DNA of 64,000 bases, from the NCBI RefSeq assembly GCF_900113605.1, contig NZ_FOPY01000005.1, positions 1 through 64,000 on the forward strand, read 5' to 3'. The DNA is from Modicisalibacter xianhensis. GTDB lineage: Bacteria; Pseudomonadota; Gammaproteobacteria; Pseudomonadales; Halomonadaceae. The position numbers were made by a program, and so were the translations under genes. The notes beneath the pieces are model-generated. The model had not been told where the DNA came from. It was given only the letters and a program-made list of their open reading frames with translations, and did not search any database. Below, piece by piece: positions 1 through 64,000 of this stretch (position 1 is its first letter; every line of letters starts with the position of its first letter).

Positions 1-957
1 CAGGAACAGGTGGTCGTCGGTGCCGCCGGAGACGACGTCGAAGCCGCGTTCGAGGAACACCTGTGCCATGGCGCGGGCATTGTCGATCACCTGGCGCTGG
101 TAGTTGACGAAGTCCTGGCTCATGGCTTCCTTGAAGGCCACGGCCTTGGCCGCGATCACGTGCATCAGCGGGCCGCCCTGCTGGCCCGGGAACACGGCGC
201 CATTGAGTTTCTTGACCAGCGCCTCATCGGCATTCGCCGACAGGATCAGGCCGCCGCGCGGGCCGCGCAGCGTCTTGTGCGTGGTAGTGGTCACCACGTG
301 GGCGTGCGGCAGCGGACTGGGATAGAGTCCGGCGGCGACCAGGCCGGCGACATGCGCCATGTCGACCATCAGGTAGGCCCCGACCTCGTCGGCGATGGCA
401 CGGAAGCGGCGCCAGTCGATGACCCGCGAATAGGCTGAGAAGCCGGCGATGATCATCTTCGGCTGGTGCTCCCGCGCCAGGCGCGCGACTTCCTCGTAGT
501 CGATCTCGCCGGTATCGGGATTCAGACCGTACTGCACGGCGTGGTAATGCTTGCCCGAGAAATTCGGCGCGGCACCGTGGGTCAGATGGCCGCCGTGGGC
601 CAGGCTCATGCCCAGCACGGTATCGCCAGGCTTGACCAGGGCCATGAACACGGCCGCGTTGGCCTGGGCGCCGGAATGCGGCTGGACGTTGGCATAGTCG
701 GCGCCGAACAGGTCGCAGGCGCGCTCGATCGCCAGCGCCTCGACCTTGTCGACAAACTCGCAGCCACCGTAGTAGCGGCGACCGGGATAGCCCTCGGCGT
801 ACTTGTTGGTCAACTGGCTGCCCTGAGCCTCCATCACGGCGCGACTGGTGTAGTTCTCGGAAGCGATCAATTCGATGTGCGCTTCCTGGCGAGACACTTC
901 TTCCGCAATGGCTTGTGCAACCTGTGTATCGAAGACGTTGAGGCTGGAATGGTTCAT
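1..957 (-). CDS. glyA: Serine hydroxymethyltransferase, C-terminus cut by window edge
   Basis: Interconverts serine and glycine with tetrahydrofolate in the cytosol. The 319 visible codons begin with [17 protein letters not shown] and carry the family's [11 protein letters not shown] segment (about residues 31-41), the [13 protein letters not shown] segment (53-65) and the PLP-lysine motif [14 protein letters not shown] with the lysine near residue 228. The family is about 420 residues long, so roughly 100 C-terminal residues lie left of position 1. The start at 955-957 is preceded by a GGGAGAG ribosome binding site. In pseudomonads a glyA copy sits with soxBDAG in the betaine/sarcosine pathway. 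By inference this copy converts betaine-derived glycine to serine, and sox genes may follow to the left. Confidence 0.97.
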
Positions 958-1279
958 TTCGCTCTCCCGGTGTTATTGATATCGAGACTGTGATGAGGGC
1001 CAAGGCAAGAAAACTAGTGACAAGCCAACGGTGCGAATGGAGTTCGTCTTAAAAAGTCATGGTTAGCTGCATTGTTTTTATGACCGGCCCAGTGCCCAAT
1101 GAGACATGGCCTCGCTCACTTGGATTTAAAGCCAAGGCAGTGGCTCATGAATTGAACAAATGCGACATATTTCATGAACGCCACCTGTCGACGGCCGTCG
1201 ACACCAGCACAGCGAAGGTTAGGAGTTGCGAACTTGCGAAGGTGGCAATACTGCGGCGCAGCGCCATGATCAAAGGCTT
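958..1279. other. Intergenic region between glyA and the GlxA-like regulator
   Basis: These 322 bases carry the glyA promoter on the minus strand and the region downstream of the regulator gene. A weak 85-codon open frame on the plus strand has no convincing ribosome binding site and resembles no family, so I do not call it. The only structured element I see is the perfect 18-base palindrome at 1186-1203. I did not recognise a glycine riboswitch core. Confidence 0.5.
1186..1203. promoter_or_regulatory. Perfect 18-bp palindrome, possible operator
   Basis: TGTCGACGGCCGTCGACA is identical to its reverse complement. It lies about 230 bp upstream of the glyA start and about 80 bp beyond the end of the AraC/GlxA-type regulator gene. 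No T-run follows, so it does not look like a terminator. It may bind a dimeric regulator; the ligand and protein are unknown. Confidence 0.4.
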
Positions 1280-2326
1280 TCAGGAAAATGCTTTGTCATG
1301 GATATGCAGGAAATGAGGATCGACTGGTGCCCCGTCCGAATCGCCGGAACGTTTGCGCACATCGGAGGGAGACATACCGAAGGCTGAGCGAAAATGCCGA
1401 GAAAAGTGAGCCGTGTCGGCAAACCCGCAGCGCTCACCTATCTCGGTCACGCTCTTGCCGGTGTAGTGCAACAGCCACAGGCCATAGCGCAAGCGTAGCT
1501 CACGGGCGAATTTCTGGGGGCTTACACCCAGCGTTTCGCGAAAGCGCCGCTCCAGGTGACGCCTGGAAGTCCCGACCCGCTCGGCAAGCCTGTCCATCGA
1601 CATGGACTCGCCCAGATGCTGCTCGAGCAAGGTAATGGCACGCCTGACCAGCCGGTCCTCGATCTTGCCGAACACCACCGGCTGGGGCTGGGCATAATTG
1701 CCCGGACGCGCCTCGTCGATCAACATGATGTGCAGGCTTTTCATGGCCCATGCCTTGCCCATGTGGCGCTCTATCAGATAAGCGGCCAGATCCGCCGATG
1801 AGGCCCCACCGGCACAGGTGATGATGTCGCCATCATCGATGAACAGCCGGTCGGCCACCGGCTCGATGGACGGGAAACGTCGGGTAAGATCCCGATGGTG
1901 GTACCAGCTGATGCAGCAGCGTCGGCCTGACATCAGCCCCGCCTGGATCAAGGCAAAGACGCCGGTGCACACGCCCACCAGCGGCACCTTTTCCGAGGCT
2001 GCACGACGCAGGTATGCCAACGCCTCCGAATCGACCCGGTTCCGCTCATCCTGGACACCGCCGATCACCACGATGTAGTCGAAATCGCCCGGATCCTGCA
2101 GCGGCACGCAAGGGGTAATGGCGGCTCCGCAACTGGAGGTGGCGTTCTGCCCGTTGCTGGTCATGAAGGTCCAGTGGCAGCGCAACTGCCGGCTGCGGTC
2201 ACCTTCATCGGCAGCCAGGCGTAAGCAATCCACGAACGCGGCAAACGGCAGGAGAGTAAAGCGATGCAGCAGGACGAACCCCACGGAAAGCGGTTCGCCA
2301 TGGGCTAAATCAGGTCGGGATGGCAT
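1280..2326 (-). CDS. GlxA-family AraC-type transcriptional regulator
   Basis: This 348-residue regulator has an N-terminal DJ-1/PfpI-like (GATase1-like) domain, with the nucleophile-elbow segment VGVCTGVFALIQAGL at about residues 115-130, and a C-terminal AraC helix-turn-helix pair (about 230-330). The HTH region contains RRHLERRFRETLGVSPQKFARELRLRYG and GFADTAHFSRHFRSAFGMSP. The architecture matches GbdR, CdhR, SouR and ArgR-type regulators. It shares the family with the clear GbdR candidate at 25406-26566 but differs in sequence. Lying between glyA and fdhA suggests control of a branch of betaine, sarcosine or carnitine metabolism. The ligand cannot be read from the sequence. Confidence 0.85.
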   Translation of the reverse strand: MPSRPDLAHGEPLSVGFVLLHRFTLLPFAAFVDCLRLAADEGDRSRQLRCHWTFMTSNGQNATSSCGAAITPCVPLQDPGDFDYIVVIGGVQDERNRVDSEALAYLRRAASEKVPLVGVCTGVFALIQAGLMSGRRCCISWYHHRDLTRRFPSIEPVADRLFIDDGDIITCAGGASSADLAAYLIERHMGKAWAMKSLHIMLIDEARPGNYAQPQPVVFGKIEDRLVRRAITLLEQHLGESMSMDRLAERVGTSRRHLERRFRETLGVSPQKFARELRLRYGLWLLHYTGKSVTEIGERCGFADTAHFSRHFRSAFGMSPSDVRKRSGDSDGAPVDPHFLHIHDKAFS

Positions 2327-2747
2327 TCTGTAGCCTCGCCCTGAACAGGTGGGTATCGCTCAATATCATACGCCGCATGAAGAAGTGTCGTACCGATCGA
2401 TGAACCGGCGCCGACCAGCTAAGGGCCTCGTCATTTCCGCATTCTCTTTCAGGTAACTCGCCGAATACGCCGGGTTATCCGATGCCGATGAGACCAGCAG
2501 GCTCTCGGTAACCCTACTGCAAATTCTTCCATGGCAACAGGCCTATTTCCGGTTATGGGTGGAAACCGCATGTCGCCCATCTACTGGCCAGTGTCGTGCC
2601 TGGATAACTCCCCCTCTTGCACTTGTTCCACGCTGGAGAGCCAAGCGCACGCTTGGCCGCTGCCGTACACAAGGCGCCAGAACAACAAGCCCAGCCTGAT
2701 CTCGCCTCGCGGATGGGATCACGGCGAAACGCACAAGAGGAATCAGC
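2327..2747. other. Intergenic region upstream of fdhA and the GlxA-like regulator
   Basis: This 421-base divergent region must hold the promoters of both the minus-strand regulator and plus-strand fdhA. I could not identify a consensus promoter or operator with confidence. No strong hairpin, RNA gene or convincing small gene was seen. Confidence 0.4.
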
Positions 2748-3935
2748 ATGTCAGACAATCGCGGTGTGGTTTATATCGGCCCGGGCAAGGTCGAGGTGCA
2801 GGACATTGCCTATCCGAAAATGGAAACGCCCAACGGTAAGCCTATCGAGCATGGCGTCATCCTGAAGGTCGTTTCCACCAATATCTGCGGCTCCGACCAG
2901 CACATGGTGCGTGGCCGGACTACTGCGCCCTCCGGCATGGTGCTGGGTCACGAGATCACCGGCGAGGTCATCGAAAAGGGCAAGGACGTCGAGTTCCTGA
3001 ATATCGGCGATCTCGTCTCGGTCCCCTTCAACGTAGCTTGCGGCCGTTGCCGTACCTGCAAGGAAGGCCATACCGGCGTGTGCCTGCATGTCAACGACGA
3101 CCGCGCCGGCGGTGCCTACGGCTATGTTGACATGGGCGGCTGGGTCGGTGGCCAGGCGCGCTATGTCATGGTGCCGTATGCCGACTTCAACCTGCTCAAG
3201 TTCCCCGATCGCGACCAGGCCATGGACCGGATTCGCGACCTGACCATGCTCAGCGACATCCTGCCGACCGGCTTCCATGGCGCCTTGAATGCCAAGGTCG
3301 GCGCAGGGTCGACGGTGTATGTGGCGGGCGCCGGCCCAGTGGGCCTGGCGGCAGCGGCATCGGCCCGCCTGTTGGGTGCCGCCGTGGTCATGATCGGCGA
3401 CTTCAACCAGCAGCGCCTGGAACACGCCCGCAAGATGGGCTTCGAGCCAGTGGATCTCAGCAAGCATGACCGTCTGGGCGAGATGATCGCGGCGATCGTC
3501 GGCGAGCCCCAGGTGGACAGCGCCATCGACGCGGTCGGCTTCGAGGCAGTGGGTCATGGCGGCAAGGAGCAGCCCGCCGTGGTGCTCAACCAGATGATGG
3601 AAGTCACCCGCGAGGCCGGTTCCATCGGCATTCCCGGGCTGTATGTCACCGAGGACCCCGGTGCCACGGAGAAGGCGGCACAGACCGGCAGCCTCAGCTT
3701 GCGTTTCGGCCTGGGCTGGGCCAAGGCCCACTCCTTCCATACCGGGCAGACACCGGTAGTGCAGTACAACCGCCAGCTGATGCAGGCGATCCTGCATGGC
3801 AGGCTCAACATTGCCGAAATCGTCAATGCCCAGGTAATTTCCCTGGAGGACGCGCCGCAGGGTTACCAGCAGTTCGATTCGGGCGTGGCAAGCAAGTTCG
3901 TGCTCGATCCGCACGGCCTGCTGGGCGTGGCGTAA
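2748..3935 (+). CDS. fdhA: Glutathione-independent formaldehyde dehydrogenase
   Basis: This NAD-dependent, zinc-containing medium-chain dehydrogenase oxidises formaldehyde to formate without glutathione. The 395-residue protein resembles the Pseudomonas putida enzyme. Catalytic zinc ligands are visible in ICGSDQH (Cys about 47) and VLGHEITGEV (His about 68), and the structural-zinc cysteines in CGRCRTCKEGHTGVC (about 98-112). The Rossmann motif VYVAGAGPVGLAAA follows near residue 185. The start is preceded by AAGAGGAATCAGC. In the betaine pathway it would remove formaldehyde released by GbcAB and DgcAB, and the fds formate dehydrogenase genes follow immediately on the other strand. Confidence 0.95.
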   Translation: MSDNRGVVYIGPGKVEVQDIAYPKMETPNGKPIEHGVILKVVSTNICGSDQHMVRGRTTAPSGMVLGHEITGEVIEKGKDVEFLNIGDLVSVPFNVACGRCRTCKEGHTGVCLHVNDDRAGGAYGYVDMGGWVGGQARYVMVPYADFNLLKFPDRDQAMDRIRDLTMLSDILPTGFHGALNAKVGAGSTVYVAGAGPVGLAAAASARLLGAAVVMIGDFNQQRLEHARKMGFEPVDLSKHDRLGEMIAAIVGEPQVDSAIDAVGFEAVGHGGKEQPAVVLNQMMEVTREAGSIGIPGLYVTEDPGATEKAAQTGSLSLRFGLGWAKAHSFHTGQTPVVQYNRQLMQAILHGRLNIAEIVNAQVISLEDAPQGYQQFDSGVASKFVLDPHGLLGVA

Positions 3936-3979
3936 CGTTCAGCAGAAAGCTGGCCAACACCGGTATCCAAGCGCTAACG

Positions 3980-4017
3980 CAATCAGCCCCCATGGCAGTC
4001 GCCATGGGGGCTGATTG
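3980..4017. terminator. Bidirectional terminator hairpin between fdhA and fdsD
   Basis: A perfect 17-bp stem (3980-3996 with 4001-4017) closes an AGTC loop between two convergent transcription units. The T-rich stretch after the right arm is short, so termination strength is inferred mainly from the stem. Confidence 0.8.
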
Positions 4018-4041
4018 GTTTATCCATATGTTGCAGTTTGT

Positions 4042-4290
4042 CTATGCGTTGGCCGCACTGCCCAGCAGTAGCGTTCGATGCTCGATGAGGGCCTGCCTCA
4101 CCAGGTCGTCCAATTGCGCCTCCACGTCGGCGTCCCGATCAAGGGCCTCGATCAGGGTGGCACGCATGGAAGGCGCCCAGAACTTCTTCATGTGCTCGGC
4201 AATTTGCTGGCGAGCGTGCTCGGGCTGGGGGTCGGTCGTGAAATAGCTGCCAATCTGGTTGGCCATGTATACCAGCTTGTCGGGTGTCAC
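4042..4290 (-). CDS. fdsD: Formate dehydrogenase delta subunit
   Basis: This 82-residue protein starts MTPDKLVYMANQIGSYF and contains HMKKFWAPSMRATL, the signature of the small FdsD subunit or accessory factor of soluble NAD-dependent formate dehydrogenases. In Cupriavidus, FdsD is needed for active enzyme. It is the last gene of the fdsGBAD operon, 97 bases after fdsA. That gap holds a GC-rich hairpin (about 4338-4361) and no fdsC gene. Confidence 0.9.
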   Translation of the reverse strand: MTPDKLVYMANQIGSYFTTDPQPEHARQQIAEHMKKFWAPSMRATLIEALDRDADVEAQLDDLVRQALIEHRTLLLGSAANA

Positions 4291-4387
4291 CGCTTTGTCT
4301 CCTCACAAAGAAACTGCGCCCGTCGCCCGCAGACAACGGGCCCGCCATCCCTGGCGGCCCCTTCATCCATGCCTATTCGGAAGGGTG

Positions 4388-7264
4388 TCACGCGCTCGTA
4401 TCGCTCTCCGTCACGGGCGTTTTGTCGTTGCCGTCAGGCAGGAAGGCCCGCTGGCGTGCCGTGAACTCACCATACTCGCGCTGCCATTCCGACGGCTGCA
4501 TTACCTTGGCCACCTCGACCGCAGTGACCTTGTACTCGGGGCAGTTGGTCGCCCAGTCCGAATTATCGGTGGTAATGACATTGGCGCCCGAGACGGGATG
4601 GTGGAATGTGGTGTAGACCACACCCGGCTGGACCCGCTCGGTCACCGAGGCGCGCAGCACCGTCTCGCCACTGCGGCTGGCCACCGCGACCCAGTCGTCG
4701 TCGACGACCCCCCGGCTTTCGGCATCGCTGGGATGGATCTCGAGCCGGTCTTCGGCATGCCAGTGGACGTTGTCGGTACGCCGGGTCTGCGCACCCACGT
4801 TGTATTGCGACAGGATACGCCCGGTAGTCAGCAGCAGTGGCCGCTTGCGGCTGGTACGCTCCTCCGTTGGGACATAGGCGGTGAGCATGAAGCGTCCCAA
4901 TCCACGCACGAACGATTCGCCGTGCATGATCGGCGTGCCGAGGGGCGCGCTGTCGTTACAGGGCCACTGGATACTGCCGAGCTCGTCGAGGCGGGCATAG
5001 CTGACCCCGGTGAATGTCGGCGTCAGCCGGGCGATCTCGTCCATGATTTCGCTGGGGTGGGAATAGGGCATCGGCTGGCCCAGTGCCTCGGCCAGCGCCA
5101 CGGTGACTTCCCAGTCGGCCTTGCCCGCCCGCGGGCGCATTACCCGACGCACTCGCGAGATGCGCCGTTCAGCGTTGGTAAAGGTACCGTCCTTCTCCAG
5201 GAAGGACGCGCCCGGCAGGAAGACATGTGCGTACTTGGCCGTCTCGTTGAGGAACAGGTCCTGCACCACCACACATTGCATGGCCTTTAGCGCCGCCTGG
5301 ACATGCTGGGTGTTGGGATCGGACTGCACCGGATCCTCGCCCTGCAGGTAAAGGCCGTGGAACTGCCCGGCCAGGGCCGCATCCAGCATGTTGGGCACCC
5401 GGAAGCCCGGCTCGGGGTCGAGCGTTGCTCCCCAGGCCCGCTCGAATTCCAGGCGGGTCGTGGGCTCGGAGACGTGCCGGTAGCCGGGCAATTCATGCGG
5501 GAAGGAGCCCATGTCGCAGGAGCCCTGCACGTTGTTCTGCCCACGCAGCGGATTGACACCCACCCCAGGGCGGCCAAGGTTACCGGTAGCCATGGCCAGG
5601 TTGGCGATCGCCATGACGGTGGTCGAGCCCTGGCTGTGTTCGGTCACGCCCAAGCCATAGTAGATGGCGGCATTGCCACCGGTGGCATACAGGCGCGCAG
5701 CGGCGCGCAACGTCTCGGCGGGCACGCCGATGACCTCGCTCAACTGCTCGGGAGCGTTTTCCGGACGCGCCACGAACTCGCGCCACTGGGCGAAGCTTTC
5801 GGTTTCGCAGCGTGCGGCCACGAAGGCCTCGTCGACCAGCCCCTCGGTGACCACCACGTGCGCCAGCGCGTTGAGCAGCGCCACATTGGTGCCCGGCTTG
5901 AGCTTGAGATGATGCGCTGCCTCGATGTGCGGCGTGCGCACCAGCTCGATGGTCCGTGGGTCTGCCACGATCAGCTTGGCTCCGTCGCGCAGGCGCTGCT
6001 TCATCATCGAGCCGAATACGGGATGGGCGTCGGTGGGGTTGGCACCGATGATGAAGACGACATCGGCCTGCTGCACCGAGTCGAAATCCTGGGTGCCCGC
6101 CGACTCGCCCAGGGTAGCCTTCAAGCCATAACCGGTCGGCGAATGACAGACCCGCGCACAGGTATCGACATTGTTGTTGCCGAAGGCGGTACGCACCAGC
6201 TTCTGGACTAGATAGGTCTCTTCATTGGTGCAACGCGAAGAGGTCAGTGCCCCGATCGCATTGCGACCATGCTCGGCCTGGAGGCGCCGGAACTCGCCGG
6301 CCGCGTAGTTGATCGCTTCTTCCCAGCTCACTTCCTGCCAGGGCTCATCGATCGAGCGGCGAATCATCGGCGTGGTGATGCGATCGGGGTGGGTGGCATA
6401 GCCCCAGGCGAAGCGCCCCTTGACGCAGGAGTGGCCGTGATTGGCCTTGCCCGCCTTCTCGGGCACCATGCGCACGACCTCTTCGCCCTGCAGCTCGGCG
6501 CGGAAGCTGCACCCCACACCGCAGTAGGCACAGGTCGTGACCACCGCCCGTTCGGGCTGGCCCTTCTCGACTACCGACTTTTCCATCAGCGTCGCGGTCG
6601 GGCAGGCCTGCACGCAGGCACCGCAGGACACGCACTCCGACTCGGCAAACGGCTCGTGGGCGCTAGGCGAGACCATGGACGCAAAGCCACGCCCGTCGAT
6701 GGTCAGGGCCAAGGTCCCCTGCACTTCGTCACAGGCGCGAACGCAGCGACTGCAAACGATGCACTTGGAGGGGTCGAACTGGAAATAGGGATTGGAGTCA
6801 TCCACCTCGGCCGCAAGATGGTTCTCGCCCGGCGCATAGCGCACTTCACGCAGGCCGACTGCGCCGGCCATGTCCTGCAACTCGCAATTGCCGTTGGCCG
6901 AGCAGGTCAGGCAGTCCAGCGGATGGTCGGAGATGTACAGCTCCATCACATTGCGCCGCAGCTTGGCCAGCCTGTCGCTCTGGGTACGCACGACCATGCC
7001 GTCGGCTACCGGTGTGGTACACGAGGCAGGATAGCCACGCCGGCCTTCGATCTCGACCAGGCACAGGCGGCAGGAGCCGAAGGCATCGAGACTGTCGGTA
7101 GCGCAGAGCTTGGGAATCGACAGGCCAGCCTCGGCAGCGGCGCGCATTACCGAGGTTCCCTCCGGCACGGTGACCGGCATGCCGTTGATCTCGAGGGTCA
7201 CCGGCGCTCCGCCACTGGCAGGAGCGGGAGTCCCCAAATCGGGTTCGTAGATACTCACCGTCAT
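4388..7264 (-). CDS. fdsA: NAD-dependent formate dehydrogenase alpha subunit (Mo, Fe-S)
   Basis: This is the catalytic subunit oxidising formate to CO2, 958 residues. In order it shows an N-terminal [2Fe-2S] ferredoxin domain (Cys 54, 65, 68, 82), the NuoG-like HPLDCLTCSANGNCEL cluster site (114-129), two [4Fe-4S] motifs CIVCSRCVRAC (168-178) and CVSCGACVQAC (211-221), and the CAYCGVGCSF cluster of the bis-MGD domain (245-254). It also has RVCHSPTGYG, whose Cys 373 is the expected molybdenum ligand, with the catalytic His next to it. Length and order match FdsA-type soluble enzymes. The gene follows fdsB after 11 bases. Electrons would pass to FdsB and NAD. Confidence 0.96.
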   Translation of the reverse strand: MTVSIYEPDLGTPAPASGGAPVTLEINGMPVTVPEGTSVMRAAAEAGLSIPKLCATDSLDAFGSCRLCLVEIEGRRGYPASCTTPVADGMVVRTQSDRLAKLRRNVMELYISDHPLDCLTCSANGNCELQDMAGAVGLREVRYAPGENHLAAEVDDSNPYFQFDPSKCIVCSRCVRACDEVQGTLALTIDGRGFASMVSPSAHEPFAESECVSCGACVQACPTATLMEKSVVEKGQPERAVVTTCAYCGVGCSFRAELQGEEVVRMVPEKAGKANHGHSCVKGRFAWGYATHPDRITTPMIRRSIDEPWQEVSWEEAINYAAGEFRRLQAEHGRNAIGALTSSRCTNEETYLVQKLVRTAFGNNNVDTCARVCHSPTGYGLKATLGESAGTQDFDSVQQADVVFIIGANPTDAHPVFGSMMKQRLRDGAKLIVADPRTIELVRTPHIEAAHHLKLKPGTNVALLNALAHVVVTEGLVDEAFVAARCETESFAQWREFVARPENAPEQLSEVIGVPAETLRAAARLYATGGNAAIYYGLGVTEHSQGSTTVMAIANLAMATGNLGRPGVGVNPLRGQNNVQGSCDMGSFPHELPGYRHVSEPTTRLEFERAWGATLDPEPGFRVPNMLDAALAGQFHGLYLQGEDPVQSDPNTQHVQAALKAMQCVVVQDLFLNETAKYAHVFLPGASFLEKDGTFTNAERRISRVRRVMRPRAGKADWEVTVALAEALGQPMPYSHPSEIMDEIARLTPTFTGVSYARLDELGSIQWPCNDSAPLGTPIMHGESFVRGLGRFMLTAYVPTEERTSRKRPLLLTTGRILSQYNVGAQTRRTDNVHWHAEDRLEIHPSDAESRGVVDDDWVAVASRSGETVLRASVTERVQPGVVYTTFHHPVSGANVITTDNSDWATNCPEYKVTAVEVAKVMQPSEWQREYGEFTARQRAFLPDGNDKTPVTESDTSA

Positions 7265-7275
7265 GATTGCCTCCG

Positions 7276-8838
7276 TCAGGCGTGGGCGGTTTCGGCCACC
7301 AGGCCGAAGTCTGCCGGAAAGTGTTCAAGCGCGCTCAACACCGGGAACGGCGTCATGCCGCCCAACGCGCACAACGAGCCGTTGAGCAGCGTGTCGCAGA
7401 GTTCGCGCAGGAGTGTCACTTGGGCTGAATCCGTGCCCTTGTCGCGTTCGGCAATGATGCGGTCCAGCAGTTCGACCCCGCGTGTCGAGCCAATCCGGCA
7501 CGGGGTACACTTGCCACACGACTCGACCGCGCAGAAGGCCATGGCATGACGCGCCATGTGCGCCATGTCGGCAGTGTCGTCGAACACTACGATGCCGCCG
7601 TGCCCGACCGTGCCCTGGGCAGCGATGAAGGCTTCATAGTCCAGCGGGATGTCGAACTGCTCGGCAGGCAGGTAGGCACCGAGCGGTCCACCGACCTGCA
7701 CGGCCTTGATCGGCCGGCCGCTGGCCGTGCCACCGCCGTAGTCGTAGAGCAGTTCCTTGAGACTGACGCCGAAGCCGAGCTCGACCAGCCCGCCACGGCG
7801 GATGTTGCCGGTCAGCTGGATGGGCAACGTACCGCGCGAGCGCCCCATGCCGTAATCCCGGTAGAACGCCGGGCCCTTGTCGAGGATCGCCGGCACACTC
7901 GCCAGCGAGATGACGTTGTTGACCACGGTGGGCCGCTGGAACAAGCCCTTTATGGCCGGCAGCGGCGGCTTGGCGCGGACCTGGCCACGCTTGCCTTCCA
8001 GACTCTCCAGCAGGGCGGTTTCCTCGCCGCAGACATACGCACCGGCGGCGCGCCGCACCTCGAGATGGAACCGCTTCCCGCTGCCCCGCAGGTTGTCGCC
8101 CAGATAGCCTGCCGCCCCGGCACGCGCAATGGCCTCATTCAGGATGGCCTCGGCATGCGGGTATTCCGAGCGCAGGTAGATGTAGCCCTGCTCGGCGCCC
8201 ACTGCCAGGCCGGCGATGGCCATGCCCTCGATCAGCAGGTAGGGATCGCCCTCCATCACCATGCGATCCGAGAACGTCCCGGAGTCGCCCTCGTCGGCAT
8301 TGCAGACGATGTACTTGGGTTCGCCCACCGCCTCGAGCACCGTGTTCCACTTGATCCCGGTGGGAAAGGCAGCCCCGCCACGCCCGCGCAGCCCCGATTC
8401 GGTGACGGCGGCGACGATCTCGGCCGGCGTCATTTCGAGCGCCTGCGTCAGGCCGCGGTAGCCCTCGTACGCACGATAGTCATCGAGACTCAGCGGGTCG
8501 GTAATGCCGACACGCCGAAAGGTCAGCCGCTGCTGCGCCTTGAGATAAGGAATCTCCTCGGTCAGCCCCTGAGCCAGCGGATGCGCCCCGCCGTGCAGGA
8601 AGTCCGCCTCGAAGAGGCCCGGGACATCGTCCCGGTCAACCGGACCATAGGCGACCCGGCCCTCGGCGGTTTCCACCTCGACCAGCGGTTCCAGCCAGTA
8701 CAATCCCCGTGAACCGTTTCGAACCAGGTCGACAGTGATCCCGCGTTCGGCCGCCTGGGCGAGAATGGCATTGGCTACCGCCTCGGCGCCGACGGCCAGG
8801 GCGCCCGAGTCACGAGACACGTACACGGTGATATTCAT
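7276..8838 (-). CDS. fdsB: NAD-dependent formate dehydrogenase beta subunit (NuoF-like)
   Basis: This flavoprotein subunit transfers electrons from formate oxidation to NAD. The 520-residue protein has an N-terminal thioredoxin-like extension, then the FMN-binding GLRGRGGAAFPTG motif, the NADH-binding segment CGEETALLESLEG, and a C-terminal [4Fe-4S] motif ESCGKCTPCRIGS. This is the NuoF arrangement seen in FdsB and HoxF. It overlaps fdsG by 4 bases at the start, indicating translational coupling. Confidence 0.96.
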   Translation of the reverse strand: MNITVYVSRDSGALAVGAEAVANAILAQAAERGITVDLVRNGSRGLYWLEPLVEVETAEGRVAYGPVDRDDVPGLFEADFLHGGAHPLAQGLTEEIPYLKAQQRLTFRRVGITDPLSLDDYRAYEGYRGLTQALEMTPAEIVAAVTESGLRGRGGAAFPTGIKWNTVLEAVGEPKYIVCNADEGDSGTFSDRMVMEGDPYLLIEGMAIAGLAVGAEQGYIYLRSEYPHAEAILNEAIARAGAAGYLGDNLRGSGKRFHLEVRRAAGAYVCGEETALLESLEGKRGQVRAKPPLPAIKGLFQRPTVVNNVISLASVPAILDKGPAFYRDYGMGRSRGTLPIQLTGNIRRGGLVELGFGVSLKELLYDYGGGTASGRPIKAVQVGGPLGAYLPAEQFDIPLDYEAFIAAQGTVGHGGIVVFDDTADMAHMARHAMAFCAVESCGKCTPCRIGSTRGVELLDRIIAERDKGTDSAQVTLLRELCDTLLNGSLCALGGMTPFPVLSALEHFPADFGLVAETAHA

Positions 8839-9281
8839 GCCGCCACCTCCCTGGCCAGCAGGGACGCCAGCTTTTCCTGGCTCATGCGACCATGATAGGC
8901 ATGACTGATGTCGATATTCGGCGCGCAGGCACAGTTGCCGAGGCAGTACACCGGCTCCACCCCATCACCCAGGATTTCAGTCGCCTGGGACAGCAGCGCT
9001 GCCGACCCCATCGATTGGCAGGCTTCACCCATGCAGATGCGCACTTGCGGCCCTGGCGCATACCGGAAGTCGTGATAGAAGCTGATCACACCATGTACCT
9101 CGGCACGCGACAGGTTGAGGCCACCAGCTATCTGGCCAACAGTTGCCGAGGGGATGAAGCCGAGGGCCTCCTGAATATCGTGGAGCACGGGCAACAGCGC
9201 GCCCGGTCGATGACGATGACGCTCTATGACAGTTTCCACGATGGAGTGGAAGCGCTCGGTATTATTGATATTGTTGGACAT
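8835..9281 (-). CDS. fdsG: NAD-dependent formate dehydrogenase gamma subunit (NuoE-like)
   Basis: This 148-residue subunit carries one thioredoxin-fold [2Fe-2S] cluster. The four cysteine ligands are in CMGEACQSMG and CLGNCACAPN. It resembles NuoE and FdsG over its whole length and relays electrons within the formate dehydrogenase complex. It is the first gene of the fdsGBAD operon and overlaps fdsB by 4 bases. The start at 9281 follows an AAGGACCGGGCT-type purine-rich leader. Confidence 0.95.
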   Translation of the reverse strand: MSNNINNTERFHSIVETVIERHRHRPGALLPVLHDIQEALGFIPSATVGQIAGGLNLSRAEVHGVISFYHDFRYAPGPQVRICMGEACQSMGSAALLSQATEILGDGVEPVYCLGNCACAPNIDISHAYHGRMSQEKLASLLAREVAA

Positions 9282-9320
9282 AGCCCGGTCCTTCCTCTGT
9301 TCTCGCTGGCGTGACGAGAG

Positions 9321-9362
9321 GCATGGCCCTGGCGCACCGGAGCGGTATCGCCAGGGCCATGC
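9321..9362. terminator. Hairpin between gbcB and fdsG
   Basis: Perfect 14-bp arms at 9321-9334 and 9349-9362 with a 14-base loop lie downstream of gbcB and upstream of fdsG, both on the minus strand. There is no T-run, so this may be a partial terminator or an mRNA-stabilising structure that separates gbcB from the fds operon. Confidence 0.6.
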
Positions 9363-9392
9363 ATGAAACGTTGACGGCAGTGCTAGCGCTGC

Positions 9393-10499
9393 CTAGAAAT
9401 CGACGACCAGATTGCCCTTTGGCCGACTGCAACAAGACAGGATGTATCCCTCTTCGATATCCTCATCGGTAATCCCGCCGTTGTGATCCATGTCCACTTC
9501 GCCGGACTTGAGCCCGACACGGCAGGTACCGCAAATCCCCATGCCACAGGCCTTGGGAATATGCAGGCCGAGCTTCGATGCCGCCGCATGCACGGTCTCG
9601 CCAGGCTGGATACGCACGCTTTTCCCCGAGCCGGCAAACTCGACGCACAGCAGATCCGCGTAATCGATATCTTCGGCTTCTGCCTCGGCCTGTTCGGCCA
9701 GTTCAAGCACGTCCTCACGCACATCCAGCGGCGTAGCGCCAAAGGATTCCTCGTGATAATGGCTCATGTCGAAGCCGTTGCTGCGCAGAATATTCTTGAT
9801 GGCGTTCATGTACGGCGTCGGGCCGCAGCAGAATATCTCCCGTTCCAGGAAGTCGGGCACCATCAACTCCAGCATGGGCTGTGTCAGGTAGCCGCGATAA
9901 CCGGCCCACGCCTCGCCGATGTCATCCTTGTTTTCACAGACGATATGCAGCTTGAACTCGGGTATGCGGGAGAACATGTGCACGAGCTCGCGGTGATAGA
10001 TCACATCGCGTGGCGCTCGGGCACTATGGATGAACTCGACATCGACATTAGCATTGGTGTCGAAGAACCAGCGCGTCATCGACATCAGCGGTGTGATGCC
10101 CACACCGCCGGAGAGAAACAGCACCTTGTCGGCCGGAAAGTCGATCGAGTTGAAATTGCCGACTGGCCCGTGCACCACCAACTCGTCGCCAACCTTGAGG
10201 TTTTCGTGCAACCAGTTGGAAACCTTGCCGCCCGGCACCCGCTTGACGGTGATCGAGAAGCTATAGGGAATCGACGGTGAACTGGAGATGGTATACGAGC
10301 GCATGATTGGCTCGTTGTCGATCTCCAACTCCAGGGTCACGAACTGGCCCGGTTTGAAGAAGAACAGCACGGGCTGTTCTGCCATGAAGCAGAACGTGCG
10401 TACATCCCAGGTTTCCTGAATCACCTTGACGCAGCGAACCGAATGGCGACCGTTGGTCCAGGTCTGGGTCGTGACCGGATTGAAGAAGTTCATTGTCAT
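9393..10499 (-). CDS. gbcB: Glycine betaine monooxygenase reductase subunit
   Basis: This reductase passes electrons from NAD(P)H to the Rieske oxygenase GbcA, which demethylates glycine betaine to dimethylglycine and formaldehyde. The 368-residue protein has an FAD domain with RSYTISSSPS, an NAD domain with GGVGITPLMSM and CCGPTPYMN, and a C-terminal plant-type [2Fe-2S] ferredoxin domain with CGMGICGTCRVGLKSG and a later SCCSRPKG. The order FAD, NAD, ferredoxin matches GbcB. It is divergent from gbcA across 362 bases, so one control region could serve both. Confidence 0.95.
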   Translation of the reverse strand: MTMNFFNPVTTQTWTNGRHSVRCVKVIQETWDVRTFCFMAEQPVLFFFKPGQFVTLELEIDNEPIMRSYTISSSPSIPYSFSITVKRVPGGKVSNWLHENLKVGDELVVHGPVGNFNSIDFPADKVLFLSGGVGITPLMSMTRWFFDTNANVDVEFIHSARAPRDVIYHRELVHMFSRIPEFKLHIVCENKDDIGEAWAGYRGYLTQPMLELMVPDFLEREIFCCGPTPYMNAIKNILRSNGFDMSHYHEESFGATPLDVREDVLELAEQAEAEAEDIDYADLLCVEFAGSGKSVRIQPGETVHAAASKLGLHIPKACGMGICGTCRVGLKSGEVDMDHNGGITDEDIEEGYILSCCSRPKGNLVVDF

Positions 10500-10861
10500 C
10501 GTTGTCTCTGCCTGGCAGTGCCGTGGCTATGCCTCCACCGGCCCGTCACATCCGTACGGTCCAGCGCCCTTTCATGCTCGCATTCTGGGTACGCACTGAT
10601 GGGTCGGCTTGTCTGGCAGCGACATACACATGTCTCCCCCACCCATCCCCGCGCCGTGACACGCTGGCCAAGTCGCCGTTACGCCACCTGAGGTCGTGAA
10701 TAGACAATTGACAGGGTCGCGCATGTACCACAATCGCCATCACTTACCAATCCCAGATCGCTCCATGCATCAATGCCAGGCCTCTGACGACAACAACATC
10801 AACCCATGACCGCACCACCGCCGCTCTCGCGGGGAAGCGGCGCTACAAAAGGATATTTGGT
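10500..10861. promoter_or_regulatory. Divergent gbcA-gbcB control region
   Basis: This 362-base region separates divergent gbcB and gbcA and must hold both promoters. A TTGACA at 10708-10713 could be the -35 of gbcA, but the hexamer 17 bases on (CAATCG) is a poor -10, as is common for promoters needing an AraC-family activator. GbdR binding here is inferred from the known Pseudomonas regulon; I could not assign a site by eye. Confidence 0.45.
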
Positions 10862-12148
10862 ATGGACCTGATAGCGACTCACGAACTGGACGACCCCTTG
10901 GCCAAGGCTCGCGAGGCGACTGCCGACATGCTGCAGGCGAGGGCCCGCAACTTTTCGCTTCCCCAACCGTTCTACAACGATGCCCGGCTATTCGCACTCG
11001 ACATGCAGGAGATCTTCGAGAAGGAATGGCTGTTCGCAGGCATGACCTGCGAAATCCCCGCCAAGGGCAGCTTCATGACCCTTGATGTCGGCAGCAACCC
11101 GATCATCATCGTGCGCGGTAACGACGGTCATGTGCATGCCTTTCACAATGTCTGCCGTCATCGCGGCTCACGCCTGTGTGTCAAGGACAAGGGCAAGGTG
11201 GCCAAGCTGGTCTGCCCCTACCATCAGTGGACCTACGAACTCGATGGACGACTGCTTTTTGCCGGCAGCGACATGGGCAGCGACTTTGACCTCGCCAGTT
11301 ACGGCCTGAAGCCGGTCAACGTGAAAACGGCCGGAGGCTTCATCTTCATCAACCTGAGCGAGAACCCGCCGGCCATCGACGATTTCCTGGTGACGCTGGA
11401 GCACTATCTCGAGCCGTACCAGATGGACAACGTCAAGGTCGCCGTGGAATCGAGTATCGTCGAGCAGGCCAACTGGAAGCTGGTGATCGAGAACAACCGC
11501 GAGTGCTACCACTGCAACGGCTCCCACCCGGAGTTGCTCAACTCCTTGCAGGAATTCGACGACACCGAAGACCCTCGCGCCACGCCAGCCTACAAGTCAC
11601 TGGTCGCACGCAAGCAGGCGGATTGGGACAACGAGCAGGTCCCCTGGCAGTTGAAGCGTTTCGGCAAGCGCAACCGCCTGACCCGTACCCCGCTGCTGGA
11701 TGGCATCGTCTCGATGACCATGGACGGCCAGCCGGGCTGCAAGAAGCTGATGGGGCGCCTGACGAGCCCGGACATGGGCTCGCTGCGTATCCTGCACCTG
11801 CCCAATTCGTGGAATCACTTCATGGGGGACCACTCCATCGTGTTCCGCGTGCTGCCGCTGGGCCCGCAGCAGACGATGGTCACCACCAAATGGCTGGTCC
11901 ACAAGGATGCCGTGGAAGGCGTCGATTACGATCCCGAGCAGCTTCGCCGGGTATGGGACGCCACCAACGATCAGGACCGGCGCCTGGCCGAGGAGAATCA
12001 GCGTGGCATCAACTCGAAGGCTTACCAGCCCGGCCCCTACTCCGAGACCTACGAGTTCGGTGTCATCGATTTCATCGACTGGTATGCCGAGCGATTGCTG
12101 ACCAACCTGGACCAGGACGCACCCACGCTGCACGTGGCAAAAGGCTGA
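10862..12148 (+). CDS. gbcA: Glycine betaine monooxygenase, Rieske oxygenase subunit
   Basis: Oxygenase component that demethylates glycine betaine to N,N-dimethylglycine and formaldehyde using O2 and electrons from GbcB. The 428-residue protein has the Rieske [2Fe-2S] motif CRHRGS (Cys 98, His 100) and CPYHQW (Cys 118, His 121), then the mononuclear-iron motif NNRECYHCNGSHPELL. Closely related family members act on choline, carnitine or stachydrine. The divergent gbcB and the downstream dgc-etf-gbdR cluster support betaine as the substrate. Confidence 0.95.
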   Translation: MDLIATHELDDPLAKAREATADMLQARARNFSLPQPFYNDARLFALDMQEIFEKEWLFAGMTCEIPAKGSFMTLDVGSNPIIIVRGNDGHVHAFHNVCRHRGSRLCVKDKGKVAKLVCPYHQWTYELDGRLLFAGSDMGSDFDLASYGLKPVNVKTAGGFIFINLSENPPAIDDFLVTLEHYLEPYQMDNVKVAVESSIVEQANWKLVIENNRECYHCNGSHPELLNSLQEFDDTEDPRATPAYKSLVARKQADWDNEQVPWQLKRFGKRNRLTRTPLLDGIVSMTMDGQPGCKKLMGRLTSPDMGSLRILHLPNSWNHFMGDHSIVFRVLPLGPQQTMVTTKWLVHKDAVEGVDYDPEQLRRVWDATNDQDRRLAEENQRGINSKAYQPGPYSETYEFGVIDFIDWYAERLLTNLDQDAPTLHVAKG

Positions 12149-12164
12149 ATTAGACGAGCATGAC

Positions 12165-12188
12165 ACTGGCCCGCGCAAGCGGGCCAGT
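12165..12188 (+). terminator. Terminator of gbcA
   Basis: A perfect 10-bp stem (12165-12174 and 12179-12188) with a GCAA tetraloop begins 16 bases after the gbcA stop. The following sequence is pyrimidine-rich but not a pure T-run. It also faces the end of the convergent small gene at 12223. Confidence 0.7.
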
Positions 12189-12222
12189 CCTCTCTAGATA
12201 CACCGGTTTTCGCACGAGACGC

Positions 12223-12468
12223 CTAGCGCTGGCGCAATTCCGGTAGCAGAAACCCCTCTATGGCCTGACGTACTGAAGGCAGCATGACGTCAGTATGCTC
12301 CATCAGGTCGCACACCAGCGTCTCCAACCCCGGCACACCGACCTCGACGTGTTTGCGCCGCGCCATGCGCGCGCAGGTTTCAGGACAGGCATCCTCGGGA
12401 ATACGCACGCCAAGGGCGACCAGTCGCGCCCGGAAGTCATCACCATCGATCAACTCAACGATCATCAT
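12223..12468 (-). CDS. Small conserved-looking protein of unknown function
   Basis: This 81-residue frame starts MMIVELIDGDDFRARLVALG and contains CPETCARMARRKHVEV. I prefer the internal start at 12466-12468 over the longer frame beginning at 12528 because AAGAGGA lies seven bases upstream. No domain is recognised. It is convergent with gbcA and divergent from the BCCT transporter, whose leader carries the same AACAACAAGAGGA string. A role linked to betaine use is only a guess from position. Confidence 0.5.
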   Translation of the reverse strand: MMIVELIDGDDFRARLVALGVRIPEDACPETCARMARRKHVEVGVPGLETLVCDLMEHTDVMLPSVRQAIEGFLLPELRQR

Positions 12469-12677
12469 GATCGGGTCCTCTTGTTGTTGTCGCCGTTCGG
12501 CTACCACTCGCCTGAAGTGTAATGCCATCCGACAGGCGATGCGCCTCCCGGCGCGGCGGTAGTTACGTCGACGTCGGTTTCAAGCAATCGCGCTACGCCG
12601 TCTCCCCCAAGAATGCAATGCAGCCGTACTTGCCGCAATGGCATACGGCCGACTGCACAACAACAAGAGGACAACCT

Positions 12678-14270
12678 ATGGACCAAGATGATCCGGTCCT
12701 GGCCCCCGGCCAGGATAACAAGCAAGTCATGGGGCTGGATTTTCATAACCCCGTCTTTCCCCTGTCTGCCGTCGCCATCCTGGGATTTATCATCTATGCG
12801 CTGATTTATCCCGATGCTGCCAGCGGCCAACTCGGCCTGGCCAAGAACTGGTCGATCGAACACTTCGACTGGCTGTTCATGATTGCCGGCAATGTCTTCG
12901 TGGTATTCTGCATCGCCTTGATTTTTCTGCCGGTGGGGCGCATCCGGCTGGGCGGCAGCGACGCCAAGCCGGAATTTTCACGGATGTCCTGGTTTGCCAT
13001 GCTGTTCGCGGCAGGCATGGGCATCGGCTTGATGTTCTGGAGCGTCGCCGAACCGGTCGCCTACTACACCGACTGGTACGGCACGCCCCTCAACACGCCC
13101 GCCGGCACACCGGAAGGCGCCAGCGCGGCCATGGGCGCCACGATGTTCCACTGGGGTTTGCACCCTTGGGCCATCTACGCCGTGGTAGGACTGTCGCTGG
13201 CCTTCTTCGCCTATAACAAGGGGCTGCCGCTGACGCTGCGCTCGGCGTTCTATCCCCTGCTGGGCGAGCGCACGCGCGGCTGGGCAGGCCACATCGTCGA
13301 TATTCTTGCCGTCCTGGCGACGATCTTCGGCCTGGCCACCTCGCTTGGCTTCGGCGCCTCCCAGGCCGCAGGCGGCCTGGCCTATCTGTTCGACGTCCCC
13401 AATACCATCGGTACGCAACTGGCGATCATCGTCGTGGTGACCGCCATCGCCCTGTTCTCGGTGTGGCGGGGTATCGATGGCGGGGTCAAGCTGTTCTCGA
13501 ACATCAACATGGTGATCGCCGCAGTCCTGCTTCTGTTCGTGGTCTTTGCCGGCCCCACCCTGATGATCGTCACAGGATTTGGCACCACCGCCCTGGACTA
13601 CCTGGGACACATCCTGCCGCTGTCGAACTGGATCGGTCGCGACGATGGCACCTGGTACCACGGCTGGACAATCTTCTACTGGGCATGGTGGATTTCCTGG
13701 TCACCGTTCGTCGGCATGTTCATTGCCCGGGTATCGCGCGGCCGCACGGTGCGCGAATTCCTGATCGCCGTGCTGCTGGTACCGACGCTGGTCACACTGG
13801 TATGGATGAGCGCATTTGGCGGTACCGCGCTCTTCCAGGCAGCCAACGGTGTCGGCGAACTGGCCAATGGCATCGGCGACGTTTCGCTGGCGATGTTCCA
13901 CATGCTCGAACAGTTGCCATTGACCAGCCTGACGTCGACGCTGGCCATCATCCTGGTCCTGGTATTCTTCATCACCTCGTCGGACTCCGGCTCGCTGGTC
14001 ATCGATAACATCACCGCTGGCGGCAAGACGGATGCGCCCAAGAGCCAACGTGTTTTCTGGGCAACGCTGGAAGGCGTGATTGCCGGTGTCCTGCTGTATG
14101 GCGGTGGCAGTACTGCGTTGGGTGCACTGCAGGCCGGGGCCGTGGCCACAGGCCTGCCCTTCACCCTGGTGCTGCTGGTGATGTGCTTCAGTCTCTACGT
14201 GGGGCTCCACAAGGAGCACCGGCAATTGGCGGCAGCGCCGAAGGGTGCCTCGCTGCAAGAGACCAAGTAG
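12678..14270 (+). CDS. BCCT-family betaine/choline/carnitine transporter
   Basis: This 530-residue membrane transporter has twelve expected helices and the BCCT signatures GMGIGLMFWSVAEP and WWISWSPFVGMFIARVSRGRTVREF. The longer open frame begins at 12522, but the start at 12678 has AAGAGGACAACCT directly upstream and gives the usual BCCT N-terminus. Family members import quaternary ammonium compounds with Na+ or H+. Beside gbcA it most likely imports glycine betaine or a precursor as carbon source or osmolyte. Which substrate, and whether it is osmotically activated, is not visible. Confidence 0.9.
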   Translation: MDQDDPVLAPGQDNKQVMGLDFHNPVFPLSAVAILGFIIYALIYPDAASGQLGLAKNWSIEHFDWLFMIAGNVFVVFCIALIFLPVGRIRLGGSDAKPEFSRMSWFAMLFAAGMGIGLMFWSVAEPVAYYTDWYGTPLNTPAGTPEGASAAMGATMFHWGLHPWAIYAVVGLSLAFFAYNKGLPLTLRSAFYPLLGERTRGWAGHIVDILAVLATIFGLATSLGFGASQAAGGLAYLFDVPNTIGTQLAIIVVVTAIALFSVWRGIDGGVKLFSNINMVIAAVLLLFVVFAGPTLMIVTGFGTTALDYLGHILPLSNWIGRDDGTWYHGWTIFYWAWWISWSPFVGMFIARVSRGRTVREFLIAVLLVPTLVTLVWMSAFGGTALFQAANGVGELANGIGDVSLAMFHMLEQLPLTSLTSTLAIILVLVFFITSSDSGSLVIDNITAGGKTDAPKSQRVFWATLEGVIAGVLLYGGGSTALGALQAGAVATGLPFTLVLLVMCFSLYVGLHKEHRQLAAAPKGASLQETK

Positions 14271-14281
14271 CCCCGACACGT

Positions 14282-14386
14282 AGGGGGATCGCCCGATGCC
14301 GTGGCGTCCCCCTCGCGTCCGGCGCGTTCCCGTGTCGTAAATGTTCTGATGTGTGCCGCTGATAGCGATGAAGCCATCAGCGGCAC
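14282..14386. other. Two hairpins between the BCCT and SSS transporter genes
   Basis: Shortly after the BCCT stop, 14282-14288 pairs with 14307-14313 (AGGGGGA/TCCCCCT, with extra inner pairs). A second perfect 11-bp inverted repeat is at 14353-14363 and 14376-14386. Neither has a T-run. The first is a likely transcription end for the transporter gene; the second lies in the leader of the SSS gene. Confidence 0.5.
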
Positions 14387-14432
14387 GCGGCATGATTTGC
14401 CGACACAACGTTAACAACCTACGGCTGTCTTC

Positions 14433-16175
14433 ATGATCTACACAACCGCAATACTGTTCAGCTTGGTCGGTTACTTCCTCATCGGTCATCTGGCGGGACG
14501 CCGGGTCAAGCATCTCGATGATTATCTGGTCGCCGGTCGCAACGCTCCGACCTTTTTCATCCTCGGCACCCTGGTCGCAAGCTATCTGAGCACCAGCGCC
14601 TTTCTCGGCGAAACCGGCTTTGCCTATCAGGGCTACCCGTTCGTGATGTTGATCTTTGCTGCCGTCAGTACCTCCGGGTGTCTGCTTGGCGCACTGGCCT
14701 TCGGACGCTACCTGCGGCGTAGCGGGGCAAGAACCGTTCCCGAATTCTTCGGTAAGCGCTTCGCTTCCCGGCGCGTCCAGATCATCGCCGGCCTGACGAC
14801 GATTTTCGGTCTCGGCGCCTACCTGCTGGGTGTCATGCAGGGGGCAGGAATCATGTTTGCCGAATTGACCGGCATGCCTTACTGGGTCGGCCTGGTGCTG
14901 GTATGGCTGACCTATACCGGGTTCATCCTCTACTCAGGTTCGCCGGGCGTCATGCTCACAGATACCGTGATGTTCGTGATCTTCTCGCTGGCCGCCCTGG
15001 GTGGCTCCATCTACATCCTCCAGGACCTGGGCGGCTGGCATGGCGTCATCGAAGGCCTGCTGAGTCAGCAAGACAAACCCGGCATTGCCCTCTGGCATGG
15101 CGTCATCGAAGGCCAGGAAGCCAGCTTTTCCACACCCGGCGAAGCGTTGACCTGGGGACTGACGCTGGGCCTGGTGTGGGCTGCAGTACTGGCAGCCAGC
15201 CCGTGGCAGTCCAGTCGCTACCTGATGGCACGCAACGAGCATGTCGTCATGCGTTCGGCCATGTTCACCGCCGTGGCGCTGGCCATCTTCTACGCACTGA
15301 TGATGGTGACCGGTGCGGCCATCAACCTTTACAACGACCAGCTCGACCCCGAGCGCGCCATGGTATGGGTGGCACTCAACGTATTGCCGACCTGGCTTGG
15401 CGTGGTCATTCTCACAGGGGTTTTTGCCGCGGGGCTCTCCTCCTGCTCGACGTTCCTGTCGATCATCGGCTTCAGTCTCTCGAATGACATTCTTCCTGCG
15501 TCGCTGGACGAGGCATCGGCTATGCGGACCAGTCGTATTGCCGTGCTTGCCGCAGGCCTGATTGCACTGGGGCTCGCCCTGTTCCAGCCGCCGGCGGTAA
15601 TGTCCGTCGTGTGGTTCGCGGCAACGTTGTTCGCTTCTTCCTGGGGCCCGGTAGCCCTGATGAGCATCTGGAGCCGCCGGATCACCGCTGCCGGCGCGGG
15701 CTGGGGCCTGGCGATAGGTTTTCTCAGCAACCTGGTTCTGTCACTGATGGTGCAGGCCGAGTGGGTCAGCCTGCCGGTCTACCTGCATCCGGTGGTGCTC
15801 AGTACACTCGTGGCCTTGGCGGCTATCCTGCTGGCCTCGCGTGCGACTCAGGTCAGCCAGGCCGAGCGGGATTATCGGGCTTTCCTGCATCAGCGCGATC
15901 CCAGTATCGAAGCCAAATGGGTGTCTGGCACCCGCTGGGTGGCAATGTGCACCATGCTGGCCGGCATCGCCGTCGGCCTCTTCCTGTGGCAACAGTACGC
16001 CGACACATTGGCTGCCCTGGCCGAGCGCTTCGTCATCCCTGGCGCGACTATCTCAGGGGCCTATCTCCTGGCTGCGGGTTGCGGCAGCATGCTGCTCGTG
16101 GCCGGCGCCGTGGGGTATTGGGTCGTTCGCCCGAGAAAGCTGAACACGCAAGGCATGCGTGCCGCCCGATCCTGA
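14433..16175 (+). CDS. Sodium:solute symporter (SSS) family protein
   Basis: The 580-residue polytopic membrane protein begins MIYTTAILFSLVGYFLIGHLAGRR and has the SSS-type DDYLVAGRNAPTFFILGTLVASYLS-like first core helix region and SGSPGVMLTDTVMFVIFSLAAL. Family members couple Na+ to uptake of solutes such as proline, pantothenate, acetate or choline; the substrate here is not identifiable. An exact 23-base direct repeat at 15035-15057 and 15092-15114 encodes WHGVIEG twice, 19 codons apart. A terminator follows the gene. Confidence 0.88.
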   Translation: MIYTTAILFSLVGYFLIGHLAGRRVKHLDDYLVAGRNAPTFFILGTLVASYLSTSAFLGETGFAYQGYPFVMLIFAAVSTSGCLLGALAFGRYLRRSGARTVPEFFGKRFASRRVQIIAGLTTIFGLGAYLLGVMQGAGIMFAELTGMPYWVGLVLVWLTYTGFILYSGSPGVMLTDTVMFVIFSLAALGGSIYILQDLGGWHGVIEGLLSQQDKPGIALWHGVIEGQEASFSTPGEALTWGLTLGLVWAAVLAASPWQSSRYLMARNEHVVMRSAMFTAVALAIFYALMMVTGAAINLYNDQLDPERAMVWVALNVLPTWLGVVILTGVFAAGLSSCSTFLSIIGFSLSNDILPASLDEASAMRTSRIAVLAAGLIALGLALFQPPAVMSVVWFAATLFASSWGPVALMSIWSRRITAAGAGWGLAIGFLSNLVLSLMVQAEWVSLPVYLHPVVLSTLVALAAILLASRATQVSQAERDYRAFLHQRDPSIEAKWVSGTRWVAMCTMLAGIAVGLFLWQQYADTLAALAERFVIPGATISGAYLLAAGCGSMLLVAGAVGYWVVRPRKLNTQGMRAARS

Positions 16176-16199
16176 TCGTTCCCGTCAATGATTGACTCC

Positions 16200-16233
16200 C
16201 CACCGCCATTCGCCGCTGGCGGTGGTTTTTTTT
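16200..16233 (+). terminator. Rho-independent terminator of the SSS symporter gene
   Basis: The stem CCACCGCC (16200-16207) with GGCGGTGG (16218-16225) is followed directly by eight Ts (16226-16233), a canonical intrinsic terminator 24 bases after the stop codon. Confidence 0.92.
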
Positions 16234-16254
16234 CAGCCGACCAGGAGTCCTGCC

Positions 16255-17139
16255 ATGTCAATGCGTCCCTACCAGCGCGGTCTCGCCATGGTATTCACTG
16301 GCATCGTCTTTCTCAGCTTCGATGGCCTGCTGGTCCGGCTTGCCGGTACGGATGGCTGGACCATCGTATTCTGGCGCGGCGTATTCATGTTCTGTGCCCT
16401 TGGCCTGGTGAGCTGCCTTCGCAACCGGCTGGCCACGTTACGCAGTCATCCTGTAGCCTCGCTGGCATCCGCCGTGCTGCTCGGATTGATCTCCGGCCTT
16501 TTCGTGCTTGCCATCATGCACGCCAGCGTAGCCAACGTCGTCGTCATCCTGAGCTCGGCACCGTTGTTCGCCGCCCTGTTCTCTCGTCTGTTCTTGCATG
16601 AGCGGGTGCCGTATCGCACCGTGATTGCGATTGCAGCCTGCATGGTCGGTATGTTGCTGGTGTTCATGGGCTCGGAGACCGGCGGCATGCTTTCAGGCAA
16701 CCTCTATGCCCTGGCAGCCGCAGCCGCCGTCGGCGGCAACCTGACCTTGCTGCGCCGCTACCCCACGATCGATCGCATACCGCTCATTGCCGGTGGAGGC
16801 ATCCTGGCAGCAGTGGTGGCATTGCCCATGGCCAGCCCCCTGGCACTCGGCGGGCAGAGCTATGGCGTATTGGCCCTCATGGGCCTCGTGCAGATGCCAC
16901 TGGCGACCGTGCTCATCAACAATGCGACTCGCTACCTGCCTTCGGCCGAGGTAGCGCTGTTCTATCTCGTCGAGACCGTCCTTGGCACGCTCTGGGTCTG
17001 GTGGCTGCTAGGGGAAGCGCCTTCGACAGCCAGCCTGCTCGGCGGTAGCGTGATCATCATGGCCTTGCTGGTTCATGCGTGGCTTGGATTGCGCAGAGAA
17101 GGCCACAACGCTATGAATTATGAAGGTAGTACCCAATGA
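16255..17139 (+). CDS. EamA/DMT-family transporter
   Basis: This 294-residue protein has about ten hydrophobic helices in two EamA repeats typical of the drug/metabolite transporter superfamily (MVFTGIVFLSFDGLLVRLAG near the N-terminus, LPSAEVALFYLVETVLGTLWVWWLLGE in the second repeat). The start at 16255 has CCAGGAGTCC upstream; the longer frame from 16192 begins inside the preceding terminator. The exported compound is unknown. It lies between betaine transport and etf genes but has its own transcription unit. Confidence 0.85.
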   Translation: MSMRPYQRGLAMVFTGIVFLSFDGLLVRLAGTDGWTIVFWRGVFMFCALGLVSCLRNRLATLRSHPVASLASAVLLGLISGLFVLAIMHASVANVVVILSSAPLFAALFSRLFLHERVPYRTVIAIAACMVGMLLVFMGSETGGMLSGNLYALAAAAAVGGNLTLLRRYPTIDRIPLIAGGGILAAVVALPMASPLALGGQSYGVLALMGLVQMPLATVLINNATRYLPSAEVALFYLVETVLGTLWVWWLLGEAPSTASLLGGSVIIMALLVHAWLGLRREGHNAMNYEGSTQ

Positions 17140-17142
17140 AAA

Positions 17143-17166
17143 GCCCCACTTGTCACCAAGTGGGGC
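17143..17166. terminator. Bidirectional terminator between EamA gene and etfB
   Basis: Perfect 10-bp arms GCCCCACTTG (17143-17152) and CAAGTGGGGC (17157-17166) with a TCAC loop lie between convergent genes. Four As before the left arm give a U-run for the minus-strand dgc-etf transcript. Confidence 0.85.
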
Positions 17167-17197
17167 AGAGCGTTACAGCTTGGCCAGGCTAATGCCC

Positions 17198-18007
17198 TCA
17201 ACGCAGTACGCCTTCCTCCTTGAGCAGGTTAAAGATCGCTTCTGCGCCCTGCTCCGGCGACACATCGCTGAGCAGTTGTCCACTACCGCTATCCGCCTTG
17301 GCCGCAGCCGCCTTGAAACGGTCGCGGGCCGAGGCCGACTTGACGATCTTGAGCCGCTTGGGCCGCTTGCGGGCTGGCTGAACGTGCCACTGCTCCTGTA
17401 GCTCATCGGGCACACTGGCGCAGGCACGCGCCGCGAGCTCCCCGCGTCGTGCCGGACCGAAGGCACTCTGACGGGCAGCCGGGGCACTGCTATCCACCGT
17501 GGCGATAGCCGGCAGGCGCACCCGCAGGCGGCGGCGTTTGCCGCGCGGCAACGCCTGCAGGACCGTGGCCACCCCCTGCTCGATGCTTTCCACTTGCGCC
17601 AGACCACTGATGACCGGCCAGCCCAGTGCCTCGGCCAGCAGGTACGGCACCAGCCCCGAGCCCTCGCCCGTCTCGGCGCGCGTCCCCGTGAGCACCAGTT
17701 GCGGCGCCATGTCGCGTAGCGACGTGACCAAGGCCGGAACGACATCGGCGCTCGAGGCTTGCTTGATGAGATTGATCTCGCCAATGCCCATGCCGAGGTA
17801 GCCGCGCAAGGCCTCTTCGTTGTCGTCGCCATTCCCCCCGGCATGCACCAACCGGACGGCGGCATCATTCAGGGACAGCGCCATTTCCACGGCGCGCGCA
17901 TCCTGATCCGCACGTCGCGCACGTGCGGTCACCGGATGGCGCCCTACGGTCACCAGGACGGCGACGTTGAGCCCGGCATGGCTCGACGACTTGGCGTCAT
18001 GCTGCAT
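17198..18007 (-). CDS. etfB: Electron transfer flavoprotein beta subunit, dimethylglycine pathway type
   Basis: This 269-residue protein is a member of the ETF beta/FixA family, with NVAVLVTVGRHPVTARARRADQDARAVEMALSL-like N-terminal sequence and the LVLTGTRAETGEGSGLVPYLLAEALGWP segment at about residues 100-130. The start at 18005-18007 has CAGGAGAAT upstream and overlaps the end of etfA by 11 bases. With EtfA it would accept electrons from DgcAB and pass them towards the quinone pool. It is the last gene of the operon. It diverges from housekeeping EtfB, as expected for the betaine-linked copy. Confidence 0.9.
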   Translation of the reverse strand: MQHDAKSSSHAGLNVAVLVTVGRHPVTARARRADQDARAVEMALSLNDAAVRLVHAGGNGDDNEEALRGYLGMGIGEINLIKQASSADVVPALVTSLRDMAPQLVLTGTRAETGEGSGLVPYLLAEALGWPVISGLAQVESIEQGVATVLQALPRGKRRRLRVRLPAIATVDSSAPAARQSAFGPARRGELAARACASVPDELQEQWHVQPARKRPKRLKIVKSASARDRFKAAAAKADSGSGQLLSDVSPEQGAEAIFNLLKEEGVLR

Positions 18008-19280
18008 CGCGATTCTCCTGCTGTTCTTCCCGATAGCGTTCGATGCGCGCCACCAGCGCGGCGAGAATCTCGCTGGCATCGCCAATGACGGAGAGATCGG
18101 CACGCTTGATCATGTCGCATCCCTCATCGAGGTTGATGGCCACGACCTTTTCGCAGCTCTGGATACCCTGCAGGTGCTGGATAGCGCCGGAGATACCCAC
18201 CGCCACGTAGACTCGCGCGGATACCCAGGTACCGGTGGCACCGACCTGACGGTCTCGCGGCATGAAGCCGTCGTCGACCGCGACGCGCGATGCGCCCTTG
18301 GTCGCGCCGAGGACTTGGGCAGCATGGTGATAGCCATCCCAATCCTTGACGCCGTTGCCGGCCGACAGAATGAATTCAGCCTCGGCCAGCGACACACTGG
18401 CCGGGTCGACGGCAACCTCGCCCATGTCCTCGATGCGTCCGAGCACCTCGGGCAACGCCTGGGCCAGCTCGACGGGCTGGGCGGCATGGCGTGTCTCGCT
18501 GACCGGTTCGGCACACTCTGCCAGTGCCAGTACCACGCGAGGCATGGCGCGAGCAATGTCGGTCGTGCCTGCCGCTCCGCGTGCCGTACAGCGCCAGCCG
18601 GTGTCGGTATCGGCATCCGCCTCGACCTGCCAGACCTGGGTCGCTGGACGCTCACCCAGCCGCACGGCGAGGCGCCGGCCCAGCTCCCCCCCACCGAGCG
18701 AGGAATCGGGTAGCAACCAGTAGTGCGGCGCCATTTCTCTCTCGACACTCTGCAACGCGGCGATACGCGTTTCAGGTAAATAGCCTGAGAAGGCGTCGCC
18801 CTGCACCTCCAGCAAGCGGTCGACGCCGGCTTCCCCGAAGGTGGTTTCCTTGTGTGTGCCGAAGACAATCGCCAGTACTGCTCCCGGGCGTTCGGGATCG
18901 GCATCGGCCAGTTGGCGTGCCAGCCCCAGCAAGTCGCGATCGTGAGACGACAACCGCCCCCCGGAGAGATCGGGCACCACAGCGACCATAAACGCCGGCG
19001 CCTCTATCTCGACACGTCGGCGTGTGTCCTTGGGCTGCGCCTGGCGGCTGCCGGGCTGGTTCGCAGCCTGTTGCGCGCCACTGCGATCGATACGCTTGAT
19101 CCCGTTGGGACCTATGAAGCCGACGGCATGCGGATTGCGTCGCGTCAGTCCGCTGGGACCTGTCCATTCACTGGGCGAAGCTCCTCCACCCAGTTCCGCG
19201 AGCACTTCGAGATGCTCGGGATGCAGGCGATTGCGTGCGATCCATTCCTTGCGCGGATCGCGGCGAATGATATCGCTCAT
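17997..19280 (-). CDS. etfA: Electron transfer flavoprotein alpha subunit, dimethylglycine pathway type
   Basis: This 427-residue EtfA has the C-terminal FAD domain signature DRQVGATGTWVSARVY followed by VGISGAIQHLQGIQSC. It is about 100 residues longer than a housekeeping EtfA because of an N-terminal extension rich in charged residues (IRRDPRKEWIARNRLHPEH). Similar long EtfA proteins accompany dgcAB in Pseudomonas. It overlaps dgcB by 4 bases and etfB by 11, so all three are translationally coupled. Confidence 0.92.
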   Translation of the reverse strand: MSDIIRRDPRKEWIARNRLHPEHLEVLAELGGGASPSEWTGPSGLTRRNPHAVGFIGPNGIKRIDRSGAQQAANQPGSRQAQPKDTRRRVEIEAPAFMVAVVPDLSGGRLSSHDRDLLGLARQLADADPERPGAVLAIVFGTHKETTFGEAGVDRLLEVQGDAFSGYLPETRIAALQSVEREMAPHYWLLPDSSLGGGELGRRLAVRLGERPATQVWQVEADADTDTGWRCTARGAAGTTDIARAMPRVVLALAECAEPVSETRHAAQPVELAQALPEVLGRIEDMGEVAVDPASVSLAEAEFILSAGNGVKDWDGYHHAAQVLGATKGASRVAVDDGFMPRDRQVGATGTWVSARVYVAVGISGAIQHLQGIQSCEKVVAINLDEGCDMIKRADLSVIGDASEILAALVARIERYREEQQENRDAA

Positions 19281-21283
19281 GGCGTCATCTCCTCCGCCGT
19301 ACGGCGTGCCTTTCCGGTTGCCTCGTCCTGCGATGTGCCCTGTTCCGCCGTGGCATCAATGACCAACGCATCCGCGACCAGTTCGGCGATATCCTTGATC
19401 TCGGCCCGCGGGGCCACGACACCTTCGAGCATCGCCGTGCATTGTGGGCAGCCCACGGCGACCAGTTCGGCCCCGGTCTCTCGCACGTCGTTCATGCGCA
19501 TGTCGGGAATACGCTGCTTGCCGGGTATGTCGGTAATCGGCGCCCCACCGCCACCGCCGCAGCAGCGCGAACGGTAGCCCGAGCGGGCCATTTCCTCGAC
19601 CTCGATGCCGAGTGCCTTGAGCACCGAGCGCGGCGCTTCATACTCACCGTTGTAACGTCCCAGGTAGCACGGATCGTGATAGGTCACGAGGCCGCCTTTC
19701 CAGGCCTTCAGTGACAGCTTGCCATTTTCGAGCAGGTCGTTGAGATAGGTGCTGTGGTGGAAAACCTCGTAGTTCCCGCCCAACTCACCGTATTCGTTCT
19801 TGAGCACATGGAAGCTGTGCGGGTCGCAGGTAACGATACGCGCAAAGCGATACTGCCCCAGGGTCGCAATGTTGCGCTTGGCCAGCGTCTGGAAGGTCGC
19901 CTCGTCGCCCAGGCGACGCGCCACGTCACCGCTGTCGCGCTCTTCGTTGCCCAGCACGGCGAAGTCGACCTGGGCGGCACGCAGTACCGACACCAGCGCG
20001 CGCAGCGTCCTCTGGTTGCGCATGTCGAAGACGCCGTCGCCCAGCCACAGCAGCACCTCGGCGTCGCGCTTGTCGGCCATCAGCGGCAGGTTGAGATCCG
20101 CCGCCCAGTGCATGCGCGAACCGGGATCGAAGCCGCCGGGGTTGTCGGTCGCGATCAGGTTGTCGAGGACCTCGGCACCCTTGTTGGGCGTATTGCCGTG
20201 CTCGAGCGTCAGGAACCGTCGCATGTCCACGATGGCATCGACATGCTCGATCATCATCGGGCATTCCTCGACACAGGCGCGGCACGTCGTGCACGACCAC
20301 AGCGTCTCGGCGTCGACCAGCGCCGTACCCTGGCGTGCCACAATCGGCCCGTGCGGCTCACCGGCATGTTCGCCCACCGGCTTGCCCGGATAGGGGCTAC
20401 CGGCATATCGGGCATCGCTGCCACCGGCCATGCCGACGACCATATCCTGGATCAGTTTCTTGGGATTGAGGGGCTGCCCAGCGGCAAAGGCCGGACACAT
20501 TGCCTCGCAGCGGCCACATTGCACGCAGGCGTCGAAGCCGAGCAGCTGGTTCCAGGTGAAGTCGGCGGGCTTCTCGACCCCCAGCTTCGCCTTGGGGTCT
20601 TCCAGGCGCAGTGCCTTGAGCCCGGTCGAGCGCCCCTCGCCGCCCTGCTTGTCCGAAAAGCGCTCGGGGCGACGATGAAAGGCCAGGTGCAGGGCGCCGG
20701 CAAAGGCGTGCTTCATCGGCCCGCCCCAGGTCATGCCGAAGAACAGCTCGCCCAGCCCCCAGGCCACCACGCCGGTCAGCACCAGGGCCAAGACCCAGGA
20801 GCCGGCATCTTCCGGCAATATGCCGGCCGTCGGCAGGGTGACCAGGAACACGCCCAGCGAAAACGCGATCAGGCTCTTGGGCAGGCGCATCCATGGGCCC
20901 TTGGACAAGCGTGGCGGCGGGTTGCGCCGCCGCTTGGCGACGAACAGGCTGCCGACGAACATGCAGGTCGTCGCGGCAAGCAGTGCCCAGGCCAGGACCG
21001 CGCTATCCAACCCGAAGCCATGCACGACAATGGCCAGCAGGGCGGCCAGCACGAAGCCACCGGCCGTGGCGACGTGGGTGTTGGACATCCGCTTGTCGCG
21101 CGCGACGACATGGTGCAGGTCGACCAGGTAACGCCGTGGCATCGCCGCCAGGCCCCGCATGAGCGGGACCGGCGAAGGCCGCCCCTGTCGCCACAGGCGA
21201 ACGCGACGCACGGCACCGATCGCCGCCAGCGCCAGGGCGGAAAAGAAGAGTATTGGCAGGAGGGTATCGAGCATGATGCTCAC
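19277..21283 (-). CDS. dgcB: Dimethylglycine demethylase subunit B, membrane Fe-S protein
   Basis: The 668-residue protein begins with several membrane helices (about residues 5-200). Two ferredoxin-type [4Fe-4S] motifs follow, CVQCGRCEAMCPAF and CTTCRACVEECPMM. A C-terminal heterodisulfide-reductase-like CCG domain has YHDPCYLGRYNG and RSRCCGGGGG. It would pass electrons from the flavoprotein DgcA to membrane carriers. In P. aeruginosa dgcA and dgcB are required for dimethylglycine demethylation. It is cotranscribed with etfA, and a repeat-bearing gap of 169 bases separates it from dgcA. Confidence 0.93.
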   Translation of the reverse strand: MSIMLDTLLPILFFSALALAAIGAVRRVRLWRQGRPSPVPLMRGLAAMPRRYLVDLHHVVARDKRMSNTHVATAGGFVLAALLAIVVHGFGLDSAVLAWALLAATTCMFVGSLFVAKRRRNPPPRLSKGPWMRLPKSLIAFSLGVFLVTLPTAGILPEDAGSWVLALVLTGVVAWGLGELFFGMTWGGPMKHAFAGALHLAFHRRPERFSDKQGGEGRSTGLKALRLEDPKAKLGVEKPADFTWNQLLGFDACVQCGRCEAMCPAFAAGQPLNPKKLIQDMVVGMAGGSDARYAGSPYPGKPVGEHAGEPHGPIVARQGTALVDAETLWSCTTCRACVEECPMMIEHVDAIVDMRRFLTLEHGNTPNKGAEVLDNLIATDNPGGFDPGSRMHWAADLNLPLMADKRDAEVLLWLGDGVFDMRNQRTLRALVSVLRAAQVDFAVLGNEERDSGDVARRLGDEATFQTLAKRNIATLGQYRFARIVTCDPHSFHVLKNEYGELGGNYEVFHHSTYLNDLLENGKLSLKAWKGGLVTYHDPCYLGRYNGEYEAPRSVLKALGIEVEEMARSGYRSRCCGGGGGAPITDIPGKQRIPDMRMNDVRETGAELVAVGCPQCTAMLEGVVAPRAEIKDIAELVADALVIDATAEQGTSQDEATGKARRTAEEMTP

Positions 21284-21320
21284 CTCGTCTCAGGAGCAAC
21301 CGTTGGCTTTGTTGGCATGG

Positions 21321-21429
21321 GGGCTGTTCCGGCGACAGGCCTCTGCGAGGGCGCTGTGAACCCATCCCTAGGCGCTACATTTGCCATCCCTGGCAAATGA
21401 CCCTCGCTGCGGCCTGTCTCCGGCGCCCC
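21321..21429. repeat. REP/BIME-like inverted repeat between dgcB and dgcA
   Basis: A 22-base unit at 21321-21342 (starting GGGCTGTTCC and ending GACAGGCCT) recurs in degenerate inverted form at 21409-21429. The flanks CTGCGAGGG and CCCTCGCTG also pair. Between them ATTTGCCA (21379-21386) pairs with TGGCAAAT (21391-21398). The whole region can fold as a long cruciform or mRNA stem. The same unit occurs at 24126-24147. Confidence 0.75.
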
Positions 21430-21452
21430 TCGTCGTTGCAGCTATCGCTCAG

Positions 21453-23525
21453 TCAGAAGTCTTTGCACAACCGCAGGGCATCGTAGATCGCAGCGTGCGT
21501 ATTGCGCGGCGCCGTGCAGTCACCCAACCGGAACAGCAGGTAACCTTCGCCACTCTCGGACAGGCACGGCTGCGGCTGGATCGCGTACAGCGCCTCGATG
21601 TCGATCTGCCCCTTGTTGCGCGACTGCCCCTTGAGGGCGTAATACAGCGACTCGTCAGGGCGCACGCCATTCTCGACAACGACCTGGTCGACAACGCGCT
21701 CTTCCTGGGCACCGGTGTATTCGTTCTCCAGTACCGCCACCAGCGAATCTCCCTCGCGATAGACCTTGTGCAGTGCCAGGTCGGAGGTCATGATCACCTC
21801 TTTTTCGTAGAGGCTGCGGTAATAGGTCGGGAACGTGGTGCCACCGACGGCGGCGCCGGGCTTGATATCGTCGGTCACGATCTCGACCTTGGCACCCTTG
21901 TCGGCCAGGTAGTCGGCGGCCGACACACCGGCGAACTCGCAGATGGTGTCGTAGATCAGCACGTTCTTGCCCGGCTCCACGGCGCCGCTGAGAATGTCCC
22001 AGGTGCTGACCACCAGGCTCTCGTCACGTGACTCGGCATACCCCCACTCCGGTACCTGCGACAGGAACGGTTGGCCGCCGGTCGCCAGGATCACGATATC
22101 AGGACGCAGATCGACGATCGTCGCCTCGTCGGCACGGGTCCCCAAGCGCTGGTCGACACCAAGACGCGCCAGTTCCAGCTGATACCAGCGAGTGATCCCT
22201 GCAATCTGATCACGCTGCGGTGCCTTGGCGGCTAGGGTGATCTGGCCACCGAGTTGCTCGGCCGCCTCGAACAGGGTGACGTCGTGGCCGCGCTCGGCAC
22301 TGACGCGTGCCGCTTCCATGCCGCCAGGGCCACCACCGACCACTACGACCTTGCGCTTGGGCCCTTCGCTCTTCTCGATGATGTGCGGTACACCCATGTA
22401 TTCACGCGAGGTCGCGGCATTCTGGATGCACAGCACGTCGAGGCCCTGGTACTGGCGGTCGATGCAGTAGTTGGCGCCCACGCACTGCTTGATCTGGTCG
22501 ACTTCGCCCATCTTGATCTTGGCGATGAAGTGCGGGTCGGCGATATGTGCGCGGGTCATGCCTACCAGATCGACGTAACCGCCCTCGAGGATGCGCTGCG
22601 CCTGGTTGGGATCCTTGATGTTCTGGGCATGGATCACCGGCACGCTGACCACTTCCTTGATGCCGGCCGCCAGGTGCAGGAAAGGCTCCGGCGGATAGGA
22701 CATGTTGGGAATTACGTTGGCCAGCGTATTGTGGGTATCGCAGCCCGAGCCGACCACGCCGAAGAAGTCGACCATTCCGGTCGCATCGTAGTAGGCGGCG
22801 ATCTTTTTCATGTCGTCGTGGGTCAGACCGTCGGGGTGGAACTCGTCACCGGTGATGCGCATGCCGACCACGAAATCGTCGCCAACCTCGGCGCGCACCG
22901 CCTTGAGCACTTCCATGCCGAACCGCATGCGGTTCTCGAAGCTGCCGCCCCATTCATCGGTCCGCTTGTTGACGCGCGGGCTCCAGAACTGGTCGATCAG
23001 GTGCTGGTGCACGGCGGATAGCTCGACGCCGTCCAGCCCCCCTTCCTTGGCACGCCGCGCCGCCTGGGCGAAATCGCCGACGATGCGCCAGATTTCCTCT
23101 TCCTCGATGGTCTTGCAGGTCGAGCGGTGTACCGGCTCACGAATACCCGACGGCGACAGCAGGGTCGACCAGTTGAAGCCGTCCCAACGCGAGCGGCGGC
23201 CCATGTGGGTGATCTGGATCATGATCTTGCCACCGTGCTTGTGCACTGCATCGGCAAGATTCTGGAAATGCGGGATGATGCGATCCGTGGACAGGTTGAC
23301 CGAGCTCCACCAAGCCTGCGGACTGTCGATGGACACGACTGACGAGCCGCCGCAGATGCACAGGCCACAGCCCCCCTTGGCCTTCTCCTCGTAGTACTTG
23401 ACGTAGCGGTCGGTGGTCATGCCGCCATCGGTGGCGTAGACCTCGGCGTGGGCGGTACTGACCACACGGTTGCGGATAGTCTGGTTGCCGATCTTGATCG
23501 GTTGGAACAGTGCTTCGAATGCCAT
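21453..23525 (-). CDS. dgcA: Dimethylglycine demethylase subunit A
   Basis: The 690-residue enzyme has an N-terminal old-yellow-enzyme-like FMN barrel (IKIGNQTIRNRVVSTAHAE, ITHMGRRSRWDG, DGVELSAVHQHLIDQFWSP). A cysteine cluster region CVGANYCIDRQ...LCIQNA follows, then a C-terminal FAD/NAD Rossmann part with KVVVVGGGPGGMEAARVSAERG. This is the trimethylamine-dehydrogenase/2,4-dienoyl-CoA-reductase architecture. In the betaine cluster it demethylates dimethylglycine to sarcosine, releasing formaldehyde. It follows the DUF5943 gene by 15 bases. Confidence 0.94.
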   Translation of the reverse strand: MAFEALFQPIKIGNQTIRNRVVSTAHAEVYATDGGMTTDRYVKYYEEKAKGGCGLCICGGSSVVSIDSPQAWWSSVNLSTDRIIPHFQNLADAVHKHGGKIMIQITHMGRRSRWDGFNWSTLLSPSGIREPVHRSTCKTIEEEEIWRIVGDFAQAARRAKEGGLDGVELSAVHQHLIDQFWSPRVNKRTDEWGGSFENRMRFGMEVLKAVRAEVGDDFVVGMRITGDEFHPDGLTHDDMKKIAAYYDATGMVDFFGVVGSGCDTHNTLANVIPNMSYPPEPFLHLAAGIKEVVSVPVIHAQNIKDPNQAQRILEGGYVDLVGMTRAHIADPHFIAKIKMGEVDQIKQCVGANYCIDRQYQGLDVLCIQNAATSREYMGVPHIIEKSEGPKRKVVVVGGGPGGMEAARVSAERGHDVTLFEAAEQLGGQITLAAKAPQRDQIAGITRWYQLELARLGVDQRLGTRADEATIVDLRPDIVILATGGQPFLSQVPEWGYAESRDESLVVSTWDILSGAVEPGKNVLIYDTICEFAGVSAADYLADKGAKVEIVTDDIKPGAAVGGTTFPTYYRSLYEKEVIMTSDLALHKVYREGDSLVAVLENEYTGAQEERVVDQVVVENGVRPDESLYYALKGQSRNKGQIDIEALYAIQPQPCLSESGEGYLLFRLGDCTAPRNTHAAIYDALRLCKDF

Positions 23526-23540
23526 GGCGACGACCTTCGA

Positions 23541-24071
23541 TTATTGTGGTTTAACGACAAACAGGCCGTGATCGTGGCCTTCTTCGGCGGCACTCTGGAC
23601 CTGCTCAGCGACGGTGCGTAGTTCACTGCCCCGGGCGCTGAGGATCTGGTCCATGGCACCGGCGAACCAGCCTGTGAACATGTATTCGATCTTTCTGCCG
23701 ACCTTGCCAAGCTGGTAGACGAAGGCGCTGTGCTCCAGGCGCACCTGTGCCGTCCCTTCTTCCAGATCGATCTGTTCGGTAATGAACCTGCCCCAGCCCC
23801 GCTGCGACAGACGCGTCATGTAATGTTCGAACACCGCCACGCCGGTCAAGCCGTGCAGCTCGGCTTCCTTCTCGCACCAGTGCCAGGCGCTCTTGTAGCC
23901 GGCATCATAGAGAATCTCGGCGTACTTCTCGGCACCCAGCGCCTCTTCCACGGCAACGTGATTGTTGATGAAGAAGTGGCGCGGCACGTAGAGCATCGGC
24001 AGCGCGTCGGTGGTCCACACGCCGGTTTCCGAGTCCACTTCGATAGGCAGTTCAGGGGCCATCTTGGTCAC
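23541..24071 (-). CDS. DUF5943-type protein of the betaine catabolic cluster
   Basis: This 176-residue soluble protein begins MTKMAPELPIEVDSETGVWTTDALPMLYVPRHFFINNH and has AWHWCEKEAELHGLTGVAVFEHYMTRLSQRGWG. It resembles the conserved unknown gene beside dgcAB in pseudomonads, annotated DUF5943 and related to 4-vinyl-reductase (V4R) domains; I am moderately sure of that name. The tight 15-base spacing to dgcA suggests cotranscription and a role in dimethylglycine demethylation, such as assembly or sensing. No catalytic motif is obvious. Confidence 0.8.
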   Translation of the reverse strand: MTKMAPELPIEVDSETGVWTTDALPMLYVPRHFFINNHVAVEEALGAEKYAEILYDAGYKSAWHWCEKEAELHGLTGVAVFEHYMTRLSQRGWGRFITEQIDLEEGTAQVRLEHSAFVYQLGKVGRKIEYMFTGWFAGAMDQILSARGSELRTVAEQVQSAAEEGHDHGLFVVKPQ

Positions 24072-24125
24072 GGTCTAACTCCTCGAAATCGTTGTTCTTG
24101 GCACTTGTTACTCGCGAATAAGTCC

Positions 24126-24147
24126 GGGCTGTTCCGGCGACAGGCCT
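24126..24147. repeat. Single copy of the dgc-cluster interspersed repeat
   Basis: These 22 bases are identical to 21321-21342 in the same orientation. They lie in the 102-base gap between the dipeptidase gene and the DUF5943 gene. Only one arm is present, so it cannot form the paired structure seen between dgcB and dgcA. Confidence 0.75.
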
Positions 24148-24173
24148 ACGCCCCAATCTGGGTCGTTGCCCAA

Positions 24174-25151
24174 TCAGGCGCCCCAGACCTCTTTCAAGAT
24201 ACGCACCCAGTTCTCGCCCATGATCTTCCTGACTTGGGTCTCGGAGAGGCCGCGTCTGAGCAGCGCCTCGGTCAGGTTGGGAAACTCGCCGATAGTGCGG
24301 ATACCTTCCGGATTGACGATCTTGCCGAAGTTGGTCAGGCGGCGGGCATAGCCCTTGTCATGGGTCAGCCACTCGAAGAACGACTTGTCGTGTCCCTGGG
24401 TAAAGTCGGTACCGATGCCGATGGCATCCTCGCCGACGATGTTCATCACGTATTCGATAGCTTCGCAGTAGTCGTCGATGGTCGAGTCGACGCCCTTCTT
24501 GAGGAACGGGGTAAACATCGTGACGCCAACGAAACCGCCGTGATCGGCGATGAACTTGAGTTCCTCGTCGGACTTGTTGCGCGGGTGTTCCTTGAGGCCG
24601 GAGGGCAGGCAATGCGAATAGCAGACCGGCTTCTGTGACTCGAGGATGACTTCCTCGGAGGTCTTGGCCCCCACGTGAGACAGGTCGCACATGATGCCGA
24701 CACGGTTCATCTCCGCGACGATCTCGCGGCCGAAGCCGGACAGGCCTCCGTCACGCTCGTAGCAGCCGGTGCCGACGAGGTTCTGGGTGTTGTAGCACAT
24801 CTGCACGATACCCACGCCGAGCTGCTTGAAGACCTCGACGTAGCCGATCTGGTCCTCGAAGGCATGGGCGTTCTGGAACCCGTAGATGATGCCGGTCTTG
24901 CCCTCTTCCTTGGCCCGGGTGATATCCGCCGTGGTACGCACCGGACGCACCAGGTCGCTGCATTCGGCCATCAGCTTGTTGGAAGCCACGATGTTATCGA
25001 CAGTGGCCTGGAAGCCTTCCCATACCGACACGGTACAATTGGCCGCGGTCAGGCCGCCCCGGCGCATGTCCTCGAGCAGTTCACGGTTCCATTTGGCAAT
25101 GATCAGGCCATCGATGACGATGGCGTCGTCGTGCAGTTCGGCAGGGGTCAT
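24174..25151 (-). CDS. Membrane-dipeptidase-family (renal dipeptidase-like) metalloenzyme
   Basis: This 325-residue protein belongs to the M19 peptidase family. Seen: DDAIVIDGLIIAKWNRELLEDM near the N-terminus, GIMCDLSHVGAKTSEEV and KPVCYSHCLPSGLKEHPRNKSDEELK, segments where M19 zinc ligands normally lie, and AIGIGTDFTQGHD. The homologous gene starts the dgc operon in Pseudomonas, although its role in betaine catabolism is not known to me. The usual first HxD zinc site appears as VIDGLIIAKW, lacking the histidine, so ordinary dipeptidase activity is uncertain. Confidence 0.85.
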   Translation of the reverse strand: MTPAELHDDAIVIDGLIIAKWNRELLEDMRRGGLTAANCTVSVWEGFQATVDNIVASNKLMAECSDLVRPVRTTADITRAKEEGKTGIIYGFQNAHAFEDQIGYVEVFKQLGVGIVQMCYNTQNLVGTGCYERDGGLSGFGREIVAEMNRVGIMCDLSHVGAKTSEEVILESQKPVCYSHCLPSGLKEHPRNKSDEELKFIADHGGFVGVTMFTPFLKKGVDSTIDDYCEAIEYVMNIVGEDAIGIGTDFTQGHDKSFFEWLTHDKGYARRLTNFGKIVNPEGIRTIGEFPNLTEALLRRGLSETQVRKIMGENWVRILKEVWGA

Positions 25152-25334
25152 GTCGACACTCCAAGCGGTGACTTATGCGAGGAGAATATCCCTGCCTTGC
25201 CATGGCTCGACTCTTGGAAGCGACGGTGAAAATTCCAAAAACGTCATTGTTTCGTGATTACGACGGACAGGGGCGAAACTGCCGGGCCGACATGACGCCA
25301 GGTGAACAATGAGCGATCTATTGCGAAAGATAAA

Positions 25335-25361
25335 CGAGCTGCCCTGAGGCTGGGCAGCTCG
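25335..25361 (-). terminator. Terminator of gbdR
   Basis: A perfect 10-bp stem CGAGCTGCCC (25335-25344) with GGGCAGCTCG (25352-25361) lies 45 bases beyond the gbdR stop. Read on the minus strand it is followed by TTTATCTTT, an acceptable intrinsic terminator tail. Confidence 0.8.
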
Positions 25362-25405
25362 CTAAATGACTGGGATGGGGCGTGGGAAACGAGAAGGGAC
25401 GGGGA

Positions 25406-26566
25406 TCACTTCAGCAGCGGCACGCTGGCAAAGGTCGGCTCGCCCTGTGCATGGGCCAGCGCCAGCAAGGCACTGGAAACAGGCTCGTTGCCGGGTGTCT
25501 CAGTGGCCCACGCCTTGGTCGCACTGGATGAGTTAGCGTCTTTACCTTGTCGGTTCTGGACACCGGAGCGCTCATCCCGCGGCGGCACGCCGAAATACTC
25601 GCGATAGCACTTCGAGAAGTGTGGCGTGGAGACGAAGCCGCATACCGAAGCGACCTCGATGATCGACAGGGAAGTCTGCTTCAGCAACTGGCGTGCCCGC
25701 ACCAGGCGCAGCTTGAGGTAGTAGCGTGACGGCGAGCAATGCAGGTACTTCTGGAACAATCGCTCCAGTTGACGCCGCGAGACATTGACGTAACTGGCCA
25801 GTTCATCGAGTTCAATCGGCTCTTCGAGGTTGGACTCCATCAGCGCCACGATTTCCAGCAGCTTGGGCTGGGTCGTCCCCAGTACATGCTTGAGCGGTAC
25901 ACGCTGCTGGTCCTGCTCGTTGCGCACACGCTCGTAGATGAACATCTCGGAAATGCCCGCTGCCAGCTCACGACCATGGTCCCGCCCGATCAGGTTCAGC
26001 ATCATGTCCAGCGGGGCCGTTCCGCCAGACGCCGTGAACCGGTCACGGTCGATGGAAAACAGCCGCGTGGTCAGGGCGACCTTGGGGAAGGCTTCCTGCA
26101 TGGACGCCAGACACTCCCAGTGAATGCTGGTCTCGTAGTGGTCGAGGAGCCCCGCCTTGGCCAGGGCCCAACTACCCGTACATACCGCACCCAGCCGTCG
26201 CAGTTGGCGCGACTGCGACTGGAGCCAGTGGATGTGCTCGCGACTGACACTATGCTGCGGGCCGACCCCACCACATACCACCACCCAGTCCAGCGACAGC
26301 GGAATGTTGATGGAGGCATCGGGCGTTACCTGGAGCCCATCGCTGGCCCGCACCGGCGCGCCATCCTGGGTCAGGGTATACCAGCGATAGAGTTCCCGGC
26401 CCGCCAGTTGATTCGCCATCCGCAACGGATCGATCGCCGAGGCCAGGGAGATCAGGGTGAAATTATCCAGCAGGAGAAATCCCAGGGTCTGGGGAGCGCC
26501 AGAACGAGCGACCGTTTCGGTCGGTCCTGTTGACTGGTCTGTTGCCATTGTCGTCATCTCCATCAT
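25406..26566 (-). CDS. gbdR: GbdR-type AraC-family activator of betaine catabolism
   Basis: This 386-residue regulator has an N-terminal DJ-1/PfpI-like sensing domain (LGFLLLDNFTLISLASAIDPLRMAN, then DWVVVCGGVGPQHS) and a C-terminal AraC DNA-binding domain (SRRQLERLFQKYLHCSPSRYYLKLRLVRARQLL, VCGFVSTPHFSKCYREYFGVPP). Length, sequence and its place beside dgcAB and gbcAB match GbdR, which activates these genes in response to betaine and dimethylglycine. Several ATGs crowd the start; the one at 26548 has GGAG upstream, so the protein may be six residues shorter. Confidence 0.92.
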   Translation of the reverse strand: MMEMTTMATDQSTGPTETVARSGAPQTLGFLLLDNFTLISLASAIDPLRMANQLAGRELYRWYTLTQDGAPVRASDGLQVTPDASINIPLSLDWVVVCGGVGPQHSVSREHIHWLQSQSRQLRRLGAVCTGSWALAKAGLLDHYETSIHWECLASMQEAFPKVALTTRLFSIDRDRFTASGGTAPLDMMLNLIGRDHGRELAAGISEMFIYERVRNEQDQQRVPLKHVLGTTQPKLLEIVALMESNLEEPIELDELASYVNVSRRQLERLFQKYLHCSPSRYYLKLRLVRARQLLKQTSLSIIEVASVCGFVSTPHFSKCYREYFGVPPRDERSGVQNRQGKDANSSSATKAWATETPGNEPVSSALLALAHAQGEPTFASVPLLK

Positions 26567-26818
26567 CTTGTTGCTTTTGTCTTGTTAGACAGGTGCCACT
26601 TGCGCCAGTTTTGTTATCGCGTCTAAGACCTTCGTTCCTGCTTGGTCTTGACTGTGTCTCTATGTCGCATGTTGGCACGAAAAGGGAGAAAATTGGCTAG
26701 GTCTTGGCTTCTGCCAGGCCAGGAATGTCGCAAATAGAATGCCAAGCGTCGCCCTGGTTCTGGTTTTCACTAACTGCGTCAGGAAATTGATTGAGCATAA
26801 GGCGTACATTTTCCTGCC

Positions 26819-27355
26819 TCAGCCCATCATGGCAAAGAAGCCTGCATAGAAGACCGTCCAGAACACGCCGAGAATGACGCGGCGCACCGTCAGCGTCCAC
26901 CTAGCCAGCAACCAGCGAGAGACGGTGTTGGCGATCAGGACCACCAGCACGAAGCGAACCAGGCGGGCCGGCACACTGACCAGCAGGAACAGCCCCAGAC
27001 CGAGCCCTATCTGCGGTGCACTGGCGGCATACAGCTTGTAGGGGGTACCGGTGAGTGGCCCGAGAAACAGGGCCCAAGGGCCAATGTCACCAAGATCCAC
27101 CATTACACGCTCCAGCATGTCCTCACTGACGGCGGGTACATTCACCAGCAGCCCCGTGACGGCCTCGGGCGCAACGCTCGAGGCAGCGAAGAGCGCAATG
27201 CCGCCCAACAGCGCTCCGCCCAATGCCCATAAGCAGCAGCGCAGGGCAAGAGCCCGGTCCTGCAGCGCAACGGCACTGAGCAGCACATCGGGGACGATGA
27301 AGAACAGCATGGCCTCCGCCAGCCCCCAAACCAGTGAGGCGGCCCTCACTCCCAT
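26819..27355 (-). CDS. Small polytopic membrane protein of a phospholipid operon
   Basis: This 178-residue protein has four or five hydrophobic segments, starting MGVRAASLVWGLAEAMLFFIVPDVLLSAVAL and including GPWALFLGPLTGTPYKLYAA and a hydrophobic C-terminal stretch ILGVFWTVFYAGFFAMMG. The pattern loosely resembles VTT/DedA-like or YqaA-like membrane proteins, but I cannot name a family firmly. The start at 27353-27355 overlaps the plsC-like stop by 10 bases, so the two are coupled. A role in lipid movement or envelope assembly is inferred only from the neighbours. Confidence 0.75.
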   Translation of the reverse strand: MGVRAASLVWGLAEAMLFFIVPDVLLSAVALQDRALALRCCLWALGGALLGGIALFAASSVAPEAVTGLLVNVPAVSEDMLERVMVDLGDIGPWALFLGPLTGTPYKLYAASAPQIGLGLGLFLLVSVPARLVRFVLVVLIANTVSRWLLARWTLTVRRVILGVFWTVFYAGFFAMMG

Positions 27356-27987
27356 GACGCGAACCGTCCCTCGCCACGCAGGGCCTCGATGGACCGGCGC
27401 AAACATGGCAGGAAGTTATCGACATGTTCGCGACCACACAATGACTCGCCGATGAACACGTCGAGGAAGAACGGCACCAGCAACGCCTCGCCACGCGGCA
27501 GCGCCTTGCCCAGACCATGCATGAAGATCGGCACGAACGGCACCTCAGGGTGGCGCGCAGCCAGCCTGGCCACGCCGCCACGAAACTCTGCCAGACGCTC
27601 GGGCTCGCCACGCGAACCTTCGGGAAAGAAGATCAGGATATCACCCTGGGCCAGCGCCGCGCTGCATCCGGCCAGCGGGTCCTCGTCGGGAGCGCGACGC
27701 TGACGGGCGATGGGTAGAATGCCGATGATTTGTGTGGAAAACCATGCCAGGGCCCGGTTGCGCATGAAATAGTCCATTGCCGCGACCGGGCGGATGCGAT
27801 GCAACTGCCCGAGCGGCATGAGGCTGATCAGCACCAGCGTATCGAGGTGACTGTTGTGATTGGCCGTCAGCACGGCAGGCCCATGCTTCGGCAAGCGCTC
27901 GCGATGGCGCACGTTGAGTCCCAGGATGACCAATACCAGCGGGCGCACGAACAGGGCGAAGAACAACCAGCGTAACAATCGGCTCAT
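27346..27987 (-). CDS. 1-acyl-sn-glycerol-3-phosphate acyltransferase (PlsC family)
   Basis: This 213-residue acyltransferase has an N-terminal membrane anchor (LLRWLFFALFVRPLVLVILGL), the catalytic HX4D motif in TANHNSHLDTLVL (about residues 41-53), and the acceptor-binding FFPEGSRGEPERL motif (about 115-130). It would acylate lysophosphatidate or a related lysolipid at the inner membrane. It begins two bases after the CdsA-like gene and overlaps the next membrane protein gene. The housekeeping plsC is usually elsewhere, so this is probably a second, operon-specific copy. Confidence 0.88.
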   Translation of the reverse strand: MSRLLRWLFFALFVRPLVLVILGLNVRHRERLPKHGPAVLTANHNSHLDTLVLISLMPLGQLHRIRPVAAMDYFMRNRALAWFSTQIIGILPIARQRRAPDEDPLAGCSAALAQGDILIFFPEGSRGEPERLAEFRGGVARLAARHPEVPFVPIFMHGLGKALPRGEALLVPFFLDVFIGESLCGREHVDNFLPCLRRSIEALRGEGRFASWE

Positions 27988-27989
27988 GA

Positions 27990-28931
27990 TCAGTAATGCA
28001 AGTAGTAGACGAAGTGGAAGAACAGCGGCGCGGTGTAAACCAGGCTGTCGACCCGATCAAGAATGCCGCCGTGGCCCGGCAGCAGGCTGCCACTGTCCTT
28101 GACACCGAGGTCGCGCTTGAGCGCCGAAACGGTCACGTCACCGATGAAGCCTGCGACGCCGATCAGCAATCCAGCGAGGAACGACTCCATCAGGGAGAGC
28201 GGCGTCAGCCACTCGCCCAGCAGCCCGCCCAGTACGGTCGTGGTGAGTACACCGCCGACCAGCCCCTCGACGGTCTTGCCGGGGCTGACGGTCGGCAGCG
28301 CCTTGTGTCGCCCGCAGGCCTTGCCCCATACGTACTGGGCAACATCGTTGAACTGGGTCAGGAAAACCAGGAACAGCACCAGCCCCGCCCCACCGATGCC
28401 TGCATTGACCGCCTCGGGCAGTACCAGCAGGTAAGCCACGTGACTGAGGCTGAACACCGTGGCCATCAGCCCCCAATGCAATGTGCCGGCAGCACGCAGG
28501 AAGTCGCGGGTCTCGCCCAGTAGCACCATGCGCATGGGCAACAGGAGAAACCCATAGACCGGCACGAGAATCACGAACATCCCGTACCAGGCATGGCCAA
28601 TCGTCACATACTGCAGTGGAATCAGCAGGTAGGCCCAGAAGATCACCTGCCGATCCACACGACGCGTGGGGATCAGCGACAGGTATTCCTTGAAGGCCAG
28701 AAACGACACGAAGGCGAAGAAGGCCAGTGAAACATTGCGCGACAGCACGATGGCTATCGCAAAGATGGTGACCATCACCCACCACGATTGCACACGCTGC
28801 CTGAGCTCGCGGTGGGCGGCCTCGTTCAGCCGGTGACGCAGGACCGCCGTGGCCAGCGAAGCCACAACCAGCAGCCCGAGGATGCCAGCCAGGGCGGCAA
28901 GTACGGCTGCAGGCACACCGAAGTCGCTCAT
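27990..28931 (-). CDS. CDP-diglyceride synthetase-like protein (CdsA/YnbB family)
   Basis: This 313-residue integral membrane protein ends with the cytidylyltransferase signature SALKRDLGVKDSGSLLPGHG then GILDRVDS. It would make CDP-diacylglycerol or a similar liponucleotide from phosphatidate and CTP. The start at 28929-28931 has AAGGGGG upstream and forms an ATGA overlap with the stop of the preceding CDP-alcohol transferase gene. In E. coli the paralogous pair ynbA-ynbB has the same order, so this is probably YnbB-like rather than housekeeping CdsA. Confidence 0.9.
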   Translation of the reverse strand: MSDFGVPAAVLAALAGILGLLVVASLATAVLRHRLNEAAHRELRQRVQSWWVMVTIFAIAIVLSRNVSLAFFAFVSFLAFKEYLSLIPTRRVDRQVIFWAYLLIPLQYVTIGHAWYGMFVILVPVYGFLLLPMRMVLLGETRDFLRAAGTLHWGLMATVFSLSHVAYLLVLPEAVNAGIGGAGLVLFLVFLTQFNDVAQYVWGKACGRHKALPTVSPGKTVEGLVGGVLTTTVLGGLLGEWLTPLSLMESFLAGLLIGVAGFIGDVTVSALKRDLGVKDSGSLLPGHGGILDRVDSLVYTAPLFFHFVYYLHY

Positions 28932-29538
28932 GAACATCCCCCTTCGTGCAGCGCCTCCCGTGAGCGGTTGAAGATCGTCAGCCCGGCCAATAGCGCGACG
29001 ACTGCCAGCAGGACTGTCAGCCACGTGCCGGTCGGCCCGCCCAGGCCCAGCCACAGACCCAGGGCGCCGAACGCCACAGCCCGGTCACTCTTGCCCATCG
29101 GTCCGTCGTAACGCCGTCGGGCCCCGGCCTGCAAGGCAATCACCCCTGCCATCTCGCTGATAATCGCCAAGGCCACGATCGCCACTAACAGTGCCGGGGG
29201 CAACCCTGGCACCAGGGCCAACGGCAGGTAGAGCGCGGCGTCTGACACGACATCCCCCAATTCGTTGAGTACCGCCCCCAGACGCGACTGCATGGCGTGG
29301 TCACGGGCCAGCATGCCGTCGATGGCATTCAACGCCATGCGCACGAAGAGAAACAAAGGCACAGCAACAACGGCCAGGCCTCGCCCGGCCAGGCGGCGAT
29401 ACAGGTACCGACCGCCACGGACAGCCCGGCAGCCAGCAGTGTCACGGCGTTCGCGGTCACGCCACGCTGCGCCAGGGCACGCACAGCCGGCCGCAGCAGA
29501 CGCTGAAACGCAGGTTTCAGTTGATAGATGGAGGGCAA
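28928..29538 (-). pseudogene. Frameshifted CDP-alcohol phosphatidyltransferase (YnbA-like)
   Basis: The N-terminal part starts at 29538 with MPSIYQLKPAFQRLLRP, similar to YnbA, and runs in one frame to about 29330. The conserved remainder (LFLFVRMALNAIDGMLAR, then LGAVLNELGDVVSDAALYLP) is in another frame and ends at 28928. The switch needs one extra base near 29358-29372, so the sequence carries a single-base deletion relative to an intact gene of about 200 codons. The active-site motif has N where classical CDP-alcohol transferases have the first and third D, as in YnbA. No clear slippery heptamer is present. It may be a real mutation or a sequencing error. Confidence 0.8.
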
Positions 29539-29748
29539 GCGATTTTCCTTCTTCTTCTAGATCAGGCGAGAGGCACTTGGCGCCCACATAGTGAGCCCGG
29601 CCCCGAAAGCACCGTAAGCTACGCGGCCGGGAATCGATAAAGAAAGAGGCTTACAAGACGCGTCACGAAAGGACGCGCCATTTATAGCCGATCTCCTACT
29701 TCCTTGGGTATCGGCTGCCGCGTTGGCCGCCCTGCCCGTCATCAACGC

Positions 29749-29779
29749 TTGACCCTCACGCGACGTGAGGCGCCAGCAT
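29749..29779 (+). promoter_or_regulatory. MerR-type promoter with operator between -35 and -10
   Basis: TTGACC at 29749-29754 and CAGCAT at 29774-29779 are separated by 19 bases, the long spacing typical of MerR-activated promoters. The spacer carries the dyad CCTCACGCGACGTGAGG (29754-29770), with perfect 7-bp arms around 3 bases. The promoter drives the MerR gene starting at 29811, so autoregulation is likely. Confidence 0.8.
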
Positions 29780-29810
29780 GCATTGGCGCACTGACCACAG
29801 GAGTTATTCG

Positions 29811-30839
29811 ATGCTGTTACGTGTCGGCCAACTGGCTCGTCGCTGCGGACTCACCGTCCGCACCCTGCACCACTACGACACTATCGGCCTGCTCTCGCCC
29901 TCGGTGCGCTCGGATGCCGGTTATCGCCTGTACGCCGCCCATGATATCGCCCGTCTGCACCGCATCCTGGCGCTGCGCGAACTGGGTATGCCGCTGGCGG
30001 ACATCGGCACCGTCCTGGACCGGCCGGAAACGACCTTGCCCGCCGTGATCACCCGCCAGATCGCCGCACTCGACGCAGAACTCGCCCGCAAGACGACCCT
30101 GCGCAAGCGCCTGGCCCGGCTCGGTGAACAACTGGCACGCGACGAGGCTCCCGATCCGGCCGACTGGCTGACCACACTGGAGTTGATGACTATGTACGAT
30201 ACGCATTTCACCGCCGATGAGCGCGAGCGCCTGTCCTTTCTCTGCCCCGATAACGCTCGCGAGTCCGAGTGGCAGGCACTGGCTGCTGAGGCGCACGAAC
30301 TGATGCAAGGCGATATACCACCGCATGACGACGCCGCCCGCGCCCTGGCCCGCCGCTGGATGGTGGCCCTGGAACGGGACACTGCCAGCGACCCGGCCCT
30401 GTTAGGCAAGCTAGAGGCCATGCACCGGGAGACGCCAGCCTTGCAGGCCAGACTGGGCATTACGCCCGCCATGGCAGACTACGTGCAGCGCGCCTTCGCC
30501 AAAGATCAGTTGTCGATTTACCGGCGCTATTTGTCTGACGAGGAATTCGCCTTTGTCAGTGCCCGTTATCCGCAACAGATGCTCAAGTGGCCGTCGTTGC
30601 TCGCGGAGCTGCGCCAGGCCATGCGCGACGGTATCGCCGCACATGCCCCCGAAGCGCAATACTTGGCCAGACGCTGGTTGGCGCTGTTCCGGGCCTACGC
30701 CGGTGACGACCCGCGCACTCATGAAAAGCTGCGCCGCGCCCATCAGCAGGAACCGGCGCTGCGCCAGGGTGCCTGGGTGGATGATGAGGTATTGACCTAT
30801 CTCGGCCAGGCGATGGCCCGCCTGGGCCCGGCCGAATAG
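29811..30839 (+). CDS. MerR-family regulator with two TipAS-like domains
   Basis: The 342-residue protein has a MerR winged helix at the N-terminus (RVGQLARRCGLTVRTLHHYDTIGLLSPS, DAGYRLYAAHDIARLHRIL) and then a coiled linker. Two TipAS-like antibiotic-recognition segments follow, one starting near MTMYDTHFTADERERL (about residue 127) and another near QLSIYRRYLSDEEFAFV (about 230). Single-TipAS regulators such as TipAL sense thiopeptides or other amphipathic drugs. The start has CAGGAGTTATTCG upstream; the longer frame at 29778 has none. No efflux pump is adjacent, so the target is unclear. Confidence 0.85.
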   Translation: MLLRVGQLARRCGLTVRTLHHYDTIGLLSPSVRSDAGYRLYAAHDIARLHRILALRELGMPLADIGTVLDRPETTLPAVITRQIAALDAELARKTTLRKRLARLGEQLARDEAPDPADWLTTLELMTMYDTHFTADERERLSFLCPDNARESEWQALAAEAHELMQGDIPPHDDAARALARRWMVALERDTASDPALLGKLEAMHRETPALQARLGITPAMADYVQRAFAKDQLSIYRRYLSDEEFAFVSARYPQQMLKWPSLLAELRQAMRDGIAAHAPEAQYLARRWLALFRAYAGDDPRTHEKLRRAHQQEPALRQGAWVDDEVLTYLGQAMARLGPAE

Positions 30840-30853
30840 CCAGGCAGAAAAAG

Positions 30854-30884
30854 CCTCGGGGCGCCTGTGAATTGCGCCCCGAGG
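30854..30884. terminator. Bidirectional terminator between MerR gene and carbonic anhydrase
   Basis: Perfect 11-bp arms CCTCGGGGCGC (30854-30864) and GCGCCCCGAGG (30874-30884) separate convergent genes. AAAAA before the left arm gives a U-run on the minus strand; TTT follows on the plus strand. Confidence 0.88.
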
Positions 30885-30922
30885 TTTCGCATGCCCAACA
30901 GCGTTGTCAGGTTCGTGTAGCC

Positions 30923-31666
30923 TTATTCGACGATCAGACGTGCATTCACGGGTTGCAGCGGCCGGTTGTTGGCATGGCCGATGGCCTCCCGAACGGCATC
31001 GATCTGCGAGGACGACGCCGACACAGGCGCCTTCATGACTAGCCAGCGCACGCCTTCGGTGCAGGGTGGCGTAGTCAACGAGCCGTTGAGCCGGTAATGC
31101 TCGCGCTGCGTCGGTAACCATGCCGTTGGCGACAGGCTCTCCCCTGTCAGGTCACGCTGTTCTCCCTGTGCGGGCAACTCCTTTCCAAGCGCGGCCAAGA
31201 CCTCGTTAGGCTGGCCTTCCTCGAACAATACGCCAACGACGGCCAGGTTGCCCTGCGCATCCGCATGTACCAGATGCCCCTCCATGGGGTAGGTCTGGCC
31301 ATCAATGGTGTACTCGCTCGGCGTGTGGAAATGCACTTGCTTCAATGCATAGCGGCGCCCGTCGAGCGTCAGGGCATTGCCTTCGGGATAGGTGATTTTC
31401 AGGGTATGGCCGTTATTGACCAGCGTCTCGCCGGACTCGGCATAGTGGAACTGGGGAGTGGGCTGATCGCCCTCGATCATCCCGGCCAGATCCACCGGCG
31501 ACTGGTTCTTGCCCGAGCCGCAGGTCGCGAACTCCGGCGACAACGAGCCCCAGTGCTGGGGGCCCTGCGGCCCGGAATAGGACCACTCGGTGTCACCCCC
31601 TGCGGCAAAGAGCGGCGATGCCAGTGTCAGGGTCACCAGGGCAGTCAGTGACGATATCCTTTTCAT
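30923..31666 (-). CDS. Alpha-class carbonic anhydrase, periplasmic
   Basis: Hydrates CO2 to bicarbonate in the periplasm. The 247-residue precursor has a signal peptide MKRISSLTALVTLTLASPLFA with predicted cleavage after AFA-like residues near 21. Zinc ligands are in QVHFHTPSEY (two His) and MEGHLVHAD (third His), and LTTPPCTEGVRW is the conserved substrate-side segment. The chosen start has GGAAGG upstream. Many bacterial members have H at the Y of HTPSEY; that residue is not a zinc ligand. The gene stands alone between two convergent or divergent neighbours. Confidence 0.93.
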   Translation of the reverse strand: MKRISSLTALVTLTLASPLFAAGGDTEWSYSGPQGPQHWGSLSPEFATCGSGKNQSPVDLAGMIEGDQPTPQFHYAESGETLVNNGHTLKITYPEGNALTLDGRRYALKQVHFHTPSEYTIDGQTYPMEGHLVHADAQGNLAVVGVLFEEGQPNEVLAALGKELPAQGEQRDLTGESLSPTAWLPTQREHYRLNGSLTTPPCTEGVRWLVMKAPVSASSSQIDAVREAIGHANNRPLQPVNARLIVE

Positions 31667-31742
31667 GAAGCCTTCCATCGATCATGGGTTGTCAGTAGCG
31701 GCCAGGTGGCTTGCCTGGCCGCCCCATGATGCGTCAAATGGC

Positions 31743-32750
31743 TCAGAATTCCAGGCAGATCTTGCCAAAGTGTTTACCCGACTCCTCGTGGCGGAAGGCA
31801 TCGGCGATCTCGTCCAGAGCGAACGAGCGGTCGATCACCGGGCGCAGGCCGCCCGCTTCCAGCCCGCGAATCATTTCCTGCTGGTGCGTGCGACTGCCCA
31901 CGATCAGCCCCTGCAGGCGGGCCTGCTTGGCCATCAGCTTGGCAGTGGGAATCTCGCCGCCACGCCCGGTAAGCACACCGATCAGCGAGATGTGCCCGCC
32001 GATGCGTACCGCATCGATGGATTGCGGCAGGGTGCCGGGACCACCGACCTCGATGACGTGATCGACACCGCGCCCCTCGGTCAATTCCTTGACGCGCTTG
32101 CCCCATTCTGGCTCGCGCTGGTAGTTGAGGGTGTGCTCGGCGCCAAGCTCCTTGAGCCGTTCGATCTTCTCGTCGGAGGACGACGTGGCAATGACTCGTG
32201 CGCCCATCATCCTGGCGATCTGCAGCGCGAAGATCGACACGCCACCGGTCCCTAGTGCCAGCACCGTATCGCCGGCCTTGAGCTGGCCGTCGACCACCAG
32301 CGCGCGCCAAGCGGTCAGTCCGGCGGTAGTCAATGTTGCAGCCTCGGCATGGCTGTAGCCCTTGGGCGCCAGGGTAAACCAAGTTGCCGGGCAGACCACC
32401 TGCTCGCGAGCATAGCCGTCGATGCCATCACCGGGCGTGGTCTTGAAATCGCCGACACGCGCCGGCCCGTCCTGCCAGTAGGGAAAGAAGCACGACACCA
32501 CCGCATCGCCCTGCTTGAATTCATCGACACCGTCGCCGACAGCCTCGACCACGCCGGCGCCGTCGGACATCGGGATGCGGCCATCCTCGGTGGGCATGAC
32601 TCCCGAGACCACTCCGTAATCGTGGAAGTTGAGAGAACTGGCATGCAGGCGCACACGGATCTCGCCGGGGCCCGGCTCGCCAGGGCCATCACGTTCGCTG
32701 ACCTCGAGACGTTCCAGCCCGCCGGGGCTGCGCAGGGTAACGACCTTCAT
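31743..32750 (-). CDS. Zinc-type alcohol dehydrogenase / quinone oxidoreductase-like enzyme
   Basis: The 335-residue medium-chain dehydrogenase has the GroES-like part (LHASSLNFHDYGVVSG, GAGVVEAVGDGVDEFKQGD) and a Rossmann part (LALGTGGVSIFALQIARMMGARVIATSSSDEKIERLKELGA). Classical catalytic zinc cysteines are not evident, which fits the NAD(P)H:quinone oxidoreductase-like branch. The start has AAGGAGACAGTA upstream. It probably acts on an unknown enone, quinone or alcohol. No operon partner is visible. Confidence 0.85.
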   Translation of the reverse strand: MKVVTLRSPGGLERLEVSERDGPGEPGPGEIRVRLHASSLNFHDYGVVSGVMPTEDGRIPMSDGAGVVEAVGDGVDEFKQGDAVVSCFFPYWQDGPARVGDFKTTPGDGIDGYAREQVVCPATWFTLAPKGYSHAEAATLTTAGLTAWRALVVDGQLKAGDTVLALGTGGVSIFALQIARMMGARVIATSSSDEKIERLKELGAEHTLNYQREPEWGKRVKELTEGRGVDHVIEVGGPGTLPQSIDAVRIGGHISLIGVLTGRGGEIPTAKLMAKQARLQGLIVGSRTHQQEMIRGLEAGGLRPVIDRSFALDEIADAFRHEESGKHFGKICLEF

Positions 32751-32924
32751 TACTGTCTCCTTGATCGATGATTGCATGAGCTCTTCAGCGTAGCGTGTTA
32801 AGCGTCTTCGGACAGAATTGGGGAGAGGGGCGATGCGAAGGCCATATGAAAAACTATGCGAAGGTCTAGCCAGGGGGCTGACTGCTACACTTTCGTCGTA
32901 CGATCCAAGGAACAGGAGACTGCC

Positions 32925-35213
32925 ATGGCCACGCCAGACGACCTTTGCCAGGCGCGAGAGCGAAAACGCAGCCTCTACCCTGTGCGCACTCGCTACCGCG
33001 ACGACCAGGGGGAGCCACTCTATACCAACCGCCTCATTCTCGAGGATTCACCCTACCTGCTTCAGCATGCCCACAATCCGGTCGACTGGTACTCCTGGGG
33101 CGACGAGGCGTTTGCCAAGGCCGCCCGCGAGGACAAGCCGGTGTTCCTGTCCATTGGCTACAGCACCTGCCACTGGTGCCATGTCATGGAAGAGGAGAGC
33201 TTCGACGACAAGGAAGTCGCCGAAATGCTTAACCGCTACTTCGTAGCCATCAAGGTCGACCGCGAGCAGCGCCCCGATCTCGATACCCTTTACATGACAG
33301 GCGTGCAGCTCATCACCGGTCATGGCGGCTGGCCCCTGTCGAGTTTCCTGACCCTTGATGGTCGCCCATTCTTTGGCGGCACGTACTTCCCCAAGGATCA
33401 TTTCATGGGTCTGCTCGGCCAGGTTCAGGAAATCTGGCACGACAATCGCGAACGGCTGCTCGAGGATGCCGACACGCTTGATACCGCCATTCGACAGCAC
33501 CTGTCGCCCTCTGCCGTCGCCCAGCTCCCCGACGGGCTGGTCGAGCAGGCCACTGCAACCCTGCTGGACGAGGCCGATCGCGACCATGGCGGTTTTGGCG
33601 AGGCCCCCAAGTTTCCCCACGAGCCCAACCTGTTCCTGCTGCTGGAGACGATCCGCCACGACCCGCGCGCGCTGGATGACCAGCCGGCCTGGCAGGTCGT
33701 CCGCCAAGCGCTCGATGGCATGCTGCATGGCGGCATTTACGATCAGATCGGTGGCGGCTTCCACCGCTACTCGACGGACCGGTCCTGGCTGATTCCGCAC
33801 TTCGAGAAGATGCTCTACAACCAGGGCCAGCTTGCCAGCGTTTACCTGCAGGCCTGGCAGCTTTCCGGCCAGCCCGAATACCGCCGCATCGCCGAGGAGA
33901 CCCTGGATTTCGTGCTGCGCGACATGCGCTCGCCACGCGGCGGCTTCTATTCGGCGACCGATGCCGACAGCGACGGCGTGGAAGGCAAGTACTTCGTCTG
34001 GGATTATGCCGAACTGACCCACGAACTGGACGACGAAGATCTGGCGCTGTGCCGCGCGGTGTATGGTGTGAGCCGTACCGGCAACTTCGAGGGCGCCAAC
34101 GTGCTGCATCTGCCCTACTCACTGGACGAGGTTGCCGAGGCCTTGGGCATGACGCGCGGTGACCTGGACGAGGCACTACAGCGCATCGACCGCCACCTCT
34201 ACGAGCTTCGCAAGCAGCGCCCTCATCCACTGTGCGACCACAAGCAGATCACCGAGTGGAACGGCATGGTCATTGCCGCCTTGGCGCAGGCTGCATACGC
34301 ACTGGAACGCGACGATTATCGCCAGGCGGCCATCGCTGCCGCCGAAGATCTCTGGACACACCATCGCGACGCGCAAAGCGGCCGCCTGTGGCGGGCTAGC
34401 CTGGGTGGTGTAGCGTCCGTGCATGCCCAACTCGAGGACTATGCGCATTTCATGCAGGCGCTCATCGACCTTTACGACCTGACCCATCAGCGCCTGTGGC
34501 TCGATCGCGCACTGGCCCTGCTCGACGAACTGGAAGCCCAGCATGCCGACACCCGCGACGGCGGCTACTACGTCGCGCCCATGGATAACCCCGGCCCTCA
34601 GCTAGTCCGCAGCAAGCCGCTGATGGACGGCGCCACCGTGTGCGGTAACGCCCAGATGCTGACTGTTCTCATTGCCCTGCATCAGCGCAGCGGTGATCCC
34701 ACGCTCCCTGCACGCATCGAGCGTCACATCGAGGCTTTCTCAGGGCGTGTAGTCCAGATGCCGCTGGCAAGTCCGGTCTTCCTGCTAGGATTGCAGCGCT
34801 GGCAAACACCCCCCCCCGGCCCGTGCCAATATTTGGCGGGTGGCGCGATCCGCACCGGGTATCGTGTCGTCGAAGCCAGCGAGACCCAGCTACAGGTGAT
34901 CGTCGATATAGAGCTGGCCCCGGGCTGGCATATCCAGGCCCATGACCTGGAGCGAGCCGAGGCCACACAGCTCAAGGTCGTCAACCGGGATGACTGGCAG
35001 GAGGTGGCGATTCACTATCCTTCTCCCCAGCCCATGACGACAGGCGAAGCCGGCTATGCAGGACAGCTTGCCATTGACCTGACCGCCCGGGAGCGCGTCA
35101 GCGCGCCGTTGGGTCTCGAACTGCAACTGCAGCCGTGCAACGACACTGCCTGCCTGCCCGTGGAGCGTTGTCGTTTTGTGATTCACTGGAACCACGGCAT
35201 GGCAGACGCTTAA
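32925..35213 (+). CDS. YyaL/SPATA20-type thioredoxin-domain protein with DsbD-like C-terminal extension
   Basis: The 762-residue protein has the N-terminal DUF255 thioredoxin-like domain ([19 protein letters not shown], then [15 protein letters not shown] with CxxC). A long all-helical six-hairpin-like domain follows ([47 protein letters not shown]). After a run of nine C bases at 34809-34817, encoding PPP near residue 629, a separate domain begins. It has [13 protein letters not shown] and [19 protein letters not shown], resembling the N-terminal domain of DsbD. The start has ACAGGAG upstream. The core family's function is poorly defined. Confidence 0.88.
34809..34817 (+). repeat. Nine-base poly-C tract inside the YyaL-like gene
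   Basis: Nine consecutive Cs encode three prolines exactly where the YyaL-like part gives way to the DsbD-like tail. Slippage by one base would shift the frame and remove the tail. The assembled length keeps the frame open. Confidence 0.85.
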
Positions 35214-36076
35214 CGCGGCTCATCCTCCCAGTCGTCGCGGGCACGCTCGCGACGATCGGCCTCTTCTTCCAGCGCATTGTCGATCACGGCCATCAGGTCA
35301 TCGACATTGACGCTGGCAGTGTCATATTCGAAGCGCCCGGTGAGTTTGACGTCCGGGTGCAGCTCACCTGCTTCATACAACGCCCAGATTTCCCTACCGT
35401 AGTCGGTATTCAGCAGGTCCGGGGCGAAGTGGCCGAAGTAGGCGCGCATGTTGTCCACGTCGCGCTCGAGCATGCGTGCCGCATTGTTGTTGCCTGCGGC
35501 ATCGACGGCCTGTGGCAGGTCGATGATCACGGGGCCATGACGGTCGACCAGCACGTTGAATTCGGACAGGTCGCCATGCACCAGCCCGGCATACAGCATG
35601 CGCACCACGTCGGCGATGATCCGGCCATGGTAGTCGCGGGCCTGCGCCTCGCTGAGCGTGACGTTGTCCAGGCGCGGCGCGGCGTAACCCTCCTCGTCGG
35701 CGATCAGCTCCATCAGCAGTACTCCGTCGACGAAGGCGTAGGGCTGCGGGACACGGACGCCGGCAGCGGCCAAGCGATACAGGGCATCGACCTCGGCGTT
35801 CAGCCAGGCCTCCTCCTGCTCGCGCTGACCGTAGCGGGTCTTCTTGGACATCGCCCTGGCGCGACGGCTGTTGCGGACCTTGCGGCCTTCCTGGTACTGC
35901 ACTGCCTGCTTGAAACTGCGCTGCTTGGCTTCCTTGAAGACCTTGGCGCAACGTAGCGTATCGCCACAGCGCACCACATAAACTTGCGCTTCCTTGCCAC
36001 TCATCAGTTGAGCCACGACCTCATCGATCATGCCTTCGTCGATCAGCGGCTGTAATCTCTTGGGTATCTTCATCAC
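35210..36076 (-). CDS. RIO1-family serine protein kinase
   Basis: The 288-residue kinase has the RIO-type ATP-binding start [23 protein letters not shown], the catalytic loop [13 protein letters not shown] and the metal-binding [12 protein letters not shown] kinases phosphorylate serine or are ATPases acting in ribosome biogenesis; bacterial members are less well understood. It lies 6 bases downstream of the dbpA-type helicase gene, so both are probably cotranscribed, which supports a ribosome-assembly role. Its stop overlaps the convergent YyaL-like stop by 4 bases. Confidence 0.9.
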
Positions 36077-36082
36077 ACTGCA

Positions 36083-37480
36083 CTACCGACTTACGCGACG
36101 CGCGCGAAACGACTTGCCCTTCAGTTTGCCCTTGCCGAGCTTCTCGAGTGCCATTCTAGCCACGTCTCGCTCCACGGCGACATAGGCACTGCGCTCGAGT
36201 ACCTTGATCTTCCCGACCTGCTCGCCGCGTATGCCATCCTCGCCGGTCAGCGCACCGAGAATGTCACCGGGCCGCACCTTCTGCTTCTTGCCGCCATCGA
36301 TCTGCAGCGTCGCCATGCGAGGCACGAACGCCGCCTGGCCGCGCGATTCACCGGGCAACGGTTCGTCCACGATGTCCTGCCCCAGGTGCTCCGCCAACCG
36401 CACCAGGCGATGCCCCTCGTCGGGCGAATACAATGTCAGCGCCACCCCCTGATTGCCCGCGCGTCCCGTGCGCCCGATCCGGTGCACGTGAACGTCGAGA
36501 TCGCGCGCGATACGATAGTTGAACACGGCATCGAGCGATGCAATATCCAACCCACGTGCCGCCACGTCGGTGGCCACCAGGATCGACACGCTGCGGTTGT
36601 CGAACAGGACCAGGGTGCGGTCGCGATCACGCTGATCCAGATCGCCATGCAGCGCCAGCGCGCTGAAGCCGAAGTCGCAGAGGGCATCGGCGACCGCCTG
36701 CGTCTCGCGCTTGGTATTGCAGAACACGACGCTGGACTCAGGGCCATGTGCCAGCAACAGCCGGCGCAGTACATCGAGGCGCTGGGCATCGTCATCGATC
36801 CGATAGAAGTGCTGCCGGATGCTGGTGTCGTCATGCGTCGAGGCGATCTCGACATGCGCCGGATCAGTCATCAGCCGCTCGGCGACGGGTCGGATGCCCT
36901 CGCTATAGGTAGCGCTGAACAACAGCGTCTGGCGTGACCCGGGCGTGCACGCCACGATGGCCTCCAAGGTCGCCTGAAAGCCCATGTCGAGCATGCGATC
37001 GGCCTCGTCCAGCACCAGCGTATCGAGCCCATCCAGCACCAGCGCGCCCTTGCGCAAATGCTCTTCAACACGCCCGGGCGTGCCCACGATCACATGCGCA
37101 CCGTGCGCCAGTGAATTCAACTGTGGGCCCAGCGGCGCGCCGCCGCACAGGGACAGCACCTTCACATTGGGCAGGGTACGCGCCAGCTTGCGTATCTCGC
37201 TGGCGACCTGGTCGGCCAGCTCGCGCGTGGGACACAACACGAGCGCCTGGACATGAAACCGGGTCACATCGAGGCGCGACAGCAGGCCGAGGCCGAACGC
37301 GGCGGTCTTGCCCGAACCGGTCTGCCCTTGGGCAATCACGTCTCGGCCCTGCAACATCAGCGGCAGGCTCTCGGCCTGGATAGGCGTCATGGCCCGGTAC
37401 TCCAGCGAGGCCAGGTTCGTCAGCAGTTCGGGCAGCAACGGCAAGGAGGCAAAGGCCTCGGCGCGGATAGGTTCAGACAA
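36083..37480 (-). CDS. dbpA: ATP-dependent RNA helicase DbpA
   Basis: The 465-residue DEAD-box helicase shows the Q-motif region YRAMTPIQAESLPLML, Walker A AQGQTGSGKTAAFG, PTRELADQV, VLDEADRMLDMGF, SATYSEG and HRIGRTGRAG. The C-terminal domain (about residues 390-465) resembles the DbpA RNA-binding domain that recognises 23S rRNA hairpin 92. DbpA acts in late assembly of the large ribosomal subunit. A RIO kinase gene follows after 6 bases. Confidence 0.94.
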   Translation of the reverse strand: MSEPIRAEAFASLPLLPELLTNLASLEYRAMTPIQAESLPLMLQGRDVIAQGQTGSGKTAAFGLGLLSRLDVTRFHVQALVLCPTRELADQVASEIRKLARTLPNVKVLSLCGGAPLGPQLNSLAHGAHVIVGTPGRVEEHLRKGALVLDGLDTLVLDEADRMLDMGFQATLEAIVACTPGSRQTLLFSATYSEGIRPVAERLMTDPAHVEIASTHDDTSIRQHFYRIDDDAQRLDVLRRLLLAHGPESSVVFCNTKRETQAVADALCDFGFSALALHGDLDQRDRDRTLVLFDNRSVSILVATDVAARGLDIASLDAVFNYRIARDLDVHVHRIGRTGRAGNQGVALTLYSPDEGHRLVRLAEHLGQDIVDEPLPGESRGQAAFVPRMATLQIDGGKKQKVRPGDILGALTGEDGIRGEQVGKIKVLERSAYVAVERDVARMALEKLGKGKLKGKSFRARRVSR

Positions 37481-37688
37481 GCTCGGAGGTCCTGTAGAAG
37501 GCAGATGATGCGATACGGCAGGCAGGAACGGGGCAGGAAAACCGGAACGGGAGGATAGCTGCCGTCGAGATAGGTGAGCAAGGTTACCAGAAATACCTGA
37601 TAACGTCTGTCATTGTCGTCTTTCTTGTGGATTCAGCCAGGCTGACCTGACATTTGGCTGAACCCACGTCTCCAAGGATTGAAGGAGG

Positions 37689-38354
37689 CTAGATCATCAA
37701 TACTTCATCGACGTAGCTTCCATTTTCCAGGGCTTCGACGGTCTGCCTGGCAACATCCTCGGCCTCGATACCACCCAGTTCCCTAGCTTGGTCAATGTAC
37801 GCCTCGGCTAGCACCTTGGCGTGTGGCGAGTCGCCCAGGATAGCGGCACCTACCCGATTGAAGCTGACCAATGATGCTGCGTACCCAGTATCGCTGGCGT
37901 GCCGGGCTTCGGCCGTCGGCTCGGTTGGCTGACTCGCGTCGTCGCGTTCGATGTCGGCGTAGCAGGCGTCACCAGGCGCGTTGCCCTGTGTTTTGCCAAT
38001 CAGCATGCAGCGCAGCAGGCTCAGGGAGTCGTCCTCGGAATGGCGTTGCTGCGCCGCGTTCACGCTGGCAAGCGCTTCCTCGTATTGGTGGCGATAGAGC
38101 TGGATCTGCAGTCTGGTGAGCAAGGCTCCGCCATTATCGGGCGACAGGGCCAGGGCTCGCTCGGCGAGAGACATCGCCCGGGATAACGCCTGGTCATCGT
38201 GCCGCTGGATTCCCTGAAGCATGCGTTTCGCCGCCTGGCGCTGGAGTTCCTCGGCGCCTTGGGCATCCGCGGCCAGGCTCGCCTGGCAGGCAAAGGCCAT
38301 CCACACCGCCGTCAACAAGGCGGGCGTCTTCTGGATCATGAACATTGCTGGCAT
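37689..38354 (-). CDS. Secreted protein with TPR-like helical repeats, function unknown
   Basis: The 221-residue protein has a signal peptide (MIQKTPALLTAVWMAFACQA, with SLA then ADA at the likely cleavage site). TPR-like helices follow: LSRAMSLAERALALSPDNGGALLTRLQIQLYRHQYEEALASVN. The frame extends to 38549, but the upstream codons do not look like secreted-protein sequence. No strong ribosome binding site precedes any of the clustered ATGs (38354, 38345, 38339), so the start is uncertain. Two cysteines could form a disulfide. No family is recognised. Confidence 0.65.
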   Translation of the reverse strand: MPAMFMIQKTPALLTAVWMAFACQASLAADAQGAEELQRQAAKRMLQGIQRHDDQALSRAMSLAERALALSPDNGGALLTRLQIQLYRHQYEEALASVNAAQQRHSEDDSLSLLRCMLIGKTQGNAPGDACYADIERDDASQPTEPTAEARHASDTGYAASLVSFNRVGAAILGDSPHAKVLAEAYIDQARELGGIEAEDVARQTVEALENGSYVDEVLMI

Positions 38355-38606
38355 TACCGGGTTGGTATGGAATGAAAAACACCCACAAGGTAGTGCAGAA
38401 AAACTCATGCTTCCAATGACACAAAAAACTAATTTCCTAATACTTAATGAAGCCATGCCTGTTCGGGCCGGCATACTCTGTTCCCGGAAACACGAGCGAC
38501 CGCCACCTGCACGGGACCAAGCTGGCCATGGCGGAAATAAACCTGCCACACTAGGCGGATGTTGAGTAAAATTCGCGCGTCGATGACAACCTGACAGGAC
38601 AAAGAC

Positions 38607-39335
38607 ATGGGTAGGGCCTTCCAGAACCGCAAGGAATCCATGGCCAAGACGGCCGCCGCCAAGACCAAGGTATACAGCAAGTACGGTCGCGAGATTTACG
38701 TCTGCGCCAAGGCGGGTGGAGTCGACCCCAACGGCAACCTGGCGCTACGCAGCCTGATGGACCGCGCCAAGAAGGATCAGGTGCCCTCTCACGTCATCGA
38801 GAAGGCGCTCGACAAGGCCAAGGGCGGCGGTGGCGAGGACTATTCTGCGGCACGCTACGAAGGGTTCGGCCCCGGCAACTGCATGGTCATCGTGGAGTGT
38901 CTTACCGACAATCCGAACCGTACCTTCGGTGACGTGCGCATGTGCTTCAACAAGACCAAGAGCAAGATCGGCACGCCGGGCAGCGTCAGCCACATGTTCG
39001 ATCACAGCGCCATCTTCGCCTTCGCCGGCAGTGACGAGGAAGCCACGCTCGAGGCACTGATGGAAGCCGATGTCGACGTCACCGATATCGAGAACGAGGA
39101 CGGCCACATCACCGTCTTCGCGCCTCACACCGAGTACGCCAAGGCCAAGCAGGCATTGATCGATGCCTTCGGCGAGATCGACTTCGAAATCGATGAGATC
39201 CAGTTCCTGCCACAGGCCACCACGCCGATCAGCGGCGACGACGTGGCCCAGTTCGAGAAACTGCTCGACATGCTCAACGAACTCGACGACGTGCAGAACG
39301 TCTACCACAGTGCCGAGATCGAAGAGACTGCCTGA
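38607..39335 (+). CDS. YebC/PmpR-family protein (YeeN-like)
   Basis: The 242-residue protein begins [20 protein letters not shown] and contains the family core [31 protein letters not shown]. The family was named as transcriptional regulators; recent work links YebC proteins to translation of difficult proline-rich stretches. This subtype starts MGRAFQNRK rather than MAGHSKWAN, so it is a paralogue of the yebC next to ruvC. It stands alone, with a hairpin downstream. Confidence 0.93.
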
Positions 39336-39360
39336 CGTTTGCCCATCAGCGTTTATCCCG

Positions 39361-39384
39361 TCGGCCCGCCCTTGTGCGGGCCGA
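39361..39384. terminator. Hairpin between YebC-family gene and K+-channel gene
   Basis: Perfect 9-bp arms TCGGCCCGC (39361-39369) and GCGGGCCGA (39376-39384) separate convergent genes. The T-run is weak (TGTCATTTG). Confidence 0.7.
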
Positions 39385-39397
39385 TGTCATTTGTGGC

Positions 39398-39823
39398 TTA
39401 TCGGGTATTCCAGTAGCGCTGCATCTCCACGAACAGAAACGAGGCTGTCCAGGTCACCAGTACCAGGCCGGTCAGCGACTCGATCCCTGTCAGGTAACGC
39501 AGATCACCGTGCGGCTGGATATCGCCGAAGCCCAGCGTGGTGAACGTGGTGAAGGAAAAGTAGGCACAGTCCAGCAGACTGCCATCGAAGTTGCCCTCCA
39601 ACCGGCCCAAGCCCTCCAGGCGATTCCATACGTAATACACCAGAGCAAATAGCCACACCTCCACGGCATGGGCCACCAGCGCTACGCTTACGCCCAGAAT
39701 GATGCGAAAGCGATGCCTCAGTCTCATTCGCGGTAGATGTACCGTCAGACGGTACAGGAACTCGTAATGGATGAAGACGGCGAGTGCCACTACGGCACCA
39801 TTGACGAGAAAGATCAGCAGCAT
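39398..39823 (-). CDS. Small ion channel (K+-channel pore domain)
   Basis: The 141-residue membrane protein has the selectivity-filter motif TTFTTLGFGDIQPHGD between hydrophobic helices, matching the two-helix pore domain of potassium channels. Additional N-terminal helices (LLIFLVNGAVVALAVFIHYEF, LGVSVALVAHAVEVWLFALVYYVW) make about four membrane segments in total. No RCK or cyclic-nucleotide domain is present, so gating is unknown. Conducting K+ is inferred from the GFGD filter, a variant of GYGD. Confidence 0.88.
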   Translation of the reverse strand: MLLIFLVNGAVVALAVFIHYEFLYRLTVHLPRMRLRHRFRIILGVSVALVAHAVEVWLFALVYYVWNRLEGLGRLEGNFDGSLLDCAYFSFTTFTTLGFGDIQPHGDLRYLTGIESLTGLVLVTWTASFLFVEMQRYWNTR

Positions 39824-40025
39824 GCTCTGCCTGTCGATTGGTCTTGTAGAAACGGTCGGCCTGCGTCGTCAGCATTGTACCCCGGTCATTGGTGGTCTCA
39901 CGTCATTTGGCTAGCCTTCCAGGGTCTGACTATGCTGGAGACACAGGCAACGACTTGCCTGTCAGTCAATGGCCCGATGGATTGGTGCCGCAGTCACGGT
40001 ACCTCGTGAAACAGGAGGTTTGACG

Positions 40026-40214
40026 ATGCCAGCGAAATCCCAAGCCCAGCAGATGGCGGCAGGTGCCGCCCTGGCCGCCAAGCGCGGAGAGAAGAAGGTC
40101 AGCGAATTGGAGGGGGCCTCCAAGCAGATGTATGAGTCCATGGACGAAGAAGAACTGGAAAAGATGGCGTCCTCTTCACAGAAGGGCAAACCGGCCCATA
40201 ACCGAAAGTCCTGA
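40026..40214 (+). CDS. DUF3008-type small basic protein
   Basis: The 62-residue protein begins MPAKSQAQQMAAGAALAAKR and continues with SKQMYESMDEEELEKMASS and a basic tail KGKPAHNRKS. It matches my memory of the DUF3008 family of small conserved proteins of unknown function. The start at 40026 has a strong AGGAGG seven bases upstream, which decides it over the longer frame beginning at 39969. Confidence 0.85.
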   Translation: MPAKSQAQQMAAGAALAAKRGEKKVSELEGASKQMYESMDEEELEKMASSSQKGKPAHNRKS

Positions 40215-40391
40215 CCGACGGCTCTGACCCCGAGAGGTTGCGCCAATCACCGGCGCAGCCTTTCTTTAATGGTTGCCATCGTGGCACGATCGGGCATTCA
40301 TGACAGGTTTCTTACCGGTACGTTTCTTTCCCTCCTCTGAACGGTGGTCTACCGTGAAGAAGTGCCCTTCGTCCACCTGCCGAGCGAACGC

Positions 40392-41000
40392 ATGAATATC
40401 AACGAACGACCGCCCCACCACACTACCCACCCCCAGCTTTCTCCGCGCCGCCAGATGGCTCTCTTCGCCAGGAACTTCTTCAAGCATCCCAAGATGCTTG
40501 GATCGATCATTCCCAGCTCGCCCTACCTGGTCCGGCGCATGTTGAATCATGTCGATTGGCAGCGCGCCGAGGTACTGGTGGAATACGGTCCGGGAGTCGG
40601 CACCTTCACCAAGGAAATCCTGCGTCAGATGCGCCCCGATGCCGTACTGATCGTTCTCGAGACCAACGGTGATTTCGTCGACTATCTCCAGCAGGCTTAT
40701 CCGGATCCGCGTCTTCAGGTCGTGCATGGCTCAGCGGCGGATGTTCAGCAGATCATTGAGGAACGTGGCCTGGCATCGGTCGACTATGTGATTGCCGGAA
40801 TTCCGTTCAGCACCCTACCGGCCGAGGTCGGAGAATCCATCCTGAACGCAACGCGTCAGGTCATCTCGGCCAATGGCGCCTTTCTGCTTTATCAGTTCTC
40901 ACCCAATCTCTTCTCCACCCTGCGACGGATATTTTCGGACGTATCACGTGAATTCGAGCCATTCAACTTTCTGCCGGCTCATATCTACCACTGTCGGTAG
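40392..41000 (+). CDS. Class I SAM-dependent methyltransferase, phospholipid-methyltransferase-like
   Basis: The 202-residue protein has LFARNFFKHPKMLGSIIPSSPYLVRRML, then the SAM-binding motif VLVEYGPGVGTFTKEILRQM and LIVLETNGDFVDYL. This resembles PmtA/KsgA-like methyltransferases that act on phosphatidylethanolamine or RNA adenines. The post-I motif VIAGIPFSTLP takes the place of NLPY in KsgA, so a lipid or small-molecule substrate is more likely. The start is uncertain: the frame extends to 40344, and neither ATG has a strong ribosome binding site. Confidence 0.78.
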   Translation: MNINERPPHHTTHPQLSPRRQMALFARNFFKHPKMLGSIIPSSPYLVRRMLNHVDWQRAEVLVEYGPGVGTFTKEILRQMRPDAVLIVLETNGDFVDYLQQAYPDPRLQVVHGSAADVQQIIEERGLASVDYVIAGIPFSTLPAEVGESILNATRQVISANGAFLLYQFSPNLFSTLRRIFSDVSREFEPFNFLPAHIYHCR

Positions 41001-41310
41001 ACTCGCCAGGTAAGTGGAAACGACAACAGGCCTGCCATCTGGCAGGCCTGTTGTCGTTTCCGGCATCCGATGCCAGCGCGTAACGATCAGTTCTCGAAAC
41101 CAGCCAACGCTTCCTTGTACAACTTTCATATCGAGTCCACCCATTCGGTGAATCGCATGACTTTCACGCCCTGAAGCCTGCTCAAACTGCCGACACATAA
41201 CATTACGCAAGAAATCTTGTTGTCTCGAAGATTTGTGTCTAGTTTTTGTATAGGTCCTGTCGAACGACATGCCTGGTGTCACCACGATCATGTTCGAGGA
41301 GCAACACATC
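41001..41310. other. Intergenic region upstream of the fasciclin gene
   Basis: The first part holds the strong hairpin at 41016-41061. The remainder (41080-41310) is AT-richer than neighbouring genes and must contain the fasciclin promoter, which I could not assign to a consensus. Confidence 0.5.
41016..41061 (+). terminator. Very long perfect hairpin after the methyltransferase gene
   Basis: Arms 41016-41036 and 41041-41061 pair perfectly over 21 bp with an ATCT loop, starting 15 bases after the stop codon. The right arm ends TTGTCGTTTCC. It is probably an intrinsic terminator despite lacking an uninterrupted T-run. Confidence 0.85.
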
Positions 41311-41817
41311 ATGAAGGCACTCGTCAGCAATACTACCCGCTGGATTGGCGTCGGCATTCTGGGAATGGCGATGGCTGGCGCGGTCCACGCCGATCATCAC
41401 GGCATGAAGAAGGACATCATCGAAACGGCCAGCGAGGCAGGCAACTTCCAGACACTCGCCAAGGCTGTTGAAGCCGCTGGCCTGACGGAAACCCTCAAGG
41501 GCGACGGTCCCTTTACCGTCTTCGCCCCAACCGATGCCGCGTTCGACAAACTTCCCGAAGGCACGGTGGAGGACCTGCTCAAGCCCGAAAATCAGGATCA
41601 ATTGAAAAGCGTACTGACCTATCACGTCGTGCCCGAAAAAGTGATGGCCGAAGATGCCATGGGGGCGGATAGTCTCACCACGGTACAGGGTCAGGAGCTT
41701 TCCATCTCAACCGAGAATGATCAGGTCATGATCAACGATGCCACCGTCACCCAGGCTGATATCAAAGCCAGTAACGGTGTAATCCATGCCATCGATAGCG
41801 TATTGATGCCGGAGTAA
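41311..41817 (+). CDS. Secreted fasciclin-domain protein
   Basis: The 168-residue precursor has a signal peptide (MKALVSNTTRWIGVGILGMA then MAGAVHA) and one FAS1 domain. The H1 box DGPFTVFAPTDAAFDKLP lies at about residues 67-84 and the H2-like NGVIHAIDSVLMPE at the C-terminus. FAS1 proteins are extracellular or periplasmic adhesion-like proteins. The start at 41311 has GAGGAG upstream. It is a single-gene unit with its own terminator. Confidence 0.92.
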   Translation: MKALVSNTTRWIGVGILGMAMAGAVHADHHGMKKDIIETASEAGNFQTLAKAVEAAGLTETLKGDGPFTVFAPTDAAFDKLPEGTVEDLLKPENQDQLKSVLTYHVVPEKVMAEDAMGADSLTTVQGQELSISTENDQVMINDATVTQADIKASNGVIHAIDSVLMPE

Positions 41818-41851
41818 GCGTCCCGAACGGGAATCATTGCCCGTCCTGTTT

Positions 41852-41875
41852 GCCGCCCGTTTGGGCGGCTTTTTT
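41852..41875 (+). terminator. Rho-independent terminator of the fasciclin gene
   Basis: GCCGCCC (41852-41858), loop GTTT, GGGCGGC (41863-41869) and six Ts form a canonical terminator 34 bases after the stop codon. Confidence 0.93.
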
Positions 41876-41895
41876 ATCGGCTGAGTTCCGGTTGG

Positions 41896-43191
41896 CTAGT
41901 CGACCCGCCATATGACATTGCCGACATCATCGGCAACCAGCAAGCCGCCCCGTGCATCGATGGCCACGCCGACAGGACGCCCGAGTGCCTTGCCCCCTTC
42001 GCTCAAGAACCCGGTCAGCACGTCTTCCGGCAAGCCGGCGGGTTCGCCATTCTCGAATGGCACGAAGATCACCTTGTAGCCGCTGTGCGGCTTGCGGTTC
42101 CATGAGCCGTGCTGGCCAACGAACATGCCGCTGGCAAAGCGTACCGGAAGCGAATTGTTCCCGGCAGACGCCAGGCCCAGCGATGCGGTATGTGGGCCTA
42201 GGGCGTAGTCGGGCACGATGGCACGCTCGACCAGCTCGGGGCGCTGCGGTTCGACACGGTCATCCACATGCTGGCCAAAATAGCTGTACGGCCAGCCGTA
42301 GAAGCCACCAGGCTGCACGGACGTCATGTAATCCGGGACCAGATCGCTGCCCAGCATATCGCGTTCGTTGACGGCGACCCACAACTCGCCTGTCTGGGGT
42401 TGCCAGGCCATGCCCACCGGATTGCGCAGGCCGGAAGCATAGATGCGGTGCTCGCCCGTGACCGGATCGATTTCCCAGATCGCTGCGCGCCCTTTTTCCT
42501 TGTCCATTCCTCTCTCGGCCACATTGCTGTTCGAACCAACACCCACGTAAAGGCGCTTGCCATCGGGACTGGCGATCAGGCTCTTGGTCCAGTGGTGATT
42601 GATCGGCCCCGCAGGCAGTTCGACGACGGTCTCGCCCGGCGAAGTAATACGTGTCTGGCCTTCTTGATACGGAAAGCGCACCACGGCATCGGTGTTGGCC
42701 ACATAAAAGTCGTTACCCACCAGCGCCATGCCGAACGGCGAATGCAGTCCCTCCAGGAACACCGAACGCTGATCCGCCACCCCGTCGGCGTCAGTATCGC
42801 GCAACAAGGTGATACGCTCGGCGCTTTCGCCGCCCGCCCCCGCCCGCTTCATGAACCAGCCCATGATTCTGGCCTTCAGGCCCCTGGATTCCTTGGGCGG
42901 GCGGTTGGTTTCGGCCACCAGCACATCGCCATTGGGCAGCACATAGAGCCAGCGGGGGTGGTCGAGACCGTCAGCGAAGGCGACCACCTCGGTGCCAAAG
43001 GTCGCCTGTGGCTTGCCACCGGATGGCCACCCTTGTGCCGGCGCGATATTGACGGTGGGAAACAGTGTCTCGCTGGGCGGTGGCAGGATGGGATCGGGCC
43101 CGGTACCCGCCGATACCGGCAGGCGGGCCACATCACCACAGGCCGTCAGCATCGATGTCAGGACTGCTATGGTAGTCCAGCGTACGTTCAT
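41896..43191 (-). CDS. PQQ-type sugar/sorbosone dehydrogenase family lipoprotein
   Basis: The 431-residue beta-propeller protein resembles the soluble glucose/sorbosone dehydrogenase family. It shows [85 protein letters not shown] and a final [13 protein letters not shown]. The start at 43191 gives a lipoprotein signal, [19 protein letters not shown], with lipobox LTAC; the upstream frame to 43338 is not signal-like. It probably oxidises an aldose in the periplasm using PQQ. A paralogue lies at 57942-59249. Confidence 0.88.
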
Positions 43192-43371
43192 CCCAGCGTC
43201 TCCCCTCGAAGGGCAATGGCACCTGCGGTGGCCATCGCTTTTATAGCGAGCGTAGCCGGCCTGGGCGTATCGGCCAAGCCAGGTCGCAGTTGCGGAGAGG
43301 CGGGTATGCAAAGGGAGGATACACAAAGGGCAGACCATGTTGGCCTGCCCTGAAAGCGGCGACGCGTGGCG

Positions 43372-43863
43372 TCATCCCGCCTTCTGATTAATATCCTTCT
43401 TGGCCAGTTTCGTCAGCTTCTCATCGGTAGCCTTTTCCTCCTTGAGGGTCTCGGCCAGGATGTTCTTGGCTTCGGTGTAGCCCAGTTGCCCGGCCAGGGA
43501 AATGACCGTACCGTAGGCGGCAATCTCGAAGTGCTCGACCTTCTGCGCCGCACCGATCAGGGCGGCATCCAGCACAGGTCCCTTCTCACCTGCCTCGATC
43601 AATTCCTGACCTTCCTCGATTAGGCTCTCCATCGCATAGCTCTTGATCCGCTTGACGCGAATATCGGGGATCGTATCCACAGCCTGCTCGATGCGCTCCA
43701 CCTGGCCTCGTGTTTCTTCCAAATGCTCCTTGAATGCCTCGGCCAGTTGAGGATCGTCGGCGGCACGCGCCATCTTGGGCAGTGCACGTGTAATCTGCTT
43801 TTCCGCGCTATTGATTTCGGAAAGCAGGCGGATAAACAGATCATTCGGGGTCTTGATAACCAT
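43372..43863 (-). CDS. DUF892 ferritin-like protein (YciF family)
   Basis: The 163-residue helical protein begins MVIKTPNDLFIRLLSEINSAEKQITRALPKMAR and contains LIGAAQKVEHFEIAAYGTVISLAGQLG. This is the DUF892/YciF pattern with Glu and His residues on helices that could bind a di-metal site. YciF-type proteins are induced by osmotic and general stress in enterobacteria. It is a single gene; the 332-base region upstream holds its promoter. Confidence 0.9.
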   Translation of the reverse strand: MVIKTPNDLFIRLLSEINSAEKQITRALPKMARAADDPQLAEAFKEHLEETRGQVERIEQAVDTIPDIRVKRIKSYAMESLIEEGQELIEAGEKGPVLDAALIGAAQKVEHFEIAAYGTVISLAGQLGYTEAKNILAETLKEEKATDEKLTKLAKKDINQKAG

Positions 43864-44195
43864 AACTTGCTCCGTCTCGACAGTGATTCCGTTTACTGAT
43901 CAAGCGATGCCGCTTTCTCAAGCTAGCAGCGGTTTCTTCACTGACAAGCGGGCGACAGCCGGAGCTTTCCTTTCCTTACCAAAGAACACATCAGGCATTT
44001 AAAAAACCCATTCTGCTTACCTTTGGCAGAACAAGTTAGCCCAATCGGGCGTCCGAAACGCGCGGATTACCCAGTGTCGCTTTTCGTCACCTGACCGGCC
44101 TGTGCACGGATTCGGCAAAGGCTAGACTCATGAAATATTTAGCGGTATGCGCCACGCCGGATGCGTGGTATCGAAACCCTCAGGGAGGAATTCTC
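43864..44195. other. Intergenic region between the DUF892 and MBL-fold genes
   Basis: This 332-base divergent region must hold promoters for both neighbours. I see no convincing consensus promoter, hairpin or small gene. The frame of the MBL gene extends to 44130, but the upstream codons are unlikely to be translated. Confidence 0.45.
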
Positions 44196-45041
44196 ATGGC
44201 CGACAATCCGTTGCGCCACAAGCACATGCCAATGACCTCGATCAAGAGCGGCGACCTCTTCGAGGTGCTGCCCGATGTGGCCGGCCTCACCGTACAGATC
44301 GTCAATGTCTATTTCGTGGGGCTGCCCGACAGCGACGACTGGGTTCTCGTCGATACCGGCATGCCCGACGCCATGGAAGAGATCGTCGATGCCGCCATGC
44401 ACCGCTTCGGCAAAGACGTCCCCCCCAAGGCGATCCTGCTGACGCACGGCCACTTCGATCATGTCGGGTCGGCAGTGGAACTGGCCGAACACTGGGGCGT
44501 CCCGATCTACGCGCACCCCCAGGAGATGCCCTACCTGACCGGCGAGGAACGCTACCCCGATCCCGACTCCGACGTTGAAGGTGGACTGATCGCCAAGCTA
44601 TCGGGGTATTTTCCCAACACGCCGGTCAATCTGCGCCCCTTCGTCCATCTGCTGCCGGAAGATGGCCGCGTCCCCGGCCTGCCGGGTTGGCGCTGGGTGG
44701 CAACGCCAGGGCACACGCCGGGGCATGTCTCGTTCTTTCGCAACGAAGATCGTGCCATGATCGTCGGCGACGCCTTCGTTACCGTGCGCCAGGACAAGCT
44801 TTATCAGGTCCTGACCCAGCACAAGGAAATCAGCGGACCACCCCGCTATTTCACGCCTGACTGGGACGAAGCCCGCGAGTCGGTCAAGCGCTTGTCGGCG
44901 CTCAAACCCAGCGTGGCCATGACCGGCCATGGCCGGCCGATGTCGGGAGACGAGCTGGTGACTGGACTGGAAACGCTGGCCCTGAACTTCGACAAGCTGG
45001 CCTTGCCAGCGCACGGCAAGTATGTCGACGACTCGCAGTGA
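44196..45041 (+). CDS. MBL-fold metallo-hydrolase
   Basis: The 281-residue metallo-beta-lactamase-fold hydrolase has the metal-binding motif LTHGHFDHVGSAVELAEHWG (HxHxDH), a later GHTPGHVSFF histidine, IVGDAFVTV with the bridging Asp, and a terminal MTGHGRPM histidine. The start at 44196 has AGGGAGGAATTCTC upstream. Substrate is not identifiable; glyoxalase II-like, lactonase and quinol hydrolases share the fold. It begins its own transcription unit. Confidence 0.9.
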   Translation: MADNPLRHKHMPMTSIKSGDLFEVLPDVAGLTVQIVNVYFVGLPDSDDWVLVDTGMPDAMEEIVDAAMHRFGKDVPPKAILLTHGHFDHVGSAVELAEHWGVPIYAHPQEMPYLTGEERYPDPDSDVEGGLIAKLSGYFPNTPVNLRPFVHLLPEDGRVPGLPGWRWVATPGHTPGHVSFFRNEDRAMIVGDAFVTVRQDKLYQVLTQHKEISGPPRYFTPDWDEARESVKRLSALKPSVAMTGHGRPMSGDELVTGLETLALNFDKLALPAHGKYVDDSQ

Positions 45042-45047
45042 ACGACC

Positions 45048-45078
45048 GGGCCCGCTCAACTCGAGTGACGGCGGGCCC
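45048..45078 (+). terminator. Probable terminator of the MBL-fold gene
   Basis: GGGCCCGC (45048-45055) pairs with GCGGGCCC (45071-45078), and TCA with TGA pair inside. A T-run occurs only about 12 bases later, so efficiency is uncertain. Confidence 0.6.
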
Positions 45079-45304
45079 TGACGATGCTGACTTTTTCAGG
45101 AGCTTTTTCCTCATGGCGGCCCGTTGGGGACACGCTATCTTCAAGATAATCGCTCCACGACAAAACAATATTAGCCGCCACGCCCACCAATCCGCTGTCC
45201 CTTGCGACAGTCAATTTCACCGACATTTTTTCCTTCGCCTTGGCCGCACATCATGCAGGGCACCCGGCCAAGGCGTCGGGCTCTCTCGGGCAAGGAGTCA
45301 ATTC

Positions 45305-45592
45305 ATGGATATCGCGGTTACCTTCGAGTCGCTGGATGATGCCTATGCGCCGCCAGCGTTGCAGGCGATTCAGGTCAACGTGATTTTCGATCCGTCACTT
45401 GTGCGCCGGCTGGCCTATGCCAAGCTGCGCCTCGATCGCCTTGAGCAGGACCGGGCCTCGCGGGATCTGAGCGCGCTGATGTCCGCCCGGGTGGAATTCG
45501 CCCTGGCCTCCCGCGCCTTGGCCGATCACCTGATCGCCCAGCAGTTTCCGGTCGCTCCCGGTCCTGACTGCAGTGGGAGCTTTCCTGCCTGA
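45305..45592 (+). CDS. Hypothetical 95-residue protein
   Basis: The protein begins MDIAVTFESLDDAYAPPALQ and has a helical middle LVRRLAYAKLRLDRLEQDRASRDLSALMSARVEFALASRAL. No family is recognised and there is no signal peptide. The start at 45305 has AAGGAGTCAATTC upstream, a good ribosome binding site, which supports translation over the longer frame from 45038. Confidence 0.6.
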   Translation: MDIAVTFESLDDAYAPPALQAIQVNVIFDPSLVRRLAYAKLRLDRLEQDRASRDLSALMSARVEFALASRALADHLIAQQFPVAPGPDCSGSFPA

Positions 45593-45759
45593 ACCTGCGG
45601 AGTGAGCCATAACCCACGGGCTACGCCACACCAACCGAGTGTTACGCCACTATCCTGTGCTGACAGGAAAAAAACAGTATGCTGATATAGCGACAACGTT
45701 ATTACGGAGTAAAAAGCACGATCGATCACTGACAATCGATACCAGCGCAGGAGGCTCTC

Positions 45760-46068
45760 ATGAAGGTCTACAAACCTGAATGGCGATGCACGTTTAACGT
45801 GAACGAAGGCGCAGAAGAATCCGCCAGCTGGAAAGAACGCGTCGCCTGGCGACTGCGGGGATTCGCAGACAAGCTGGACGGCGGCGGAAGAACCTTGAAG
45901 ATCGACTGCAACGTCACACCGGAAGTGAGCCGTGAAGACATGGACATTTGCCTCGGCAAGGGCTTCGAAGTGACCCAAGGCCTGCTCACCCAGTTCGCTC
46001 ATCAAGCAGCGTGCGAGCACGTGATGCGGGACGCCAAGTCGGAGCTGTTCGAGGAAGAGCGAGAGTAA
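45760..46068 (+). CDS. Hypothetical 102-residue protein
   Basis: The protein begins MKVYKPEWRCTFNVNEGAEE and contains SWKERVAWRLRGFADKLDGG and FEVTQGLLTQFAHQAACEHVM. It is soluble and rich in charged residues, and no domain is recognised. A strong GCAGGAGGCTCTC precedes the start and a 13-bp hairpin terminator follows, so it is very likely a real single-gene unit. Confidence 0.75.
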   Translation: MKVYKPEWRCTFNVNEGAEESASWKERVAWRLRGFADKLDGGGRTLKIDCNVTPEVSREDMDICLGKGFEVTQGLLTQFAHQAACEHVMRDAKSELFEEERE

Positions 46069-46099
46069 TTGATGTGACGTATCCCAGTAGTTGCTGCAG

Positions 46100-46133
46100 A
46101 ACGCCCCATCAGAAGTGAACCTGATGGGGCGTT
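46100..46133 (+). terminator. Terminator of the 102-residue protein gene
   Basis: AACGCCCCATCAG (46100-46112) and CTGATGGGGCGTT (46121-46133) pair perfectly over 13 bp with an 8-base loop; TT follows. Confidence 0.85.
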
Positions 46134-46260
46134 TGCATGCTGGCCTACCCCTTGAGCCTGCGCCTCCCATGGCTTCACGACCATCCCGGTACTACGCTTC
46201 CTTTCATCGCTTCGCTTTGCACCGACGCGCATCACACCCCGCCGAGACATGGAGCCTGCC

Positions 46261-46851
46261 ATGGCCAACCGAATCCTCGTATTTTATGGATCCTATCGCT
46301 CCGACCGTAACGGCATCCGTCTGGCGGATTACGCCGTGCGTACCTTGCAGTCTCGCGGAGTTGAGGCGGAGCTGATCGACGCCAAGCAGATCGATTTGCC
46401 GATGCTGGACCGGATGTACAAGGAATACCCGACGGGCGAAGCGCCAGAGGCGATGGAGACGTTGGCGGGAAAGATCCGCGAGGCGGACGGGTTCGTGTTC
46501 GTCACCGGCGAATACAACTGGGGCATGCAGCCGGGCCTGAAGAACCTGACCGACCACTTTCTGGAAGAGTGGTTCTGGCGCCCGGCAGGCATTGTCAGCT
46601 ACTCGGCCGGACGCCTGGGCGGCGCGCGTGCCGGCCTGCTATGGCATGGCACGCTGGCCGAGATGGGCATGGTGGTCATCTCCAGCTCGGTGGCCGTCGG
46701 CCAGATCACCAAGACCCTGGATGCCGACGGCCAACCCAGCGGCGAGGCCGGTCAATCACTGGAGAAATCGTTTGCCCGCTTCGCGGACGATCTGACATGG
46801 TGGACAGAAGCAGCGCGACAGCAGCGGCAGCGTACGCCACCGCCGTTCTAG
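46261..46851 (+). CDS. NADPH-dependent FMN reductase family protein
   Basis: The 196-residue flavodoxin-fold protein begins MANRILVFYGSYRSDRNGIRLADY, with the phosphate-binding GSYRSDRNG loop, and has FVTGEYNWGMQPGLKNLTDHF, the typical second FMN-binding loop with N-x-x-x-P-G-x-L-K-N. It would reduce FMN, quinones or chromate-like acceptors using NAD(P)H. GGAG lies 5 bases before the chosen start. It is convergent with the yghU gene. Confidence 0.88.
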   Translation: MANRILVFYGSYRSDRNGIRLADYAVRTLQSRGVEAELIDAKQIDLPMLDRMYKEYPTGEAPEAMETLAGKIREADGFVFVTGEYNWGMQPGLKNLTDHFLEEWFWRPAGIVSYSAGRLGGARAGLLWHGTLAEMGMVVISSSVAVGQITKTLDADGQPSGEAGQSLEKSFARFADDLTWWTEAARQQRQRTPPPF

Positions 46852-46864
46852 CCTGCGTTTCACA

Positions 46865-47743
46865 TCAGCTTTGCGCCTCGAGCTTGTCCTGCGTCCTCAG
46901 CTTGAAATCACTGGCGTCGTGGCGCTCATGCAACTGCTCCTCGAGCGGGCCGAAGGTGCGATTGACCATGCGCCCGCGCTGTACCGCCGGCCGCTCGGCA
47001 ATTTCCTTCGCCCAGCGCTGCACGTTCTCGTAGCTTTCGACCTGCAGGAATTCGCCAGCCTCGTACAGCCGCCCCAGCGCCAATTGCCCGTACCAGGGCC
47101 AGTTGGCGATATCCGCGATGGTATATGCGTTACCACCCAAGTAACGCGACTCGGCGAGTCGCCGGTCGAGCACATCGAGCTGGCGCTTGACTTCCATGGT
47201 GTAGCGATCGATGGCGTACTCGATCTTGGTCGGCGCATAGTTATAGAAGTGCCCGAAGCCACCACCCAGGAACGGGGCGCTGCCCATCTGCCAGAACAAC
47301 CAGTTGAGCGCCTCGGTGCGTGCAGCATGGTCTTCGAGGTCGGGCAGCAAGGTACCGAACTTGTCAGCGAGGTAGAGCAGGATCGATCCGGATTCGTACA
47401 CCCGGGTAGGCTCAGGAGTGCTGTAGTCCACCAGCGCCGGGATCTTGGAATTCGGGTTGATCTCGACGAAGCCACTGCCGAACTGATCGCCATCGCCGAT
47501 CTGAATCGGCCAGGCGTCGTATTCGGCGTCGAAGTCCTGCGCCAGCAGTTCCTCGAACATGATGCCCGCCTTCACGCCATTCGGCGTGGCGAGCGAGTAG
47601 AGCTGGAACGGATGCTTGCCGACCGGCAGCTCCTTGTCATGGGTGGGCCCGGCTATCGGCCGATTGATGCTGGCGAAGTGACCACCGCTTTCCTTCTCCC
47701 AGGTCCAGACCTTCGGTGGCGTGTAATCGCTGTCCTGACTCAT
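46865..47743 (-). CDS. yghU: Glutathione S-transferase family protein YghU
   Basis: The 292-residue protein begins with the YghU-type extension YTPPKVWTWEKESGGHFASINRPIAGPTHDKELPVG-like sequence. A thioredoxin-like GST domain follows (GFVEINPNSKIPALVDY, RVYESGSILLYLADKFGTLLP), then an all-helical C-domain (YTIADIANWPWYG). E. coli YghU has disulfide-bond reductase and organic hydroperoxide activity with two glutathiones. It sits downstream of NUDIX and cupin genes on the same strand. Confidence 0.93.
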   Translation of the reverse strand: MSQDSDYTPPKVWTWEKESGGHFASINRPIAGPTHDKELPVGKHPFQLYSLATPNGVKAGIMFEELLAQDFDAEYDAWPIQIGDGDQFGSGFVEINPNSKIPALVDYSTPEPTRVYESGSILLYLADKFGTLLPDLEDHAARTEALNWLFWQMGSAPFLGGGFGHFYNYAPTKIEYAIDRYTMEVKRQLDVLDRRLAESRYLGGNAYTIADIANWPWYGQLALGRLYEAGEFLQVESYENVQRWAKEIAERPAVQRGRMVNRTFGPLEEQLHERHDASDFKLRTQDKLEAQS

Positions 47744-47836
47744 GACGTCTCCTTGCTGGGGATGATTGGTTCAGGTCAGAACATAGCCTAGTAACGTTTA
47801 CGCCTTGATGCTCGCCCGTATGTCCATCTGGACCAG

Positions 47837-48457
47837 TCAATCGCTGTAGATACCCGGTGCGCCGGACTGGAGAAACTCCCAGCATTGATGAATGTCCTCG
47901 GCCAGGGTGCGCCCCTCGGAGAGCGGCGGCAGCGCATCCAGCTCGAAGAAATCGGCAGCGTCGGTCTCGTTGTTCGAGACGAACTCGCCGCCCTCGTGAT
48001 CGCACAGGTAGAACAGTTTGTAGATATGATCCGGCGACACGGGCGTGTAGGGATGCAGGCTGCGATCCTTGAGCATTGCCAGGCGCGGGTTGCTGGCACG
48101 ATGGCCCGATTCCTCGATAATCTCGCGAAGCACGCAGGACGACGGGGCCTCGTTGACGTCCGCCCAGCCTCCCGGCAGTGTCCAGCGGCCATCCTTGATC
48201 TCACGCACCAGCAGCACCCGACCCTGATCGAATACCGCACCGCGCACGTCCACCTTGGGCGTGGCGTAACCTGCGTCGGGAATGATGAAGTTCTCGACCC
48301 GGGCAATAGGCACGTCGCCCAGGACCGCAAACATCTGGTTGGTCAGCACCTCGAGTTGGCGGTAACGCTCGAGTTCGTACTTGTTGTCGGTGTAGGTCTG
48401 CCCCGTCTGCGCAATGGAGCGAAGCTGCTTGGCAAAAGCGACCCAGTCATGTGACAT
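47837..48457 (-). CDS. NUDIX hydrolase with NUDIX_N domain
   Basis: The 206-residue protein has an N-terminal helical domain (VAFAKQLRSIAQTGQTYTDNKYELERYRQL) typical of NUDIX_N ADP-ribose pyrophosphatases. The complete Nudix box GGWADVNEAPSSCVLREIIE then EESG follows at about residues 96-119. It would hydrolyse ADP-ribose or a related nucleotide diphosphate. It lies between the yghU and cupin genes on the same strand with short gaps. Confidence 0.9.
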   Translation of the reverse strand: MSHDWVAFAKQLRSIAQTGQTYTDNKYELERYRQLEVLTNQMFAVLGDVPIARVENFIIPDAGYATPKVDVRGAVFDQGRVLLVREIKDGRWTLPGGWADVNEAPSSCVLREIIEESGHRASNPRLAMLKDRSLHPYTPVSPDHIYKLFYLCDHEGGEFVSNNETDAADFFELDALPPLSEGRTLAEDIHQCWEFLQSGAPGIYSD

Positions 48458-48504
48458 GACGTTTTATCCTCCTTGATACGCTTAAGCGCCTTTCCGACTC
48501 GATG

Positions 48505-49014
48505 CTACAGTTCCGGAAAGGTCAGGCCGAAACGTTTGCATAGCTCGGGCACGCTATCGAAATCCATGTCGAGCGAGTACTTGGCGTTGATCTGCGCGAA
48601 GCGCTCCTTGTCTCCCCAGGCCTCGGCGACTTCCCGGAAATAGTTCTCGAATCCGGCCGGCGATATGACCTCGATGATTCGACAAGGCACATCCTCGGCA
48701 TTCCAGAAAGTATGCCACTGCCTGCGCGGCTTGATCAGCCACGTTCCCGGCCCGGCTGTCACCACATCGTCACCGAGCAGCGCGCCTAGCGTGCCCTCCA
48801 GCACAAAGGAATACTCGTCTTCATTGTGGTGATAGTGCAACGGGGCAGCCAGGGCATGGGGGGCGATAGGATGGTGCACAACGGAGAAGCGTTTGCCGGT
48901 AGCGGCACCTTCGAGCTTCCAGTGTACGCCCAGCCCGCCAAAATCGAAGGCATCGCCTTCGTCGGGCAGGATCTTGATTGGCGGGCCAACGTGCCCGGGT
49001 GTTGTGTTGTTCAT
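48505..49014 (-). CDS. Cupin-domain protein
   Basis: The 169-residue protein has one cupin barrel with the first motif LHYHHNEDEYSFVLEGTLGALLG (His, His, Glu metal ligands) and a second half PRRQWHTFWNAEDVPCRIIEVISP containing the fourth ligand His. The start at 49014 has GCAGGAGGGACCC upstream. It could be a small dioxygenase, isomerase or binding protein; substrate unknown. It is followed by the NUDIX gene after 47 bases. Confidence 0.87.
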   Translation of the reverse strand: MNNTTPGHVGPPIKILPDEGDAFDFGGLGVHWKLEGAATGKRFSVVHHPIAPHALAAPLHYHHNEDEYSFVLEGTLGALLGDDVVTAGPGTWLIKPRRQWHTFWNAEDVPCRIIEVISPAGFENYFREVAEAWGDKERFAQINAKYSLDMDFDSVPELCKRFGLTFPEL

Positions 49015-49080
49015 GGGTCCCTCCTGCGGAAGGATGCGCAGTGAAGATTGTGACAATGTAATGGCTTCAGCTCACCATGC

Positions 49081-49968
49081 TCAGGCGAGATAACGCCGAA
49101 ACCACGCGATCGTCCGCGCCCAGGCCAGTTCTGCGGCCTGCGCGTCGTAGCGCGGTGTGGTGTCATTGTGGAAGCCATGATTGACGCCCGGGTAGATGTA
49201 GGCCTCGTAGACCTTGTCGTGTTCCTGCAGCGCGGTCTCGTAGGCAGGCCAGCCCTCGTTGATCCGGGTATCCAGGCCGGCGTAATGAAGCAATAATGGC
49301 GCCTGGATGCGCACCACGTCCTGTGGATCGGGCTGGCGCCCGTAGAACGGTACGGCGGCACCGAGTTCCGGATAGGCCACGGCCGCGGCATTCGCGACCC
49401 CACCGCCATAACAGAAACCGGTAATGCCGACCTTACCGGTGGTCGCCTCGTGCGCCATCAGATACTCGACCGCGGCAAAAAAGTCATTCATCAGCTTTTC
49501 GGGATCGACCTGCCGCTGCAACTCACGCCCCTCGTCATCGTTGCCTGGATAACCACCGACGGAACTCAGGCCATCCGGGGCCAGAGCGACGAACCCCGCC
49601 TTGGCCACGCGGCGGGCGACATCCTCGATGTAGGGGTTGAGCCCGCGATTTTCATGTACCACCACCACACCGGGTACGGGGCCTTCCATCCGCGCGGGAC
49701 TCACCAGATAACCGCGCACCTCGCCATGGCCATTCGGTGATGGATAAACGATGTATTCCGGCAGGATATCGGGATCGTTGGATTTCACCTGCTGCGCCAG
49801 CGCATAGTTCGGGCTCAGGGCGGAAAGCAGGGCGACAGCGGTCATCCCGCCCACCGTGTACTGCCTGGCCCGGTCGAGGAACTCGCGCCGGGAGATCAGG
49901 CCGTGAGCGTAACCATCGTAGAGTTCGAGCAATTCGGGCGGGAAATCCTTCGCGGTGAGACGGTTCAT
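49081..49968 (-). CDS. Dienelactone hydrolase family protein (YghX-like), Tat-exported
   Basis: The 295-residue alpha/beta hydrolase has a twin-arginine signal near the N-terminus, [17 protein letters not shown], followed by a hydrophobic stretch ending ALAQ. The catalytic domain has [36 protein letters not shown] (nucleophile Cys) and a C-terminal GVNHGFHND His. YghX of E. coli is the closest family I recall. The start at 49968 has GGAGGCTGACCCG upstream. Its place near yghU recalls the yghX/yghU neighbourhood, but the pathway is unknown. Confidence 0.88.
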
Positions 49969-50067
49969 CGGGTCAGCCTCCGATCCGTACCCGGGCGATG
50001 TGCGCCGAGTCTGAAGAAAATCTGGCACAACTTTATCGCCCGCGCACTGCGCTTCGCCCGACTCAGC

Positions 50068-50808
50068 TCAGGCAAACCCGCCGTTGGCGCGAAGCACCTG
50101 TGCATTGACCCAGGCACCGTCCGGGCCGGCCAGGAAAGCCACCACCCCGGCGATATCTTCGGGCTGACCGAGGCGCTCCAGCGGCGGGAGTGCCGCCAAC
50201 TGCGCGACCTGGTCCTCAGACTTGCCGGCAAAGAACAGCTCCGTGGCCACCGGGCCGGGCGCCACGGCATTCACGGTGATCTGGCGTCCACGCAGTTCAT
50301 TGGCCAGCACGCGTACCAGCCCTTCCACACCGGCCTTGCTGGCGATATACGGGCCATAGCCGGGAAACGACTTGGCGATCACGCTGCTGGTTAGCGCGAT
50401 GATCCGCCCGCCCTCGCTCAGGTGCTGGGCAGCCTGCGCCATGACCAGGTAGGCCCCGCGCAGATTGGTCGCGATGGTCTTGTCGAAGAGGTCAAGGTTA
50501 TCGCTGGTGATGGTTGCCATGTGCAGTATACCGGCGCTGTTGACCACCACATCGATGCGTCCGAACGTCTCCAGCGTGGTCTGAAAGAGTCGTTCCACGT
50601 CCTGCGGGTCGGAGACGTCGCCCTGCACGGCAATCGCCCGGCCGCCGTTGGCCTCGATGGCGGTGACGGTCTCCTCAGCCTTGGCGATGTTGTCAGCATA
50701 GTTGACGGTCACGGCAAGGCCTTCCGCCGCCAGACGGAAGGCGATTTCCTGGCCGATGCCGCGCGAGGCGCCGGTGACTATGGCTACCCGCTGTGCTGCA
50801 TGTTCCAT
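50068..50808 (-). CDS. Short-chain dehydrogenase/reductase
   Basis: The 246-residue SDR has the cofactor motif VTGASRGIGQEIA, NSAGILHMAT, catalytic Ser in IIALTSSVIAKSF and the YIASK Tyr-Lys pair (PYIASKAGVEGLV), and ends with the substrate-lid region PGPVATELFF. The NYADN after strand two suggests NADP(H). The start has CAGGAGCGAGAC upstream. The likely oxidoreductase substrate is unknown. It shares a 162-base divergent region with a gene preceded by a Fur-like box. Confidence 0.9.
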   Translation of the reverse strand: MEHAAQRVAIVTGASRGIGQEIAFRLAAEGLAVTVNYADNIAKAEETVTAIEANGGRAIAVQGDVSDPQDVERLFQTTLETFGRIDVVVNSAGILHMATITSDNLDLFDKTIATNLRGAYLVMAQAAQHLSEGGRIIALTSSVIAKSFPGYGPYIASKAGVEGLVRVLANELRGRQITVNAVAPGPVATELFFAGKSEDQVAQLAALPPLERLGQPEDIAGVVAFLAGPDGAWVNAQVLRANGGFA

Positions 50809-50904
50809 GTCTCGCTCCTGTTTTTTGCTTGGTAGCCACCGCCCCACATGCCCTCGGTAGCGATTTCAGTACGCTGGTTCCCATCGCGACAGTGTAGGGC
50901 GTAT

Positions 50905-50949
50905 TTGACAGCAGCAGCCATACCAACAACAATGAGAATCAGTCTCGTT
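50905..50949 (+). promoter_or_regulatory. Sigma-70 promoter overlapped by a probable Fur box
   Basis: TTGACA at 50905-50910 and AACAAT at 50928-50933, 17 bases apart, form a good promoter. AATGAGAATCAGTCTCGTT at 50931-50949 matches a 9-1-9 Fur-type dyad with two mismatches between arms and covers the -10/+1 region, where repressor binding would block transcription. The downstream gene starts at 50971. Confidence 0.65.
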
Positions 50950-50970
50950 GATATTGGCTGTGATTTTCCC

Positions 50971-51372
50971 ATGACGGCAGAGCGCTCCCAGCTGTATTAC
51001 ACCTGTGTCTTTCTGCAGGTCTCCTTTCAGGCGATCAAGCGCTCCGTGGCGGATTCAGCCCAGGAAGACGACACGCCCTGCTGGCTGGATGCCGCGTTGC
51101 TGCGCATGTTATCCGGCGAGTTACAGCGCTGCCGCCGGGAAGCCGCGCCCTTCACGGAGGTCAGCGAGGCCCTGGATACCGCCATCTACCACTGCGGCCT
51201 GCTGATGGCGCAATGCCCCGCTGCCGTCAATCGACGGCTCTGTCAGCATCACCTCGAGGCGATCATGTCACCGCTCAAGCTCGCCTCGGACCGCTTGGCA
51301 GGCAATGCCGGCCGAGCCACGGCCAGCCCCGCCACCCCAGGCCAATGGCTGCGCAGTTGGTTGGGCTGGTAA
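50971..51372 (+). CDS. Hypothetical protein, probably iron-regulated
   Basis: The 133-residue protein begins MTAERSQLYYTCVFLQVSFQ and is helical, with several cysteines and histidines (DDTPCWLDAALLRM, AIYHCGLLMAQCPAAVNRRL, CQHHLEAIMSPL). No family is recognised. The longer frame starts within or before the promoter; the start at 50971 places the Fur-like box just upstream, so I prefer it, although no strong ribosome binding site is present. Iron-dependent repression is inferred from the box only. Confidence 0.6.
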   Translation: MTAERSQLYYTCVFLQVSFQAIKRSVADSAQEDDTPCWLDAALLRMLSGELQRCRREAAPFTEVSEALDTAIYHCGLLMAQCPAAVNRRLCQHHLEAIMSPLKLASDRLAGNAGRATASPATPGQWLRSWLGW

Positions 51373-51444
51373 CACCCGGGTTATTACAGCCCGATGTGAT
51401 CCTGCCTTCGGCATCACTAGGAAAATGAGGGCTGGCCCCCATTC

Positions 51445-51885
51445 TCAGCCAAAGCGCATGAACCACTCCGGCTCACCAGTATGGGTATCCTCGCTCTCGC
51501 CCACGATGACGAACCCATTCGCTTCATAGAAACGTACCGCCCCGACGTTCTTGCGATAGACATGCACCTCGAGCACGGGCCGCAGCGACTTGGCATGATC
51601 CAGCAGCGACCGGCCAATTCCCTGATTCTGGCTCATGGGCATCACGAACAGGGCGGCCAGCGTCGCCTCATGCAACGAGACGAACCCTTTTATGTCTCCT
51701 TCTTGCTCGTAGATATAGTTTTCGGCGGACGGCAAATAGGCTTCCTGCATGGCCGACCGTTGGGCATGCCAGAACGAATCGGGCACGAAATCATGGGCCT
51801 CGCATGAGGCCTCCAGCCAGAGGGAGGCCATGGCCGGTATATCGCGGGACGTGCCGCCCCGCACCCTGCATTGAAGCGTAGTCAT
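51445..51885 (-). CDS. GNAT-family N-acetyltransferase
   Basis: The 146-residue protein has the GNAT core FVSLHEATLAALFVMPMSQNQGIGRSLLDHAKSL, with the acetyl-CoA pyrophosphate loop QNQGIG, and the C-terminal YRKNVGAVRFYEANGFVIVGE. It resembles YjaB-type and PA-like small acetyltransferases. Substrate unknown. It is a single gene between the orphan Fur-linked gene and the sigma-54 regulator. Confidence 0.88.
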   Translation of the reverse strand: MTTLQCRVRGGTSRDIPAMASLWLEASCEAHDFVPDSFWHAQRSAMQEAYLPSAENYIYEQEGDIKGFVSLHEATLAALFVMPMSQNQGIGRSLLDHAKSLRPVLEVHVYRKNVGAVRFYEANGFVIVGESEDTHTGEPEWFMRFG

Positions 51886-52019
51886 TTTGGTTTTCTGTTA
51901 GAGCGGGAGACGCGATCTTGGCGGGCCGGCTCGCGAAGCGCAAGCGCAGCTCCCCGATTGATGCGATAACCGCCCGCCGGAGCGGCGTTTCCTGCCCTCG
52001 CGCCGCCCAAGCCTGCGGT

Positions 52020-53999
<1,980 letters not shown>

Positions 54000-54135
54000 C
54001 GCTGCCTCTCCGCGTCCGCCTCGTCGAACTATCTATCGTCAGCGCTGGCGGGCCTTGTTGTTGTGTGGCAGTCCCATGTTCAGCCTATGCCGCCCGGGCC
54101 GGGAGTCAATCGGCACGCCCTTCGCCCTTGGTCGA

Positions 54136-54153
54136 GCGTTACACATGTAACGC
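54136..54153. promoter_or_regulatory. Upstream activator site 1
   Basis: GCGTTACACATGTAACGC has perfect 8-bp arms around CA. Its core TTACA-NN-TGTAA has the same geometry as site 2. The centre lies about 150 bp upstream of the sigma-54 -12 element, a usual distance for enhancer binding. Confidence 0.7.
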
Positions 54154-54171
54154 CATGGCCGGCACGTTACA

Positions 54172-54183
54172 TGACAGGTGTCA
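54172..54183. promoter_or_regulatory. Upstream activator site 2
   Basis: TGACAGGTGTCA has perfect 5-bp arms around GG, matching site 1 in layout. The two centres are 33 bp apart, about three helical turns, so two activator dimers could bind the same face of the DNA. Confidence 0.65.
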
Positions 54184-54283
54184 CATCGATGGCGAGCACG
54201 GCCCCCTAGTGCTGTGGTCACTCCCATCTTCTCTTCTGTGAATTTTCAGCCACTTGGCGCGCTTTGCCGGGCCCGCACCGTCG

Positions 54284-54299
54284 TTGGCACGCTTTCTGC
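54284..54299 (+). promoter_or_regulatory. Sigma-54 (-24/-12) promoter
   Basis: TTGGCACGCTTTCTGC carries GG (54286-54287) and GC (54298-54299) separated by exactly 10 bases, and matches the TGGCACG -24 consensus fully. The start codon of the monooxygenase gene is 43 bases further on. Confidence 0.85.
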
Positions 54300-54342
54300 C
54301 ATGGCAAGGACGTGTCACCCATGAACAATGCGGAGAACAACG

Positions 54343-56139
54343 ATGACGACACGCACGCCAACCCAGCAAGTCCAACACTGGCTGAACGATTTCGAGAGCG
54401 CACTGGAGCAACGCGACATCGAACGGGTCATGGGCCTGTTCAACGAGGAATGCTACTGGCGCGACCTGGTCGCCTTCACCTGGAATCTCAAGACCCTGGA
54501 GGGCAAGGACGACATCCAGTCGATGCTCAATGCCACGCTGGGCGAGACCCGCCCGTCGAACTGGCGGATCGACGGCGAGGCCACCGAGACCGATGACGTG
54601 ACCGAGGCCTGGTTCACCTTCGAGACCGGCGTGGCCCGTGGCAAGGGCTTTCTGCGCCTGAAGGACGGCACATGCTGGACACTGCTGACCACCATGCAGG
54701 AACTCAAGGACTATCCCGAGCCGCGCGGCCTGCATCGTCCCAAGGGCGCCGAGCACGGTGCCAACAAGTCACGCGAGACCTGGCTGGAGTCGCGCCAGCG
54801 CGAGGAGCGCGAACTCGGCTACAGCCGCCAGCCCTACTGCGTGATCATCGGCGGCGGCCAGGGCGGCATCGGGCTCGCCGCGCGCCTGCGCCAGCTCAAC
54901 GTGCCGACCATCGTGCTCGACAAGCACCCGCGCCCCGGCGATGCCTGGCGCAACCGCTACAAGTCGCTGTGCCTGCACGATCCGGTGTGGTACGACCACC
55001 TGCCCTACATTCCCTTCCCCGAGAACTGGCCGATTTTCGCGCCCAAGGACAAGGTCGGCGACTGGCTGGAGATGTACACCAAGGTCATGGAGCTCAACTA
55101 CTGGAGTTCCACCGAATGCGAGGATGCCAGCTTCGATGAGGCCAGCGGCGAGTGGACCGTGAACGTCAACCGCGGCGGCGAGCGAGTCACCCTCAGGCCC
55201 AAGCAGTTGATTCTGGCCACTGGCATGTCGGGCATGCCCAACGTGCCGCACTTCCCCGGGGCCGAGACCTTCGAGGGCGAGCAGCAACACTCCAGCCAGC
55301 ACCCGGGGCCGGATGCCTATCGCGGCAAGAAGGTGATCGTGGTGGGCGCCAATAACTCCGCCCACGACATCTGCGCGGCGCTGTGGGAAAACGACGCCGA
55401 CGTGACCATGCTGCAGCGCTCCTCCACGCACGTGGTGAAGTCCGACTCGCTGATGGAACACGCCCTCGGCCCGCTCTACTCCGAAGAAGCGGTGCAGAGT
55501 GGCATCACCCACGACAAGGCCGACCTGATCTTCGCCTCGATTCCCTACAAGCTGTTGCCCGACTTCCAGCGCCCCGCTTTCGACCAGATTCGCGAACGCG
55601 ACGCCGCGTTCTACAAGAAACTCGAGGACGCCGGTTTCATGCTCGACTTCGGCGACGACGACTCGGGGCTGTTTCTCAAGTACCTGCGCCGCGGCTCCGG
55701 CTACTACATCGACGTGGGTGCCTGCGACCTGGTCGCCAACGGCGAGATCAAGCTGCGCAGCGGGGTAGGCATCGAGCGCATCAACCCGCGCTCGGTGACG
55801 CTCACCGACGGCACCGAACTGCCCGCCGACCTGATCGTCTACGCCACCGGCTACGGCTCCATGAACGGCTGGGCGGCACGCATCATCTCGCAGGAGGTCG
55901 CCGACAAGGTCGGCAAATGCTGGGGACTGGGCTCCGACACCACCAAGGACCCGGGTCCGTGGGAAGGCGAACTGCGCAACATGTGGAAGCCCACCCAGCA
56001 GGAGGCGCTGTGGTTCCACGGCGGCAACCTGCACCAGTCACGCCACTATTCGCAGTACCTGGCGCTGCAGCTCAAGGCGCGCATGGAGGGCATCCCCACC
56101 CCCGTATACGGCCTGCAGGAAGTCCATCACCTGGCCTGA
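54343..56139 (+). CDS. Flavin-containing monooxygenase with N-terminal NTF2-like domain
   Basis: The 598-residue protein begins with an NTF2/SnoaL-like domain (about residues 5-125: WLNDFESALEQRDIERVMGLFNEECYWRDLVAF). An FAD/NADPH monooxygenase part follows: CVIIGGGQGGIGLAARL (FAD), FEGEQQHSSQHPG (FMO motif FxGxxxH), KVIVVGANNSAHDI (NADPH) and LIVYATGYGS. It is YUCCA/FMO-like rather than classical Baeyer-Villiger. The start has GGAGAACAACG upstream. It is the first gene of a sigma-54 controlled operon with a butanediol-dehydrogenase-type gene. The substrate is unknown. Confidence 0.88.
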   Translation: MTTRTPTQQVQHWLNDFESALEQRDIERVMGLFNEECYWRDLVAFTWNLKTLEGKDDIQSMLNATLGETRPSNWRIDGEATETDDVTEAWFTFETGVARGKGFLRLKDGTCWTLLTTMQELKDYPEPRGLHRPKGAEHGANKSRETWLESRQREERELGYSRQPYCVIIGGGQGGIGLAARLRQLNVPTIVLDKHPRPGDAWRNRYKSLCLHDPVWYDHLPYIPFPENWPIFAPKDKVGDWLEMYTKVMELNYWSSTECEDASFDEASGEWTVNVNRGGERVTLRPKQLILATGMSGMPNVPHFPGAETFEGEQQHSSQHPGPDAYRGKKVIVVGANNSAHDICAALWENDADVTMLQRSSTHVVKSDSLMEHALGPLYSEEAVQSGITHDKADLIFASIPYKLLPDFQRPAFDQIRERDAAFYKKLEDAGFMLDFGDDDSGLFLKYLRRGSGYYIDVGACDLVANGEIKLRSGVGIERINPRSVTLTDGTELPADLIVYATGYGSMNGWAARIISQEVADKVGKCWGLGSDTTKDPGPWEGELRNMWKPTQQEALWFHGGNLHQSRHYSQYLALQLKARMEGIPTPVYGLQEVHHLA

Positions 56140-56147
56140 ACCGCAAA

Positions 56148-56171
56148 GGGCCGGCACACAAGCGCCGGCCC
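56148..56171 (+). other. Intercistronic hairpin
   Basis: GGGCCGGC (56148-56155) pairs with GCCGGCCC (56164-56171) between the monooxygenase and dehydrogenase genes. No T-run follows. It may adjust the relative expression or stability of the two coding parts. Confidence 0.6.
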
Positions 56172-56198
56172 GCATCATGACACCAGCGAGGTCATACC

Positions 56199-57272
56199 AT
56201 GAACCACGATTCCACCATGCAGGCTGCCGTGTGGTACCAGGCGCGCGACCTGCGCGTCGAGTCGATCGACGTACCCACCCTGCAGGACCCGCATCAGGTC
56301 AAGGTGAAGGTTGCCGCCTGCGGCATCTGCGGCAGCGACCTGCACGAATACAGCGCCGGGCCGATCTTCATTCCGGTGGACGAACCCCACCCGCTCAGCG
56401 GCCAGCGTGCGCCGATCGTCATGGGTCACGAGTTTGCCGGCGAAGTAGTCGAGGTCGGCGAGGCGGTCACCCGCATCAAGCCGGGCGACCGGGTCGCCAT
56501 CGAGCCGATTCTCTCGCCGAACCGCGACGGCAAGTACCTGATGGAGCGCTACAACCTGACACCGCTGCTGGGCTTTCATGGGCTGTCGGGCGGCGGTGGC
56601 GGTTTCTCGGAATACACAGTGGTCGGCGAGCACATGGTCCACCGGCTGCCCGATGCGTTGAGCTACGAGCAGGGCGCGCTGATCGAGCCTGCCGCCGTGG
56701 GCCTGCATGCCGTGCGCCAGAGTTCGCTGAAGGCAGGCGACAGCGCGGTGGTGTTCGGCGCCGGGCCCATCGGGCTGATGGTCATCGAAGCGCTCAAGGC
56801 CGCCGGGGCTGCGGCCATCTATGCCGTCGAGCCCTCTGAGGTAAGACGCCAGAAGGCTACCGACCTGGGGGCCAGGGCCCTCGACCCGCAGCAGGGCGAG
56901 GTGAGCGCGCAGATCCGCGACCTGACCCAGGGCGGTAACGATTTTGCCTTCGAAGTCACCGGCATTCCCGCCGTGCTGAGCCAGGCCATCAACAGCACCC
57001 ATGCCGGGGGCGAGACAGTGGTCGTCAGCATCTGGGAAACCGAGGCCGCCTTCCAGCCCAACGACCTGGTCATCAAGGAACGCACCATGAAGGGTATCAT
57101 CGCCTACCGGCACATCTACCCGGCGGTAATGGCACTGATGCAGCAGGGCTACTTCCGTGCCGAGGACCTGATAACCGGCCGCATCGCCCTGGGCGACATT
57201 GTCGAGCAAGGCTTCGAGACCCTGCTCAACGACAAGTCGCATGTAAAGATTATCGTGCAGCCCGGCACATGA
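56199..57272 (+). CDS. 2,3-butanediol dehydrogenase-type zinc alcohol dehydrogenase
   Basis: The 357-residue medium-chain dehydrogenase has zinc-binding CGICGSDLHEY and MGHEFAGEVVEVG, the Rossmann motif VVFGAGPIGLMVIEAL, and ends with NDKSHVKIIVQPGT. It is like (R,R)-butanediol dehydrogenase (BdhA) and related diol dehydrogenases. The structural-zinc cysteine cluster of many such enzymes is replaced by PILSPNRDGKYLMERYNL with none of the four cysteines, also seen in some BdhA relatives. It lies 59 bases after the monooxygenase gene and before a terminator, so both are one operon. Confidence 0.9.
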   Translation: MNHDSTMQAAVWYQARDLRVESIDVPTLQDPHQVKVKVAACGICGSDLHEYSAGPIFIPVDEPHPLSGQRAPIVMGHEFAGEVVEVGEAVTRIKPGDRVAIEPILSPNRDGKYLMERYNLTPLLGFHGLSGGGGGFSEYTVVGEHMVHRLPDALSYEQGALIEPAAVGLHAVRQSSLKAGDSAVVFGAGPIGLMVIEALKAAGAAAIYAVEPSEVRRQKATDLGARALDPQQGEVSAQIRDLTQGGNDFAFEVTGIPAVLSQAINSTHAGGETVVVSIWETEAAFQPNDLVIKERTMKGIIAYRHIYPAVMALMQQGYFRAEDLITGRIALGDIVEQGFETLLNDKSHVKIIVQPGT

Positions 57273-57302
57273 CGGCCCGAAGCCCCAGAAGGCCGTGAAA
57301 GC

Positions 57303-57333
57303 GCATCAGGCGGTGATTGCCACCGCCTGATGC
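57303..57333 (+). terminator. Terminator of the monooxygenase-dehydrogenase operon
   Basis: GCATCAGGCGGTG (57303-57315) and CACCGCCTGATGC (57321-57333) pair perfectly over 13 bp around ATTGC; TTGTTGG follows. Confidence 0.85.
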
Positions 57334-57380
57334 TTGTTGGGTACCCGCTCGTTCCGACCATTTTGCGCAGGTGAACGTAA

Positions 57381-57393
57381 CGGTCATTGACCG
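57381..57393. promoter_or_regulatory. Palindrome upstream of the DUF2231-dehydrogenase pair
   Basis: CGGTCATTGACCG is a perfect 6-bp dyad around one T, about 125 bp before the DUF2231 start. It could be an operator; no regulator gene is adjacent. Confidence 0.4.
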
Positions 57394-57516
57394 AATGCGC
57401 AGCCTTGCATGCAGTGACGCCAGCCATGAGTCAACTACACTCTGCCGAACATACATGGTTTCAGCGCCGGAGAAGGCCCTGACCTCTACCCGCTCGATCA
57501 GCACAAGGAGCTTGCC

Positions 57517-57945
57517 GTGACAGCCACTGCCGAACGAACGTACCGAAGCGGATTGAACCCGCTTCATGCCCTATTGCTTGGCGGTACCTTTTCACTCTTT
57601 CTGGGTGCCGCCTTGAGCGATTATGCCTACTCAACGACTTACTTCATCCAGTGGAGCGCCTTTGCGTCCTGGCTGATCGCCGGCGGCCTCGTGTTCAACG
57701 GGCTCGCGCTGCTGTGTTCCCTTATTGGCCTGTTCAAGGCCAGTGGCCATCGCGGACTCGCCTTCACTTACTTCGGCCTGCTGCTGGTCACCTGGATACT
57801 GGGCTTCTTCAATGCGCTGGTCCACGCCAGGGATGCCTGGGGCATGATGCCCACAGGCTTCGTGCTCTCGATCATCGTCGCCGTGCTGGCACTGGCAGCG
57901 GCCCTGCTCGGTTTCTCTCGTTTCGGCGCCGGAGGTCATTCATGA
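57517..57945 (+). CDS. DUF2231-type four-helix membrane protein
   Basis: The 142-residue protein has four membrane helices: LHALLLGGTFSLFLGAALSD, ASWLIAGGLVFNGLALLCSLIGL, FTYFGLLLVTWILGFFNAL and GFVLSIIVAVLALAAALLGFS. This matches the DUF2231 pattern often found beside sorbosone-type dehydrogenases. Its stop overlaps the next start as ATGA, so the two are translationally coupled. It may anchor or pass electrons from the dehydrogenase; this is inference from the pairing. Confidence 0.85.
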   Translation: MTATAERTYRSGLNPLHALLLGGTFSLFLGAALSDYAYSTTYFIQWSAFASWLIAGGLVFNGLALLCSLIGLFKASGHRGLAFTYFGLLLVTWILGFFNALVHARDAWGMMPTGFVLSIIVAVLALAAALLGFSRFGAGGHS

Positions 57946-59249
57946 GGTTTTCGCGCATCCGCCATGTTGCTCCGCTCTCAGTACTTCTATTTGCCGCCGG
58001 CGCCAATGCGGCGGAATCAGAAGCCGAATACGGCCCCAACCCGGACCTGCCGGAACCGCAGCGCGGACTGTTGCCCGACATGACGATTCCCGAACCGGCG
58101 CCCTGGGGCGACCAGAAACCGACCGTGCCCGACGGCTACACGATCACGGCCATCGCCACCGACCTCAAGGTGCCGCGCCAGACCCTGGTGCTGCCCAACG
58201 GCGATATCCTGGTGGCCGAAGGTAGCGGCGGCAACGCCCCGAAATCCAAGCCGAAGGATGTGATTGCCGGTTACATCAAGGCCCAGGGGACCACCTCCGT
58301 CAAAAGCGGCGACCGCTTGACGCTGCTGCGCGATAGCGACGGCGACGGTACCTACGAGGAGCAGACGGTCTTTGCCAAGGGCCTTAATGCCCCGTACGGC
58401 CTGGCCCTGATCGACGATGACCTCTACGTCGCCAATCAGGATTCGCTGGTGCGGTTCGACTATCAGGAAGGCCAGACCCAGGCCAACGGCGAGCCCGAGG
58501 TGGTGACGGAGTTACCATCGAGAATCAACCACCACTGGACCAAGGCGCTGACGGCGGGGCCGGATGGGCGCTTTCTCTACGTAGGTATTGGCTCCAACAG
58601 CAACATCACCGAGCGCGGCATGGCGGCGGAAGTCAATCGTGCCGAGATCTGGCAGATCGATGCGCAGACCGGCGCCCACCGGCCTTATGCCACCGGCCTG
58701 CGCAATCCCACTGCGCTGGACTTCCAGCCCGATACGGACCAGCTCTGGGCAGTGGTTAACGAGCGCGACGAGCTAGGCCCGAATCTGGTTCCCGATTACC
58801 TCACCTCCGTTCAGGAGGGGGGCTTTTACGGCTGGCCGTACAGCTACTGGGGCCAGCACGTCGACCCGCGCGTGCGGCCGCAGAAGCCCCAGAAGGTGGA
58901 AGAAGCGATCGCACCGGACTACAGCCTTGGCTCGCACCGGGCGCCACTCGGCCTCGACTTCTCGACGCCCCAAGTCGGCAGTGACTACGCCGAGGGGGTG
59001 TTCATCGGCGAGCACGGTAGCTGGAACCGCGCGAATCCCGTCGGCTACAAGGTGGTCTTCGTACCCTTCGAGAACGGCCGCCCCGCCGGCGACCCCATCG
59101 ATTTCGTCACGGGGTTTCTCACCAGCGACGAGAAGACCCGCGGCCGGCCGGTCGGCGTGACCGTTGCCCCGGACGGCGCCGTCATCATCGCCGATGATCT
59201 TTCCAACGTGGTCTGGCGGGTGGCGCCGGAAAGCAACCAGCAGAACTGA
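57942..59249 (+). CDS. PQQ-type sugar/sorbosone dehydrogenase, periplasmic
   Basis: The 435-residue precursor has a signal peptide (MRFSRIRHVAPLSVLLFAAG then ANAAES) and the beta-propeller of the sorbosone/glucose dehydrogenase family. Seen: TLVLPNGDILVAEGSGGN, NHHWTKALTAGPDGRFLYVG, VNERDELGPNLVPDYLTSV, GEHGSWNRANPVGYKVVFVPF and VIIADDLSNVVWRV. It is a paralogue of the lipoprotein at 41896-43191, but soluble and with a longer N-terminal part. The ATGA overlap couples it to DUF2231. PQQ use is known of the family, not visible here. Confidence 0.9.
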   Translation: MRFSRIRHVAPLSVLLFAAGANAAESEAEYGPNPDLPEPQRGLLPDMTIPEPAPWGDQKPTVPDGYTITAIATDLKVPRQTLVLPNGDILVAEGSGGNAPKSKPKDVIAGYIKAQGTTSVKSGDRLTLLRDSDGDGTYEEQTVFAKGLNAPYGLALIDDDLYVANQDSLVRFDYQEGQTQANGEPEVVTELPSRINHHWTKALTAGPDGRFLYVGIGSNSNITERGMAAEVNRAEIWQIDAQTGAHRPYATGLRNPTALDFQPDTDQLWAVVNERDELGPNLVPDYLTSVQEGGFYGWPYSYWGQHVDPRVRPQKPQKVEEAIAPDYSLGSHRAPLGLDFSTPQVGSDYAEGVFIGEHGSWNRANPVGYKVVFVPFENGRPAGDPIDFVTGFLTSDEKTRGRPVGVTVAPDGAVIIADDLSNVVWRVAPESNQQN

Positions 59250-59311
59250 TATCTGCCTAGCGGCGGAGGGATGTCGCTGCCAACGCCGCGTTATCGGGCA
59301 GCCATGCAACG

Positions 59312-59345
59312 AAAAGGGACGCTCATCGCGATGAGCGTCCCTTTT
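59312..59345. terminator. Bidirectional terminator between convergent genes
   Basis: Arms 59312-59326 and 59331-59345 pair perfectly over 15 bp with a CGCG loop; AAAA and TTTTT flank the stem, a symmetric intrinsic terminator. Confidence 0.92.
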
Positions 59346-59361
59346 TCGACGGGTTATCGTC

Positions 59362-61167
59362 CTAGGACCTGCCCTCTCCCGAGGCATCCCCCTCGGAGCT
59401 GCCTTCCTGCCTGGTAGTGTCCTGCGCCTCGCTGTCGTTCTCCGAGGAAGACATGCGAGTCGCCGCACTCTCGCCACGAGCAACGTCCTGATGACTGATG
59501 ACCACGACCTCACGCGGCCACCACTCGGGGTAGTTGTCGCGGATAAATGCCATGAGCCTCTCCCGCACGTTCATTTCCGCCGACCAGCCGGACATGGGGT
59601 CGGTGGTCATCATGTAGCAGTTGATACTCAGGGCCGTGCCGGTCTGCCCCGTCACCTGACACAACAGCTTATGGTGCTCGATGACACTGTCTTCTTCCTT
59701 GGCGTACTCCATGAACTTCTCACGGATGACCTGGACATCGGCACTCAAGTGAACGGTCATCTCCAGCGTCCGGTATTCCTTGGCACTCTTGACCGAGAAG
59801 TTCTCGAAGGGCTTGGAGACGAAATAGGTCACCGGCACGATCAGGCGCCGCTCGTTCCATACGCGCAAGCGAATGAACGTGTAGAAGATGCCTTCCACGT
59901 AGCACCATTGGCCTTCGAACATCACCAGGTCGCCGATCCGGATGGGCTTGGCCAGCGACACCTGAAACGACGAGATGATGTTCCCGAGCACGGCCTGGCC
60001 CGCGATACCGATCAGCACCGTCAACACACTGGCCGAGGCCAGCAGCGAAAGCCCCAGCGACTCGAAGATCTGGATCTGCCCCAATATGTAGATCGAGACA
60101 GCGGTGACCATGATCAGAATGATGACCCGACGCAACGCGTAAAGGGTCGTCAGCAACTTGCGCTCGTCGCGGGGCTTGGTGTCGTCGATCTCCCCCACGA
60201 GACGCCGCGTCATGCGCAGCATGATGGTATCGACGAGACGCAGTGCAACCGCCCCGGCTCCCCAGGCCAGAATGGCGATCAGAAAGACGCGAAACGTCGT
60301 GGTTATCACGGCCGAGAAAGACACCACGTAATCCAGCAGCGCCTGTGTCACCAGCGACATGACGATGAGTGCCATGGGCCCCTGAATACGGCCGACGAAG
60401 ATGCTCTGTGCCCCGTAGGGCAACCAATTTGATATCACTCCGACCAGGCTGTAGATCCCCCAGCCCAGCAGGCCCACCGCCAGCAGCACGACCGGAATGG
60501 CGATCCACTCCCATATCCTGAGCGGTCCGAATGAGGCCTTGAAGCGATCGGGAATATAATCCTCCAGCATGGAAGGACCATACTCTTCGTACAGCACCGG
60601 AATCGATGGCACGATGTCCGGCATGACCAGCCAGACCGGCTCTTCATCATCCACCTTGTACCGGCCCAGGCGCACATCGTAGGTCTCGCCCTTGGCAGTG
60701 AGCGAGGCGAGCTGGATATTGCGGCGCGGCTTGCCCATCAGGGGGTTCTGGCTCGACGGGGTCATGATGGCGGCATCCTGGCGTCCCGAGAGGCTGGACA
60801 CGTTCAGCCACTCGCCTCGCTGGAGCACTTCGGCAAGCTTGCGGGCCAGTTCAGGCCCCCTCTCTTTCTGCTCCGCTGGAGGAAGTTCGGAAAGATTGAT
60901 CACATGCGCCGCCGCCGCATACTCTCCATCTTCGGTCAGCTTCAGAAAACTGCGGATCGCCTCGCGTGGCGTTCCCCGCTCCAGTCCCTTGGGCACCTCG
61001 CCGAGCCCGACGTTGATCGAATCGACGGAGAACCATTGTTGCGTTTCGCTATCGCTTCCCTGCGCCTGCGCCTGCGTGCCGCCCTGCGATTGCGCCACAC
61101 AGACGCTGGAAACGGTGAGTGTGACTGCGGTTACCAGCCACAGCAGCCATGAGGCAGTTGTCTTCAT
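59362..61167 (-). CDS. MscS-family mechanosensitive channel with periplasmic N-domain
   Basis: The 601-residue protein has a signal peptide (MKTTASWLLWLVTAVTLTVS, SVCVAQS). A periplasmic region of about 180 residues follows, then about five membrane helices and the MscS pore/beta domain (LLASASVLTVLIGIAGQAVL, GNIISSFQVSLAKPIRIGD, KPFENFSVKSAKEYRTLEM). A charged C-terminal tail is rich in E and S. Such channels release solutes on hypo-osmotic shock, a sensible function for a halophile. The start at 61167 has AGGAAGA upstream. Confidence 0.92.
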   Translation of the reverse strand: MKTTASWLLWLVTAVTLTVSSVCVAQSQGGTQAQAQGSDSETQQWFSVDSINVGLGEVPKGLERGTPREAIRSFLKLTEDGEYAAAAHVINLSELPPAEQKERGPELARKLAEVLQRGEWLNVSSLSGRQDAAIMTPSSQNPLMGKPRRNIQLASLTAKGETYDVRLGRYKVDDEEPVWLVMPDIVPSIPVLYEEYGPSMLEDYIPDRFKASFGPLRIWEWIAIPVVLLAVGLLGWGIYSLVGVISNWLPYGAQSIFVGRIQGPMALIVMSLVTQALLDYVVSFSAVITTTFRVFLIAILAWGAGAVALRLVDTIMLRMTRRLVGEIDDTKPRDERKLLTTLYALRRVIILIMVTAVSIYILGQIQIFESLGLSLLASASVLTVLIGIAGQAVLGNIISSFQVSLAKPIRIGDLVMFEGQWCYVEGIFYTFIRLRVWNERRLIVPVTYFVSKPFENFSVKSAKEYRTLEMTVHLSADVQVIREKFMEYAKEEDSVIEHHKLLCQVTGQTGTALSINCYMMTTDPMSGWSAEMNVRERLMAFIRDNYPEWWPREVVVISHQDVARGESAATRMSSSENDSEAQDTTRQEGSSEGDASGEGRS

Positions 61168-61346
61168 ACGCGTCTTCCTAGGGCCATCCATGTTCGCCAC
61201 CTGCCGGATCCTCCCGATCCGGACCGGACCTGTACCAGACAGGTTACCCGGGTTAGTGGTTGGTCGCAGTACACCTTACTAAGCACGGTCCCGTCCAGTA
61301 TTCGACCGCCGCATGCATGAGCCACCTCATCTTGTATAAATTAAAA

Positions 61347-61373
61347 GGGCCGATGCCTACGTGGCACCGGCCC
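61347..61373 (-). terminator. Terminator of the SnoaL-like gene
   Basis: GGGCCGATGCC (61347-61357) pairs with GGCACCGGCCC (61363-61373) with one mismatch. On the minus strand it is followed by TTTTAATTTA, as expected for an intrinsic terminator 26 bases after the stop. Confidence 0.8.
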
Positions 61374-61399
61374 ATTCCCGAACGCGGAGGTACCAAGCG

Positions 61400-61798
61400 T
61401 TACTCCCAGAACTCGTCCAGCGGATACAGATCGAAGATAAACTCCTTACCCCTGACGATCTTGCCATCCTGGAACTCGAAGGCAATGCAGCCATCGACTT
61501 CCAAATGCTTGCCTTTCCGCTCCGCAGTGGCGTGATGGACACTGATGACCTGGCCTTCCGCATCCGTCAGCACGCGCTTCAACGTGACCTTGAAGGTACC
61601 GCCCGTCTCGCTCTTGTAGCTGCCGAACAGTTGAAAGACTGCCTCGCGGCCCAGTCGATCGCCGGCAAAGGGCCCTCGCCCCGGTGTATGCCAGGACACG
61701 TTCTTGTCGAAAAGCTCGGTGAGCGTGTCCAGGTCATCGGCATTGAATGCCTGATAACCGCGCCGTACGGCGTCTGCGTTCAGTTCTGCCTGGTTCAT
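61400..61798 (-). CDS. SnoaL/NTF2-like protein (nuclear transport factor 2 family)
   Basis: The 132-residue protein begins MNQAELNADAVRRGYQAFNADDLDTLTELFDKNVSWHTPG and has GREAVFQLFGSYKSETGGTFKVTLKRVL, HHATAERKGKHLEVDGCIAFEF and the terminal FDLYPLDEFWE. This is the SnoaL-like fold of small isomerases or hydrolases and of ketosteroid isomerase relatives. The WHTPGRGPFAG segment is typical of one abundant subgroup. Substrate unknown. Confidence 0.88.
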   Translation of the reverse strand: MNQAELNADAVRRGYQAFNADDLDTLTELFDKNVSWHTPGRGPFAGDRLGREAVFQLFGSYKSETGGTFKVTLKRVLTDAEGQVISVHHATAERKGKHLEVDGCIAFEFQDGKIVRGKEFIFDLYPLDEFWE

Positions 61799-62112
61799 GA
61801 TAGCGTGCCTTTAGGATGGCCATTGAGCAGTCTGCAAGGGCGTACCCTGATTTTTTTGCCTGCCTTTAGTGTCAATAGCAGTTGGATTTGACCCAGGCAA
61901 GTTGCCAGGCAGCCTCAACCAATCCGTATTGATAGCGCAAATTAAAAATTAGAAAAACACCATGTTTCATGGCGACTTCAGGAGTTCTCGACACCCCCAG
62001 AATAACAACCAACCTGCACCAAACGACCTACCCTTAACTCGTTGAGGCATCCATCTTGCGAGCAATCTTTTCACAACAATGGCCTTTAAATACGCCTCAA
62101 GGAGCCGACGTC
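61799..62112. other. AT-rich intergenic region
   Basis: These 314 bases are clearly lower in GC than the flanking genes, including a long A/T-rich stretch near 61935-61965. They hold the promoters of the divergent SnoaL-like and HExxH-protein genes. No consensus element could be assigned with confidence. Confidence 0.5.
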
Positions 62113-62625
62113 ATGCGATATAAGCTGCGAATTTCATTGTTTTTTATCATCTTCATGGCAGTCGGCTTAACTCAGGCTGATGATGACCGGTCAGAGCGGG
62201 TAATGGCTCTTTCCTCAAACATGATATTGTGGGTGGTATCGCATACTGAGTACGCCGCGCCTGATCCCCCCTCCGTTGAATTCATTGACCAAATGGCGCT
62301 CAGGCAACGCTGCTATCCTGGCCTGGATCTGACCCATGTACCGCAGTTATGGGGTATTTACGACCCCGTAACTGCAACAATTTACCTGGATGATGATTGT
62401 CGTCTCGATGACCAGGTCTCAGCCAGTTACCTGCTCCATGAGATCGTTCATCATGTCCAGGTCGCCAACGATGCCCACCTCCATGTGAAATGCCGGGGCA
62501 GGCTGGAAGGTGAAGCAGTTACGCTTCAGGCGCAGTGGTTGAAAGAGAAAGGGGTGGAAAATCCGCTGGAGGTGCTTGGCATTGACGAGCGAACCTTGGA
62601 GATCATCAGCTCATGCCTGCATTAA
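62113..62625 (+). CDS. Secreted putative metallopeptidase-like protein (HEIVHH)
   Basis: The 170-residue precursor has a signal peptide (MRYKLRISLFFIIFMAVGLT, then QADD). A mature domain follows with FIDQMALRQRCYPGLDL, YDPVTATIYLDDDCRLDD and the zinc-peptidase-like SYLLHEIVHHVQVANDAH, then CRGRLEGEAVTLQAQWL, where Glu could be a third metal ligand. It resembles the DUF6647-type family as I remember it. Four cysteines may form disulfides. The start has AAGGAG upstream. Its AT-richer composition differs from its neighbours and may mark transfer. Confidence 0.75.
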   Translation: MRYKLRISLFFIIFMAVGLTQADDDRSERVMALSSNMILWVVSHTEYAAPDPPSVEFIDQMALRQRCYPGLDLTHVPQLWGIYDPVTATIYLDDDCRLDDQVSASYLLHEIVHHVQVANDAHLHVKCRGRLEGEAVTLQAQWLKEKGVENPLEVLGIDERTLEIISSCLH

Positions 62626-62726
62626 CCCTCTGTTTGGATAACACCGCAACGCACAAGATTCCTTCGAACTGAGAGCCCACCCGCCCCTTGGCTCGTGGAA
62701 AATACAGGTCGGGTACCGTATGCCCT

Positions 62727-63590
62727 TTACTCCTTGACGTCCATGTAGCGCCGCGCCCACTCGCGATTTTCATCCAGCGTCGAGTAGCGGGTGGAAAGCT
62801 CCGAGGCGTTGAGATTGCCTTCGGCGATACCGCGCTGTTCGCGCAGGCAATCGTAGGTCGCCTTGATGGCGGCAAAGTAGGCCGCATGGCCGTTGACCAC
62901 CACGCGCACCCCGGCCCGCGCCAGCCGCTCGCGGTCACGCAGTTCGGGATTGTCGTAGGTGACCAGCATCAGCGGCACGCTCAAGTGCTCGGCAATGCTT
63001 TCCAGATGCTCGAAATCATCAATGCCAACCATGCAGATACCATCGGCGCCGGCCCGTTCATAGGCCTTGGCACGCGCGATGGCATCCGCCGTGCTCAACA
63101 CGCCGGCATTGGTACGGGCAAAGATCGCCATGTCGGGGTCGATGCGCGCCTCCAGCGCCGCCTCGATCTTGCCGACGCCTTCTTCCAGCGGCACCAGGTC
63201 GGTGGACTTGCGCCCGTACTTGGCGGGCAGCAAGGTGTCCTCGATGGTCAGTGCCGCCACACCGGCGCGCTCCAGCTCGACGATGGTGCGCATCACGTTG
63301 AGCGCATTGCCATAACCATGGTCGGCGTCGGCGATGATCGGTAACCGCGCCACGCGACCGATGCGGGTGGCCTGCTCGACGAACTCGCTCAATGTGATCA
63401 GGGCAAAATCGGGGGCGGCCAGCACCTGCAACGAGGCCACCGAGCCGCCCAGGATGCCCACCTCGAAGCCCAGATCAGCGGCAATGCGTGCCGACATGGG
63501 GTCGAAGGTCGATGCGGTGAAAAAGCACTCGTCGCGTTCGAGCAGTTCGCGAAACTGAAGACGCAGGTCGTGCTGTGAGGGGGTCGCCAT
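62727..63590 (-). CDS. Isocitrate lyase/PEP mutase family enzyme, probable oxaloacetate decarboxylase
   Basis: The 287-residue TIM-barrel enzyme has [23 protein letters not shown], the metal-binding [33 protein letters not shown] and IFARTNAG. It is closest to the Pseudomonas PA4872-type oxaloacetate decarboxylase branch, which lacks the KKCGH motif of isocitrate lyase, and that motif is absent here. It would decarboxylate oxaloacetate or a 3-methyl analogue. It is a single gene with no operon partner in the window. Confidence 0.87.
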
Positions 63591-63828
63591 GACAACTCCG
63601 AATCGCCCGGGCCGCAGCTTGCGGCCCCGCTGAATTAAGATGATGATTCTTCACTTTATACGTTCGTCGTGGACGGCACCAACCTCATCTGATACGACGG
63701 GTTCGGGGTCGGAGCGTCGTCCTGTGACAAACTGAACGTTCAAAAGACTGGATGAATGCCAAGCGGAACAAAGGCCCTGAACGCGACGCATCGGTCTGGG
63801 GTTATCACCTATCTGGACGGGACAGAGA

Positions 63829-64000
63829 ATGACGGTTACCAAACAGGACGAACTCGACGGACTCAAAGAGATCGGTCGCATTGTCGCCAATACCCTGCAC
63901 GCCATGGCGAAATCGATGGAACCTGGCATGACGACACGAGAGCTGGATGACATCGGTAAAGCGCTGCTGGAACGTGAAGGCGCAGTGTCTGCGCCGCAGT
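63829..64000 (+). CDS. map: Methionine aminopeptidase type I, C-terminus beyond window
   Basis: The 57 visible codons start MTVTKQDELDGLKEIGRIVA and continue with MAKSMEPGMTTRELDDIGKALL and EREGAVSAPQ, matching the N-terminal region of type I methionine aminopeptidase. The metal-binding residues lie beyond 64000. It may be a second map copy, as no rpsB or rpsC-type neighbour is visible. The start at 63829 has GGGACAGAGA upstream. Confidence 0.85.
   Translation, partial: MTVTKQDELDGLKEIGRIVANTLHAMAKSMEPGMTTRELDDIGKALLEREGAVSAPQ

Follow-up and report, generated by a model that had tools for sequence, protein, structure and literature searches.

A putative Fur-repressed gene for a proposed four-helix accessory protein of iron starvation in the Halomonadaceae

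In a stretch of 64,000 nucleotides of Modicisalibacter xianhensis (positions 1 to 64,000 of contig NZ_FOPY01000005.1, assembly GCF_900113605.1; hereafter, the window), positions 50,905 to 51,372 probably hold a Fur-repressed gene for an accessory four-helix protein of iron starvation. Judged from the sequence, the regulatory part of this reading (i.e., a single-gene Fur target) is very likely, while a general role of the protein in iron starvation is quite likely. The ORF (50971..51372, + strand) encodes 133 amino acids and belongs, according to the ORF call, the family alignment and the structural model, to an undescribed family of the Halomonadaceae, predicted to fold as a four-helix bundle. 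The likely iron-starvation response of the Halomonadaceae, among which Halomonas is promoted as an industrial chassis (PMC12164125), thereby gains a lineage-specific protein family that had not been described.

The promoter search over positions 50600–51600 returned a single sigma-70-like site, TTGACA-N17-AACAAT, on the + strand (10/12 matches), sites of that quality occurring 0.2 times on average in shuffled sequence. Its –35 hexamer TTGACA (50905..50910) and its –10 hexamer AACAAT (50928..50933), separated by a 17-nt spacer, correspond to the pair proposed in the initial annotation, which had also seen a Fur-like dyad over the promoter. The predicted Fur box (50928..50949, no strand assigned, 16.4 bits with the matrix described below) can be read in two registers. 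The dyad AATGAGAATCAGTCTCGTT (50931–50949) indeed overlaps the –10 hexamer, covers the expected transcription start and leaves 21 nt to the start codon of the ORF, while AACAATGAGAATCAGTCTC (50928–50946) lies in the register of the classical Fur-box consensus, GATAATGATAATCATTATC, with which it agrees at 14 of 19 positions, a score never attained when the 200 bp upstream were shuffled 200 times (mononucleotide shuffling). A genome search with this consensus GATAATGATAATCATTATC, allowing up to three mismatches, missed the window box at 50928–50946 and retrieved another site (C30:223748) inside a 601-aa ORF. Since 14/19 is good but not decisive, an independent Fur standard was sought. Two Fur-family proteins are encoded in the genome (PF01475 matches of 144.1 and 59.9 bits), and an Rfam search of the leader (50700–51500, E-value up to 1) found no RNA element.

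The independent standard came from PrrF, a classical Fur-repressed small RNA. A dyad pattern was composed after the window box had been seen, so that the window match is there by design, which is not the case of the two other matches: at up to three mismatches, the pattern retrieved only the window site (two mismatches) and two tandem PrrF-like promoters (four rows for three places, the fourth row being the reverse of the window site), and a reversed control pattern gave zero matches in the same genome. The two non-window sites are 234 bp apart on another contig, in an intergenic stretch flanked by genes that, from their translations, we take to resemble trmB and an AEC transporter gene. On this stretch, Rfam recognised two tandem PrrF RNAs (RF00444; 75.1 and 58.6 bits, E-values of 8e-13 and 3e-9), both scores being lower than the RF00444 gathering score of 90. 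The corresponding PrrF-like genes, whose promoters each carry a Fur box, lie on the – strand at L131 7932–8079 (G000:C16:167931–168078) and L131 8153–8313 (G000:C16:168152–168312). PrrF-like RNAs were detected in 53 of 61 Halomonadaceae genomes, covering 22 of 24 genera, with every score below the cut-off, whereas 14 control genomes yielded no match; among the literature matches listed, where subscription journals are thinly covered, none dealt with PrrF in the Halomonadaceae.

From 30 Halomonadaceae PrrF loci, we extracted 19 distinct boxes, which form the matrix. The window site reaches 16.4 bits, the best score in the 64 kb, the runner-up being at 8.0 (a gap of about 8 bits), and in 40 random control loci only 4 of 830,560 positions score at least 16.4 bits. 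Scoring the box with a Fur matrix, as the initial annotation had recommended, thus came out in its favour, and the PrrF-like RNAs, together with the family gene, give a usable Fur matrix for the Halomonadaceae. The Fur-repressed PrrF promoters and the window gene share the same box pattern at the promoter, within the same genome and the same bacterial family, whereas the product of PrrF is a non-coding RNA and that of the window gene a protein.

The box is conserved upstream of the homologues. With the PrrF matrix, the 90 nt preceding the start codon lie above the 99% quantile of the random set (5.0 bits) in 62 of 62 regions, with a median of 15.3 bits, a set that includes the window and counts one locus twice (L019 = L081), related loci not being independent. 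Over 150 nt, the random 95% quantile is passed in all 62 regions and the 99% one in 61 (the exception is L056); as the best site is found 100–140 nt upstream in 10 of the 62 regions, where it may serve a divergent gene, the matrix test was repeated over the shorter distance. The –35 element follows the same trend, 58 of 62 homologues having TTGAC 50–110 nt 5' of their start codon vs. 4.5% of random 65-nt stretches. Two comparisons, one of 12 sequences and one of 57 rows (5 of the 62 rows, devoid of a usable TTGAC segment, having been dropped), indicate that TTGAC and the box are kept while the spacer between them varies; in the latter, an AxAAT-type hexamer occurs at the same spacing in most rows of Modicisalibacter, Billgrantia and Salinicola. 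The predicted repression by iron, advanced in the initial annotation, is supported: the box passes both an independent matrix and the comparison of homologues. Altogether, the regulatory reading is well supported, because of the PrrF matrix score, the upstream conservation and the Fur-family proteins of the genome. Like many relatives, the window gene has no Shine-Dalgarno-like tetramer before its start codon (50940–50970). As a side observation, many Billgrantia and Halomonas leaders keep a sequence resembling TATGGTGCCC that is absent from the window.

ATG 50971 is the likely start of the ORF, because the family aligns at M1 (shared by 60 of 61 rows). A second in-frame ATG exists at 50932, within the –10/Fur box, and most relatives have no in-frame start so far upstream; a leader peptide beginning there was considered and dropped, because transcription is expected to begin 3' of this ATG, which falls in the –10 region. 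The window protein has no match in Pfam and NCBIfam at E-values up to 10, as the initial annotation had anticipated in speaking of no recognised family, while the 61 members give scattered weak matches to 13 Pfam families (E-value up to 1), the best being zf-DNL in two members (E-value of 0.0044). The best hit of a sequence search of the PDB has an E-value of 0.51. The protein is an orphan inasmuch as it belongs to no named family, but not in the sense of being alone: the gene is found in 115 of 201 Halomonadaceae genomes and 8 of 24 genera, in one copy each, with named relatives in Modicisalibacter, Billgrantia, Halomonas, Franzmannia and Salinicola, and the window protein is closest to those of Halomonas sp. 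McH1-25 (84%) and, next, Modicisalibacter coralii (80%). At the order level, a profile search identified it in 13 of 390 genomes, 12 of them Halomonadaceae, the only other match (G393) being a broken copy with three stops (E-value of 5e-4); at the class level, it was found in 2 of 369 genomes, both Halomonadaceae. No intact homologue was thus found outside the Halomonadaceae in the 390 order-level and 369 class-level genomes sampled, a figure in which distant relatives may be missed, since the first pass of the profile searches scores the best candidates only. Among the literature matches listed, none concerned this gene or the Halomonas Fur regulon, which is weak evidence, as subscription journals are thinly covered; iron in Chromohalobacter is treated in PMC6104435, where a previous study of iron in the genus is cited.

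Across 61 aligned sequences, the invariant residues are L15, S18, F19, C37, W38, D40, L47, E50, A71, L78, C82, P83, C91 and L102, and two further cysteines are near-invariant (≥90%), C54 in 55 rows and C75 in 58. Histidines are less well kept (H74 in 47, H93 in 40 and H94 in 50 of the 61 rows), all three being replaced in the ten g11 rows, save H94 of L068. This weakens the case for a Cys/His metal site: in the label “Cys/His” given in the initial annotation, the cysteines stand (C37, C82 and C91), while the histidines do not. An AlphaFold2 model built from 35 sequences (pLDDT 84.8, pTM 0.76) has four main helices, at residues 2–27, 41–57, 62–81 and 88–109, followed by a low-confidence tail; from the order of the helices, C37, C75, C82 and C91 should lie toward one end of the predicted bundle. 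Searched with this model, Foldseek returned many helical bundles, none outstanding (best E-value of 0.088), and a second structural aligner (VIA) placed a designed helical protein first, with a Z of 13.3 (rmsd 2.3 over 104 residues), though a failure of either to reveal a family proves nothing. For a modelled helical bundle, such a Z may reflect merely a common helix arrangement. The PDB up-down four-helix bundles resemble the predicted fold of the window protein, the top match being the designed protein and the rest unrelated helical proteins. A metal or redox function of the cysteine cluster is the most attractive reading of the activity of the protein, but a tentative one, which we regard as possible rather than probable; if the cluster binds metal, this would be a new small iron-handling protein.

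Regarding the genomic context, we looked for 14 marker proteins of the siderophore, TonB/ExbB, SodA and ribonucleotide reductase (RNR) systems, chosen from the neighbours themselves, around 55 family loci (5 of which are shortened by contig ends) and in 40 random 10.4-kb stretches taken from 40 gene-carrying genomes, on the same contig and with centres more than 20 kb away. The Pfam names of the marker representatives were FecCD, Peripla_BP_2, FhuF, TonB receptor, FecR, sigma-70, IucA/IucC, Lys/Orn monooxygenase, Sod_Fe, NrdI, RNR subunits and MotA_ExbB. At least one marker lies within 5 kb in 25 of 55 family loci vs. 2 of 40 controls (Fisher p of 8e-6), the siderophore/TonB receptor set accounting for 20/55 vs. 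2/40 (p of 4e-4), the SodA set for 12/55 vs. 0/40 (p of 1e-3), the RNR set for 5/55 vs. 0/40 and the ExbB set for 4/55 vs. 0/40; these p-values are too small, because related loci are not independent and the neighbours themselves supplied the markers. The superoxide dismutase loci, with a Fe/Mn enzyme gene at up to 5 kb, are L035, L041, L043–L049 and L079–L081, and the RNR loci, with nrdI at up to 5 kb and hence assigned to class Ib, are L053, L054, L063, L075 and L079.

This enrichment in siderophore, SodA and class Ib RNR neighbours agrees with the role in iron stress proposed in the initial annotation, and the siderophore genes that it had advised looking for near homologues are indeed there in part of the loci. 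In contrast, 30 of 55 loci have no marker within 5 kb, including the window, its four nearest relatives (L031–L034), 9/9 Salinicola loci and 10/10 g11 loci, so that the tie to iron genes is frequent, not universal. An ABC ATPase gene is nearby in 20/55 loci vs. 5/40 controls, and in 13 of the 34 named loci it immediately follows the family gene in the same orientation; it was excluded from the marker count because it is unspecific, its Pfam match being only ABC_tran, but from its neighbours we take the downstream gene to encode the ATPase of a siderophore importer. Judged from these sequences, the family gene occurs in varied iron-starvation loci and elsewhere, keeping its own Fur-type box.

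According to this reading, Fur-Fe(II) would sit on the box when iron is sufficient, thereby blocking RNA polymerase, and would leave it when iron falls, such that the protein would be made. The product, which has no evident signal peptide, would most likely be a cytosolic accessory factor of iron starvation, in which C37, C82 and C91 (along with C75) could hold a metal, a Fe-S cluster or a redox pair. It would probably handle or spare iron during the import of siderophore-bound iron, while manganese enzymes replace iron ones, a role suggested because, in relatives, the gene often precedes an ABC ATPase gene within a siderophore cluster or has SodA, NrdEF-NrdI or ExbB genes for neighbours. A more specific proposal, rather doubtful at this stage, is that this Fur-controlled four-helix protein with its cysteine cluster senses or carries iron or a Fe-S cluster, linking siderophore import to the switch to manganese enzymes (SodA, class Ib RNR). 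If true, it would represent a new kind of iron-sparing factor in the Halomonadaceae, alongside PrrF.

Other explanations can be confronted with the same data. At face value, the box might be a chance palindrome and the gene not controlled by iron, as would be compatible with its mere 14/19 agreement with the classical consensus and its escape from the search at up to three mismatches; yet the site is the best in 64 kb, its pattern is common to the PrrF promoters, and a similar site lies upstream of every homologue examined, which makes chance a far-fetched explanation. About as improbable is the idea that the protein is the Halomonadaceae version of FagA or OrfX from the fagA-fumC-orfX-sodA operon. 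In Pseudomonas, the small Fur-controlled gene fagA precedes fumC, orfX and sodA (PMC3377617 and PMC3224232), and the products FagA (PA4471) and OrfX (PA4469) are likewise small (about 130–150 residues), uncharacterised and Fur-controlled proteins encoded near a SodA gene. The common size, the Fur control and the fact that 12 of 55 loci have a SodA-like gene in the vicinity speak for such a relationship, while the motifs differ (PWHWR.LCLD vs. PCWLD and QCP), the genome's own fumC has no such gene beside it, and the neighbours in the window are SDR and GNAT genes. FagA and OrfX sit in the fumC operon, whereas the window gene does not, and the sequences are unrelated. Using as references three loci with the fagA-fumC-orfX-sodA order, from genomes taken as Pseudomonadaceae by their OprF scores, homology was rejected for both FagA (hhalign probability of 0.1%, E-value of 0.74, three sequences) and OrfX (PA4469-like; 0.1%, 0.71, two sequences). 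The Halomonadaceae family may work in the same setting as FagA, while its sequence indicates that it is not a member of the FagA family. Besides, the Pseudomonas-like operons also have small Fur-controlled genes ahead of a related superoxide dismutase gene, whose product is about 69% identical.

The two remaining alternatives accept the Fur control and differ from our preferred reading in the partner of the protein. It could be a cytosolic protein dedicated to a siderophore ABC importer, e.g., for iron release beside an FhuF-type reductase, given that the gene is directly 5' of the ABC ATPase gene in the 13 named loci mentioned above, several of which also have a divergent FecCD permease gene, often with FhuF behind. 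FhuF-type ferric-siderophore reductases are themselves cytosolic iron-starvation proteins with conserved cysteines, and neighbours of the family gene in several loci. But the window, Salinicola and g11 loci have no such genes nearby, other loci have NrdEF-NrdI or ExbB neighbours instead, and G014, G023 and G071 carry the family gene without a PF06276 match, FhuF thus not being an obligate partner; a dedicated importer partner is therefore an unlikely description of the family. Co-occurrence with FhuF, which is found in 172 of 201 genomes, is not discriminating. Nor is the protein recognised as an FhuF, PF06276 matching neither the window protein (E-value up to 10) nor the 61 members (E-value up to 1); it has 133 residues vs. 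263 for the FhuF of L044, and presumably lacks the paired-Cys motif of FhuF_C.

Finally, the protein might be an adaptor of the PrrF iron-sparing response, by analogy with Bacillus subtilis, in which the Fbp proteins, small and under Fur control, are presumed to assist the small RNA FsrA. The gene and the PrrF-like RNAs do carry the same box, at the only sites of the pattern in the genome, and the C-terminal tail of the model is of low confidence. Against this, PrrF-like RNAs exist in genomes of the bacterial family that do not have the gene (e.g., G001, G005 and G006), and the four g11 genomes covered by the PrrF search (G010, G033, G047 and G058) as well as G039 have the gene with no PrrF match, though weak matches can be lost. 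Moreover, nothing in sequence or fold ties the protein to RNA-binding proteins (Pfam, PDB, Foldseek), so that an adaptor of this kind appears very improbable. The reading that we prefer thus remains that of a general accessory protein of iron starvation.

As for the immediate neighbours in the window, the divergent gene for an SDR oxidoreductase (50068..50808, – strand; Pfam adh_short_C2, E-value of 9e-60) begins with a start codon at 50808, leaving 97 bp to the –35 hexamer, which is the distance given in the initial annotation. The shared control that had been envisaged there finds no support: no promoter-like site was found on the SDR strand between 50600 and 51600, and an adjacent upstream SDR gene of the same cluster occurs in 0 of 54 other loci, which places the SDR gene outside the conserved unit. 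The convergent gene for a GNAT acetyltransferase (51445..51885, – strand; Pfam Acetyltransf_7, E-value of 1e-10) is a neighbour only. Among the homologous loci, L043 has two Fur-like boxes, at about –109 and –42 from the start codon, toward a divergent FecCD permease gene, and there the family gene and the permease unit may each have their own box. Farther along the window, positions 52020–53999 and 54328–56139 presumably encode, from their translations, a sigma-54-type activator and a divergent flavin monooxygenase-like protein, and L032 and L034 keep these two genes together, close to the family gene.
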